A DNA stretch of 47,163 bases from NCBI GenBank assembly GCA_035939775.1, contig DASZFO010000264.1, positions 1 to 47,163 on the forward strand, in the 5' to 3' direction. The translations under genes were made by a program, and so were the position numbers. Below are positions 1-47,163 of the stretch, in pieces. The stretch is from Pirellulales bacterium (GTDB lineage: Bacteria; Planctomycetota; Planctomycetia; Pirellulales; DATAWG01). The first letter of the stretch is position 1. Every line of letters starts with the position of its first letter. Under the pieces are notes generated by a model. The model did no database searches. It had not been told where the DNA came from and worked only from the letters and a program-made list of their open reading frames with translations.

Positions 1-1550
1 AAAAGGTGCCCGTCGATGGCGTCATTCTCGAAGGTTCGAGCGCCGTCGATGAATCGCTGGTGACGGGGGAATCGATCCCTGTCGAGAAGCGCGCCGGCGA
101 TCGTGTGATCGGCGGGACGGTGAACGGAACGGGCGGATTTCTGATGCGAGCGGAAAAGGTCGGCAGTGAAACGCTCTTGGCCCAAATCGTCGAAATGGTC
201 AGCGCCGCACAGCGCTCGCGAGCGCCGATCCAGCGGCTGGCCGACACGGTCGCTTCCTATTTCGTCCCGGCGGTTATCGCCGTCGCGGTCGTCACGTTCG
301 TCGTCTGGGCGCTTGTTGGCCCGACGCCGGCCCTTGCTTATGCCGTGGTCAATTCCGTGGCGGTGCTGATCATCGCCTGCCCTTGCGCGCTCGGGCTGGC
401 CACGCCGATGTCGATCATGGTCGGAATCGGCCGCGGCGCGCATGCCGGGGTGCTCATCAAAAACGCCGAGGCGCTCGAAGTTTTGGAAAAGGTTGATACG
501 CTCGTCGTCGATAAGACGGGCACGCTCACGGAGGGCAAGCCGCGGTTAGTGTCGATTGTGCCGGTGGCCAGCCCCGGAACGCCGCGGGGCCCAGAGGGCA
601 CCCCGTTCCCTACGGACGCCCCTGTAGGGAACGGCCTCCGTGCCGTTCCGGGTGCACCTCCAACCTCGTCCACCGGCGAAGATTCCGAAGTCTTGCGTCT
701 GGCAGCGAGCTTGGAACGGGGCAGCGAGCATCCTTTGGCGGCGGCGATCGTGGGCGCCGCGCAAGAGTGCGGGCTGGATATGACCAGCGCCGAGAATTTT
801 CAATCGTTGACCGGTCGCGGCATCACGGGAACGATCGGCGGCCGCAAGGCCGCGCTGGGGAATCGCAAGTTGATGGACGAGCAGAACGTCGCGCTCGGCG
901 AATTGTCGGGCGAAGCGGAACAACTGCGTCGCGACGGCCAAACCGTCATGTTCCTAGCCTTCGACGGCAAGCCGGCGGGGCTGCTCGGCGTCGCCGATCC
1001 GATCAAGCCCTCCACTGCCGAGGCGATCCAATCGCTGCGCGAATGCGGAGTGCGGATCGTCATGCTCACCGGCGATAGCCGCACGACGGCCGAGGCAGTG
1101 GCACGGAAGCTGGGGATCGATCAAGTCGAAGCTGAGGTGCTCCCTGAGCGGAAGCATGAGGTCGTGAAACGCCTTCAATCCGAAGGGCACATTGTGGCGA
1201 TGGCCGGTGATGGGGTGAACGATGCCCCCGCCTTGGCCCAAGCCCAGGTGGGCATCGCGATGGGCACGGGGACCGACGTGGCCATGCAGAGCGCCGGCGT
1301 GACGCTCGTCACAGGAGACCTCCGCGGGATCGCCCGCGCCCGCAATCTCAGCCAGGCCACGATGCGGAACATTCGCCAGAACCTGTTCTTCGCCTTCATC
1401 TACAACATGCTCGGTGTGCCAATCGCGGCGGGCGTGCTCTACCCATTCTTCGGAATCCTTCTCAGCCCGATCATCGCCGCGGCCGCGATGAGCTTCAGCT
1501 CCGTCTCGGTGGTGAGCAACGCCCTGCGGCTGCGACGGCTGCGGCTGTGA
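1..1550 (+). CDS. copA: Cu+-type P-type ATPase, 3' part (5' end outside window)
   Basis: Partial gene: the reading frame is open to the left edge, so the N-terminal metal-binding domain and first membrane helices are missing. The visible part starts in the actuator domain (SLVTGES), then has the membrane CPCALG motif near base 378, the phosphorylation motif DKTGT near base 510, the nucleotide-domain SEHPLA motif and the hinge GDGVND near base 1205. The last helices carry YN and [11 protein letters not shown], the pattern of the Cu+/Ag+ (PIB-1) subgroup, so it probably exports Cu+ from the cytoplasm. Between DKTGT and SEHPLA there is a proline/glycine-rich stretch ([13 protein letters not shown] and [10 protein letters not shown]) that is encoded by an inserted palindromic repeat (576-649). 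It lies beside an ars operon and upstream of Cus-like genes. Confidence 0.93.
576..649. repeat. Palindromic repeat inside copA (family R1)
   Basis: Bases 576-613 are the reverse complement, with one mismatch, of the 38 bp at 39410-39447, and are close to 37852-37889. A second arm at 624-649 starts GTAGGGAACGG and pairs with CCGTTCCCTAC at 603-613, so the element can fold as a hairpin. It is read in frame as [13 protein letters not shown], in the nucleotide-binding domain region between DKTGT and SEHPLA, and keeps the ATPase frame open. Confidence 0.85.
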
Positions 1551-1603
1551 CCCGTCGCCGATGCCATCCGACCTGCCGCTTGACCATTTCCCACGCCTAA
1601 ACT

Positions 1604-1623
1604 ATATTCGCGAACACGAATAT
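1604..1623. promoter_or_regulatory. Probable ArsR operator
   Basis: A perfect inverted repeat, ATATTCG-6-CGAATAT, lies directly at the arsR start, and its last two bases are the first two of the ATG. ArsR/SmtB repressors bind such short dyads. A site that covers the start codon would allow simple autorepression of the three-gene ars operon. The link to ArsR is inferred from position. Confidence 0.6.
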
Positions 1624-1969
1624 GAAAACCAAGGCGATAAACCGCGTCGACTTGATGTTTCGGGCGTTTTCCGACCTGACGCGGCTGCGCATTCTGCACT
1701 TGCTTCGCTGCGGGGAATTATGCGTTTGCGATCTGGTCGGCACGCTCGCCGTGCCGCAGCCGAAGGCCTCGCGGCACCTCGCTTATTTGCGGAGGGCCGG
1801 CCTGGTGGTCGCCCGCCGCGAAGGTTTGTGGAGCTATTATCGCCTTGCGCCTGCTCGCAACGCGTTTCACGGCAAGCTGCTCGAATGCCTGGCAAGCTGT
1901 TTCAACGACGTACCGGAACTGGCCACGGACGCGAAGCGACTCGCCGTCCGCGGGAAACGTTGCTGTTAG
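1622..1969 (+). CDS. arsR: ArsR-family arsenic-responsive repressor
   Basis: This 115-residue winged-helix protein has the usual ArsR length. The metalloid-binding signature ELCVCDL is at residues 32-38 (Cys34 and Cys36), inside the helix that precedes the recognition helix (PQPKASRHLAYLRRAGLV). The C-terminus ends in a Cys pair (114-115), a possible extra ligand. In this family As(III) or Sb(III) binding to the Cys residues releases DNA. No Shine-Dalgarno is seen before the ATG, and a dyad overlaps the start, so the message may be leaderless or nearly so. It is the first gene of arsR-aqpS-arsC, with only 32 bases between its stop and the aqpS start. Confidence 0.93.
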   Translation: MKTKAINRVDLMFRAFSDLTRLRILHLLRCGELCVCDLVGTLAVPQPKASRHLAYLRRAGLVVARREGLWSYYRLAPARNAFHGKLLECLASCFNDVPELATDAKRLAVRGKRCC

Positions 1970-2001
1970 TTTTTTTTGCGCCCATCTATTCGCTTACACG
2001 C

Positions 2002-2661
2002 ATGAATAAGCTCGTCGCCGAAGCCATTGGCACGTTTGCGCTCGTCTTCGCGGGCACCGGGGCGATCGTGGTCAACGACGTGTCGCATGGGCAGGTGACG
2101 CACGTCGGCATCGCGTTGACTTTCGGTCTGGTGGTCATGACGATGATCTACGCGGTCGGCGACGTGTCGGGCGCGCACCTGAATCCGGCGGTGACGCTGG
2201 GGTTTTGGTTCGCGCGTCGCCTGCCGGGCCGAGCTATTGCGCCGTATCTGCTGAGCCAAATGGTCGGAGCGCTGGCCGCCAGCGGCCTGATGCGGGCAAT
2301 GTTCGATCATCCGACGCTGGGGGTCACGCGCCCGGCCGGATCGGCTCAACAATCGTTCGCGCTCGAAGCCGTGATGACCGCGATGCTGATGTTCGTCATT
2401 CTGACGGTGACGTCGGGATCGAAAGAGAAGGGGCTGCTGGCCGGGATCGCGATCGGCGGGGTGATCGCGTTCGAGGCGCTTTTCGGCGGGCCGATCTCGG
2501 GGGCCTCGATGAACCCGGCCCGCTCGCTCGCCCCCGCCGTCGTCAGCGGGAATCTCGAATACATCTGGCTATACATCATAGCTCCGCCGCTCGGCGCACT
2601 CGTCGCAGTAATCGGTTTCCATTGCGTTCGAACCGAGGAGGAGAATCATGAAAAAGCTTAA
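2002..2661 (+). CDS. aqpS: Aquaglyceroporin of the MIP family, probable arsenite channel
   Basis: This 219-residue six-helix channel protein has the two hallmark half-helix motifs, HLNPAVT (NPA at 61-63) and SMNPARS (NPA at 171-173). The frame is open further upstream, but that part overlaps arsR, so the ATG that gives [11 protein letters not shown], the normal MIP N-terminus, is chosen. Set between arsR and arsC, it matches the arrangement known from Sinorhizobium meliloti, where AqpS lets As(III) formed by ArsC leave the cell down its gradient. No ArsB or Acr3 pump is in the window. Its last 14 bases overlap arsC, which suggests translational coupling. Substrate choice is inferred from context; plain glycerol or water transport is possible. 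Confidence 0.88.
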
Positions 2662-3115
2662 CGTGCTATTCCTTTGCACCGGCAATTCATGCCGCAGCCA
2701 AATGGCTGAAGCGTTGCTCCGGGCAAAACATGGCGACCGGTTTGAAGCCTTTAGCGCGGGCATGGAGCCAAAAGGCATTCATCCGCTCACGCTCCAGGTG
2801 CTCAACGAAATCGGGATCGACACGAGCGAGCTGCGGTCGAAATCAGTCACGGAGTATCTCGGCAAGCTGTGGGTGCATTATCTGGTGATCGTCTGCCAAA
2901 ACGCGGCCGAAAGTTGCCCGCGCATTTTTCCCGGCATGGTCAAGCGTTTCTTCTGGCCGTTCGACGATCCGCCGGCTTTCCAGGGCACCGACTTGGAAAA
3001 GCTGGAGAAATTCCGCGAGGTCCGCGCCGCGATCGCCGCCGCGATCGACGACTGGGTGAGCGACCTCGAAGCGTCCGGCCAGTTGGACAGCGTCGTTGGC
3101 GGACAGGTTGAATAA
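2648..3115 (+). CDS. arsC: Arsenate reductase, low-molecular-weight phosphatase (thioredoxin-coupled) type
   Basis: The 155-residue protein starts with the phosphatase P-loop CTGNSCRS (Cys10, Cys15, Arg16). It has Cys83 and Cys90 in VCQNAAESC, the positions of the relay cysteines in the plasmid pI258 ArsC family (Cys10/Cys82/Cys89). It should reduce As(V) to As(III), with thioredoxin as electron donor. A strong purine-rich Shine-Dalgarno (gaggagga) lies within the end of aqpS, and the two genes overlap by 14 bases. The product, As(III), is the expected substrate of the channel encoded just before it. The gene ends 9 bases from the convergent sialidase-fold gene. Confidence 0.93.
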
Positions 3116-3124
3116 GCGCGGACA

Positions 3125-4270
3125 CTACCGACCGCGATCCAAAACGACCGCGCGGATTCGATCGGGTCCGTCGTTGTCCGCGCACTCCCAGGCGGCGATG
3201 ACCGGGCCCTTGCCGTTCGCCGCGCCGGCAACGACGCAATTCGATCCGCGCTCGGCCAGTTCCGCCGGCGTGTCCGAGTTCGGTCGCAACAGCATGACGT
3301 GCCCTGGACGACCGGTGGTCCATGTCAAGTAGACTCCGTCGGCTCCGGCGGCCGCCCAACCTTGTCCCCCCTCGCCCAGCAGAGTTTCCGACTCCCCGGG
3401 ACTGCACCGGAATATCTCCTTGTCTCGTCTCCAGATCGTGACGACGCGGCCGTCGGTGTCGCAAGCCAATCCGCCGCCATCCATCGGACAGGCGTCGAGC
3501 GGCCATGTGCCATGGCCCAATTTGGCGGCTCGATCGAATGTTCGCCCGTTGTCTTTGGAGTTGACGAAATACATATCGCGGTTGCCCGACAACTGGTTGC
3601 GCCACATCACGTGCAGGCCGCCATCCGGGCCGTAGGCGACTTGCGGCTGGCAGCATTGACAGACACTCCCGTCGGGCGATTTGTAAATCAATCTTTCGTC
3701 GTGCCAACTATCGCCGCCATCCGTCGATCTCGCGCCGTACACTTGCGTCTTCTTCTCACGCAAATCCAACCAGACGCAATAAAACGTGCCGTCTGGCGCC
3801 GCGGCCAAGTGATGAAGCCCCTCGCGGGCCGCGGCCGGGACGCCGTTGACCTGCACCGGTCCCTTCCACGTCTTCGCACCATCATCGGATCGCCACGCCA
3901 ATAGATCGCCGTCCTGGCCATGTCCGCGCTCGCCGCCTACCGCCGTGACAACGACCGATTTCTCAGCCGCGGCGATGCGTGGCCCGCGGCGCATTCCGAG
4001 GGCCAAGGCGCCTACCTGGCCAACCTTGCTCGGCTGGCCGAAGCTTTTTCCCCCATTGTCCGATACGGTGCAGAAGATGGAATTCCCGGCTCCAAAGACC
4101 AGATAAACCTTCCCGAGCGGACTGACCGCAACTTGCGGCTGCCGCGCTTCCGGGAAGGCGGGCTTCATCACGACGCTGACCGATTCCACCGCGGCAACCG
4201 GTCGCGGAAGGCACAACAAAGTCGCAAAGAACGTTTCGGTGATGAGAACGATTCGGCCCACGGTTTTCAC
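3125..4270 (-). CDS. Secreted BNR/sialidase-fold protein with Cys motifs
   Basis: The mature part shows the repeated pattern of a six-bladed beta-propeller with Asp-box-like repeats (SDNGGKSF, SDDGAKTW, STDGGDSW, SKDNGRTF). The chosen GTG start gives an N-terminal hydrophobic signal peptide ending near PVAA. An in-frame ATG at 4381 would add 37 unlikely residues, but the GTG has a poorly spaced Shine-Dalgarno, so the start is uncertain. It carries a clustered motif VCQCCQP and a later ACPMDGG, which suggest metal binding or disulfides; true sialidase catalytic residues were not identified. It lies between the ars operon and the Cus-like genes, so a role in metal handling at the cell surface is possible but unproven. 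Confidence 0.8.
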   Translation of the reverse strand: MKTVGRIVLITETFFATLLCLPRPVAAVESVSVVMKPAFPEARQPQVAVSPLGKVYLVFGAGNSIFCTVSDNGGKSFGQPSKVGQVGALALGMRRGPRIAAAEKSVVVTAVGGERGHGQDGDLLAWRSDDGAKTWKGPVQVNGVPAAAREGLHHLAAAPDGTFYCVWLDLREKKTQVYGARSTDGGDSWHDERLIYKSPDGSVCQCCQPQVAYGPDGGLHVMWRNQLSGNRDMYFVNSKDNGRTFDRAAKLGHGTWPLDACPMDGGGLACDTDGRVVTIWRRDKEIFRCSPGESETLLGEGGQGWAAAGADGVYLTWTTGRPGHVMLLRPNSDTPAELAERGSNCVVAGAANGKGPVIAAWECADNDGPDRIRAVVLDRGR

Positions 4271-4379
4271 CCCTTTGAGAATCTTTGCCTTTTGGTTTGA
4301 TTCACATTTCGCGGCAGACAGAAGGCCGATAAAGTATAATGGAGTGGAAGGGTGCGGAGCGAGCAAAGAGTTGATTTGC

Positions 4380-4403
4380 ATTGTAGGGCCTGTCAGCTAC
4401 AAT
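4380..4403. promoter_or_regulatory. Dyad between divergent genes, possible operator
   Basis: ATTGTAG at 4380-4386 and CTACAAT at 4397-4403 form a perfect 7-bp inverted repeat, spaced by 10 bases. It lies between the minus-strand sialidase-fold gene and the plus-strand Cys-rich gene. It could be a shared operator for both directions. No regulator gene is nearby, so this is only a candidate. Confidence 0.3.
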
Positions 4404-4429
4404 TAGCTGCGCACCGGAAGGAATGACTT

Positions 4430-4969
4430 GTGACGAACAGCAAGGCTCTAACTAGATTGCTCCACCGCTGGGCGTTCTCCGGCGTGATTTGGGCGATGGT
4501 GCCGCTGGCAGTTGTCAGTGGCATGCCGACGACGAGTTGCGGCTGCTTCAAATGCTGTTGCGGTGCAACGTGCTCCGTCGATCATTCTTCAGCGACTGAC
4601 TCGTGCCGGTCGAACGAAGCCGCACCGGCCGCCGAGAGACACAACTCATGCACGGAGATTGGTCGGAACGGCAACCGACCCTCGTGTTGCTGCGGTGGCG
4701 ACCACAACATTCGCGCACTCCCTCAGACCAACCGTGCGCCAACTGGCAAGGGATTCTCCGACGATCAGCATCGTTGCCAAATGGTGATCGCCGTCCGTCA
4801 CGCGGTGCAGCCGACCGTGACCAAGCCACACAATAATCGCGCGCCGGCGTTGAGCGCGCTGACAGTTGAATTCGCGCACCGCGGGTTTAGAGATTCTGAT
4901 CGACCGGAGAACGTCCACACCGGTCCGCCGGTCGATCTGATTGTGACGCTCGGGCATCTTCTCATTTGA
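4430..4969 (+). CDS. Small Cys-rich exported protein, candidate metal-binding
   Basis: A 179-residue protein that starts at GTG, with Shine-Dalgarno ggaagga 7 bases upstream. Residues 1-33 look like a signal peptide or membrane anchor (basic start, then WAFSGVIWAMVPLAVVSGM). It is followed by dense cysteines, CGCFKCCCGATC and later SCCCGGDH, and by several His. The first hydrophobic stretch ends just before the Cys cluster, which would place the cluster outside the cytoplasm. It lies 322 bases upstream of the CusB-like adaptor and divergent from the sialidase-fold gene. A role as a periplasmic copper or silver binder is plausible from the composition and neighbours. I do not recognise a named family. 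Confidence 0.7.
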   Translation: MTNSKALTRLLHRWAFSGVIWAMVPLAVVSGMPTTSCGCFKCCCGATCSVDHSSATDSCRSNEAAPAAERHNSCTEIGRNGNRPSCCCGGDHNIRALPQTNRAPTGKGFSDDQHRCQMVIAVRHAVQPTVTKPHNNRAPALSALTVEFAHRGFRDSDRPENVHTGPPVDLIVTLGHLLI

Positions 4970-5291
4970 TGCCGCTTCCGCGCGGCTTCAATCTTCCCGC
5001 CGCGCCCGCCGAACGGCGCCTTTCCGACCATTCCGCTCATTGCACGGACTGATCGCCCGTGAAGAGGTCGGATTGAATTTCAGACGGCCGTCGTCACAAG
5101 GCTCCATGCGCTGAGTTCAATACTGGGCAGGCAAGCAGTGTTGACGCCAACTTTCCTCTCGGAATGGTACCGAGCCGGATGCTCATTCGCGAAACTGACA
5201 TTCCCCCAAAGTGGCGGTACTCGTAACATTCGGACCCCAAAATCGCTTACGGAATCGTTCGGTCGAATCGACCAAGAAATACCGGTGCTTC
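4970..5291. other. 322-base gap upstream of the adaptor gene
   Basis: No convincing gene was found. Open frames cross the region but lack coding character, and the adaptor frame extends to 5211 without a good start. A weak TTGACG near 5141 could be a -35 element, but I see no good -10 partner. No strong hairpin was seen. Confidence 0.4.
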
Positions 5292-7463
5292 ATGGCTCAT
5301 CAAGATCCGATTTCCAACACTCCTCCCGAATCCACTCCGCCCTCTATCGTCGCGGACGTTTTCAAGCCCGATCATGCGGCGACCCCACCGATCACCGGCT
5401 GGAAGCGCGTGCGCTTTCTATTCAAGGTGATCGAGATCCGCATGCGGTTTATCCTGATCCTCGTCGTGACGTTTGTCTTGATCGGCAAGTGGGAAACGAT
5501 CAAGAACTTCTGGGAGAAATGGACCCGACCGGCGGCCTCCACTGCCGCGAAAGCGCAATCCGATACGGAATACTTCTGCCCGATGCACCCTTCCGTTGTG
5601 CGCGACGGACTGGAGCCCGACGGCTCGGTTCCAAAGTGCCCGATCTGCGGAATGCCCTTGTCGCTGCACAAGAAGGGAGCGCGCGCGGATTTGCCCGAGG
5701 GGGTCACCGCCCGCGTGCAGCTTTCGCCCGAGCGGATTCAGATGGCCGGGGTCGCCACGGCCGAGGTCGAATATCGCCCGTTGGTGAAGGAGATTCGCAC
5801 TTACGGCGTCGTCGATTACGACCAGTCGCGGCAGTCGCAAATCGTCAGCCGCACGGCCGGGTTCGTCGATAAGCTGTATGTCGATAAGACGTATGTCAGC
5901 GTCCGCCAAGGGGAGCCGCTGGCGCTGATCTACAGCCCGGATTTGCAGAGCACTGCCGACGACCTGGTGCTGGCGCTCAATCGCGGAGCGACCGATCTGG
6001 TCGAGAGCGGCAAGCAGCGGCTCAAGAACTTGGGGATCGCCGACAACGAGATCGACGAGGTCGTCGCCTCGCGCGAGCTGCTCGTTGCGTTGAAGCACGA
6101 CGACAAGGCGCAGGCCGATCAGGCCACGGAGAGTTTGCGAAAGCTCGGTATGTCGGATTCCGAAATCGACGATATCAAATCGACGCGACGCGCGCCAACC
6201 GGCCTCGTCATCCGCTCGCCGGTGAGCGGGCACGTCATCAACAAAGCAATCGTGCAGGGCGCCAAAGTCGATGCCGGCATGACGCTGTTCGACATCGCCG
6301 ATCTGACGCATGCCTGGATCGAGGCCGACGTGTTCGAGAACGACATTCCGCTCTTGCACGCCGGGCAGGAGGTCGAGGTAACGGTCGAAGGGCTGCCGAA
6401 CCAGGTGATTCACGGCCAGATTCTCCTCGTGCATCCGCACGTCGAGACGGCCAGCCGCACGAACCGCATCCGGATCGATTTGCCGAATCCCGACCACGAG
6501 CTGCGCCCGGGCATGTACGCCAATGTTACGGTGAAGGTACCGTTTCAAGAGATCGAGCCGTTCAAGAGCACGCTGGCCGCGGCTCAAGCGGGTCCGAAGG
6601 GGACCGACGACAAATCGCTGATCGAATTCCAGAAGACCTGCCCCGTCACCGGCAACAAGCTCGGCAGTATGGGGGCGCCCGTGAAGCGACAAGCGGGCGA
6701 TAAGATGGTGTTTCTCTGCTGCAAGAATTGCATCGAGAAGTTCGACGCCGCCAAGGATGAATATCTGGTCGCCCTCGCGCCGCCGCCGCAGGGCGTCGTG
6801 CTCACCGTGCCGGAGCGGGCCGTGATCGACACCGGATCGAAGAAGGTCGTTTACGTCGAGCGCGAGCCGGGCACGTTTGACGGCATCGAAGTGCAGTTGG
6901 GACCGGAGGCGGGCGGTTTCTTTCCGGTCGTGAAGGGGCTGCGGGCGGGCGACCGCGTTGCGGACCGAGGAGCGTTCTTGGTCGATGCCGATTCGAAGCT
7001 CAATCCGGCGGCCGCGGCAGCGTACATCGGGGCCAGCGGCGGGCCGTCGGCGGTCGCGCGCACCGCACCCCTCACCCCCGGCCCCTCTCCCGCAAGGAGA
7101 GAGGGGAGTGACGAAGCTGCTCCCGCCAAGAACGAGGGAAGCAGCGAATCGCCGACTCGAGGCAGTGCCGCGACTCAAACCGAACCGATGACGCTCACCA
7201 AACCGACGGCCGAGAACCTCAAGAACCTCGACAAGCTCACGCCAGCCGACCGCGCCGCGGCGCTGGCCCAACAGAACTGCCCGATCACGGATGCGGCCTT
7301 GGGCTCGATGGGAGTTCCGTTCAAAGTGGAATTGGTTCCCGGCACGACCGCGTTCCTCTGCTGTGACCAGTGCAAGGAAGAAGCCACCAAGGACCCGCGG
7401 AAGACGATCGAGAAACTGGCGCAGATGCAGCAAGCAATCAAGGAGGAAACCAAGAAACGGTAG
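5292..7463 (+). CDS. cusB: CusB-like periplasmic adaptor of an RND metal efflux pump, with extra Cys modules
   Basis: The 723-residue protein has one N-terminal membrane anchor (about residues 50-66) and then a heavy-metal-binding module with FCPMHPS (95-101) and CPICGM (116-121). A membrane-fusion core with a lipoyl/barrel and alpha-hairpin region follows. Two similar modules come after the core: CPVTGNKLGSMG with FLCCKNC (about 450-480) and CPITDAALGSMG with FLCCDQC (about 663-693), which resemble YHS-type metal-binding domains. The family links the inner-membrane pump to an outer-membrane channel and hands over Cu or Ag. Residues about 591-607 come from an inserted palindrome. The ATG giving MAHQD is chosen; an earlier ATG at 5211 would add 27 residues. 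The stop codon lies in a palindromic repeat. Confidence 0.9.
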   Translation: MAHQDPISNTPPESTPPSIVADVFKPDHAATPPITGWKRVRFLFKVIEIRMRFILILVVTFVLIGKWETIKNFWEKWTRPAASTAAKAQSDTEYFCPMHPSVVRDGLEPDGSVPKCPICGMPLSLHKKGARADLPEGVTARVQLSPERIQMAGVATAEVEYRPLVKEIRTYGVVDYDQSRQSQIVSRTAGFVDKLYVDKTYVSVRQGEPLALIYSPDLQSTADDLVLALNRGATDLVESGKQRLKNLGIADNEIDEVVASRELLVALKHDDKAQADQATESLRKLGMSDSEIDDIKSTRRAPTGLVIRSPVSGHVINKAIVQGAKVDAGMTLFDIADLTHAWIEADVFENDIPLLHAGQEVEVTVEGLPNQVIHGQILLVHPHVETASRTNRIRIDLPNPDHELRPGMYANVTVKVPFQEIEPFKSTLAAAQAGPKGTDDKSLIEFQKTCPVTGNKLGSMGAPVKRQAGDKMVFLCCKNCIEKFDAAKDEYLVALAPPPQGVVLTVPERAVIDTGSKKVVYVEREPGTFDGIEVQLGPEAGGFFPVVKGLRAGDRVADRGAFLVDADSKLNPAAAAAYIGASGGPSAVARTAPLTPGPSPARREGSDEAAPAKNEGSSESPTRGSAATQTEPMTLTKPTAENLKNLDKLTPADRAAALAQQNCPITDAALGSMGVPFKVELVPGTTAFLCCDQCKEEATKDPRKTIEKLAQMQQAIKEETKKR
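7072..7110. repeat. Palindromic repeat inside the CusB-like gene (family R2)
   Basis: CCCCTCTCC and GGAGAGAGGGG flank a five-base loop (7082-7105). The preceding ctcaccccc matches the same repeat inside the CusA-like gene at 10359-10455. It is read in frame as LTPGPSPARREGS, a proline-rich linker between the adaptor core and the last Cys module. Confidence 0.75.
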
Positions 7464-7545
7464 GGTGCGTCAAGTCCGCGCAGACGCACCGCACTTCGGT
7501 CGTTCACGGTGCGTCTGCGCGGAGGAACCGCTTGACACACCCTAC
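7461..7545. repeat. Long inverted repeat between cusB and cusA (family R3)
   Basis: The left arm has TAGGGTGCGTCAAG (7461-7474) and CGCGCAGACGCACCG; the right arm has CGGTGCGTCTGCGCGG and CTTGACACACCCTA (7531-7544). The arms are near-complementary over about 35 bases, with a small asymmetry. The first three bases are the stop codon of the CusB-like gene. It may also act as an mRNA-stability or attenuation hairpin before cusA. Confidence 0.8.
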
Positions 7546-7594
7546 GCAGATCGCCTTCCCCAATCCCTAGTCCCCGGCCCCCAGTCCCGATTCA

Positions 7595-10500
7595 GTGATA
7601 GAAAAAATCATCGAATTCTCGATCCGCAATCGGTTCCTCGTGATCATCGCGACGTTGGCGGTGGTCGTGTGGGGGATCCATTCGGTCGTCAATACGCCGA
7701 TCGACGCGATCCCCGACCTGTCGGAAAATCAGGTGATCGTATTCACCGACTGGATGGGGCGCAGCCCCCGCGAGATCGAAGACCAGGTGACCTATCCGCT
7801 CTCGGTCAATCTCCAGGGATTGGCGGGCGTGAAATCGGTGCGATCGTCGAGCGAATTCAACTTCTCGATGATCAACATCATCTTCGAGGACAACATCGAT
7901 TTCTATTTCGCCCGCGAGCGCGTTTCCGAGCGGCTGGCGCTGGCCAGCACATTTCTGCCGCAAGGCGTGACGCCGTATCTCGCCCCGGACGCCACGGCGC
8001 TCGGGCAAATCTTCTGGTACACGGTCGAAGGTGAAGGGCAAGACCTCGGGCGATTGCGGGCAATACAGGATTGGACTGTCCGCTATCAGCTCAATTCCGT
8101 TCCCGGCGTGGCGCAGGTCGCCTCGGTCGGCGGCTATCCGATCGAGTATCAGATCGACGTCGAGCCGAACAAGCTGCGAGCCTACGGCATTACGCTCGGC
8201 GATCTCTACGCGGCCGTGGCGCGCTCGAACTCGTCCGTCGGCGGCCGCGTGATTCATCAGGGCAACGCCGAATATCTGGTCCGCGGCGTCGGCTGGATCA
8301 AGTCGAAGCGCGATATCGAGCAGATCGTCGTCAAGGCCGACCCAGCCACCGGCACACCAATCACAGTCGGCAACTTGGCGACCGTCGGCCTGGGCACACA
8401 GTTCCGCCGCAGCGTGCTCGAAAAGAACGGCAATGAAGTGGTCGGCGGCGTGGTGATGATGCGGCACGGCGAAAACCCCCTCGACGTCACCCAGCGAATC
8501 AAGCAGAAGATCGTCGAATTGCAGCCCGGCTTGCCCGAGGGAGTGCGGATCGTGGCCTTCTACGACCGCACGCGGCTGATCCACGGAGCGATTCACACGC
8601 TCACCGAAGTGCTCACGCACGAGATGATCATCGCCTCGCTGGCCGTGCTGTTGATCTTGATGCACTTCCGCAGTGCGGTAGTGATCTGCCTCACTCTGCC
8701 GCTCTCGGTGCTGGTGTCGTTCATCTTGATGCGGCACTTCAACATCCCGTCGAACATCATGTCGCTGGCGGGAATCGCCATTTCGATCGGCATCCTGGTG
8801 GATCAGGCGATCGTGATGGTGGAGAATGCCACCCACCACCTCACGGCCCATTTCGGCGATCGCCGCGTGACCGGCGACATCCGCGAGCTGGTTATTCCGG
8901 CATGCCGCACGGTCGGCCGGCCGATTTTCTTTTCGGTGATGATTATCCTGATCTCGTTCATCCCGGTGTTCGCTCTTTCCGGGCAAGAGGGGAAAACGTT
9001 CCATCCCCTGGCGTTCACGAAGAGCTTCGCGATGATTGGCGTGGCGATCCTGTCGATCACGCTCGTGCCGGCGTTGATCCCGACGTTCATTCGCGGGCGG
9101 CTGCGGCGCGAGGAAGAGAACTGGCTGGTGCGCACGCTGATCGACATCTACAAACCGGTGCTCAATTGGGCGATGCCGCATCGCAATATCGTGCTCTGGC
9201 TGTTCGCCGTGCTGCTGCTCCTCGGCGCGGGCTTGTTTCCGCTCAACGCGCTGACGGGATTCTCCTGGCATGCTTCGTACATGTTTGTGTTCGCCGTCGT
9301 GACGATCGCGACGGTTTTCTTCATCGATGGCCGGATGTGGCAGCGATTGTCGTTCGCGAGTTTGGTCGTGCTGGGATTCATCGCGTCCGATTTCCGCCGG
9401 ATCGGCGAGCAATACATGCCGCCGCTCGACGAAGGCAGCATTCTCGATATGCCTGTCACGGTGCCGCGGGCGTCGGTCACCGAAGCGGCCGACGATCTCA
9501 AGGCCCGCGACGCCATGCTGCGGCAGTTTCCCGAAGTCGAGCAAGTGGTGGGAAAGGCGGGGCGTGCAGAGACGCCGACCGATCCGGCGCCGCTCGAGAT
9601 GGTCGAGACGGTCGTCAACCTCCGGCCCACTGATTTCTGGCCGAAACGATTGCTGCGTTACGAGGACGCAATGGCGCAGACGGGAGTTGTGCTGGCGGCG
9701 CTCGAGAGTCGCGGACTCGTCAAGGCGCCGGCCGACAGCGCGGCGCGGCAAAACATGATCAACGATGCCACGATGGCCGCGATGGGCCGCTTGGACGGGA
9801 CGTTGCGGAACTTCGTCCTGGCGAAATACACGGCATTCGAGCAAGGACTGTCGCCGCGGCTGACTCGCGAGTTGATTACCCAGCTTGCCGAAATCTGGCA
9901 GCGGTCCGGCCGGCTGGCAAAACCGCTCGACGAGGCCCGCATCGCGCAGCTCACTGACAAGCTCTACGCGAAGTTTGGCCCGATTCTGGCCACGGGCGCC
10001 GCGCAGGAGAATGTCAACGAATTGGTTCGCCAGGTCGCCGAAACGCTCGATCACAACAAGCTGGTCGATCTGCGCGATCCGAAATTGATGGACCTACCGC
10101 GCAACGACGTGCAGATAGCGCTCGCCGCGCTCGGAGAGCAACTCGGGATGGAGCCGCAAACGCTATTTACCTCGATGCTCGCGTTTATCCAAGACCGCCG
10201 CGAGCAAGCTTGGAGCGAGATGGTCGGCAAAATGAACTACGAAGTCTTCGACGAAGCGGTCGCGACTTACGATCAGGATTGCATCGAGGAACTGCGGAGC
10301 AGGCGTCGGAAGTCGGAGGTCGGAGGTCAGGGGTCGGCGGCCGGAGGTCGCTTCAACCTCCCTCTCCCTCTGGGAGAGGGCCGGGGTGAGGGTGCAGCGC
10401 CGAGCGACTCTGCCAACAATGCCCCTCACCCTAACCCTCTCCCAAAGGGAGAGGGAACCGCGAATCGCGAAGCCCCAGCCGACGCAATCGCGCTCCAAAC

Positions 10501-11905
10501 GCTTCGCGCCGATCTCGACAAAGATTTCGCCCGCGGCCTGCTCCTCTGGCGAAAGTCGAAGGACGACCTTGTCAAGGAAATGGACAGCACGATCCAGGTT
10601 CCCGGCTGGAGTAACATCTTCACCCAGCCGATCATCAACCGGATCGACATGCTCGCCACCGGCGTACGGACGATGATCGGCGTCAAGGTGTTTGGCAGCG
10701 ATTTAAACCAAATCCAGGCCGTCTCGGAGAACGTCGCCGAGGTGCTCCGAGCCGTGCCGGGCACCGTGGCCGTCGTGCCCGACCAGATTGTCGGCAAGGG
10801 ATACTTGGAAATCACGGTCGATCGCGAAAAGGCGGCCCGCTACGGCGTGAACGTCGGCGACGTGCAAGACGTGATCGAAGTGGCGCTCGGTGGCAAGCCG
10901 ATCACCGAAAAACTTGAAAACCGCGAGCGGTATCCGATCCGCATCCGATACGCTCGCGATGCACGGGCCGGACTCGAAGAGATCAAGAACCTTCTGGTCA
11001 CCGCCGCCGCCGGCGCGATGACGGGGGACGCCTCTTCGGCGATGAGCGGAATGGGCGGCGGACCGGCGAAAACGCCGGCTGTCGGATCAAGCCGCCCGCT
11101 TCAAATTCCGTTGGCAAGCGTTGCCGACGTGCGGATTGTCGAGGGTCCGTCAGAGATCAAGAGCGAAAACGGGATGCTCCGCTCCTATGTGCAAGTCACA
11201 GTGAACACGCCCGACCTCGTCGGCTACGTCGAGCAGGCCCAGCGGCTGGTGGATCAAAAGGTCAAGCTGCCGCAAGGGATGCACCTGGAATGGAGCGGGC
11301 AATTCGAGCACAAGCTGCGGGCCGACCGCACGATGCGAATCGTCCTGCCGCTGGTGCTGGTCCTGATCTTCATCATCCTCTACCTGACCTACCACGACCT
11401 CATGGACGCCGTGCTGATGATGATGGCCGTGCCCGAGGCGTTGGTCGGCGGGGTCTTCTTCCTTTGGCTGACCGGTCACAGCTATAGCGTGGCCGTGCAA
11501 GTCGGCTTCATCGCCTGTTTCGGCATGGCCACGGAGACGGGCATCATCATGCTCGTCTACCTGCGCGAGTCGCTCGAACGGCGGGGCGGAATAAAAAACA
11601 TCAAATCGCTCGAAGAGTTAAAGGAAGCGGTGGTCGAGGGGGCGGTTCATCGCCTGCGGCCGAAGCTGCTCACCGAAGGGGTCGCGATCGTGGCCCTGGC
11701 GCCGATGCTCTGGACGAGCGGCGTCGGGCATGAAGTGATCTCGGCGATGGCGGCGCCAGTGTTGGGCGGTCTGTTAGTCTCGGATGAGGTGGTGGACCTG
11801 TTCCTGCCGGTTCGTTTCTACTGGGTCCGCCGGTATCGGTGGCTTAAGTTGCACGGCCTGACGGAGGAGCAGGCAGCCGCCGGAAACGACAAGGTGACTG
11901 CGTGA
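7595..11905 (+). CDS. cusA: CusA-like RND metal efflux pump with a large extra domain
   Basis: The 1436-residue protein is far longer than the roughly 1040 residues usual for CusA/CzcA. It starts at GTG (MIEKIIEFSIRNRFLVI when initiated). It contains the expected helices and porter domains, for example the membrane motif SIGILVDQAIVMVEN (about 395-410). That motif resembles Cu+/Ag+ pumps and lacks the DFG of divalent-metal CzcA. The excess lies mainly between about residues 680 and 1000: a predominantly helical, charged segment plus a repeat-derived linker (about 919-955). After it the normal sequence resumes with PGWSNIFTQPIINRIDMLATG. Two extra hydrophobic segments are also seen near 540-590. 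It is expected to be energised by the proton gradient and to work with the adaptor gene upstream. No outer-membrane partner is present. Confidence 0.93.
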   Translation: MIEKIIEFSIRNRFLVIIATLAVVVWGIHSVVNTPIDAIPDLSENQVIVFTDWMGRSPREIEDQVTYPLSVNLQGLAGVKSVRSSSEFNFSMINIIFEDNIDFYFARERVSERLALASTFLPQGVTPYLAPDATALGQIFWYTVEGEGQDLGRLRAIQDWTVRYQLNSVPGVAQVASVGGYPIEYQIDVEPNKLRAYGITLGDLYAAVARSNSSVGGRVIHQGNAEYLVRGVGWIKSKRDIEQIVVKADPATGTPITVGNLATVGLGTQFRRSVLEKNGNEVVGGVVMMRHGENPLDVTQRIKQKIVELQPGLPEGVRIVAFYDRTRLIHGAIHTLTEVLTHEMIIASLAVLLILMHFRSAVVICLTLPLSVLVSFILMRHFNIPSNIMSLAGIAISIGILVDQAIVMVENATHHLTAHFGDRRVTGDIRELVIPACRTVGRPIFFSVMIILISFIPVFALSGQEGKTFHPLAFTKSFAMIGVAILSITLVPALIPTFIRGRLRREEENWLVRTLIDIYKPVLNWAMPHRNIVLWLFAVLLLLGAGLFPLNALTGFSWHASYMFVFAVVTIATVFFIDGRMWQRLSFASLVVLGFIASDFRRIGEQYMPPLDEGSILDMPVTVPRASVTEAADDLKARDAMLRQFPEVEQVVGKAGRAETPTDPAPLEMVETVVNLRPTDFWPKRLLRYEDAMAQTGVVLAALESRGLVKAPADSAARQNMINDATMAAMGRLDGTLRNFVLAKYTAFEQGLSPRLTRELITQLAEIWQRSGRLAKPLDEARIAQLTDKLYAKFGPILATGAAQENVNELVRQVAETLDHNKLVDLRDPKLMDLPRNDVQIALAALGEQLGMEPQTLFTSMLAFIQDRREQAWSEMVGKMNYEVFDEAVATYDQDCIEELRSRRRKSEVGGQGSAAGGRFNLPLPLGEGRGEGAAPSDSANNAPHPNPLPKGEGTANREAPADAIALQTLRADLDKDFARGLLLWRKSKDDLVKEMDSTIQVPGWSNIFTQPIINRIDMLATGVRTMIGVKVFGSDLNQIQAVSENVAEVLRAVPGTVAVVPDQIVGKGYLEITVDREKAARYGVNVGDVQDVIEVALGGKPITEKLENRERYPIRIRYARDARAGLEEIKNLLVTAAAGAMTGDASSAMSGMGGGPAKTPAVGSSRPLQIPLASVADVRIVEGPSEIKSENGMLRSYVQVTVNTPDLVGYVEQAQRLVDQKVKLPQGMHLEWSGQFEHKLRADRTMRIVLPLVLVLIFIILYLTYHDLMDAVLMMMAVPEALVGGVFFLWLTGHSYSVAVQVGFIACFGMATETGIIMLVYLRESLERRGGIKNIKSLEELKEAVVEGAVHRLRPKLLTEGVAIVALAPMLWTSGVGHEVISAMAAPVLGGLLVSDEVVDLFLPVRFYWVRRYRWLKLHGLTEEQAAAGNDKVTA
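10359..10455. repeat. Pair of inverted repeats inside the CusA-like gene (family R2)
   Basis: Bases 10359-10391 hold CCCTCTCCCTCTGGGAGAGG followed by GGGTGAGGG, and 10422-10455 hold the mirror-image set with CCCTCACCC and CCCTCTCCCAAAGGGAGAGG. Each half is itself a hairpin, and the two halves pair with each other. The stretch translates without a stop as LPLPLGEGRGEG, a spacer, then APHPNPLPKGEG. Just upstream (10306-10350) is a gtcggaggtcgg-type repeat of a kind that also occurs near 29097. Confidence 0.8.
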
Positions 11906-12105
11906 CAACGGCAATTCGCGGTTTTCTGCTTTCGGCCCGCTTTTTCGGTCGGCCGGATTTTGCTTGGATTGTGCGCCGCGAGTAAGTATCTTATTAAGTA
12001 GGCAACCAGCGGGCTTTTCGATTCGAGATTTCATATTTGCGACCTGAGATTTCAGGTTTCACACTTTACACTTTCACTCGGTCCGAATAACGGGAGGATC
12101 TTCTC
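11906..12105. other. Gap between cusA and the Gly-rich gene
   Basis: It contains a weak GC-rich dyad around 11937-11956 and a small dyad with cctgagatttcagg near 12041-12054, then a good Shine-Dalgarno (gggagga) for the next gene. No gene was seen. Confidence 0.35.
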
Positions 12106-13011
12106 ATGGCATCGGCTTCTCAATTCAAGTGGGCCGGCGCGATCGCGCTGGCGGTGGCCGCCGCGCTCCCCTTGGCGTTGTCCAAAGCCGCGGAACCGAG
12201 CGACAAGAGTCATGATGCCGCAGTGAAGTCGCCCGATAAGGCGCCGATCGATAACGCTGGGTCCGATAAGGCGACCCCCGATAAGAATTCGGTCGATCTC
12301 TTCGACGCGATGAAAAGCGGCGACGTTCAAGTGAAGTATATAGCCCACAATTCCAAAGAAGGGCAATTGCTGGTCACCAACAACACCGATGCGCCGCTGA
12401 CGGTGAAGCTCCCCGACGCCTTTGCGGCGGTTCCCGTGCTCGCGCAGAACCAGGTAGGCGCCACTAAGTCCAACAAGAGCTACGGCGGCGGCGGCAACAA
12501 CCAAAACCAGGGTGTCGGTGGCGGCGGCGGCCTCGGAGGTATTGGCGGCGGAGGCGGTGGCCAGCGTGGCGGCGGCGGCGCCTTCGACGTGGCGCCCGAG
12601 AAGGTCGCCAAGATCAAGATCGAGACGGTCTGCCTCGAACATGGAAAGAAAGAACCCGCCCCCAACGTCCCCTACGAGATCCGCCCGATCGAAACCTTCA
12701 CCAGCGATGCCAGCGTCCAAGAACTGTGCAAGATGCTCGCCACTGGGCAGATCAATCAGCGCGCCGCGCAGGCCGCCGCCTGGCACCTGGCCAACCACAT
12801 GACGTGGGAGCAATTGCTCGACAAGAAGATCCACCACCTGATCGGCGGCAATGAGGCCTACTTCACGCCGGAAGAAATCCGCGTGGCGATGCAACTCGCC
12901 GATCGAGCCACGAAATCAGCCGAAGCCCGCGAAACCAAGTCGTCGTCAACCTCCACTTCGCAATCCGCTTCGTCGACACCGTCATCCTCGTCGTCGGCCG
13001 GGAAGAACTGA
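12106..13011 (+). CDS. Secreted Gly-rich protein of unknown function
   Basis: A 301-residue protein with a clear signal peptide (AIALAVAAALPLALSKAAE, near residues 12-30) and a gggagga Shine-Dalgarno upstream of the ATG. A Lys/Asp-rich segment follows, then a small beta-type domain (about 65-120: VKYIAHNSKEGQLLVTNN). A glycine tract at about 126-160 is followed by a second folded domain rich in helix (about 165-280), and the tail is Ser-rich. The family appears to be planctomycete-type, but I cannot name a function. No catalytic motif was seen. It follows the efflux genes by 200 bases on the same strand, which does not by itself link it to metal export. Confidence 0.75.
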   Translation: MASASQFKWAGAIALAVAAALPLALSKAAEPSDKSHDAAVKSPDKAPIDNAGSDKATPDKNSVDLFDAMKSGDVQVKYIAHNSKEGQLLVTNNTDAPLTVKLPDAFAAVPVLAQNQVGATKSNKSYGGGGNNQNQGVGGGGGLGGIGGGGGGQRGGGGAFDVAPEKVAKIKIETVCLEHGKKEPAPNVPYEIRPIETFTSDASVQELCKMLATGQINQRAAQAAAWHLANHMTWEQLLDKKIHHLIGGNEAYFTPEEIRVAMQLADRATKSAEARETKSSSTSTSQSASSTPSSSSSAGKN

Positions 13012-13022
13012 TTCGTTTCGAT

Positions 13023-13694
13023 TTACCGGCGACGCCTCCAGATCAATCCGAACAACCCCGAAGCGCCGGCAGTCAAAAGGAGGCAAGGGGCCGAGGGCTC
13101 GGGCACGGCGGTCGCGGTCAGCGAAAGGTTCCTGACGCGCAGTCCGTCGAAGCCGTCTGTTTCGTCGACGACGAAATCGAGCGTGTTGATCCCGCTCTGG
13201 AAACCCGACGAAATGGTGAAGGGAGTCAGGTTCGGCGCGTTGGCGGCATTCCAATTCCCGTCGGGGACGGAGACGCCGGTCGAATTGCCGTTCAAGTTGA
13301 TCGAGCCGAATTGGTCCGCCGCCCACGAGCCGCCGAGCGAGGCGGACGCCGGATTAAAGCCGGCGAGACTGAACTTGAGTTCGAAGGTGTAGTTCCCGTG
13401 GGGGCTGGTGTCGGAGTTGTCGCTCCAGCCGATCCATGCCGAGTGTGCGTCGTTAGGCACCCATTGGCCCCACAAGTTCGGCGGGCTATACACGGCTGCT
13501 GACCCGCCGCCCGGAATGCCGGGGCCCGTCACGGTGTAATGGGGATCGGCGCTACCGCCGGGCAGTGCGTTGCCGATGGAATCGGTCCCCGTCGCGGGCA
13601 GAGGAATCACCGTCGCGCGCGCTGAAGGAGCGTGCATCGCTAGCACCAGGGCGAACGCCACGAGCGCGGCGCAGAAGCTTGTTCGTAGAATCAT
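13023..13694 (-). CDS. PEP-CTERM sorted exported protein
   Basis: The 223-residue protein has an N-terminal signal peptide (LRTSFCAALVAFALVLAMHAPSARA) and a C-terminal sorting signal: AVPEPSAPCLLL, then a hydrophobic helix, then IWRRRR. PEP-CTERM proteins are processed by an exosortase at the membrane and often end up in the cell envelope or extracellular matrix. The central part is rich in Gly/Ser/Asn and predicted beta (a concanavalin-like fold is possible). The ATG at 13694 is chosen over the upstream one because GGAGGG lies six bases before it. It lies directly downstream of tRNA-Val on the same strand. Confidence 0.85.
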   Translation of the reverse strand: MILRTSFCAALVAFALVLAMHAPSARATVIPLPATGTDSIGNALPGGSADPHYTVTGPGIPGGGSAAVYSPPNLWGQWVPNDAHSAWIGWSDNSDTSPHGNYTFELKFSLAGFNPASASLGGSWAADQFGSINLNGNSTGVSVPDGNWNAANAPNLTPFTISSGFQSGINTLDFVVDETDGFDGLRVRNLSLTATAVPEPSAPCLLLTAGASGLFGLIWRRRR

Positions 13695-13729
13695 GAGCGG
13701 CCCTCCGAATTCAGATGTCAAATTTCGAG

Positions 13730-13803
13730 TGGGCGATACAGGGCTCGAACCTGTGACCCCCAGCTTGTCGAGCTGGTGCTCTAACCAACTGAGCTAATCG
13801 CCC
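13730..13803 (-). tRNA. tRNA-Val (anticodon GAC)
   Basis: A full cloverleaf is visible on the minus strand. The acceptor stem is GGGCGAT/ATCGCCC, the D-stem GCTC/GAGC, the anticodon stem CCAGC/GCTGG with loop TCGACAA, and the T-arm ACAGG-TTCGAGC-CCTGT. The discriminator base is A and CCA is not encoded. By position the anticodon is GAC. Base 33, almost always U, is C here. The identity should be confirmed with a covariance model. Confidence 0.9.
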
Positions 13804-14079
13804 GCGGCGATGCCGGCCAGTTTCGCGGCATCGATTGCGGTACCTAAATTTGACGGTCGCGGCAGTTAGCGTCAAGAGGCGGGGGCTGGAGGGTGAACGT
13901 TGGCTTCTGAAAATATAGATGCGATAGCCCTGGCATGTGCATCGGGCTATGATGATGGTGATCGATGTCGGCTTGGATTGTTTCCCGGCCGGCATGAAAT
14001 CGGAAAAGTTGGAGATTGATTTGGGAATCCAGTGCCGGCAAGGTCGAGCACGGTCCCAAGAACTCAAGGAGGAAGAACC
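13804..14079. other. Gap between tRNA-Val and the DUF2934 gene
   Basis: Short open frames cross this 276-base stretch, but none has coding character. It must hold the minus-strand promoter of the tRNA and the plus-strand promoter of the DUF2934 gene. I cannot place either with confidence. Confidence 0.3.
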
Positions 14080-14298
14080 ATGTTGACGCTCAAGAAGCGG
14101 CCCGTTCGACAGCAACCATCACAGTCACAGTCGAAGCCGCCGATCCCCGAGCGACAGGCAGAAGATCGTGGCGCCTGGATAGACGAGGTTCGGCCGCTGG
14201 CCTACAGGAAATGGCAGGAAGCGGGCTGCCCGGCTGGCGATGGAGTTGAATTCTGGTTAGCTGCCGAAACGGAAATCCTGCACGGCGCGCGTCGTTAG
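14080..14298 (+). CDS. DUF2934-family small protein
   Basis: The 72-residue protein has the DUF2934 signature in its second half: IDEVRPLAYRKWQEAG, then GDGVEFWLAAETEIL. This helical motif is shared with many short proteins of unknown function. The N-terminal 30 residues are Gln/Pro-rich and probably disordered. The ATG has the Shine-Dalgarno aaggaggaag five bases upstream. An ATG at 14032 in the same frame would add 16 residues but lacks a binding site. The gene converges on recJ, with only 5 bases between the stops. Confidence 0.8.
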   Translation: MLTLKKRPVRQQPSQSQSKPPIPERQAEDRGAWIDEVRPLAYRKWQEAGCPAGDGVEFWLAAETEILHGARR

Positions 14299-14303
14299 AC
14301 AAG

Positions 14304-16088
14304 TCAGCCGTTCGCGAGGGCGGGCGCGGCGGGCGTAGTTGCCGCCGTTTCGTCGCAGCGCCAGTCCACGACGTGCAATTCCACCGTCCGCCGGCCGTTG
14401 AAGCTATTGATGATCGGGCGAAATGCCAACGAAAGAGGGCTGGCGGTCGCCCCGAGTTCGACGGCCCAATCGCCGCCGCCGAAAGCTACGCCGCGCAGTT
14501 TGACGCCATGCTGCGCGAGCCGCAGGCTGAGATGCCGGCCCCCGCCGCCGATCCGTTTCGGCGGCTCGGCCAAGCGGACACCCGTCGCGGATAGGAGCGG
14601 CCGCTGGTTGCCTTGGCCGAACGGGGCGAGTTGCTCGATTTGTTCGACAGTGTGCATCGTCAGCGCGCTGAACGGCGTTTCACTGTCGATCCATAGCTCG
14701 GCGACGCGGTCCTCGTCTCTTATAATCCCGGCGGCAAATTGGCAGAAGTCGTCGCGGAAGCCATCGATCCGCTGCTCGTCGATTTTCAAACCGCCAGCCG
14801 CCGCATGCCCGCCGTGGCTCGTGAGATGTTCCGAGCACTCGGCAAGCGCCTGATGCACGTGGAATCCCGGCACGCCGCGGACCGAGCCGATCGCCGGCTT
14901 CACCCCGAGGCCATCGAGCGCAATCATCACGACCGGCCGGTGATGTTTCTCGGCCAATCGGCCCGCGACGATCCCGATGACGCCGGGGTGCCAATCGCGC
15001 CCGGTCAGGACCAGCGCCGCGTCGTTCAGCGGATCGAACTGCTCTTGGGCTTGTTTCGAGGCGGCGAGGTAAACGCTGCGCTCGAGACTTTCGCGGCTGC
15101 TATTGAGTTCGTGCAGATAGTCTGCCAATGCCGCGGCCCGCTCGGTCGACGACGTGGTGAGCAGTTCGACGGCCAATTGTGCTTGCCCGAGCCGCCCCGC
15201 CGCGTTGAGCCGGGGGGCGAGCGTGAAACCGATATCTTCGCAATCCAAGCAGGCCTTTTCGTGCAGGCCGGTCAACTTTATCAGGCGCTGCATCCCGAGG
15301 CCGGCGCCCTGCGCGAGGCTTGCCAACCCATGCCGTACGAGGATTCGGTTTTCATCCAACAGCGGCACGACGTCGGCCACGGTGCCGATCGCGGCCAGCC
15401 CGACCGCTTGCACGAGGAAGCTGCGCATTCGCGGGCTGACTTTACTTGATTCATTCGCGCGCTGGCAGATCGCCCAGGCCAGCTTGAACGCCACTCCCGA
15501 GCCGCTAAGTCCCGCGAAGGGATAGGCCGTGCCGGGGAGCCGCGGATGCACGATCGCCGCGGCGGCGGGGAGTCGCTCGGCGAATTCGTGATGATCGGTG
15601 ACGATTAGTTCGAGACCCAGCTCGCGGGCCGTCTCGGCTTGCTCGATGCTCGCAATGCCGCAATCGACGGTGACGATGACGGCCGTTCCACGAGCGGCGA
15701 GAGTGCGCAGGGCCTCGTCGTTCAGCCCATATCCCTCGTCGATCCGATGCGGCACATAGTAGCCGACTTTGGCCCCGAGCAACGTCAGGCATTCGAACAG
15801 CACCGCCGTGCCGGTGATTCCGTCGGCGTCGTAATCGCCATAGACCACGATCGGCCGCGCGGCGCGGATCGCTTGCATCAACCGCTCGGCGGCCGCACTC
15901 ACGCCCGGCAATTGCTCCGGATCGCGCAGACCGCTGAGCTTCGGGTTCAAGAATTCCTGGGCCTGCCGGGCATCGCAAATGCTCCGGGCAATGAGCAACT
16001 GAGCGACGACGGCCGAGACATTCGCCTCGCGCTGCAGCGCGGTGATCCGATCCGGATCATGGGGGCGAATCCGCCACCGTTTGGCCAT
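14304..16088 (-). CDS. recJ: Single-stranded-DNA-specific exonuclease RecJ
   Basis: A 594-residue DHH-family nuclease, the usual RecJ length. Motif I is YGDYDADG (about residues 83-90), followed by VDCGIASIEQAE, the name-giving VTDHHEF, and HPRLPGTAYPFAGLSGSG. In the second domain are APRLNAAGRLG and the DHHA1-type SHGGHAAAGGL (about 425-440), then a C-terminal OB-like part. It degrades single-stranded DNA 5' to 3' in recombination and mismatch repair, with Mn2+ or Mg2+ at the Asp/His cluster. It follows rpmG on the same strand with 79 bases between them, and may be co-transcribed. Confidence 0.97.
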   Translation of the reverse strand: MAKRWRIRPHDPDRITALQREANVSAVVAQLLIARSICDARQAQEFLNPKLSGLRDPEQLPGVSAAAERLMQAIRAARPIVVYGDYDADGITGTAVLFECLTLLGAKVGYYVPHRIDEGYGLNDEALRTLAARGTAVIVTVDCGIASIEQAETARELGLELIVTDHHEFAERLPAAAAIVHPRLPGTAYPFAGLSGSGVAFKLAWAICQRANESSKVSPRMRSFLVQAVGLAAIGTVADVVPLLDENRILVRHGLASLAQGAGLGMQRLIKLTGLHEKACLDCEDIGFTLAPRLNAAGRLGQAQLAVELLTTSSTERAAALADYLHELNSSRESLERSVYLAASKQAQEQFDPLNDAALVLTGRDWHPGVIGIVAGRLAEKHHRPVVMIALDGLGVKPAIGSVRGVPGFHVHQALAECSEHLTSHGGHAAAGGLKIDEQRIDGFRDDFCQFAAGIIRDEDRVAELWIDSETPFSALTMHTVEQIEQLAPFGQGNQRPLLSATGVRLAEPPKRIGGGGRHLSLRLAQHGVKLRGVAFGGGDWAVELGATASPLSLAFRPIINSFNGRRTVELHVVDWRCDETAATTPAAPALANG

Positions 16089-16167
16089 GAGATTCGAATC
16101 CGTTCAGCGTTTGGAGGGAGCGATGCCGGTTGGCTCGTGGCGGACGCTGACAGCGTCGGCTACGATT

Positions 16168-16332
16168 TCACTTCTTCTTCTCGGTATGCGGCGTATGGCG
16201 GCGGAGGCGGGGAGAATACTTTTTCAACTTGAGCTTTTCGCCTCCCGACTTGCGGCGAAGCGCGTAGTTGTAATCCCCGGTCTCGTCGCAAACGAGAAAC
16301 ACGGTTTCAATCTTCTTTTTGCTCTTTCCCAT
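16168..16332 (-). CDS. rpmG: Ribosomal protein bL33
   Basis: The 54-residue protein reads MGKSKKKIETVFLVCDETG and continues with NYALRRKS and KKYSPRLRRHTPHTEKK, the conserved bL33 core and basic C-terminus. The internal ATG with AGGAG 9 bases upstream is chosen; an earlier in-frame start would add 16 non-conserved residues. The two CxxC pairs of the zinc-binding form are absent: only one Cys remains and the C-terminal site is YSPRL. It should therefore be a zinc-independent (C-minus) form. It lies upstream of recJ on the same strand. Confidence 0.93.
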   Translation of the reverse strand: MGKSKKKIETVFLVCDETGDYNYALRRKSGGEKLKLKKYSPRLRRHTPHTEKKK

Positions 16333-16392
16333 CTGGACGACTCCTGAAAAACAACCACGGCGAGGTAACGTTTGGCTCAATTCGCGGCCCGC

Positions 16393-16422
16393 ATTTTAAC
16401 CGCGAGTAGCACGCTCTGACCA
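16393..16422 (-). promoter_or_regulatory. Possible promoter of rpmG-recJ
   Basis: On the minus strand TGGTCA (16422-16417) and TAAAAT (16398-16393) are separated by 18 bases and lie about 60 bases upstream of the rpmG start. The match to the sigma-70 consensus is only moderate. Confidence 0.3.
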
Positions 16423-16448
16423 GAGGGTAGTGTAGCTCGCCGCAGCGT

Positions 16449-18074
16449 TTACTTCTCCGCTAGCGGAAGCCGATAGACGGCGTAGGAATTGTTTCCAAAC
16501 ACTGCCTTCGCAGTCAGCCGCGGAATGTCTGGCCCGAGCTGCACGATGGTGTACTGGGCGTGGTACTTTTGGGCCAGCTCGTTCAGCCGAGCGGGGCTGA
16601 GCCAGGCCAGCGAATCGAGCCACTTTGGCGGGTTTTCCTGGGCGAGCGTGTAGACATCGAGGATCCGCTTCCACCATTCGACGATCCCGGCGGCATCCTG
16701 CGGGATGTCCTTCCAATTCACGACCTGGGCTCGGTCGGCGTACCAGCGGAGCGTGGCGGCCATTCGCGGCGTCAGGAATTGATCCTGCGGATCTGTATGC
16801 TCCTTTATCCAGCGGCATGTTTGCAGCCAGTCGTCGTAGGCGAGGTCCTTGTCGGCGCGCGGAACGACAAACGCGACATCCGAATCGATCAGACTTAGCG
16901 GCAGGTGCCGACCTTGCGTCCACAAATCGTAACCGGCCACCGCGATCAAACCGGCCAGCCACAGGCGGCGCGCGACCGGCCGCGTTTGCCCCATTTGATC
17001 GACGAACCACAAACCGACCATTGCCACGCCGAGCGGAATGAATACATCCGACGTCCGAAACCAATAGAATCGCAGCAGAGTGCCGGCCGAATCCTGGTCC
17101 CATGCGGCGAACCAGACCAATCCATAGCCGATCAGCGCCAAGAACATCGCCGCGCTCACGAACCAGCGGAATCTCCGCTGCCCCGCGTCGGCCGGCGCCA
17201 CGGTCACGAGCACGAGCCACAATCCCCACATCATGAGATGCCGGCTGGGAAAGCCCTCTTTGAATCGGTCGGCCGCGAGATGGTGGGGCAATCGTTGCCA
17301 GATGTAGATGGCATTGGCTTGATGCAGCGTGTCCGCATCGACTCCATGCGTGAGCGACAGCGCGAACCATAGCCCCGGCATCGCCAAGACCAGTCCGCCG
17401 AAAAGGCCTGGCAACATCGCGCGAATCGGCGGGCGATCGTCCCCGGCGGTTAGCCACGCCAGCCCGGCGGCGACAGTCGCCCAGCCGCCGACAATCACGT
17501 GCAGGCAGCTTGCACCTCCCAGCAGCAGCCAAGCGCGATTCCAGCGGCCGCGCACGATCGCTTCCAGCCCCAGGAGCACCAGCACGTAGGCAAATCCCTT
17601 CGCTTCCACGCCGCCGATGACCCATTCGCCGGCCATGTGGGCATTTTCATTGAGCATCACGAACAGTTCGGCCGCCAGCACCGCTAGCCAAGCTCGCGGC
17701 AGCACGGCCCAACTCAACCGCCGCCATGCCCAGGCGAGCAGTCCCCAAGTAAGGAATCGCCCCAGCCAGGCAACTTGATCCAGCGGCAAACAGCGCGTCA
17801 GCCAGCCGAAAGTCCAATAGAATACCTGGTGGGCATCGGCCGTGTTGACAAAAAAATCGTTCGAGCACCAATTGGGGTCCCAATAGTGCCTGGCCTTCGA
17901 GAGGTAATGCGGCTCATTCACATCGGGAACGGGCCACGCGCCGTGCAGAGAGAAGACCAGAAAAATGAGCAACACCTCGACCACGGCTCGCCAGCGCGGC
18001 GCGGTCGGCGAATCGACGAGCGGAGAAACTGGATCGGCGAGCGAACTTTCCATCAATTGATCGTAGGTGTCCAA
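16449..18074 (-). CDS. Polytopic membrane protein, DUF6798-like
   Basis: The 541-residue protein has about ten hydrophobic helices spread over residues 30-390 and a soluble C-terminal part. The first loop has NEPHYLSKARHYWDPNWCSNDFF, and later loops carry conserved-looking charged and aromatic residues (NENAHMAGEWVIGGVEAKGFAY). The layout, an early acidic loop after the first helix and a soluble tail after the membrane part, recalls GT-C-type glycosyltransferases and the uncharacterised DUF6798 proteins of planctomycetes. I cannot name a substrate. It is a single-gene unit on the minus strand, back to back with prpB. Confidence 0.7.
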   Translation of the reverse strand: MDTYDQLMESSLADPVSPLVDSPTAPRWRAVVEVLLIFLVFSLHGAWPVPDVNEPHYLSKARHYWDPNWCSNDFFVNTADAHQVFYWTFGWLTRCLPLDQVAWLGRFLTWGLLAWAWRRLSWAVLPRAWLAVLAAELFVMLNENAHMAGEWVIGGVEAKGFAYVLVLLGLEAIVRGRWNRAWLLLGGASCLHVIVGGWATVAAGLAWLTAGDDRPPIRAMLPGLFGGLVLAMPGLWFALSLTHGVDADTLHQANAIYIWQRLPHHLAADRFKEGFPSRHLMMWGLWLVLVTVAPADAGQRRFRWFVSAAMFLALIGYGLVWFAAWDQDSAGTLLRFYWFRTSDVFIPLGVAMVGLWFVDQMGQTRPVARRLWLAGLIAVAGYDLWTQGRHLPLSLIDSDVAFVVPRADKDLAYDDWLQTCRWIKEHTDPQDQFLTPRMAATLRWYADRAQVVNWKDIPQDAAGIVEWWKRILDVYTLAQENPPKWLDSLAWLSPARLNELAQKYHAQYTIVQLGPDIPRLTAKAVFGNNSYAVYRLPLAEK

Positions 18075-18305
18075 CCTCAGATTTCAGATTTCAAAACCAG
18101 ACTACTCGACCGATGGCGAAGAGGCCAGAGGATTACGTACTGATCCCCACTTGAAATCTGCCTTCATTTCCGTTTATTCACGTTCATTTCCGGCTATCTC
18201 ACCGCATGCTGCCGTCGCTCCCTTGCCAGCGCCGCCGAGCGGCCCGTATATTCGCGGCATTCCACTTCGCGCCGCTGACAATCTGAATCCGTGGAGGCCG
18301 CCAGA
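18075..18305. other. Divergent intergenic region upstream of prpB
   Basis: It separates the minus-strand membrane protein from prpB. A direct repeat of ttcatttccg occurs at about 18164-18195. The Shine-Dalgarno GGAGG for prpB lies at 18293-18297. No clear promoter was assigned. Confidence 0.35.
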
Positions 18306-19190
18306 GTGTCCACCTCATCGCCGGGACAATTGCTGCGGCAATCCGTGGCCGACTCCACGATCCAGGTGCCGGGCGCATTCAATGCGCTAACGGCCCGTTT
18401 GATCGAGCAAGCCGGCTTCGACGCGGTGTATCTCTCGGGGGCGGCATTTTCGGCCGGAGCGCTGGCGCTGCCCGACGTCGGGTTGTTCACGCTCAGCGAA
18501 TTGGCCGCCGAGACCGCCCGCTTGGCTCGCGGCGTTCAGATTCCGCTGATCGTCGATGCCGATACGGGCTTTGGCGCGGCGATCCACGTCGAGCGGACGG
18601 TCCGCGAGCTGGAATCGGCCGGCGCTGCCGCGATTCAGATCGAAGACCAGCGATTGCCAAAACGTTGCGGGCACCTCTCGGGCAAATCACTCATCGAACC
18701 GGCTGAGATGTGCGCGAAGCTGCGGGCGGCGGCCGCGGCGCGGAGCGATCCCGATCTCGTACTGATCGCGCGGACCGATGCGCGCGGCGTCACCTCGCTC
18801 GAAGACGCGATCTACCGAGCGCAGGCGTATCTTGCGGCGGGGGCGGATTGGATTTTTCCCGAGGCGTTGACCGACCGGACGGAGTTCGAGAAATTCGCCG
18901 ATGAGGTGGACGCGCCGCTCGTGGCGAACATGACCGAATTCGGCCGCAGCCCGCTCTTGACGCTCGACGAGTTGGCCGACCTCGGCTACGCGGCCGTGTT
19001 ATACCCCGTGACGATGCTGCGGGTGGCGATGAAGGGGGTCGAAGCGGCCCTGGCCCTGTTGGCCGACGAAGGGACTCAAGCCGGAATCCTGGATTTGATG
19101 CAAACGCGGCAGGAGTTGTACGACCTGTTGGGATATGCCGACTACGAAGCACGCGACCGGCGCTATTTTGGCGGCGAAGAGGATGAATGA
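18306..19190 (+). CDS. prpB: Methylisocitrate lyase-type enzyme (ICL/PEP mutase superfamily)
   Basis: The 294-residue protein has the superfamily catalytic loop KRCGHLSGK (Cys121) and the Mg2+-binding DADTG (84-88), with ARTDAR and PLVANMTEFG further on. It fits 2-methylisocitrate lyase, which makes pyruvate and succinate in the methylcitrate cycle of propionate use. The GTG at 18306 is preferred because GGAGG lies 8 bases before it; a GTG at 18291 would add five residues. The last codons overlap the start of the citrate-synthase-like gene (ATGA), a sign of translational coupling and joint function. Other family members such as PEP mutase cannot be fully excluded. Confidence 0.9.
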   Translation: MSTSSPGQLLRQSVADSTIQVPGAFNALTARLIEQAGFDAVYLSGAAFSAGALALPDVGLFTLSELAAETARLARGVQIPLIVDADTGFGAAIHVERTVRELESAGAAAIQIEDQRLPKRCGHLSGKSLIEPAEMCAKLRAAAAARSDPDLVLIARTDARGVTSLEDAIYRAQAYLAAGADWIFPEALTDRTEFEKFADEVDAPLVANMTEFGRSPLLTLDELADLGYAAVLYPVTMLRVAMKGVEAALALLADEGTQAGILDLMQTRQELYDLLGYADYEARDRRYFGGEEDE

Positions 19191-20311
19191 ACATGACCGA
19201 AGCGCTCTATCGACCTGGATTAGAAGGAATCATTGCCGGCGAGACGGCGGTGAGCACGATCGCCGGCGGCTTGACGTATCGCGGTTATACGATCGACGAT
19301 CTGGCCCACCGTGCGACGTTCGATGAAGTGGCTTACTTGCTGCTCTACGGCGAACTTCCGAAGCAAGATGAGTTGGCCGCGTTTCGGCACCGGCTCGCGC
19401 ACCATGCGACGGTTCCACATGCCGTGATCGAGGCCTTGCGATTGATTCCGCACGACGCCCCGTTGATGGACGTGATGCGGACCGGTTGCAGCCTGCTCGC
19501 GCATTGGGACCCAGAAACCGCGGACAACAGTCATGCCGCCAATCTGCGGAAAGCGGAGCGGCTCTTGGCGCAGCTTCCGGTTGTGCTCGCGGCCCGGCAT
19601 CGGCTGCGGCAGGGAAAGGAGCCGGTGGCCGCCGACAAGCATCGCCCGTTCGCGGCGAATCTGCTCTGGATGCTCCGCCGCCGTGAGCCGAGTCCGCAGG
19701 CGGTGCAAGCGATGGAGATGTCGCTCATTCTTTACGCCGAGCACGAATTCAACGCCTCGACGTTCACGGCCCGCGTCGTCGCCTCGACGTTGGCTGATTT
19801 GCACTCGGCAATAACGGCGGCGATCGGCGCGCTCAAAGGGCCCCTGCACGGCGGGGCGAACGAGCGGGTCATGGACGTGCTCAACGAGATCGGCTCGGCC
19901 GACAAGGCTGAGTCTTGGATTCGCGACGCGCTGGCCCGCAAGATGCGGATCATGGGCTTCGGGCACCGCGTTTACAAGGACGGCGATCCGCGGGCGACGT
20001 TGCTCAAACCGTTATGTGCGCAACTCGCCACGGAAACCGGTCATGCAGACATGGAGGCGATGGCCGACCTAATCGAGCGGATCGTCCGCGAGGAGAAAAA
20101 ACTGCCGCCGAATCTCGATTGGCCGAGCGCCCGGCTCTACCACTATCTCGGACTAGCGGTCGATCTCTACACGCCGCTGTTCGTCGTGGCCCGCGTGGTC
20201 GGCTGGAGTGCCCACGTGATCGAGCAATTGGACAACAACCGGCTGATTCGCCCGCTCTCGCGTTACACCGGCCCGGCGCAGCGGCCCTGGGCGCCGCTCG
20301 AATCGCGATGA
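19187..20311 (+). CDS. prpC: 2-methylcitrate synthase / citrate synthase
   Basis: The 374-residue citrate synthase fold protein has the catalytic HGGANE (about residues 221-226) and GFGHRVYKDGDPRA with the active-site His. The short bacterial length matches type-II-like 2-methylcitrate synthases. Starting at ATG 19187, it overlaps the prpB stop by four bases. With prpB it gives condensation of propionyl-CoA with oxaloacetate and cleavage of methylisocitrate. The dehydratase (PrpD or AcnD/PrpF) is not in the window, so an aconitase elsewhere must do that step. Sequence alone cannot tell a methylcitrate synthase from a citrate synthase; the prpB partner decides the call. Confidence 0.9.
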   Translation: MNMTEALYRPGLEGIIAGETAVSTIAGGLTYRGYTIDDLAHRATFDEVAYLLLYGELPKQDELAAFRHRLAHHATVPHAVIEALRLIPHDAPLMDVMRTGCSLLAHWDPETADNSHAANLRKAERLLAQLPVVLAARHRLRQGKEPVAADKHRPFAANLLWMLRRREPSPQAVQAMEMSLILYAEHEFNASTFTARVVASTLADLHSAITAAIGALKGPLHGGANERVMDVLNEIGSADKAESWIRDALARKMRIMGFGHRVYKDGDPRATLLKPLCAQLATETGHADMEAMADLIERIVREEKKLPPNLDWPSARLYHYLGLAVDLYTPLFVVARVVGWSAHVIEQLDNNRLIRPLSRYTGPAQRPWAPLESR

Positions 20312-20420
20312 ACGACGCGCAAGTTGATCACTTCTCGCTCCTCTCCGCGCCACGATCGGCCGATTGCGATTGTCCTCGCGATTTGGGAGGCGTCGTGTTG
20401 AACTGCGGTATCTCGAGCAA

Positions 20421-20750
20421 CTAATGATCCGGCTGGTTCGGCGCGAATCTGCGTAGATTGCCGACGACGGGGTGGAGGACCGCTCCGCGATCCGTCGGCG
20501 TTTCCACAAACAGGCTCGACGACGATCCCTCGTGTCCGAGCACAAGATTCAAGCTCTGGTCCTCACGAATCAGGCGAATCACTCCACCTTCCTTGGAAGA
20601 ATCAATCGCGACCAATGGTTTTTCGTCCTCGTTGACCACAACGACGGATCGCGCCCAAAGTTGCTTGGGCGGAATGATCTTATCGCGAAATGTCATTCCC
20701 AGCGTCATGAACAGCAAAGGATAGACGATCCAACGTTCTCGATCAGACAT
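20421..20750 (-). CDS. Small membrane-anchored protein of unknown function
   Basis: The 109-residue protein starts MSDRERWIVYPLLFMTLGMTFRDK, a single N-terminal membrane helix. A compact beta-rich part follows (KQLWARSVVVVNEDEKPLVAI ... GGVIRLIREDQSLNLVLGHEG). Longer upstream starts in frame have no conserved character, so ATG 20750 is chosen. The beta-rich body resembles short planctomycete proteins that I know only as hypothetical. It lies 24 bases downstream of the metallophosphoesterase gene on the same strand and may be in the same operon. No catalytic motif is seen. Confidence 0.65.
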   Translation of the reverse strand: MSDRERWIVYPLLFMTLGMTFRDKIIPPKQLWARSVVVVNEDEKPLVAIDSSKEGGVIRLIREDQSLNLVLGHEGSSSSLFVETPTDRGAVLHPVVGNLRRFAPNQPDH

Positions 20751-20773
20751 AACGACATGGCTCCGCGAAGAAG

Positions 20774-21994
20774 TTAACGGTCTGAACTCGGTGACGCGCC
20801 GCGTTGCTCGCCGCGAGCTGGTGAGCGAAGGATCAGCCGGGCAACTTCGGGCGGGCAAAACCAGCGCGACGGAGTTTCGCCGGAGATTCCCCGGCTAACG
20901 TGCAGCGCCGTGGGTGGCTCGTGAAACATGCCGGAGGCGTACTCCAGCCCGTGGCGGCTCGGGCAAAAGATCGGGCCGATCCAGGGCAGGCGAATCTGCC
21001 CGCCGTGCGTGTGACCGGCCAGCATCAGATCGAAATCGTGTTGCCGCGCCCAAGGCAACTGATCCGGCGTGTGGGCCAACAGCAAGCGAAACGGCCGCGA
21101 GCCGCCGATCTCCGCCGGGCAATCGCGCATCTCCGGCGCGGGCGGAATCCAGGGCATCTCGTTGCCGGCGACCACGACCGGGCGACCGTTGATGTCCAAC
21201 TTTAGCCAACGCCCCGCCAAATCGACGAAACCGACTCCGGTGAGCGCGCGCCGCAGCCGAGGCACCTGCCGCATTCGGGGATCGTGGTTGCCGAGGACGA
21301 AATAGACGCCATGCCCGGCCGTCAGCGCGCCGAGCGCGTCTGGAATCCAGTCGATGCAGTCCGCGTTGTCGACGAAATCGCCCGTCAGCGCGATCAAATC
21401 GGGCGGGTTTTCCATTGCCAGCCGCGTCAGTTCTTGAAAGAATTCCTTCCCGATTCGGCCGGTAAAATGGAAATCCGAAAGATGAAGGATCGACAGGCCG
21501 TCAAGCGCCGGATCGAGTCGCGGCAATTCGAGCGACTCTTCGTGAAAATGGGCGATTAAGTCTTGATTGCCGGGCAGGCTGGTTAGCATGCGCCAAAAGA
21601 GTCCGTGGACAGGCCGATGCCCGAGCCGCTCGGCGATGTCGATCTTGAGCGTGTGGTTGGATTGCAAGACCACCGGCTGATAGCGGAGCAATTCGCGCCG
21701 CACCCAGCGGAAGATAACCACGGCGGCCGCGATCCAGCACGGAATCAGATACGCCAGCCACCAGCCGGCTCCTCCCGTCGTGACTTGCAAAACGGCCGGC
21801 GTGGCGCCTTCGCCGAGCAAAGGCCAGAGAGCGATCGCGGGCAGAAGCGGCAGCAAAACAAAGCCCAGAACCGTCAGCGACTTGACCAATCCGCGCGAAA
21901 CTCCGACCGCGTGGCTGCGATTGAGCACCCCGACGCAAATCGCCGCGTGCCCCAACAGAGCCGATAACGACAGAATGATATCGAACGACCGCAT
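20774..21994 (-). CDS. Membrane-anchored calcineurin-like metallophosphoesterase
   Basis: The 406-residue protein has about three N-terminal membrane helices (residues 5-110) and then the metallophosphatase motifs in order: LSDFHFTG (about residue 172), TGDFVDN, LGNHD and AGHTHGGQIRLP. The arrangement matches YkuE- or LpxG-type phosphoesterases, some of which hydrolyse lipid-linked or nucleotide pyrophosphates at the inner membrane. The metal ligands (Asp, His, Asn) are all present, so it should be active. Substrate is not decided by sequence. A UDP-diacylglucosamine pyrophosphatase role is possible, but no lpx genes are nearby. Confidence 0.88.
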   Translation of the reverse strand: MRSFDIILSLSALLGHAAICVGVLNRSHAVGVSRGLVKSLTVLGFVLLPLLPAIALWPLLGEGATPAVLQVTTGGAGWWLAYLIPCWIAAAVVIFRWVRRELLRYQPVVLQSNHTLKIDIAERLGHRPVHGLFWRMLTSLPGNQDLIAHFHEESLELPRLDPALDGLSILHLSDFHFTGRIGKEFFQELTRLAMENPPDLIALTGDFVDNADCIDWIPDALGALTAGHGVYFVLGNHDPRMRQVPRLRRALTGVGFVDLAGRWLKLDINGRPVVVAGNEMPWIPPAPEMRDCPAEIGGSRPFRLLLAHTPDQLPWARQHDFDLMLAGHTHGGQIRLPWIGPIFCPSRHGLEYASGMFHEPPTALHVSRGISGETPSRWFCPPEVARLILRSPARGEQRGASPSSDR

Positions 21995-22056
21995 GGATCA
22001 GCCGCTTCAGCAAGGAGACCAGAGAAATGACGAATGACTAATGACGAATGACGAAA

Positions 22057-22116
22057 GAATGACGAAGCACGAATGCCGAAGATCCGCCGCGACCGGTCAT
22101 TCGTGCTTCGTCATTC
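22057..22116. repeat. Inverted repeat upstream of the metallophosphoesterase gene
   Basis: Bases 22057-22075 and 22098-22116 are perfect 19-bp inverted arms with a 22-base loop. The same region holds short tandem aatgacgaatgacga-like words (22024-22056). It lies between a minus-strand start and a minus-strand stop, so it may also work as a terminator for the signalling gene whose stop is at 22152. Confidence 0.75.
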
Positions 22117-22151
22117 CTTAGACATTCGGATTTCGACATTCGACATTGACC

Positions 22152-23888
22152 TCATAGCGGCTGCTGGACCGGCCGCGGAATGGCGACCGCCCGCTCGACG
22201 GTGTCGAGCAATTGGTCCAAGCGGAACGGCTTATAGAGCACCATTTGCTGTTGCAAGCCGGCCGCGCGGGCCTTGACGATCGAGTGCCCCGGATCGTAGC
22301 CGAATCCGGTCATCAGCACCAGCGGGACCGTGCCAAGCAGGTCCTTGAGCTTGAGCATCAATTCATACCCGTTCATGTCGGACAGGCGGATGTCGGCGAT
22401 GATGCAGTTGTAGCCGTCGTCGTCCGATAGGTTGCGGACCATGCAGATCGCCTCGGCGCCGTCGTGGGCCGTCTCGACAATGCAGCCGTAACGCTCCAAG
22501 AGCGCGTGGGCGGCGCTGCGAACCGTATCGTCGGAATCCACGACCAGCACGCGGCGGGCGCGGAGGCTGGGGCGCTTATCGGGCTGTTTGGCATGCGGAG
22601 TCGCCTGCGTCGGGGCCAACTTTTGCCCGACCTTTTGGATCACCTGCTTGATGTCGCGGGCGTTTCGGAGGATTTTCTGGAGGCGCTCGACCACCTCCGG
22701 CTCGTGGCCGATGTAGCGCTCCATCACATTGACGGCGTCGTTCAGAATCTCATCGACCGGCAGGGCCACGGCGCCGTGAATCGCTTCGACGCTCTGGGCC
22801 GCGGCGTTGGCCTTTTCGGCGTGGAGTAGCTCGAGCGTGTTCAAGGCGACCGCCACGTCGCGCGTGAAAATCTCGAGAAACATCAAGTCGCTCTCGCTGA
22901 AGGCGCGCGGCTCGGGGCTTTCCACGTTGAAGGTGCCGATGACCTGGTCGTGCAAGATCAGCGGCACCGTCAACGAACTCTTGGCCCCCTTACAGCCTTC
23001 GAGATAGAGCGGGTCTTCGGTCGTGTCTTCGCAGAGATAGCTCTTGCCGGTGGCGGCGACGAAGCCCGTCACGCCATTGTCTTGCGGCTTGGCATAGAGC
23101 ACGCGATCCGCGGCCGACTGCTCCATGCCGACGGCCAACAGCGGCTCAAGCTTGCCGGTCTGCTGATCGAGCAGGCGGATTTCGACTACGTCGAATTGCA
23201 GCAGGTCTTTCGTGTAGTGCAGGATGTTCGATTTCAGCAGCTCGATCCGCTCCTCGACGGTCATGTGCGCGAGTTCGTCGGGAGTCAGGTCGGCCAGCTC
23301 CATTCCTGCCTGATGGATGGCCGCCAGCTTCTGCTGCTGGAGCATTTCTTTCGTTACGTCATGGACCGTGATAATCAGGTGCAGCGGCGGGCTGCCCGGC
23401 TCCGAGACCGGAGCGGCATGGACGTGGAAGTACCGGTTGTCGCCGGAGCGCAGCGTCGTCGTGCTGTCTTTGCCGGTGGCCAGGGCCGAATGGAACGGGC
23501 AAAAATCCGGGCCGAGAATCTCGGGGCTGTTGAGCGCCGCGTAGAAATTCATCCCCACGACCGAGTCCCGGCCGCTCCATTCCTTCACGCGGCCATTGCC
23601 CCAGATGATCGTATTGTCGGCGTCGACCAGCACGATGCCATCGGGCATGCCTTGCAGAATTCGCTCGTTCTGCAACAGCTTGCCAATCCGAAACGCCTCG
23701 TTGAGATGCTCCCCATCGACGAAAACGCCCGCGTAGGATTCGTGGGCCAGTCGCGCCAGGGCTCGCATCGGGCTGCGAACCTCGTCCACCTCGACATTGT
23801 CGCCGATGTAGGATGCCAGATTCACGGGCGGCAGGTTCTGCCCGTCGTTCGCATCGCGAAGAAACAGGATTTTGCGCTTAGCCGGCAA
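22152..23888 (-). CDS. PAS-GAF-receiver signalling protein without a kinase domain
   Basis: The 578-residue protein starts with a degenerate receiver-like part (1-75). A PAS domain (about 75-180), a GAF domain (about 205-355), a linker with helical character and a C-terminal receiver (about 453-567) follow. The receiver keeps the acidic pair (VDSDD), the phosphoacceptor Asp in IADIR, MTG and the Lys in YKPF. No histidine kinase ATPase boxes are seen, so phosphate must come from a partner kinase. The start is TTG with GGGAG upstream; another start cannot be excluded. It lies next to a lone receiver protein (24402) and shares its direction. Confidence 0.85.
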   Translation of the reverse strand: MPAKRKILFLRDANDGQNLPPVNLASYIGDNVEVDEVRSPMRALARLAHESYAGVFVDGEHLNEAFRIGKLLQNERILQGMPDGIVLVDADNTIIWGNGRVKEWSGRDSVVGMNFYAALNSPEILGPDFCPFHSALATGKDSTTTLRSGDNRYFHVHAAPVSEPGSPPLHLIITVHDVTKEMLQQQKLAAIHQAGMELADLTPDELAHMTVEERIELLKSNILHYTKDLLQFDVVEIRLLDQQTGKLEPLLAVGMEQSAADRVLYAKPQDNGVTGFVAATGKSYLCEDTTEDPLYLEGCKGAKSSLTVPLILHDQVIGTFNVESPEPRAFSESDLMFLEIFTRDVAVALNTLELLHAEKANAAAQSVEAIHGAVALPVDEILNDAVNVMERYIGHEPEVVERLQKILRNARDIKQVIQKVGQKLAPTQATPHAKQPDKRPSLRARRVLVVDSDDTVRSAAHALLERYGCIVETAHDGAEAICMVRNLSDDDGYNCIIADIRLSDMNGYELMLKLKDLLGTVPLVLMTGFGYDPGHSIVKARAAGLQQQMVLYKPFRLDQLLDTVERAVAIPRPVQQPL

Positions 23889-23933
23889 TCCGAGAGACTC
23901 CCATCCAACGGACTTATCAATGTAGTCGTTAGT

Positions 23934-23962
23934 ATTATAGGATTAGCTCGCGGCGCAAACAA
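23934..23962 (-). promoter_or_regulatory. Probable promoter of the PAS-GAF-receiver gene
   Basis: On the minus strand TTGTTT (23962-23957) is followed after 17 bases by a perfect TATAAT (23939-23934), about 45 bases before the proposed start codon. The spacing and -10 box are ideal and the -35 is partial. Confidence 0.5.
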
Positions 23963-23974
23963 CCACGGATTCGT

Positions 23975-24048
23975 TTTAACCCGGAGCCAGCGGCGATTGT
24001 GCCTTTGCTCGCGCGCCGCATCGCCGTCGCCGCTGGCTCCGGGTTAAA
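23975..24048. repeat. Perfect 22-bp inverted repeat
   Basis: Arms at 23975-23996 and 24027-24048 are exact reverse complements, with a 30-base loop. The core of the right arm is CGCTGGCTCCGGGTTAA. It lies outside coding sequence, 13 bases beyond the -35 of the signalling gene. Confidence 0.8.
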
Positions 24049-24255
24049 CAATTCGGGTTTGTGGCGCTTATAGGCTGAATCGGCCTCGAACTCGCTGCTT
24101 ATTCAGCCGGCGCCAAGGACTACCTGATTTTCCAGCAGCGCTCAGGATGATGAATGCGACTCCGGCCGAACATCCGGCAGATCGTGCAGGAGCCGACTAA
24201 AACGAATCACCCGGCCGCCGGGGTGAAAGCTGCCAAGCGGCCATGAACGTCAGTG

Positions 24256-24400
24256 GGGCTTCAAATTTGATTTGACGGGTGCCACGGCCACTGCTCTGAG
24301 TGGCCATGCGCCAACCCAGTCCATGTCCACGCCGACCCGCTGGCGCGGGTGCCCCGCGTGGGCATGGCACCCAAAAATATCAAAACAGCTTTGAAGCTCC
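24256..24400. repeat. MITE-like element next to the response regulator stop
   Basis: Terminal inverted repeats: GCTTCAAA (24258-24265) pairs with TTTGAAGC (24390-24397), and inside these GGGTGCCA (24277-24284) pairs with TGGCACCC (24365-24372). The imperfect arms extend over about 30 bases. No coding sequence lies inside. Its right end is two bases from the stop codon of the response regulator. Confidence 0.65.
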
Positions 24401-24401
24401 C

Positions 24402-24815
24402 TTAGTGTTCGCCGGTCTGAGGATCGCGCAGCTCATCTGGCCAGCCGTAAATCCGCCGCAGTGCGTGATCCACGGCGTTGGTGATCGAGAGTCGGCTCAC
24501 CGGCTTGGCCAGTACGGAGAACGCCTCGGCCATCCGTGCTTGTTGTGCCAATGCCTCGTCCATCCGCGCGGAAAGCAGAATGCAAGGGAGCCGCGATCGG
24601 AACAGCTTCACGCGCCGGAGCGTCTCCAGGCCCGTCAATCGCGGCATGTGCATATCGAGCAGCACCAAATGCACATTCTCCTGACCCAGAATCTTGAGCG
24701 CTTCCTCGCCATCCCCCGCGGAGAAAACCCGGAACCCGCGGGGCTGAAACAAACCGCACAACGTTTCGCGGAACGCCGTATCGTCATCAGTAATCAACAG
24801 GGAAGGAACAACCAC
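24402..24815 (-). CDS. Stand-alone response regulator receiver
   Basis: The 137-residue protein is one receiver domain with no output domain. It has the acidic triplet DDD at 10-12, the phosphoacceptor Asp54 in LLDMHMP, Ser82 in place of Thr, and Lys104 in LAKP. A short extra tail (HALRRIYGWPDELRDPQTGEH) follows. Start codon is GTG. The domain binds phosphate from a histidine kinase that is not in this window, and it may act through protein contacts. It lies upstream of the PAS-GAF-receiver gene on the same strand and may be its partner, although a 513-base repeat-rich gap separates them. Confidence 0.88.
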   Translation of the reverse strand: MVVPSLLITDDDTAFRETLCGLFQPRGFRVFSAGDGEEALKILGQENVHLVLLDMHMPRLTGLETLRRVKLFRSRLPCILLSARMDEALAQQARMAEAFSVLAKPVSRLSITNAVDHALRRIYGWPDELRDPQTGEH

Positions 24816-25444
24816 GAAATCCGCCTTCTTGACTGCACTCTACCATCAGGGCCGCTGGCCGACAGCCTTTATCTCTCGTCGCATGGGCGCAGCCCCGACG
24901 CCAAATTGCATTGAGCAAGAAGAGTGCCGAACCCTGCTTGCTGCTGGGCCGCGAACGATCATCGTCCATAAGTGCCGATATGGCCGATGCTTGTAGCATA
25001 TTCCGAGATGCCGAGAAAGTCAAAATAGGCGGACTGCAAAGAACCGCGAATGACAGTTTTCTCGGCAACCGCTGCCATCTGGGCAGGAGGAGCAAGTGCG
25101 AAGTACAAAGTACGAAGTACGAAACGAGCTTGGTCCCTATCTCGATTCTTCAAACAGTGCCACCAAGCTCGGATTGGAGCCGAGAACAGTCGAGCAAGGA
25201 TCCGGCTGCGGTTGATCGAGCACACATAATTCTGGGTGAGGAGATTCGAAATGCATGACCGAGCATTCGGGCCAACGATGGAGTCATCCGTCGCGAACGT
25301 TCAGCATTTCAAACTTTGCGATCAAGGCGGTTGCGGGATTGGGGTCGCGGCTTATACTCTGAATCTTTCGGGAGCGCGCAAACGTCGGCTCCAAGGAAGC
25401 GCCAGCCCGCGAATCTCCGCTGTTTCGCGGCGCGAAAGGTTTAT
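24816..25444. other. 629-base gap upstream of sdhC
   Basis: No gene is supported; the small open frames are not conserved-looking. It holds short direct repeats aagtacgaagtacgaa-like at about 25096-25125 and a candidate promoter for the sdh operon (25331-25358). Confidence 0.45.
25331..25358 (+). promoter_or_regulatory. Possible promoter of sdhCAB
   Basis: TTGCGG (25331-25336) and TATACT (25353-25358) are separated by 16 bases and lie about 90 bases before the GTG start of sdhC. The -10 is good and the -35 partial. Confidence 0.4.
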
Positions 25445-26203
25445 GTGGAAAAGAACGAACTCTCGTTTTTCGCTCGTCATCAGTTCCTGATCTACCGTCT
25501 GTTTTCGCTGGCCGGGTTGATTCCGATCGGCGCGTATCTGGTCGTTCATCTACTGACCAACGCGACCGTGCTCGACAGCCCGGCAACGTATCAGGCTCAG
25601 GTCAACCGCATCCATTCTCTCGGGATCATTTTGCCCGTGGTGGAATGGGGGTTCATCTTCTTTCCAATTCTGTTCCACGCGGCGATCGGATTCGTGATTA
25701 TCTCCGGCGCGATGCCGAACGCCGCCGCCTATCCCTATAACGGCAACATCCGCTACACGCTTCAGCGGGCGACCGGGATGATCGCTTTCGCATTCATTCT
25801 CTGGCATGTTATCCAGATGCATAAAATGGGAACGGCCTTCGGGGGCGGGAAGTTTGACGCCGAGGCCGCTACTTCGTCGGTCGCCACGGCACTGGCGGCG
25901 TTTTCGACCCGCGTGCTCTACGGAATCGGCATCCTGGCCAGTGTCTTCCACTTGGCTAACGGCCTATGGACGCAAGGAATCACCTGGGGCATCTGGACAA
26001 CGCAGTGTGCCATGCGGCGAGCCGGCTGGATTTGCCTGGCGTTCGGAATTCTCCTGGGGATCGTCGGGTTGAGTTCCCTGATCGGATTTGGCCAAGTCGA
26101 CGTCAAGCAGACCCAGGGCATCGAACAGCGGATCGAAGAGGTGCAGAAGATGGAGGCCGGGCAAGTCCCCGTGGCAAGCTTCGACGAGTCGAAGAGCAAG
26201 TGA
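25445..26203 (+). CDS. sdhC: Succinate dehydrogenase cytochrome b subunit
   Basis: The 252-residue protein has about five hydrophobic helices, with His residues (FARHQF, RIHSLG, LFHAAIG, ILWHVIQMH, VFHLANG) suited to ligate two b hemes. This is the single-subunit cytochrome b558-type anchor found in type B succinate:quinone oxidoreductases. The start is GTG, with aaagg just upstream. An in-frame extension exists further up but lacks membrane character. It is followed after 25 bases by sdhA and belongs to the same operon. Its C-terminal tail of about 30 residues is polar and helical. Confidence 0.93.
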   Translation: MEKNELSFFARHQFLIYRLFSLAGLIPIGAYLVVHLLTNATVLDSPATYQAQVNRIHSLGIILPVVEWGFIFFPILFHAAIGFVIISGAMPNAAAYPYNGNIRYTLQRATGMIAFAFILWHVIQMHKMGTAFGGGKFDAEAATSSVATALAAFSTRVLYGIGILASVFHLANGLWTQGITWGIWTTQCAMRRAGWICLAFGILLGIVGLSSLIGFGQVDVKQTQGIEQRIEEVQKMEAGQVPVASFDESKSK

Positions 26204-26228
26204 ACGAAGCCAAAAGGGTTTTAACGAC

Positions 26229-28244
26229 ATGGCGAAGCAGCGCGTAATGATCGTGGGAGGCGGGCTGGCCGGATTGTCGGCCGCCATGAAACTCGCCGAG
26301 TTGGGGATCGACGTCGACGTGATGAGCCTCACGCCGGTCAAGCGCTCGCACAGCGTCTGCGCGCAAGGCGGAATCAACAGCGTCAACGCGCTCACGCGCC
26401 AGCAGGGGGATCGCGAATGGCTCCATCTCGACGACACCGTCTACGGCGGCGACTTTTTGCAGCATCAGCCCCCCGTGAAGGAAATGGTCGATTGGGGCCC
26501 GAAGATCATCGACCTGATGGATCGGCTCGGGGTGCCGTTCAACCGCACGCCCGAGGGCTTCCGCGATCAGCGGCGATTCGGCGGCACGCTCTTCAAGCGG
26601 ACCGCCTTCGCCGGCGCCACCACAGGTCAACAACTTCTTTACGCGCTGGATGAGCAAGTGCGGCGCTGGGAAGTCGCCGGCAAGGTGACGAAATACGAGT
26701 TTTGGGATTTCCTCGGGCCGGTGCTCGACAACTCGGGCAACTGCCGCGGCTGCGTCGGTCAAGACATGGTGACGATGGAGATGCGAGCCTTCCCCGCCGA
26801 CGCGGTGATCATCGGCTCCGGCGGGTGCGGGCTGATTTACGGCCGCTCGACGATGTCGATGGCCTGCAACGGTAGCGCCGCCAGCCGAGCGTTTGCGGCT
26901 GGAGCGAAATACGGCAACGGCGAATTTATTCAGGTCCATCCCACGGCGGTGCCGGGGGCCGACAAGCTCCGCCTGATGAGCGAAAGCGCTCGCGGCGAAG
27001 GTGGCCGCGTCTGGGTCCCACGAACTCCGCAAGATCCGCGCGATCCGCGCGAAATCCCCGAGGCCGAGCGATACTATTTCCTCGAAGATCGCTACCCGAA
27101 ATATGGCAACCTCGTGCCGCGCGACATCGCCACCCGCGAGATCTTCAACGTCTGCACGCGCGAAGGACTGAGCGTCGAGAAAGACCGGCTTTGCGTCTAT
27201 CTCGATCTGACTCACATCCCCCGAGCCGTGCTCGATCTCAAGCTCGAAGGGATTCTCGACATCTACGAGAAGTTCCAAGGGGTCGATCCGCGCGTCGTGC
27301 CGATGAAGATCTTCCCCGCCGTCCATTACTCGATGGGCGGTCTGTGGGTCGATTACGAGCGGACGCCCGAAGGGGGCCTGCGGATCGGCTCGCCGCGCAA
27401 TCAGCAGACCAATATCCCGGGGCTGTACGCAATCGGTGAGTGCGACTACCAATATCACGGGGCGAATCGGTTGGGGGCGAATTCGCTGTTGAGCTGCATC
27501 TTCAGCGGCCTGATCGTCGCCCCGGGCGTCGAAACGCGGCTCAAATCGCTGACAGGTGGATCGGCCGCCGATCAGCCGGCCGGTCTCTTCGAGAAAGCCG
27601 TCAAGCATCATCGCGAGCGGCACGAAGCGTTGCTCAAGCGCCCCGCCGGCGGCGAGAACCCATACCTGATTCACGAGGAATTGGGCCGCGCGATGACCCG
27701 CGCCGCCACCGTCGTGCGGCACAACGACGAACTCGACAAAGCCTATGGCGAGGTGCAAAAGCTCGAATCGGCCGCCAAGCGCTGCTCGCTCTCCGACACG
27801 GGCAATTGGACGAATCAAAACGTGCTGTTCACCAAGGCGCTCATCGACATGTTTCCGCTCGCCAAGACGATCCTCAAGGGAGCGCGGCAGCGAGACGAAT
27901 GCCGCGGCGCGCATTTCAAGCCGGAGTTCTCCCCGCCCGGCGTCGATGCGACCGATGCGAGCGAGCGTCGGCGCTTGGCCGAAGTTTGGTGCGACACCTT
28001 TGAGGAGAGCACGCGCAAGTGGCTGAAATCGACGATCGCCGTGTTGGATTCAAGCGGAGAGCCGCAGTTGACCTACGAGGAGGTAGACACGTCGTTGATC
28101 CCGCCCCGCCCGCGGCTATACGGTCTCGTCGGCGCGGAACTCATCGAACAAGTGTGGAAGGAACGGCAAGCGGCCAAGCAGGCTAAGCCGGCAAGCGGCA
28201 ATGGGGCGCCCACGGCCATCCCGGCGAAAGTGACGAGTACATGA
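26229..28244 (+). CDS. sdhA: Succinate dehydrogenase flavoprotein subunit
   Basis: The 671-residue protein begins with the FAD-binding Rossmann motif VGGGLAGLSAAMK. SHSVCAQGGIN follows, which contains the His that binds FAD covalently, then the active-site region HPTAVPGADKLRLMSESARGEGG and RDIATREI. ATG 26229 gives a normal N-terminus; an earlier frame opening overlaps sdhC and is not used. It oxidises succinate to fumarate and passes electrons to SdhB. The length and the single cytochrome b partner fit type B. It overlaps sdhB by four bases (ATGA). Confidence 0.97.
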   Translation: MAKQRVMIVGGGLAGLSAAMKLAELGIDVDVMSLTPVKRSHSVCAQGGINSVNALTRQQGDREWLHLDDTVYGGDFLQHQPPVKEMVDWGPKIIDLMDRLGVPFNRTPEGFRDQRRFGGTLFKRTAFAGATTGQQLLYALDEQVRRWEVAGKVTKYEFWDFLGPVLDNSGNCRGCVGQDMVTMEMRAFPADAVIIGSGGCGLIYGRSTMSMACNGSAASRAFAAGAKYGNGEFIQVHPTAVPGADKLRLMSESARGEGGRVWVPRTPQDPRDPREIPEAERYYFLEDRYPKYGNLVPRDIATREIFNVCTREGLSVEKDRLCVYLDLTHIPRAVLDLKLEGILDIYEKFQGVDPRVVPMKIFPAVHYSMGGLWVDYERTPEGGLRIGSPRNQQTNIPGLYAIGECDYQYHGANRLGANSLLSCIFSGLIVAPGVETRLKSLTGGSAADQPAGLFEKAVKHHRERHEALLKRPAGGENPYLIHEELGRAMTRAATVVRHNDELDKAYGEVQKLESAAKRCSLSDTGNWTNQNVLFTKALIDMFPLAKTILKGARQRDECRGAHFKPEFSPPGVDATDASERRRLAEVWCDTFEESTRKWLKSTIAVLDSSGEPQLTYEEVDTSLIPPRPRLYGLVGAELIEQVWKERQAAKQAKPASGNGAPTAIPAKVTST

Positions 28245-29092
28245 CTGAGCATAACGGCAACGGCCATCCGGATATGATCGAAGTTCGCATCCTCCGCCAG
28301 GACGGCCCCGGCCAGCCCAGCTATTGGCAACGGCATCGCATCCCGCGCGAGAGCGATATGAACGTGATTAGCGTGCTCCAGCGGATCGCCGCTCGCGCCG
28401 AGACGATCGACGGCGAGAAGGTGGCCCCGGTAGCCTGGGATTGCAACTGCCTGGAAGAAGTCTGCGGCGCTTGCACGATGGTGATCAATGGCCATGTGCG
28501 GCAGGCTTGCTCGGCCTTGGTCGATCGATTGCTCGAAGAGAATCCCGAGGAAATCGAGTTGCGGCCGATGTCGAAATTCCCCGTCGTGCGAGATCTGGTC
28601 GTGAATCGCGGGCGAATGTTCGAGGCGCTCAAAAAGCTGAGCTGTTGGATTCCGGTCGATGGATACTACGATCTTGGACCGGGTCCGCGGATTTCGCCCG
28701 AATTGCAGCAGGAATGCTATCCGCTGAGCGAGTGCATGACCTGTGGCTGCTGCCTAGAGGCTTGTCCGCAATACGCGAAGATCGAACTTCAGCGGCACGA
28801 AGGCGAGAGCGCCGAGCAATTCGAGGCCCGCGAGCAGGAGGCCTATCGCCGTGCTTTTGTCGGGCCCCATGCCATTAGCCAGGTGATGCTCTTCAACTCC
28901 CATCCGACCGGTGCGATGAACGCCAACGAGCGGATCGACGCCTTGACCGCCGAAGGGGGCATCCAAATCTGCGGCAACGCCCAGAATTGCGTGGCCGTTT
29001 GCCCTAAGCGCATCCCGCTCACCCGCTCGATCGGCCAAGCCGGCTGGGCGGCCACGGTGCGAACCGTGAAGTGGTTTTTTGGGAGAGAGTAA
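28241..29092 (+). CDS. sdhB: Succinate dehydrogenase iron-sulfur subunit
   Basis: The 283-residue protein shows the three cluster-binding regions. [2Fe-2S]: Cys70, Cys75, Cys78 and Cys90 in CNCLEEVCGACTM...QAC. [4Fe-4S] and [3Fe-4S]: CMTCGCCLEACPQY, then CGNAQNCVAVCPKRIPL. It carries electrons from the flavin to the membrane cytochrome. It starts at ATG 28241 within the stop of sdhA, so the two are translationally coupled. The C-terminus ends in WFFGRE, close to the membrane. Confidence 0.97.
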   Translation: MTEHNGNGHPDMIEVRILRQDGPGQPSYWQRHRIPRESDMNVISVLQRIAARAETIDGEKVAPVAWDCNCLEEVCGACTMVINGHVRQACSALVDRLLEENPEEIELRPMSKFPVVRDLVVNRGRMFEALKKLSCWIPVDGYYDLGPGPRISPELQQECYPLSECMTCGCCLEACPQYAKIELQRHEGESAEQFEAREQEAYRRAFVGPHAISQVMLFNSHPTGAMNANERIDALTAEGGIQICGNAQNCVAVCPKRIPLTRSIGQAGWAATVRTVKWFFGRE

Positions 29093-29432
29093 GACGGAGG
29101 CCGGAGATCAGGCGTCGGAGACCAGAAGTCGGTCGTTAGCCGGTTCGCTTGCGAACCGAACGCGGCAATACCCTACTATAGGGGCATATCAATGAGTATA
29201 CTGGATGCCCCGGCTCATTTTGACGAGAACACCCTAATTCCTCTGACGGTTTTTGCTTCCGTTCGCGGCCCAAAATTGGTAATGTTAATGGGATATTTTA
29301 ATCTCGTCAGTTGTTCTTGATTGAGCCAGCATCGCAACCAGCGTTCCGCTGCGCCCGCAATGCAATCGCATTGAATTCAATTCGTCGATAACTTCATACC
29401 CTTCCTATTCCTCGAACCCCTTAGGAAAAGCC
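29093..29432. other. 340-base gap between sdhB and the DUF1559 array
   Basis: It holds a terminator-like hairpin after sdhB (29141-29158) and the Shine-Dalgarno-like taggaaaag before the first DUF1559 gene. A short repeat of the gtcggag type lies at 29097-29130. I see no gene. Confidence 0.45.
29141..29158 (+). terminator. Hairpin after sdhB
   Basis: CGGTTCGC, a TT loop and GCGAACCG form a perfect 8-bp stem 49 bases after the sdhB stop. It lacks a downstream U-tract, so it may be a weak or processing hairpin, not a classic Rho-independent terminator. Confidence 0.45.
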
Positions 29433-30584
29433 ATGACGACTCCCTCGAATTCGCCATCGCGAAAGTGTTCTCAATTAGCGGCCATCCGCCGCGCGTTCAC
29501 ATTGGTCGAGCTGCTGGTGGTGATTGCCATCATCGGCATCCTGATCGCGCTGTTGTTGCCAGCGATCCAAGCGGCCCGCGACGCCGCCCGCCGAACGCAA
29601 TGCTCCAACAACATCAAGCAGTTGGGTTTGGCCCTGCTCAACTTCCAGACGGCGACCAGGAGATTCCCCTATAGTGGGTATTGGAGGAGCGGACCAAAAT
29701 GGACGCTCGATAATACTCTTCCCGGTCTGACGACGACCAACAACGGGCAGTTGGCGGAAAACTGGGTGATTATGATCCTTCCGTACATCGAGGCAAGGGA
29801 CATCAAGAACGCCTTCGATCTGACTAAGCCGATTCCCGCTGCCGTGAACGACATCCCTCGCAGCCAGCAGATTTCAACTCTGCTTTGTCCGGGCGATGCT
29901 TACAACACGACGTTGTTCGACGGTCGGACAAACGGCTCGGTCAGCGCGATGGGAAAACTCTGGGGCCGCGGCAACTACGGGGCCAACTCGTCGCTGGGCT
30001 ACATGGGCGGCGACAACAGCCTCCAAGGAACCGGAGTGGCGGCCTGGGCCGGCAAATACACGGCGGGCGTGATGGGCGCCAACACCTCGTTCCGGCTCAC
30101 CGACATCCACGACGGCACGAGCAACACGATCTTACTCGGCGAAATCCGCGCCGGCGTCACCAGCTTCGACACCCGCGGCACTTGGGCCATGACCGGCGGC
30201 GCCAGCGCCCTCTGGTGTCACGGCTACTTTCAGGATGACAATGGTCCCAATGCTCCCGATCCACGAGCCGACGATTGCCGGACTTGCTGCGAGGTCCAGC
30301 AAACCCTCGGAGGCTGTGGACTAGGCGCAGGGGGCTCAATCAAACTGATTCAGATGGGAATGGCCTGTTATGATGGCGATGGCGCCGACCGCCAGCAGAC
30401 CGCCCGCAGTATGCATTCGCAGGGCGCGAACTTCTGCATGTGCGACGGAAGCGTCCACTACATCACCGATTTCGTCGAACGCGACGTGCAAGATTTTCTG
30501 AACACGAACCCGACCCATCTGGCAGTCTGGGATAAACTCAATCTTTCCAATGACGGCTTTGCGCTTGGCAAGGCCGCTTATTGA
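29433..30584 (+). CDS. DUF1559 protein with prepilin-type leader (copy 1)
   Basis: The 383-residue protein has a type IV prepilin-like leader: a basic N-terminus, [17 protein letters not shown], and a 20-residue hydrophobic helix (about 24-48). The large DUF1559 domain follows. Conserved words include [33 protein letters not shown] and near the end CMCDGSVHYITDFV. The N-terminal motif is the type processed by a prepilin peptidase, so an envelope or pseudopilus-like role is likely. The function is unknown. It is most similar to copy 3 of the array (31902), both ending in NLSNDGFA. Confidence 0.9.
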   Translation: MTTPSNSPSRKCSQLAAIRRAFTLVELLVVIAIIGILIALLLPAIQAARDAARRTQCSNNIKQLGLALLNFQTATRRFPYSGYWRSGPKWTLDNTLPGLTTTNNGQLAENWVIMILPYIEARDIKNAFDLTKPIPAAVNDIPRSQQISTLLCPGDAYNTTLFDGRTNGSVSAMGKLWGRGNYGANSSLGYMGGDNSLQGTGVAAWAGKYTAGVMGANTSFRLTDIHDGTSNTILLGEIRAGVTSFDTRGTWAMTGGASALWCHGYFQDDNGPNAPDPRADDCRTCCEVQQTLGGCGLGAGGSIKLIQMGMACYDGDGADRQQTARSMHSQGANFCMCDGSVHYITDFVERDVQDFLNTNPTHLAVWDKLNLSNDGFALGKAAY

Positions 30585-30676
30585 AAAGGTGCGAGCGACA
30601 CGGCACGAAACCGGGTGATCGCTTTCACGCCTTTCACATTGTCGGCGCGTCGTCGCCTGTTCATCGTTCAGATCTC

Positions 30677-31822
30677 ATGAAGACGAGCCGGCCATCCGCG
30701 CTTTGGCGAGGCTTTCAAGACCTTGGTCTGCGCCGCGCCTTTACTCTGGTCGAGCTGCTGGTGGTGATCGCCATCGTCGGCATCCTCATCGCACTGTTGT
30801 TGCCGGCCATTCAAGCGGCGCGCGACGCCGCCCGCCGCATGCAATGCTCGAACAACGTCAAGCAGTTAGGTCTGGCCCTGCTTAACTTCCAATCGGGCCA
30901 TCGAACGTTCCCTTACAGTTCGACTTGGCGGCAAGTCGGTCATTGGAACCAACTGGTTCCCGCCGGCACAAGCCTCAATTCGGCCATGACGACGCCCAAT
31001 AACGGCAATCTGGCCGAGAACTGGGTGATCAACATCCTGCCGTTCATCGAGCAGAGAGACTTATACAAGTCTTGGAATCAATCCAAGCCGATTCCAGATT
31101 CATCGAATGCCACGCTGCGCGGCGCCCACATTCCGACGATGATCTGTCCGACCGACCCGTTCAGCGCCACCCCTTTCGATGGCACGGTCAGCGGGTTAAC
31201 TTCATCGATGGGCAAGAACTGGGGCCGCGGAAATTATGCGGCCAATGCATCGCTCGGCTACATGGGCGACACCAGCCAAGTCATTGGCGACGGAATACCG
31301 GCCTGGGCCAACAAGTACCTGTGCGGCGTAATGGGGGGCAATGTCTCCCTGCGGCTCACCGACATCCACGACGGCACGAGCGGAACGATCATGCTCGGCG
31401 AAATCCGGGCCGGCCTGATTCCCCAAGATACCCGCGGCGTGTGGGCCATGAGCGGTGCTTGCCCCAGCGCCCTCTGGTGCCATGGATACGTGCAGGACGA
31501 CAATGGTCCCAATTGTGTTCAGGTTTGGGCCGATGATTGCCGGGCTTGCACCGAAGTCCAGGCGGCGGTCGGCGGTGAGCAGGCGCTCGTTCGAGCGGGG
31601 ATGCCCTGCTGGCCCGGCAACGGGCCGGATTGGCAGCAAACGGCGCGGAGTCTGCATCCCCAAGGAGTCAACGTTTGTTTTTGCGACGGCAGCGTGCGAT
31701 TCATTAGCGATTTCGTTCAATTGGGCGTACAATACGGTCCCCAGGCCCCTTCTTCCCTGGGCGTCTGGGACAAGCTCAACCTTTCCAACGACGGCGAGAC
31801 GATTAGCGGCAGCAATTATTGA
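30677..31822 (+). CDS. DUF1559 protein with prepilin-type leader (copy 2)
   Basis: The 381-residue protein begins at ATG 30677 (MKTSRPSALWRGF); a TTG opening at 30581 would overlap copy 1 and is rejected. It has the leader [17 protein letters not shown] and the same domain, with HDGTSGTIMLGEIRAG and [17 protein letters not shown]. It is clearly more similar to copy 4 (33113) than to copies 1 and 3: both carry [15 protein letters not shown] and SDFVQLG. No Shine-Dalgarno was recognised. It follows copy 1 on the same strand after 92 bases. Confidence 0.88.
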   Translation: MKTSRPSALWRGFQDLGLRRAFTLVELLVVIAIVGILIALLLPAIQAARDAARRMQCSNNVKQLGLALLNFQSGHRTFPYSSTWRQVGHWNQLVPAGTSLNSAMTTPNNGNLAENWVINILPFIEQRDLYKSWNQSKPIPDSSNATLRGAHIPTMICPTDPFSATPFDGTVSGLTSSMGKNWGRGNYAANASLGYMGDTSQVIGDGIPAWANKYLCGVMGGNVSLRLTDIHDGTSGTIMLGEIRAGLIPQDTRGVWAMSGACPSALWCHGYVQDDNGPNCVQVWADDCRACTEVQAAVGGEQALVRAGMPCWPGNGPDWQQTARSLHPQGVNVCFCDGSVRFISDFVQLGVQYGPQAPSSLGVWDKLNLSNDGETISGSNY

Positions 31823-31901
31823 TAGTGACGAAGACTCTAGGACGAGGTACGAAGTGCGAACTCATCTGGCTCTGTTATCGTGTCGTTCTGTCAATCACCA
31901 A

Positions 31902-33062
31902 ATGCCCGTGGTACCGAAACCGACCACCGCGGGACGGCGACGTTTTGACGATCAACGGGCGCGCCGCGCATTTACTCTGGTCGAGTTGCTGGTGGTGATC
32001 GCCATCATCGGCATCCTGATCGCGCTCTTGCTGCCGGCGATCCAAGCGGCCCGCGACGCCGCCCGCCGAGTGCAATGCTCGAACAACATCAAGCAGTTGG
32101 GCCTGGCTCTGCTCAACTTCCAGACGGCGACGAGGAAATTCCCCTATAGCGGGTATTGGAGAAGCGGCCCCAAGTGGACGCTCGATAACACGCTTCCGGG
32201 CTTGGCGACCGCCAACAACGGACAGTTGGCGGAAAACTGGGTCATCATGATCCTTCCATACATCGAGCAAAAGGACGTTAAGAACGCCTTCAATCTCCAA
32301 AAGCCGATTCCCGACAAGTCGAACGACATCCCCCGCAGTGCGCATATCTCAACGCTGCTTTGTCCGAGCGATCCTTACAATACGACAATGTTCGACGCGA
32401 GGACAAGCGGCGCGGTAAGCGCGATGGGAACCACATGGGGCCGCGGCAACTACGGGGCCAACTCATCGCTGGGCTACATGGGCGGCGACGACAGCCTGAA
32501 AGGAACTGGCGTTGGCGCCTGGGCCGACAAATACACGGCCGGCGTGATGGGCGCCAACGTCTCGTTCCGGATCAATGACATCCACGACGGCACGAGCAAC
32601 ACGATATTGCTCGGCGAGATTCGCGCCGGCGTGACCAGCTTCGATTCCCGCGGCACCTGGGCCATGACCGGCGGCGCTAGCGCCCTTTGGTGTGACGGCT
32701 ATTTTCAGGACGACAACGGACCCAACTGCGCGGATCCGAGCGCCGACGATTGCCGGACTTGTTGTGAAGTCCAGCAAACCCTCGGCAGCGGCTGCGGAGT
32801 GGGCACAGGGGGATCGAACAAACTGATTCAGATGGGAATGGCCTGTTACAGTGGAGATGGCGCCGACCGCCAACAAACCGTCCGCAGCACGCATCCCCAA
32901 GGCGGGAACATTTGCATGTGCGACGGCAGCGTCCACTACATCACCGATTTCGTCGAGCTGGATTTTCAAGATAAGCTCAACACCGCGCCGACCCATCTGG
33001 CGGTTTGGGACAAGCTCAATCTATCGAACGACGGCTTTGCGATCGGCAAGAATGTTTATTGA
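31902..33062 (+). CDS. DUF1559 protein with prepilin-type leader (copy 3)
   Basis: The 386-residue protein starts at ATG 31902 (MPVVPKPTTAGRRRF); the frame is open further upstream, but that part overlaps copy 2. It has [17 protein letters not shown] and is close to copy 1 through much of its length (FPYSGYWRSGPKWTLDNTLPG in both). Its 3' flank after the stop (33063-33108) also resembles the flank of copy 1 (30585-30627), which argues for block duplication. The last residues are NDGFAIGKNVY. Confidence 0.88.
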   Translation: MPVVPKPTTAGRRRFDDQRARRAFTLVELLVVIAIIGILIALLLPAIQAARDAARRVQCSNNIKQLGLALLNFQTATRKFPYSGYWRSGPKWTLDNTLPGLATANNGQLAENWVIMILPYIEQKDVKNAFNLQKPIPDKSNDIPRSAHISTLLCPSDPYNTTMFDARTSGAVSAMGTTWGRGNYGANSSLGYMGGDDSLKGTGVGAWADKYTAGVMGANVSFRINDIHDGTSNTILLGEIRAGVTSFDSRGTWAMTGGASALWCDGYFQDDNGPNCADPSADDCRTCCEVQQTLGSGCGVGTGGSNKLIQMGMACYSGDGADRQQTVRSTHPQGGNICMCDGSVHYITDFVELDFQDKLNTAPTHLAVWDKLNLSNDGFAIGKNVY

Positions 33063-33112
33063 AAAAGTGCTAGCGACAAAGAACGAAACCGGGTTGTCGC
33101 TTTGCACTGACC

Positions 33113-34348
33113 ATGTCGTTTTTGGTTGGAATCTCATCACCATCATTCCATTCAAGACCCGTGAGAACGAACCGAGTAATCTCGCCACGACGCTGCCATC
33201 GATTGGCTAGCCGTCGATCTGCTAACCGCCGATTTTCGGTCATCCGCCGCGCGTTCACGCTCGTCGAATTGCTGGTGGTGATCGCGATCATCGGCATCCT
33301 CGTCGCGCTATTGCTGCCGGCCGTGCAACAGGCTCGTGAGGCGGCCCGCCGCGTGCAATGCAGCAACAATATCCGACAATTGGGATTGGCCCTGCAGAAC
33401 TTCCAATCCGCCCATAAGACCTTCCCGTACAGCTCCACTTGGCGGGTCAACGGAAGGCTTGATCTCACGAACCTCAACGCCAGCAACAACGCGCAATTGG
33501 CGGAGAATTGGGTGATCAACATTCTGCCGCAGCTCGAGCAGCGCGATTTGCTTTCGAGCTTCACGCTGACAAAGCCGATCCCCGACCTGACAAACGCCAA
33601 AGCTCGCGGGATTCACTTGTCGGTGATGCTCTGTCCGTCCGACGCCTATAACGAAAAGCCGTTCAACGGCTCGGCCAGCCCCGCTCACACCAGCAACATG
33701 GGTGACGGCTGGGCACGCGGCAACTATGCGGCCAACGCGTCCTTAGGCGATTTGGGCAACAGCGGCGACGGCGATGCCGACGACCTGGTTCGGAGCGGCA
33801 CCGGTAAAGGCGGCACCACGCCGTCGGGCGGCGGCTGGGCCGATCGTTATAAGCAGGGCGTCATGGGGGCCAATATCGCCCTGCGGATCACCGATATCCA
33901 CGACGGCACGAGTGATACGATCTTGCTGGGCGAAATCCGCGCCGGCCTTATCTCCCAAGATACCCGCGGCATTTGGGCTATGAGCGGCGCCTGTCCCAGC
34001 GCCCTCTGGGGCCACGGCTACGTCACGGTCGCCAACGGGCCAAACTGCAGTCAGCCCGACGCCGACGATCCGCGGGCTTGCAGCGAAGTCCAGGCCGCCC
34101 TCGGCGGCGCGGCCAAGCTGATTCGGATGGGAATGTCCTGCTGGTCGGGCGACGGACCCGACTGGCAACAAGGCGCGCGAAGCATGCACACTGGCGGCGT
34201 CAACGTCTGTTTTTGCGATGGTAGCGTGCGGTTCATTAGCGACTTCGTCCAACTGGGCACCCCTGGCACCCCACCAGGCTGCCTCGGAGTCTGGGACAAG
34301 CTCAACCTCTCGAACGACGGCCAAACGATTACCACCAACAATTATTAG
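33113..34348 (+). CDS. DUF1559 protein with prepilin-type leader (copy 4)
   Basis: The 411-residue protein has a longer basic N-terminus before the leader [18 protein letters not shown]. It shares [15 protein letters not shown] and [17 protein letters not shown] with copy 2, and has a Gly/Asp-rich insert (about residues 220-240: [19 protein letters not shown]) that the other copies lack. It is the last gene of the array, and the inverted repeat at 34351-34441 begins two bases after its stop. The order is thus copy 1, 2, 3, 4 with pairs 1-3 and 2-4. Confidence 0.88.
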
Positions 34349-34350
34349 AG

Positions 34351-34441
34351 CGCCCAAATCCGGCGGGGATGGTCCCCCTTTTGCGAAGTCCGCGCTGCAA
34401 AACGGGGACCGTCCCCTTCTCCCATCCGGATTTGTTGGGCG
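34351..34441. repeat. Inverted repeat between DUF1559 copy 4 and the aldolase gene
   Basis: The outer arms CGCCCAAATCCGG (34351-34363) and CCGGATTTGTTGGGCG (34426-34441) pair with a two-base bulge. Inner words ggggatggtccccc and ggggaccgtcccc are each palindromic. It lies directly after a stop codon and could act as a transcript end as well as a repeat element. Confidence 0.65.
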
Positions 34442-34473
34442 ATCTCAGCAAGCGCGAAACAGAGAGACTTGCC

Positions 34474-35526
34474 ATGAGCAAATGGATTCACGATCTACTC
34501 GGCGCGGAGGCCGATGGGCTGCTTGGGCATCGCTGCCAGACGATTCCGCGCGAACGATTGCACTTGCCGGGGCCCGATTCGATCGACCGCTGTTTTGTGC
34601 CGAGCGATCGCGGCCCGCGCGTGCTCGGGAGCTTGGCTCGGCTCTTGGACCATGGCCGGCTCGGCGGTACGGGCTATGTCTCGATCCTGCCGGTCGATCA
34701 AGGGATCGAGCATTCAGCCGGAGCGTCGTTCGCGCCAAATCCCGACTATTTCGATCCGGAGAATATCGTGCGGCTCGCCGTCGATGGGGGCTGCAACGGC
34801 GTGGCCTCGACGTTCGGCGTGCTCGGGGCCGTCGCCCGCAAGTATGCCCACAAGATTCCATTTATCGTGAAGATGAATCACAACGAGCTGCTCACCTACC
34901 CGAACAAGTTCGACCAAATCCGCTTTGGCACGGTTGAGCGGGCCTGGGACATGGGGGCGGTGGCGCTGGGCGCGACGATCTACTTCGGTTCGCCGGAGTC
35001 GGATCGACAGATTATGGAAGTCTCCGAATGGTTCGCTCGGGCGCATGAATTGGGAATGGCCACGATCCTCTGGTGCTACCTGCGGAACAACGCCTTCAAG
35101 GCCGACAAGGATTACGATCTCGCGGCCGACTTGACCGGCCAGGCAAATCACCTGGGAGTGACGATCCAGGCCGACATCATCAAGCAGAAGCTGCCGGAGA
35201 ACAACGGCGGATTCACCGCGCTCAAGTTCGGCAAAACCTCGCCGCTGGTTTATGAGAAACTCTCTTCCCCGCACCCGATCGATCTTTGTCGATACCAGGT
35301 GGCCAACTGCTACATGGGGCGCGTTGGGCTGATCAATTCGGGCGGGGCATCCGCCGGAGCGGCCGACCTGGCTCAGGCCGTGCGCACGGCGATCATCAAC
35401 AAGCGGGCCGGCGGCATGGGTCTGATCAGCGGCCGCAAGGCCTTCCAGCGACCGATGTCCGACGGCGTCGCGCTGTTGCAAAAGATTCAGGATGTGTACC
35501 TCGATCCGGCAGTGACGATCGCTTGA
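34474..35526 (+). CDS. fbaB: Class I fructose-bisphosphate aldolase, DhnA/FbaB type
   Basis: The 350-residue protein has the DhnA-type TIM-barrel features. [19 protein letters not shown] lies near the N-terminus, followed by [45 protein letters not shown], and [15 protein letters not shown] near the end. Aldolases of this class form a Schiff base with Lys and cleave fructose-1,6-bisphosphate. ATG 34474 ([10 protein letters not shown]) is chosen; upstream frame opens but crosses the repeat element. No close partner of glycolysis is present. It precedes the exported TIM-barrel gene by 98 bases. Confidence 0.9.
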
Positions 35527-35554
35527 GGGATCGGCAAGTGACAAGGTGAAGGGG

Positions 35555-35597
35555 TGACAAGGTGAACGCGCAAGCGGACGATACGGTCACCTTGTCA
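35555..35597. repeat. Short inverted repeat upstream of the TIM-barrel gene
   Basis: TGACAAGGTGA (35555-35565) and TCACCTTGTCA (35587-35597) form a perfect 11-bp dyad. A second direct copy of the left arm, gtgacaaggtga, lies at 35538-35549. It is in the untranslated region before the next gene. Confidence 0.6.
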
Positions 35598-35624
35598 TCT
35601 TTTCACCATTACCGAGACAACTTC

Positions 35625-36557
35625 ATGCCTCATCGCAAATCTTCGACTGCACGGGCACTCAGCGCCGCACTTTCTCGCCGCGCGCTCTTGGCCGGCGCCG
35701 CCGGATTGACGGCCGCGGCAAGCGGGCTGACGGGCGTCGGCTCGGCCCTGGCCGCCACCGCCGCGGACGCCGATTTCAAGATAGCCAACGGCCGTATCAA
35801 CCAGTCGGTCATCCATTGGTGCTTCAAGCCGATGCCGGTCGAGACGCTCGCCGCCGGTGCGGCACGGCTCGGGCTGAAATCGCTGGAATTGGTCCCGCCC
35901 GCCGATTGGCCGACGCTCAAGAAGCTCGGCCTGACCTGCGCGATCAGCCCCGGCCACGGTTTCGTCAAAGGGTTCGCCCACAAGGAAGAGCACGACGAAT
36001 GCGTGGCCATTTTGCGCAAGAGCATCGACGCCACGAGCGACGCCGGATTCCCCAGCGTCATCACGTTCTCCGGCATGCGCCGCGGCATCTCAGACGACGA
36101 GGGCCTGGCCAACATGGTCGCGGGCCTCAAGAAAATTGTCGGCTACGCGGAAGCAAGGAACGTGACGCTCTGCCTCGAAATGCTCAACTCGCGCGTGAAC
36201 ATCGAGATGAAAGGGCACCCCGATTACTTCTGCGACAAGATCGAAATGGCCGTCGAAGTCTGCAAGCGGATCGGCAGCCCACGGATGAAGGTGTTGTTCG
36301 ACATTTATCACGTGCAGATCATGGAAGGGGACATCATCGCCCGGATCAAGCAGTATCACGAATTCATCGGCCACTATCACACCGCCGGCGTGCCGGGGCG
36401 AAACGAGTTGGACGAATCGCAAGAACTCTTCTACCCGCCGATCATGCGGGCGATCGTCGAGACCGGCTATCAAGGCTACGTCGGGCAGGAATTCATTCCG
36501 AAGAAGCCGGATGCGCTGGCCTCGCTCGCGCAGGCGGCGCGGCTATGCGACGTTTGA
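35625..36557 (+). CDS. Exported xylose-isomerase-like TIM-barrel protein, hydroxypyruvate-isomerase-like
   Basis: The 310-residue protein has an N-terminal twin-arginine-type signal (SRRALLAGAAGLTAAASG) ending near ALA, then a sugar-isomerase TIM barrel (SLELVPPADWPTL, LCLEMLN, LFDIYHVQIMEGD, HYHTAGVPG, YVGQEFIPKK). Glu and His/Asp that could hold a metal are present. The nearest functional names are hydroxypyruvate isomerase and related sugar epimerases, although those are usually cytoplasmic. Export suggests a different or periplasmic substrate. The ATG that gives MPHRKSS is used. Confidence 0.85.
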   Translation: MPHRKSSTARALSAALSRRALLAGAAGLTAAASGLTGVGSALAATAADADFKIANGRINQSVIHWCFKPMPVETLAAGAARLGLKSLELVPPADWPTLKKLGLTCAISPGHGFVKGFAHKEEHDECVAILRKSIDATSDAGFPSVITFSGMRRGISDDEGLANMVAGLKKIVGYAEARNVTLCLEMLNSRVNIEMKGHPDYFCDKIEMAVEVCKRIGSPRMKVLFDIYHVQIMEGDIIARIKQYHEFIGHYHTAGVPGRNELDESQELFYPPIMRAIVETGYQGYVGQEFIPKKPDALASLAQAARLCDV

Positions 36558-36681
36558 CTTCCACGATTGCAGTCGGAAGTAATCGTCGTCTGCGCACGTT
36601 GCCGCGACCTACTTAGCCAACGCCCTTCGCGGCGCTCCGCGAGTCGAGAACAATCGGCGACTGCTCGCGTCGTCGCGTCGA

Positions 36682-38142
36682 TTACAGTTTTGTTGCAGCG
36701 CCGGCACGCAAAGCGTGCCCTGCTTCCGGCTTATCGGCCGCTTCGTGACGGTCGTCGATGATTTCTTCGTCGGCCGATTGGATGGCGCCGATGAGCGCCA
36801 GGCGGCCGAGCAGGCGAAAGTAAATCAACAGCCCGCCGACAATCACCACTGCAGCGGGGGCAACGCTCCAAGCCGGGCCGAGCAGCCCGAGGGTCCAGAC
36901 AATTCCGAAGATCGCCCCGACGAGCGCGATCGTTTCGACATAGAAAACTCCCCAAGCCGACTTCGACGTGATCAGCGTTCGCCACACCGGGACCGAGACG
37001 GGATCGAGCGGCGAACCTTCCGCCATCATCGACAACAGCACGAGCGGAAAAAAGATCGCTCCGCTGAGCGGCGCCGCCAGCCAACCGAATTCCGTCGCGG
37101 CGCTTAGCGCCCCGCCGATCATGCCGCCGGGCATGGCCGATAGAATGAAGGCGCAGATGATCATAAAGCAGCAGCGAAAGTTCATGAATACGCTGTCCGG
37201 CCAATTATGAATCTCGTCGAGCCCCTCGGAGGTGTCGTCGACCACGGCCAACAGGTTTCCAGAGAATCCCACGCAAAACGTGCTGAAGGCGAACAACGCG
37301 GCCAACGTACACAAGATGGCGCCCATCGAAGCAAGTGCCCCAGTCACCGTCCGGCCGTTGGACCGCAGCAGCGAGATGTCGAGGTAGAAAAGAGCGAACG
37401 CCAGCGCCAACCAGATCGAATACCCGCACCACCGCAACCACACGGTCGAATGGCACGGAAAGCTGAACACGCCGGCCGCCAACGGCCAGCGGGGCAAAGG
37501 CGGCAGCTCGCGGCGGGCAGCTTCCCGCCGCGCCACTTCGAGAATGTCCTCGTTGTGCAGCGGAACGTACTCCACTGGCGGCCGCTCGCACGGCGCCTCG
37601 AACTGCACCTCTACTCCGTCGTCCTCGCTCCACAGCTTTCTTGGTTTCGGCGCAGCCGGCGCGGGAGGCACGACGACCTTGCGGCGGCAGTCCGGGCAGG
37701 TCAGCATTTGTCCGACTTGGTCCTCCGTCGCCGTCATCCGCGTGTGACAGAGCGGGCATATGACCGGAAAGTATCTCTTGAAAGCAGGCGAATCGGCGGC
37801 AGGCTGATCGACGCCGGGAAGGACTTTGTAATCATCGGTGTCGAAAGTGCCGTCGGGAACGGGGTGCCCTCTGGGCCCTGTGGCGTTCGGCGGAGAGGAG
37901 GAAACGACCTTGGGCGCTTCGGCGTTAAGAGCGTTCGCAGCCGCGCTCGGCGCCGGCAGCAGGGGATCGAGAACTGGCGGGGAGGACGGCTGGTTGAGAT
38001 CGACGGGTCCGCCGCATTTTGGGCAGGGATAGACCTTTCCCGGCTGGCCCTGCCGGATTTTCAGCCGCGCTCCACAGGCCTTGCAGACCACTTGCACGTC
38101 GTTGGGTTCGTCGGCCGCCACTCTAATCCGCTCCATCGCCAT
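36682..38142 (-). CDS. Zinc-ribbon membrane protein, paralog A
   Basis: The 486-residue protein has two N-terminal zinc ribbons: Cys20, 23, 40, 43 (VCKACG/CPKCG) and Cys129, 132, 149, 152 (CPLC/CPDC). They are joined by a linker that includes a repeat-derived [11 protein letters not shown]. Residues about 230-480 have several hydrophobic helices. The C-terminal part ends in a polar tail. It is a full paralog of the protein at 38231, with 88 bases between them on the same strand. The likely job is unknown; the zinc ribbons may bind protein or nucleic acid on the cytoplasmic side. Confidence 0.82.
   Translation of the reverse strand: MAMERIRVAADEPNDVQVVCKACGARLKIRQGQPGKVYPCPKCGGPVDLNQPSSPPVLDPLLPAPSAAANALNAEAPKVVSSSPPNATGPRGHPVPDGTFDTDDYKVLPGVDQPAADSPAFKRYFPVICPLCHTRMTATEDQVGQMLTCPDCRRKVVVPPAPAAPKPRKLWSEDDGVEVQFEAPCERPPVEYVPLHNEDILEVARREAARRELPPLPRWPLAAGVFSFPCHSTVWLRWCGYSIWLALAFALFYLDISLLRSNGRTVTGALASMGAILCTLAALFAFSTFCVGFSGNLLAVVDDTSEGLDEIHNWPDSVFMNFRCCFMIICAFILSAMPGGMIGGALSAATEFGWLAAPLSGAIFFPLVLLSMMAEGSPLDPVSVPVWRTLITSKSAWGVFYVETIALVGAIFGIVWTLGLLGPAWSVAPAAVVIVGGLLIYFRLLGRLALIGAIQSADEEIIDDRHEAADKPEAGHALRAGAATKL
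37852..37889. repeat. R1 repeat copy in paralog A
   Basis: The 38-bp element GTCGGGAACGGGGTGCC... differs from the copy in paralog B by a few bases. It is read on the minus strand as [11 protein letters not shown]. Its place in the protein is the same as in paralog B, so it could have been inherited by the duplication. Confidence 0.75.
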
Positions 38143-38230
38143 CGAAAGAAACGCGATCGATCAATGCCGCCCATCCGCATTATCCCTCAATCGTAGCGAG
38201 CGCGGCAAGCGATTTATGACGAAACGTAGG

Positions 38231-39685
38231 TCAATGTTTCGCGGCTTTCATGGCGCGCTTTGCGAGCGCTTCTTCGATGTCGTCGTCCTCTTCGACGTTT
38301 TCATCCGCGTCGGCGTGGGCGCCGGCATCCGATTCCTCCGCCAGTCGCTCGCTGCAAATCCATCCCAGCCGGCCGAGAAGGCGAAAATAGATGAACAGTC
38401 CACCTACGACCACCGAGGCGCCCAGGGTGAGCCAGACCATTGAGCCATTTTTCCAAGCATACCAGGCAGTAACGCCGGTGAGCGCCCAAAGTAAGGCGGA
38501 TTCCGAGTACATCCCAATCCAGGCCAAGCGAGCCTTTCGCATGCTCCGACACACCGGCAGCGAGACCGGCGCAAACACGGAATCGACCTCCAACATCGAA
38601 AGCAACAGGATCGGAAACAAAATAACCGAGCCGATCGGAATCGCGATCCAGCTCATCACGAAGAAGCCGCCGAGCGCCGCGTCAATGGCGACACCGGGCA
38701 GCAGAGACAGCAGCCCAGCGTTTAATACGAAGATCGGGTCGCGAATGCTGTTGTACAGCCAGACGGAATGCGGCCAATTCTCGACTCGGTCAACCCCTTC
38801 CGACGTGTCTTCGAGCACCGCCAGCAACGGACTCGACATGACGATCCACCAAACGCCTCCCGAGACGAACAAGAGCAGGGAGACGAAAACCGCGCCCATC
38901 CAACTGCCAAGAGATCGCTCCGCCATCATGGCGATGTAGCCTTGCAAGAGCGCGAGCACGATCGCCAACCACAGGGAAAGGCCCAGCCAGCGAACGCACA
39001 CGTTGGAATAGCAAGGAAAGCTGAATACGCCGGTCACCAGCGGCCAGCGCGGCAACGGGGGCGGCTCGCGGCGGGCGGCTTCCGCTCGCGCCACTTCCAG
39101 AATCTCTGGATTGTGGACCGGTCCTATTTTCACCCGCGGCGGTTCGCAGGCAGGCTGATACTGCACCTCGATTCCGTCGTCTTCGCTCCAAAGACGTCTC
39201 GGCTTCGGCGGCGGCGGAGCAGGCGGCACGACGACCGAGCGGCGACAGTCGGGGCATTTCAGCATTTGCCCCACCTGGTCTTCCGTGGTCGTCATCCGCG
39301 TGTGGCAGGTCGGGCAAACGACTGCGAAGTATTTCTTGCGAGCCGGAGGATCGGGAAGTGGTTTGTCCGCGCCTGGAAGAATGTTGCGCTCTCCAGCGTC
39401 GAGAGCGCTGTAGGGAACGGGGTGCCCTTTGGGCCCCGCGGCGTTCCGTGGAGCGGAGGGGATCCGCCGCGGCGGATCGGCGTTAAGAGCGCTCGCAGCC
39501 GCGCTCGGTGCAATCGGCGTCCACAAGTGATCGAGCACCGGCGGAGCGGTCGGCTGATCGAGATCGACGGGGCCGCCGCACTTCGGGCACGGATAGACTT
39601 TTCCCGACGGACCCTGGCGGATTCTCAGCCGCGCTCCGCAGGCTTTGCAGACCACAGGCACGTCGGTGGATTCGTAAGCAGTCAT
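38231..39685 (-). CDS. Zinc-ribbon membrane protein, paralog B
   Basis: The 484-residue protein has the same plan as paralog A: Cys13, 16, 33, 36 and Cys124, 127, 144, 147 form two zinc ribbons, followed by about five or six membrane helices. ATG 39685 (MTAYESTDVP) is chosen, since the extended upstream frame has no conserved sequence. The linker between ribbons has the repeat-derived NAAGPKGHPVPY (residues 81-92). It precedes paralog A in the same direction and is probably co-transcribed. The C-terminal tail is acidic (DADENVEEDDDIEEA). I do not know a function. Confidence 0.82.
   Translation of the reverse strand: MTAYESTDVPVVCKACGARLRIRQGPSGKVYPCPKCGGPVDLDQPTAPPVLDHLWTPIAPSAAASALNADPPRRIPSAPRNAAGPKGHPVPYSALDAGERNILPGADKPLPDPPARKKYFAVVCPTCHTRMTTTEDQVGQMLKCPDCRRSVVVPPAPPPPKPRRLWSEDDGIEVQYQPACEPPRVKIGPVHNPEILEVARAEAARREPPPLPRWPLVTGVFSFPCYSNVCVRWLGLSLWLAIVLALLQGYIAMMAERSLGSWMGAVFVSLLLFVSGGVWWIVMSSPLLAVLEDTSEGVDRVENWPHSVWLYNSIRDPIFVLNAGLLSLLPGVAIDAALGGFFVMSWIAIPIGSVILFPILLLSMLEVDSVFAPVSLPVCRSMRKARLAWIGMYSESALLWALTGVTAWYAWKNGSMVWLTLGASVVVGGLFIYFRLLGRLGWICSERLAEESDAGAHADADENVEEDDDIEEALAKRAMKAAKH
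39410..39447. repeat. R1 repeat copy in paralog B
   Basis: The 38-bp element starts GTAGGGAACGGGGTGCC and ends GCGGCGTTCC. It is the reverse complement, with one mismatch, of 576-613 in copA. Next to it GCGCTCTC and GAGAGCGC (39387-39409) form another dyad. It is read in frame as NAAGPKGHPVPY. Confidence 0.85.
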
Positions 39686-40136
39686 TCGTCGCGCAACGCG
39701 GCAACTGAATAGTTTGCAGACGGTAGGGCACGCTCTGAATGCCGAGCGGCGAGGCAACGAATCAAAGGCCCATCCGGCACGCACAGCGGCGCCCCACCTC
39801 GGCGGCTTCACTCATTATCTCCCACTCCGATCGACCGCGGCAAGCGAAGTCTGCGCCGCTCAGCCGGAGTTCGTTACCAGGCAACTGCGATTGCGGGTCA
39901 CCGTATAAAACCTCGGTCAATTCCAGTCGATTTCCTTGCCAACGAGCGCACGGCAATTTACGATGGGGCATCGAGAATCCCCGACTCGCGACGCCTCGGC
40001 AGAGCAGCAATCGCCGCTCTTACGGGCGGATGTTTGAATCATAGTATGGCTTCCTTCGAGCGTTGAATCGGCGATCGATTCGCCTTGGCATCGCTAATGA
40101 ACAATTCTTGAACCACCGCACCGTGAGGAGCGCCTA
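39686..40136. other. 451-base gap upstream of the PEP-CTERM gene
   Basis: No gene is supported. The part from about 40090 (cgctaatgaacaa) to the start of the PEP-CTERM gene is repeated, with changes, before the truncated copy at 41130. I see no clear promoter or structured RNA. Confidence 0.4.
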
Positions 40137-40991
40137 ATGAATCAATGCCGTTTCCGCCGCCCGCTGATCGCACTCTTTGCTCTTGGCATGGCAAGTTCTC
40201 CATGCATTTCAGTCGCGGGGTTAATTCAGCACCCCTTCAACTCGAACACCGCCACCAAGATAGCCTCATTTTCGATTTCTGGCTCCGTTTCAATTAACAA
40301 CGACGGCGCACCGCTCGGATCGCGCGTCTATTTTGGGAAACTTGATCTGAACAACAACGACATGCTCGTTTATGCAAACGACAAGGCGACAGCGCTCTCG
40401 AATCTGGCCAATATTACTGACATGGTGCGAGCCGGATACGGGCCGAACCACGATTGGACCGGCAATGGGATCACGAGCGGCGTCGCCCAGCTCGATCATT
40501 CTGAGGGCTACGGCATCACCGCACTCGGCGTAATCTTGAATGACGATGGGTCCGGCAATCCGATTTGGGGAGGCGCGGGTTCCGACATGGGCTCGTTCGA
40601 TGGCTACACGTCCCTTCCCGCCTTTCTGGGCGGCAGAGACTTCTCAATTTTCGACGTCATTGTCAAATACACGTTCTTGGGCGACACGTTGCTTACCGGC
40701 AACGTGACGGGCGGCGATTTGGGCACTGTCGCGGCCAACTATGGAACTGGCAAGGGCTGGATCAACGGCGAGTTCAACTACACCGGCGGCGTGGTCAACA
40801 ATCTCGACGTCTACGAGGTCAATCACAGCCTGTTGCGGGAATCACAATACCCGCTCGTCACACCAGTGACACCTGACCCACCCCCTCCCACGCCCGAGCC
40901 CTCGACGTTTGTGCTCGCCGTACTCGGTTTGCTCGGTCTCCCTGTCTTTTCGATTCGGCGGCGCCGTTGGAACCTCGGCGGCGTCTGCTAA
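40137..40991 (+). CDS. PEP-CTERM sorted exported protein
   Basis: The 284-residue protein has a signal peptide (RRPLIALFALGMASSPCISVAG) and a C-terminal sorting signal: TPEPSTFVLAVLGLLGL, then RRRRW. Between them a beta-rich, Asn/Gly-rich domain contains GDTLLTGNVTGGDLGTVAANYG, which resembles a dockerin-like calcium loop. The ATG has gaggag 9 bases upstream. An exosortase would be needed for processing and is not in the window. A truncated copy of its 5' end lies at 41130. Confidence 0.85.
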   Translation: MNQCRFRRPLIALFALGMASSPCISVAGLIQHPFNSNTATKIASFSISGSVSINNDGAPLGSRVYFGKLDLNNNDMLVYANDKATALSNLANITDMVRAGYGPNHDWTGNGITSGVAQLDHSEGYGITALGVILNDDGSGNPIWGGAGSDMGSFDGYTSLPAFLGGRDFSIFDVIVKYTFLGDTLLTGNVTGGDLGTVAANYGTGKGWINGEFNYTGGVVNNLDVYEVNHSLLRESQYPLVTPVTPDPPPPTPEPSTFVLAVLGLLGLPVFSIRRRRWNLGGVC

Positions 40992-41129
40992 TCCGCTGGC
41001 AATTGTTGCCGCTGCTCACGCGCCGGCCACGACGGTTGAAAGAATAGTTCCTATCGCTCAAATGCAGCCGACTTCAATTCGAATCGCTAATGAACAACCC
41101 TTGAATCGCTTTATCCTGTGGAGGGACTA

Positions 41130-41279
41130 ATGAATTCATGCTCTTTGCGCCGCCCGCTCATCGCATTAGTTTTTCTTGGTGTGGCTCTTTCTACCGGCAC
41201 CTTGTCCGCGACCCTAATCCCCGCGCCGAGCGACTCGAATGGCTCGGTGCCTCCTAAATTCAGTTCGAGCGAAGCGTAA
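41130..41279 (+). pseudogene. Truncated copy of the PEP-CTERM gene
   Basis: This 49-codon frame keeps the signal-peptide part of the gene at 40137: MNSCSLRRPLIALVFLGVAL matches MNQCRFRRPLIALFALGMAS. The leader (cgctaatgaacaa...gtggaggg) also resembles that of the intact gene. After about 37 codons the similarity ends and a stop follows, so the body and the PEP-CTERM anchor are missing. It looks like a decayed tandem copy. A secreted short peptide cannot be excluded. Confidence 0.7.
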
Positions 41280-41362
41280 AGTGAGCGACGTCGCGGGAGG
41301 CTCGCACGCTCCGGCTTGAGCGAGCCGAAAGGCGTGAAGGATTGAGAGTCTGACGAAATAAA

Positions 41363-41408
41363 AAGCGCGAAGAGCTTGAAGTGATTATCCACTTGGCTCT
41401 TCGCGCTT
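41363..41408. terminator. Bidirectional terminator-like hairpin
   Basis: AAGCGCGAAGAGC (41363-41375) and GCTCTTCGCGCTT (41396-41408) form a perfect 13-bp stem, with an inner aagtg/cactt pairing. It lies between the truncated plus-strand copy and the 3' end of the minus-strand transporter gene, and could end both transcripts. Confidence 0.75.
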
Positions 41409-41440
41409 CGCTTACGGACGCTAAGTTTCGCAGTTCGTAC

Positions 41441-42805
41441 TTACTGCGCCGTGGCGACTAATTCTTCCTCTTCGCCGAGTTCTTCGGCTTCGATGTCATC
41501 GATGCTCTCGTCGACTGGCAATGCGATAGCAGGCCAGCCGCCGTTGGTCCCCGCGAAGATCGGCATCGTCACCTGTCTCGACCGCCGCTCGGAGAGCACT
41601 AAGACTCCCAACGCGACCGCGGCTAGCGCGGCAAGCGGAGCAACCTGGAGATAGACCGAACCAGCCGCCGTCTTGATCACCCCGCTCAGCAATGGCAGGA
41701 AGAACCCGCCCACGCCGCCGAGCGCCCCGACGATGCCGCCGACCGCGCCGACATTGGTCGGATAATGCTCGGGGATGTATTTGAACGTCCCTGCCATGCC
41801 GATCCCCATCGCGACGGCCGCGACGAAGACGCTCAAGACTGTAGCCCAAAGCGGCAGGCCCACGATTACGAGCGCCAGCCCGATCGCAGTCACCACGAGC
41901 GACGTCCGCGTGACGATGCCGGGGCCCAGCCGATCCGCGAGCCAACCGCCGGGGATTCGGCTGAGACTGGCTGTGAAAGTGAACGTCGTGGCCAATAGGC
42001 CGGCGGTGGTCGCCGCCAGGCCGTATCCGTCGATGTAGATATCGGAGAGAGTCAAGGTCGCGGCGACGAACACGCCGAATGTGGCCATATAGTATAGACC
42101 GAATTTCCAGGCCCGGAGATCCTTCAGCGGCGCGAGCAGTCCCGCCAGGGTCGGCGCGGCGCCTTTGCGAGGGGCGTTGCGCATCACAAGCCAATAGGCA
42201 ATCGCGGCAATCACGAGAACGCCGGCGTAAGTCTGCAAGGCAGTTCGCCAGCCGACCGCGACCAGCAACAGCGGCATGCCGAATGTGGTGATTGCGGTGC
42301 CCACGTTACCCGCTCCGAAGATCCCTAAGGCGAACCCTTGCTTTTCCTTGGCCGTCCACGACGAAGTGGACTGCGCCCCCACGATGAACGTGGTGCCGAC
42401 CAGTCCGACGACCAAGCCGCCGATGATGATTGCCGTGAGCGTGGCGGCAAAGCTGAGAGCCAGCGTGGCGCCTGCCCCGATCAGCATGATTAGCGGAAAC
42501 ATCAAGCGTGCGCCAAGGCGGTCGGTCAGAATCCCGACCGGAATTCGGCACGTCGAACCAATCAATATCGGAATCGCCTTGATCAGGTTCGCCAACGTCG
42601 GCGAGATTCTCAATTCGGCGCAAATCGTGCGGACCGACGGTCCGAACATCACCCACACGGCAAAGCAGAGCGCGAAGGCGATCGTATTCGCCGCCACGAC
42701 GCCGGCGCGAATCGCCGGGGCCGAATGCGGGCTTTTCGCGGTGCCTCCGCGGGCCGCTCGTTCATTGCGGTAAGGGTCCGACAACATGGGAATCGTCTGG
42801 CTCAT
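41441..42805 (-). CDS. narK: NarK-type nitrate/nitrite transporter (MFS)
   Basis: The 454-residue protein has twelve hydrophobic helices. The nitrate signature regions of the NNP family are present: GTTFIVGAQSTSSWTAKEKQG followed by FALGIFGAGNVGTAITTFG, and a second Gly-rich part in the C-terminal half (AAVAMGIGMAGTFKYIPEHYP). NarK proteins move nitrate in and/or nitrite out. The start has agagg 9-13 bases upstream. It follows the last chemotaxis gene by 42 bases on the same strand, with no terminator seen, so it may be read through from the che operon. No nitrate reductase gene is in the window. Confidence 0.9.
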   Translation of the reverse strand: MSQTIPMLSDPYRNERAARGGTAKSPHSAPAIRAGVVAANTIAFALCFAVWVMFGPSVRTICAELRISPTLANLIKAIPILIGSTCRIPVGILTDRLGARLMFPLIMLIGAGATLALSFAATLTAIIIGGLVVGLVGTTFIVGAQSTSSWTAKEKQGFALGIFGAGNVGTAITTFGMPLLLVAVGWRTALQTYAGVLVIAAIAYWLVMRNAPRKGAAPTLAGLLAPLKDLRAWKFGLYYMATFGVFVAATLTLSDIYIDGYGLAATTAGLLATTFTFTASLSRIPGGWLADRLGPGIVTRTSLVVTAIGLALVIVGLPLWATVLSVFVAAVAMGIGMAGTFKYIPEHYPTNVGAVGGIVGALGGVGGFFLPLLSGVIKTAAGSVYLQVAPLAALAAVALGVLVLSERRSRQVTMPIFAGTNGGWPAIALPVDESIDDIEAEELGEEEELVATAQ

Positions 42806-42847
42806 ACGACTTGCCTCTTTGAGAAAGGAATTGGGGATTGAGCGACT

Positions 42848-43321
42848 TCAGCAGTGGCATGGCGCCTCAGACTCGACGAGGCCGACTTCCAACGTCAGCG
42901 AGCCCCATTCCGACTCGAATGGGACGCAGATCGGCGGGATTTTCGACGGGAACTGCACGCTGAACTTCCCGGTAATGACGGTCGGGATCGTGAGCGACAT
43001 GTTGAATTGCTCTAGTTGCGCCTTTGCGCCGCCGGCGACCATGTTGGCCAGTTCGCCCACGGCGTCGCGCACTTCGGCATTGATCTCTAGCGGGCGCTCT
43101 CCCAGCATGGCCTCCGCCGCTGAGAGTGCCGCCTGGCGATTCAGGCTCAGCACCACCGTGCCCGCCGCCTTGCCCGAAAGGCCGATGATCCCGCTGATCT
43201 CATGCTCGGGACAATGATGATCCTTGAGATAGATCTTGCCACGGGTCAATTCGCTATTGAGCATCGTCGAGAAGACCTTGGTGATCGACGAAATGAACGG
43301 ATTGATGTATTCGACTTTCAT
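42848..43321 (-). CDS. cheX: CheX-family CheY phosphatase (copy 1)
   Basis: The 157-residue protein has the CheX/CheC fold signature: GIIGLSGKAAGTVVLSLNRQAAL, then GELANMVAGGAK, with the ELAN (ExxN) motif used to dephosphorylate CheY-P. There is one such motif, as in CheX. It ends in APCHC. It is the last chemotaxis gene in the direction of transcription. The cheY just upstream (43365) is its likely substrate. A second, distinct copy lies at 43827. Confidence 0.88.
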   Translation of the reverse strand: MKVEYINPFISSITKVFSTMLNSELTRGKIYLKDHHCPEHEISGIIGLSGKAAGTVVLSLNRQAALSAAEAMLGERPLEINAEVRDAVGELANMVAGGAKAQLEQFNMSLTIPTVITGKFSVQFPSKIPPICVPFESEWGSLTLEVGLVESEAPCHC

Positions 43322-43364
43322 AGGAATCGACTTTCGTGTGCGAAAGAATTGGCCCCGCGGATCA

Positions 43365-43730
43365 TCAGGCGCCAGCGAGCTTGCTCAGCTTTTCGCGGAG
43401 CACTTCGGCGGTGAATGGTTTTACGAGGTAATCGGAGATGCCCGCCTGGATCGCTTCGATCACGCGGCCCTTCTCCGCCTCGGTCGTGATCATGAACACG
43501 GGAACCTTGCTGCCGGTGGCGCGGATGTCGCGAGTCAATTCGATGCCGGATTTGTTCGGCATGTTCCAATCGGTCAGGACGAGATCGAAGGGCTGCTCGC
43601 CAAACCTGGCGAGCGCTTCGTTGCCGTCGCCGGCTTCGACTGCTTCGGGAATTCCCACCGCGGCCAATGACCGCAAAATGATCTTTCGCATCGTGCTCGA
43701 ATCGTCGACGAGTAGAACCTTGAGAGCCAT
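43365..43730 (-). CDS. cheY: CheY-type response regulator
   Basis: The 121-residue single receiver has Asp9-Asp10, phosphoacceptor Asp54 in LTDWNMP, Thr82-Thr83 and Lys104 in YLVKPF, the full CheY set. It has no output domain. It should be phosphorylated by CheA (not in the window) and act on the flagellar motor or another effector. It lies between the two cheX-like genes. Confidence 0.92.
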   Translation of the reverse strand: MALKVLLVDDSSTMRKIILRSLAAVGIPEAVEAGDGNEALARFGEQPFDLVLTDWNMPNKSGIELTRDIRATGSKVPVFMITTEAEKGRVIEAIQAGISDYLVKPFTAEVLREKLSKLAGA

Positions 43731-43826
43731 GGATACCGTCTCCCTGGGAAAGCCTTGTTTAGAGCGTCAATCAAATTCCCCCAAATGGGGCGAGTACGAA
43801 AGCAGGAGTGAACATCGTGTGGGCGT

Positions 43827-44312
43827 TTAGGTGGCAACAGAGCAACTCGGCGAGCGAGCGTTTTCCAACTCTTCTTCCAGCAGCGCGACTTCGAGCAATT
43901 CGTCTTGGCAATCCAATTGCACGCGGCTGATGAGCCGAGTGCCCGGCACGCTCAAGCTGTAGTCATTGCCTTCCGTCACGGACGGAAGCGACACAAACGA
44001 CGGTCCGGGCAGCAGGCTCTTCAGGTTGCCGCCAATCATGTTTGCCAATTCGGCCAAAGCGTCCTGCGAGTCGGCCGCCGTGGTATCGCCCTCGGCCACG
44101 TTGAACATGATCGCGGCGACCTGCCGAGAAAAACTCACCGACGCGTCGAACATCACCGCGCCTTTCCAAGCGCCGGCGATTTGCACGCAAGCAGTGAGGC
44201 GTGGATCGTTCCGCGGCGGCGGCGCATTGGCGGCGGCAACCACGTCGAGGAGAAGCATGGTTGAAAAAATGTCCTGCGTTAATTGGACGATTTCCTCGGC
44301 AGCAAATTGCAT
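43827..44312 (-). CDS. CheX-like chemotaxis protein (copy 2)
   Basis: The 161-residue protein has QIAGAWKGAVMFDASVSFSRQVAAIMF followed by ALAELANMIGGNLKSLLPG, again with a single ELAN motif. It ends with a polar tail and is clearly different from copy 1 outside this core. The pair may dephosphorylate different CheY proteins: there are two in this cluster. The ATG gives MQFAAEEIV. It is 56 bases after cheR. Confidence 0.82.
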   Translation of the reverse strand: MQFAAEEIVQLTQDIFSTMLLLDVVAAANAPPPRNDPRLTACVQIAGAWKGAVMFDASVSFSRQVAAIMFNVAEGDTTAADSQDALAELANMIGGNLKSLLPGPSFVSLPSVTEGNDYSLSVPGTRLISRVQLDCQDELLEVALLEEELENARSPSCSVAT

Positions 44313-44368
44313 GTTTGCCTCTCATTCCGGTGACGGAAGCCGTCAAATTCAGGAGCCCGCACACGCTA

Positions 44369-45208
44369 TCACTTGCCGCGCAAACGGTAACACACGGTCT
44401 TGGCGAAGTTGACGCGTTCGAACGAATCGTCGAGATTGAGCGTCGTTTCCGCCCCGCCGAGAAACAAAAACCCGTCCGTTGCAAGCAGCTTGCCGACGTT
44501 GTCCAGGATGGATTTCTTGGTTTCAGTCGAAAAGTAAATCAGCACGTTTCGTAAGAAGATTACGTCCATTTGCGGCAGTGGCGGCCACCTTTCGATCAGA
44601 TTCAACTCCATGAATTGAACCAGCTTGCGAACATTGTCTTTGACTTGCCACTGCATGCCCGACTTCTGAAAATGCTTGACCAGCAGCGACGCGGGCAGGC
44701 CTCGATTGACCTCGGCTTGGCTGTACAAACCTTGCCGGGCTTGGGCCAAAACTTGACTCGACAGATCGCTCGCTACCAGCTTGACATTCCAAGTGGCAAG
44801 GGCTGGAAAGTATTCGCGAATCACCATGCCGATGGTATACGGCTCCTGGCCGCTCGAGCAGGCGCCGCACCAAATGTTCAATGCCCGCTGCGACCCCCGG
44901 TTGGCAATCAGTTTGGGCAACACTTCCGTTTTCAGGGTCTCGAACGGGTGGATGTCGCGAAAGAAACTGGTCTCGTTGGTGGTCATCGCCTCGACGACCT
45001 TGTGGTGCAAATCGCCCGGCGACCGCGCGCGCAGCTCCGAAACCATTTGTTGCAGCGTGCCGAAACCGTGTTGGCGGGCCAACGGCGTCAGGCGCGATTC
45101 GACCAGGTAGCCCTTGACGGGTTCGAGCACGATCGCCGACCGCTTATGCACCAGATCGCTCACGTAAAGAAAGCTATCCGCGTCGAGCGCATTGATTGCT
45201 TGAGTCAT
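44369..45208 (-). CDS. cheR: Chemotaxis methyltransferase CheR
   Basis: The 279-residue protein has the CheR N-terminal helical part and the S-adenosylmethionine-binding domain: MTTNETSFFRDIHPF, IWCGACSSGQEPYTIGM, ASDLSSQVLAQAR, and DVIFLRNVLIYF. It methylates glutamates of chemoreceptors such as the MCP at the window end. It is 4 bases downstream of cheB, so the two are in one operon. Confidence 0.95.
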   Translation of the reverse strand: MTQAINALDADSFLYVSDLVHKRSAIVLEPVKGYLVESRLTPLARQHGFGTLQQMVSELRARSPGDLHHKVVEAMTTNETSFFRDIHPFETLKTEVLPKLIANRGSQRALNIWCGACSSGQEPYTIGMVIREYFPALATWNVKLVASDLSSQVLAQARQGLYSQAEVNRGLPASLLVKHFQKSGMQWQVKDNVRKLVQFMELNLIERWPPLPQMDVIFLRNVLIYFSTETKKSILDNVGKLLATDGFLFLGGAETTLNLDDSFERVNFAKTVCYRLRGK

Positions 45209-45212
45209 GTTG

Positions 45213-46325
45213 CTACACGCACGCGCTGGCTACATGGTTGAGGATCTTGGTATCGATTGCAGGCGGCGTGATTGCCAGGGCGCCTTCGATTGCCGGCGCC
45301 ATTCTGTCGAGCGGCACGACGGCGTCGGCCAGGCCGGCGCGGGAAACCGCCCCCGGCATGCCCCACACAATCGAGGTCGCTTCATCTTGAACGACGATGC
45401 GGCCGCCGCGGTCGTGGATCCATTCGCAGCCTCGCAGTCCATCCTGTCCCATGCCGGTCAAGATCAATCCCAGGGTGCGGGCCCCGTACAGATCGGCAAC
45501 CGATCGAAAGAGCACATCGACCGATGGCCGACAGGAGTTCTCCGGCGGACTTTGATCGAGATGCACCACGGTCTGAGTGCCGCGCTTGACAAGCGACATG
45601 TGAAAATCGCCGGGAGCAATCAAGGCTTTGCCCGGCCGCAACACATCGCCGGCGGCCGCCTCCACGACTTCGAATTTGCATTGCGAGTTGAGCCGCGTGG
45701 CCAGATGCTTGGTGAACAGCGGAGGCATGTGCTGCACGATCACGATCGGCAACGGAAAGTCGGCCGGCAGCCTGGGGAGCAAATCCGCCAATGCGTTCGG
45801 CCCTCCGGTCGACACGCCAATTGCCACAATCTCGGGCCGGACCTTGATTCGCGGCGCAGCGCGAACCGGTTTCGCCGCGACGACCGCGGGCGAGGCGGCT
45901 TGCTCGCCGTCACTGCACCAGGGACAAAACGCGCGGATTCTTGGAACCAATTCGCTGCGAACGCTCTGGATGCCCGCCATGATGCTGCCCACGTTCGCCG
46001 GCTTGGTCACATAATCGTTGGCTCCGAACGAAAGCGCGTCGAGCGTGGCGGCTGCTCCGCGAGATGTGAGCGTGCTGAACATGATCACGGGCAGCTTGGG
46101 GTATAGCTTGCGGATCTCGCGCAGGGTCGTCAGGCCATCCATCTCGGGCATTTCCATGTCCAAGGTGATCAAATCGGGATTGACCTGCGGAATCTTGGCC
46201 AGCGCAATCCGCCCGTTGGCGGCCGCGCCGACGACTTCGAAGCCCGGTTCGGCCGCAAGGACATCCGTGACCAGGCGGCGCACGACCACGGCATCGTCGA
46301 CGATCAGAATTCTTGCTTTACGCAT
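45213..46325 (-). CDS. cheB: Chemotaxis methylesterase CheB
   Basis: The 370-residue protein has a receiver domain (Asp10-11, phosphoacceptor Asp56, Lys108 in YVTKPA), a linker with CPWC (about 134-137) and a methylesterase domain with GVSTGGP (Ser172), QHMPP (His199) and GMGQDGLRG. Phosphorylation of the receiver is expected to activate removal of methyl groups from receptors. Its start overlaps the end of cheY (46318) by 8 bases, and it precedes cheR. Confidence 0.95.
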   Translation of the reverse strand: MRKARILIVDDAVVVRRLVTDVLAAEPGFEVVGAAANGRIALAKIPQVNPDLITLDMEMPEMDGLTTLREIRKLYPKLPVIMFSTLTSRGAAATLDALSFGANDYVTKPANVGSIMAGIQSVRSELVPRIRAFCPWCSDGEQAASPAVVAAKPVRAAPRIKVRPEIVAIGVSTGGPNALADLLPRLPADFPLPIVIVQHMPPLFTKHLATRLNSQCKFEVVEAAAGDVLRPGKALIAPGDFHMSLVKRGTQTVVHLDQSPPENSCRPSVDVLFRSVADLYGARTLGLILTGMGQDGLRGCEWIHDRGGRIVVQDEATSIVWGMPGAVSRAGLADAVVPLDRMAPAIEGALAITPPAIDTKILNHVASACV

Positions 46326-46698
46326 CGGAGGCGCACACCACGTTCAAGAGTCGGAGCTTGTCCTGAATCACGTCAGCGGTGAACGGCTTCATCACGTATT
46401 CGTTGGCGCCGGATTCCAGCGCGCATTGCATCTGCTCGATCTCGGTCTCGGTTGTGACCATGATCAGCGGCATGCTTTCGTAGGCGGCGTTGGCACGAAC
46501 CGCACGCACGAACTCGAGGCCATTCATCACGGGCATGTTCCAATCGACCAACACCAGGTCGAGCGGGCCGGTGGTTTCAAGCATTGTGAGCGCTTCGCGG
46601 CCGTGGCCGGCATCGACCACCTCAAACCCAAGCTCACGCATGATATCGCCGAGAATCCGCCTCAGCGCCCGCGAATCGTCGACTACCATCGCACGCAA
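46318..46698 (-). CDS. cheY: CheY-type response regulator (copy 2)
   Basis: The 126-residue receiver has Asp7-Asp8, phosphoacceptor Asp52 in VDWNMP, Thr82-Thr83 and Lys104 in VMKPF. It is of the same class as the protein at 43365 but clearly divergent. It overlaps cheB by 8 bases and lies 98 bases after the MCP gene. The presence of two CheY and two CheX-like proteins suggests two outputs from one kinase. Confidence 0.92.
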   Translation of the reverse strand: MRAMVVDDSRALRRILGDIMRELGFEVVDAGHGREALTMLETTGPLDLVLVDWNMPVMNGLEFVRAVRANAAYESMPLIMVTTETEIEQMQCALESGANEYVMKPFTADVIQDKLRLLNVVCASDA

Positions 46699-46796
46699 AG
46701 GAGGTCTCCCTATGAAAAAGTGGCGGCCCGAGGAATACAGAGCGGAGGCTCAAGCCGCGAACCGACTGAAGCCCCTGCCTGGCAGTGGGACTACGC

Positions 46797-47163
46797 CTAG
46801 CGACGTACGTTCCCGCTTTTTCCGCTGCCAGGCGCGAGTTGTTCCTCGTGTTGGTATGTGAATCGCGAAACGAGTTGTTGCAGCTCAGCGGCCATTCGAG
46901 ACAATTCGTCCGCGGCTTGCTGCGTGTTGCCGGCGCCTTGCGTCGTGCTTTGGGCCGCCTGGGCGACGCTGGTGATGTTTTGAGCGATTTCACCACTGCC
47001 CTTGGCTGCCTCGGCTACGTTGCGGCTGATCTCGTTGGTGGTCGCCGTTTGCTCTTCCACGGCGCTGGCGATCGTATTGGAAATGTCGTTGATCTGGTTG
47101 ATCACGCCGCTGATCTGCTTGATCGCATCGACGGCGCCTTTGGTGTCGTCCTGGATCGCCTCG
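46797..47163 (-). CDS. Methyl-accepting chemotaxis protein, 3' end
   Basis: The gene runs off the right edge, so only about 121 C-terminal residues are present. The sequence is the end of the cytoplasmic signalling coiled coil (INDISNTIASAVEEQTATTNEI) with methylation-type Glu/Gln positions, then SQRF-like LVSRFTY and a short tail. The ligand-binding part is outside the window. It is the first gene of this che cluster that can be seen. A CheA and CheW are expected further upstream. Confidence 0.92.
   Translation of the reverse strand, partial: EAIQDDTKGAVDAIKQISGVINQINDISNTIASAVEEQTATTNEISRNVAEAAKGSGEIAQNITSVAQAAQSTTQGAGNTQQAADELSRMAAELQQLVSRFTYQHEEQLAPGSGKSGNVRR

Follow-up and report, generated by a model that had tools for sequence, protein, structure and literature searches.

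A block of 305 residues within the porter region of a CusA-type pump is a genuine conserved accessory domain, found in one subfamily of the CusA-type copper/silver pumps. The pump gene lies in the window, by which we mean the whole 47,163-nucleotide stretch of Pirellulales DNA that was analysed. A sequence-only reading of this DNA had noticed an extra block of about 320 residues at 9618-10590. The block is real, but that span took in a few flanking core residues at either side; the insert proper, with 305 residues standing where CusA has 4, occupies 9644-10558. The features discussed here are collected in Table 1.

Table 1. Pump gene, insert and adjoining adaptor gene: positions in the window
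Feature	Pump residues	Position	Strand	Basis or remark
CusB-type adaptor, 750 aa, likely pump partner		5211..7463	+	YFCPMH motif; two CPxT...LGSMG...CCxxC (TRASH-like) segments
CusA-type HME-RND pump, bears the insert	1436 aa	7595..11905	+	GTG start; TIGR00914 1001 bits
TM7 region, longer than in CusA	535-604	9197..9406	+	Hydrophobic segments, one extra transmembrane hairpin by eye
Insert in PC1 (305 aa), strand b3 to helix a2 junction	684-988	9644..10558	+	CusA alignment, AlphaFold2
Base helix	689-705	9659..9709	+	AlphaFold2
Long helix A (56 aa)	715-770	9737..9904	+	AlphaFold2, two separate runs
Tip region, short helices 780-800, 804-820, 838-849	771-856	9905..10162	+	AlphaFold2
Long helix B (53 aa), antiparallel return	857-909 (911 in the other run)	10163..10321	+	AlphaFold2
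Linker, disordered	910-961	10322..10477	+	pLDDT <50 for 912-958; repeat-derived
7-bp array encoding part of the linker		10305-10350		With the palindrome, source of the linker
Palindromic dispersed repeat, ~100 bp	922-956	10358-10460		In frame within the pump
Return helix, leads into conserved base motif (L/F)LW	962-981	10478..10537	+	AlphaFold2, conservation
Gly/Ser/Met loop in DC	1134-1168	10994..11098	+	Alignment to CusA and relatives

The core of the protein is that of a CusA/CzcA pump. In an NCBIfam profile search it scored 1001.4 bits against TIGR00914 (CusA/CzcA), passing the curated cut-off of 701.45, and in Pfam it reached 721.6 bits against ACR_tran; whole-fragment fold searches returned CusA and other RND pumps. 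By alignment to solved CusA, counted by hand, Met619, Met669 and Met1019 pair with CusA Met573, Met623 and Met672, which we take to be the copper/silver methionine triad. The three columns hold Met in 59, 59 and 58 of the 59 insert rows (the third column has one gap) and in all 24 pumps that lack the insert. Since the three aligned methionines are kept, a substrate of the Cu(I)/Ag(I) type is likely for the window pump, as far as sequence can indicate. Escherichia coli CusA (PDB 3k07, 3ne5, 3t51) shares the pump core, the three metal-site methionines and an adjoining CusB-type adaptor gene; it differs in having 4 residues where 305 stand here, and in its shorter TM7 region and shorter DC loop. 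These last two regions make up the excess of the window pump over CusA beyond the insert.

Both regions also vary among relatives. By eye, the TM7 region of the window pump holds three hydrophobic segments, compared to one in CusA. The length of this segment ranges from 18 to 159 aa in 54 insert-bearing pumps (18 aa in 12 of them) and from 18 to 84 aa in 24 others; some pumps may thus have two or four additional transmembrane helices. The DC loop is of Gly/Ser/Ala type, with 6% Met across the insert-bearing group, and measures at least 24 aa in 45 of 54 insert-bearing pumps and 8 to 9 aa in all 24 others; it may serve to bind metal at the exit funnel.

When the pump is aligned to solved CusA chains, residue 683 falls on chain position 644 and residue 989 on 649. 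Strand b3 (VVNLRP) and helix a2 (DLVKEMD) flank the insert. This places it in PC1, in the second periplasmic loop, as expected from the sequence-only reading, which had assigned it to the periplasmic half of the pump. It has at least 100 aa at the W-P-[KR] site and matches the insert profile, of which the window pump is itself a row. PC1, which lines the substrate entrance, is a continuous fold in AcrB and CusA by the published account (PMC8277102). In the window pump this continuity is broken by the 305-aa insert, a structural trait that lies outside the TIGR00914 definition. Because the defining profile is passed, we keep the pump within CusA/CzcA; the interrupted PC1 makes it a variant.

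Two AlphaFold2 runs, one on residues 600-1235 (23 sequences, mean pLDDT 76.6) and one on the insert alone (15 sequences, mean pLDDT 82.5), gave two long helices, of 56 and 53 residues, together with a helical cap. With the insert alone, 172 of 305 residues had a pLDDT of at least 90, and thus the block is not the disordered extension that the sequence-only reading had named as one possible outcome. Short strand pieces were predicted at both ends of the insert, which is otherwise helical save for loops and the linker. Given the turn between them, helices A and B are read as antiparallel, and the resulting hairpin would be about 8 nm long (56 residues at 1.5 Å). Consistent with the earlier description of the block as helical and charged apart from a repeat-derived linker, D, E, K and R make up 27-28% of the insert, compared to 21% of the whole pump, and only the linker falls below a pLDDT of 50. 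The tip cap is absent in three short members, L020, L022 and L227, with inserts of 144 aa in L020 and L227 and 154 aa in L022; helices A and B are kept in all three.

The nearest relative of the window pump (L127; 89% core identity) has a 274-residue insert at the equivalent place, and therefore the insert is neither a chance open stretch nor the product of a frameshift. A disordered or chance block can also be rejected given the confident helices in both AlphaFold2 runs and a dN/dS well below 1. For the hairpin, dN/dS against L127 was 0.13 (NG86, with dS saturated at 2.5); the four large core blocks gave 0.06 to 0.14 and the TM7 stretch 0.27. The hairpins of the two pumps are 59% identical over 219 aligned residues, and the large core blocks are 80-91% identical. 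Across 50 long members, the base motifs and the proximal half of helix A were the most conserved parts (1.94 bits for the latter); the tip scored 1.31, the return helix 1.22 and the linker 0.50. Residue W985, in the hydrophobic base motif, is Trp in 42 of the 50 rows, and N723, D734, R738, N881, E883 and D886 are conserved polar residues of the helices.

The repeat-derived linker is best treated apart from the rest. The palindromic element within it (single-strand DNA fold z-score of -8.2) belongs to linker-region DNA that has 78 matching places in the same genome, counting the two strands of the palindrome apart and including some places that match the 7-bp array only. The element also lies within another RND-type ORF of this genome (L223, C245:56714-56821), as well as in other long open frames. 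Among 83 aligned pumps, a motif of the PLPLGEG/PLPKGEG type was found in the insert of the window pump, L011 and L022 only; the inserts of the latter two hold stretches of 30 and 35 bases that match the element. The repeat as source of the domain was therefore rejected, the palindrome covering just residues 922-956 and the motif occurring in 3 of 83 pumps. Because the element occupies a linker stretch that is variable among relatives (linker occupancy of 0.35), it entered a variable region of the insert and is not the domain itself. In five other pumps (L019, L021, L133, L138 and L197), the linker stretch carries His clusters (HH or HHH), which from their sequence are possible metal ligands.

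The insert is not peculiar to the window genome, an idea rejected by hairpin and profile searches that found it in many related genomes. A search with the hairpin sequence of the window pump alone gave matches in 17 of 57 related genomes; a 27-row insert profile matched 22 of 392 genomes of the phylum and 5 of 39 in the phylum of Candidatus Wallbacteria, one of the five being the search centre, picked for having the insert. The counts from the single sequence are low, since L197 carries a 286-aa insert in a genome that this search missed. No insert was seen in 198 genomes drawn around a Flavobacteriia genome, in a search run without a positive control, and tblastn of the hairpin against 72,556 plasmids gave no match. 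All 56 insert profile matches among 5,240 ORFs from 86 stretches were pumps.

We also searched from outside the insert. A conserved 84-residue piece of PC1 matched 71 places in the same 57 genomes, and the 19 of these with at least 67% identity to the window are exactly the 19 insert places of the hairpin search. Among 20 regions fetched from the other 52 places, 17 had 4-32 residues at the site, L197 had the insert, L198 had a 160-aa insert without a match to the profile, and L206 had no full pump. When the whole pump was the query, 13 of 20 aligned pumps carried the insert, although some of the search patterns also fall in it. Since the insert itself was the query that retrieved most insert-bearing rows, losses inside the group may be undercounted.

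In 78 aligned pumps the length at this site is bimodal, at either 4-32 or 102-363 aa. Trees were built from columns outside the insert, the TM7 region and the DC loop; they are quick trees, made without bootstrap. Partial pumps of under 1000 aa or under 600 bits were dropped, with L020 (992 aa) put back for the larger tree; L012, from the same stretch as L139, was left out of trees and neighbour counts, and L165, with a long branch, was left out of the larger tree. In the 77-row tree, 52 of 53 insert rows lie on one side of a branch with an SH-aLRT of 100; after addition of the Wallbacteria-phylum pumps (81 rows), 56 of 57 fall in one branch. L198 is the sole exception both times. Insert-bearing pumps of the main branch come from Planctomycetota and the phylum of Candidatus Wallbacteria. 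Inside this branch all 52 rows of the 77-row tree, mostly insert-fetched, have at least 100 aa at the site; L165 has an insert of only 102 aa and does not match the profile. L198 (pump at 7319-11110, minus strand) carries its 160 aa at the shared PC1 site outside the main group, and since this insert has no profile match, the site seems, from sequence, to have been used twice.

Searches of the insert against Pfam, NCBIfam and PDB sequences gave nothing or chance-level matches only. Against solved structures, the insert alone had a best Foldseek E of 0.58 (0 of 246 matches at E ≤0.001) and a best VIA Z of 5.6, in the range that the tool calls common; VIA re-examines Foldseek's own list. No description of the domain was found in the open-licence literature searched. 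Thus, the alternative raised by the sequence-only reading, a known common extension of the family, holds in part: the insert is common in a subfamily but is not described in the libraries and literature searched. Annotation passes over it because neither Pfam nor NCBIfam has a model for it.

There is a parallel in mycobacteria. MmpL5 carries a coiled-coil insertion of 196 aa in its second periplasmic domain, which is reported to be required for efflux and has been modelled as forming a tube of about 13 nm (PMC12501195). MmpL5 and MmpL4 (HAE-2 RND pumps) are alike in having a long antiparallel helical hairpin in the second periplasmic domain, but they belong to another RND family, with siderophore or drug substrates, in mycobacteria without TolC (PMC12501195). 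The window pump core is not HAE-2/MMPL (PF03176 at 19.4 bits, below the cut-off of 20.5), and MmpL5 is the closest parallel in idea but not a fellow family member. By this parallel, a hairpin in the second periplasmic loop seems to have been acquired in two RND families. Adaptors of the CusB/AcrA type also contribute a periplasmic helical hairpin to tripartite pumps (PMC4446572), but here the hairpin sits on the pump and not on the adaptor.

The window adaptor matches the CusB barrel-sandwich model HlyD_D23 strongly and the CusB hairpin model HlyD_D4 weakly, below the Pfam cut-off. Of 53 insert-bearing pumps, 45 have an adaptor-like ORF no more than 2.5 kb away, and all 24 pumps that lack the insert have one beside them. 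The CCxxC motif occurs in 34 of the 45 adaptor-like ORFs beside insert-bearing pumps and in 4 of the 24 beside others, counting small separate ORFs, and in none of 5 Wallbacteria-phylum adaptors. This association may reflect ancestry alone; as the insert changes just twice on the tree, we see no power there to tell the two apart.

The sequence-only reading had imagined that the block could replace part of a missing outer-membrane partner, and here it fails. Using a home-made OEP profile from six ORFs of the window genome, and counting loci with at least 5.5 kb of left and at least 3 kb of right flank, we found an OEP-like gene within 5.5 kb, on either strand, at 17 of 27 insert-bearing loci (L198 among the 27) and 7 of 15 others. 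In the Wallbacteria-phylum loci, OEP, adaptor and pump follow in this order on one strand in 5 of 5 cases, with OEP scores of 30 to 132 bits. No OEP was found within the window, and none of the 19 OEP matches in the window genome is on the window contig. Of six OEPs of this genome that were compared with the OEP near the L127 pump, the one on contig C209 is the best match (54% identity over 488 residues); this contig, of 7,830 bases, has no pump match, and no adaptor was recognised among its ORFs by eye. The OEP partner of the window pump is therefore likely to be encoded on another contig, C209 being the candidate by sequence. With TolC-like genes near many insert-bearing pumps and an OEP in its own genome, replacement of the outer-membrane partner was rejected.

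AcrB PC1 residues K632, D633, W634, P638, G639 and E640 are among those reported to lie within 5 Å of the bottom of a truncated porter domain (PMC7355581). From the AcrB sequence, we take these residues to belong to the b3-a2 loop, presumably equivalent to the loop that holds the insert. Because of this proximity, the hairpin would start on the membrane side, and the insert seems to leave PC1 there and not at the top, so far as AcrB numbering and the presumed loop equivalence allow.

We favor, at a probability of about 0.42, an external arm that would dock and brace the adaptor, direct contact between the two being plausible. If AcrB numbering is a guide, the base of the hairpin would be at the outer edge of PC1, on the side of the porter domain that faces the membrane, and the arm would stand outside the pump beside the PC1/PC2 entrance. 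We imagine that it could brace the adaptor ring and assist in seating the adaptor; any extra metal-binding modules that the adaptor has could be held close to the entrance, and an ordinary TolC-like protein would still perform the outer-membrane step. An adaptor does not need the arm, given that an adaptor-like ORF accompanies every pump without it. One fixed interface is not suggested either, since the insert changes faster than the core (59% as against 80-91% identity to L127). A role tied to CCxxC modules is opposed by the lack of this motif in 11 of the 45 adaptor-like ORFs and all 5 Wallbacteria-phylum adaptors, and by its presence in 4 of 24 beside pumps without the insert. A further-reaching proposal, that a pump-borne coiled-coil arm which arose independently of MmpL5 engages the adaptor, or gathers metal-binding modules at the entrance, we regard as somewhat unlikely; such engagement from the pump side was not found described in the accessible portions of the tripartite-pump literature searched. 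A long helical arm on PC1 offers a natural test of pump-adaptor recognition in tripartite systems.

One can envision instead that the hairpin leaves PC1 on its membrane side and extends laterally or upwards until it meets the lipid surface, peptidoglycan or some other part of the envelope, positioning the pump without involving the adaptor. An insertion site on the membrane side, as the AcrB residues imply (PMC7355581), would suit such an anchor or spacer, as would the conserved hydrophobic base motif with its Trp in 42 of 50 rows and the longer hydrophobic TM7 region of most insert-bearing members. However, TM7 gain and insert are not strictly coupled: 12 of 54 insert rows have the shortest TM7 segment, and TM7 length changes 8 times on the 77-row tree, compared to 2 changes for the insert. 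We think this arrangement unlikely. Quite unlikely, in our view, is that the insert is an elaboration of this lineage that does little by itself, gained once in a PC1 loop that tolerates insertions and kept mainly because it folds well. That the L198 insert lies outside the group at the equivalent site, that L165 has just 102 aa without a profile match inside it, that three members lack the tip cap and that repeat-like motifs sit in three inserts are all consistent with a tolerant loop. The presence of at least 100 aa in every main-branch row argues the other way, with the proviso that these rows are mostly insert-fetched and losses may be missed, as do the polar helix residues that are kept and a dN/dS well below 1, at saturated dS.

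A conduit of the MmpL5 kind, in which the hairpins of a trimer assemble as a coiled-coil tube to carry substrate upwards and take the place of part of the adaptor or outer-membrane channel, appears very improbable. Its appeal lies in the 196-aa MmpL5 insertion in the second periplasmic domain, modelled as a tube (PMC12501195). However, many insert-bearing pumps have adaptor and OEP genes nearby, and the insert seems, by the AcrB residues, to leave PC1 at the membrane side (PMC7355581). In addition, conservation is lower in the tip than in the base-proximal half of helix A (1.31 versus 1.94 bits), the short members lack the tip, and a hairpin of about 8 nm falls short of the roughly 13 nm given for the MmpL5 tube (PMC12501195). 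The external docking and bracing arm remains the reading that we prefer.

Two observations concern the genes next to the pump. Upstream of the adaptor, an ORF at 4430-4969 (plus strand; 179 aa), without a Pfam or NCBIfam match, has a Cys-rich segment. Within the adaptor, and unmatched by the palindrome of the pump, the stretch TAPLTPGPSPARREG at residues 618-632 (window 7062-7106) looks repeat-derived.
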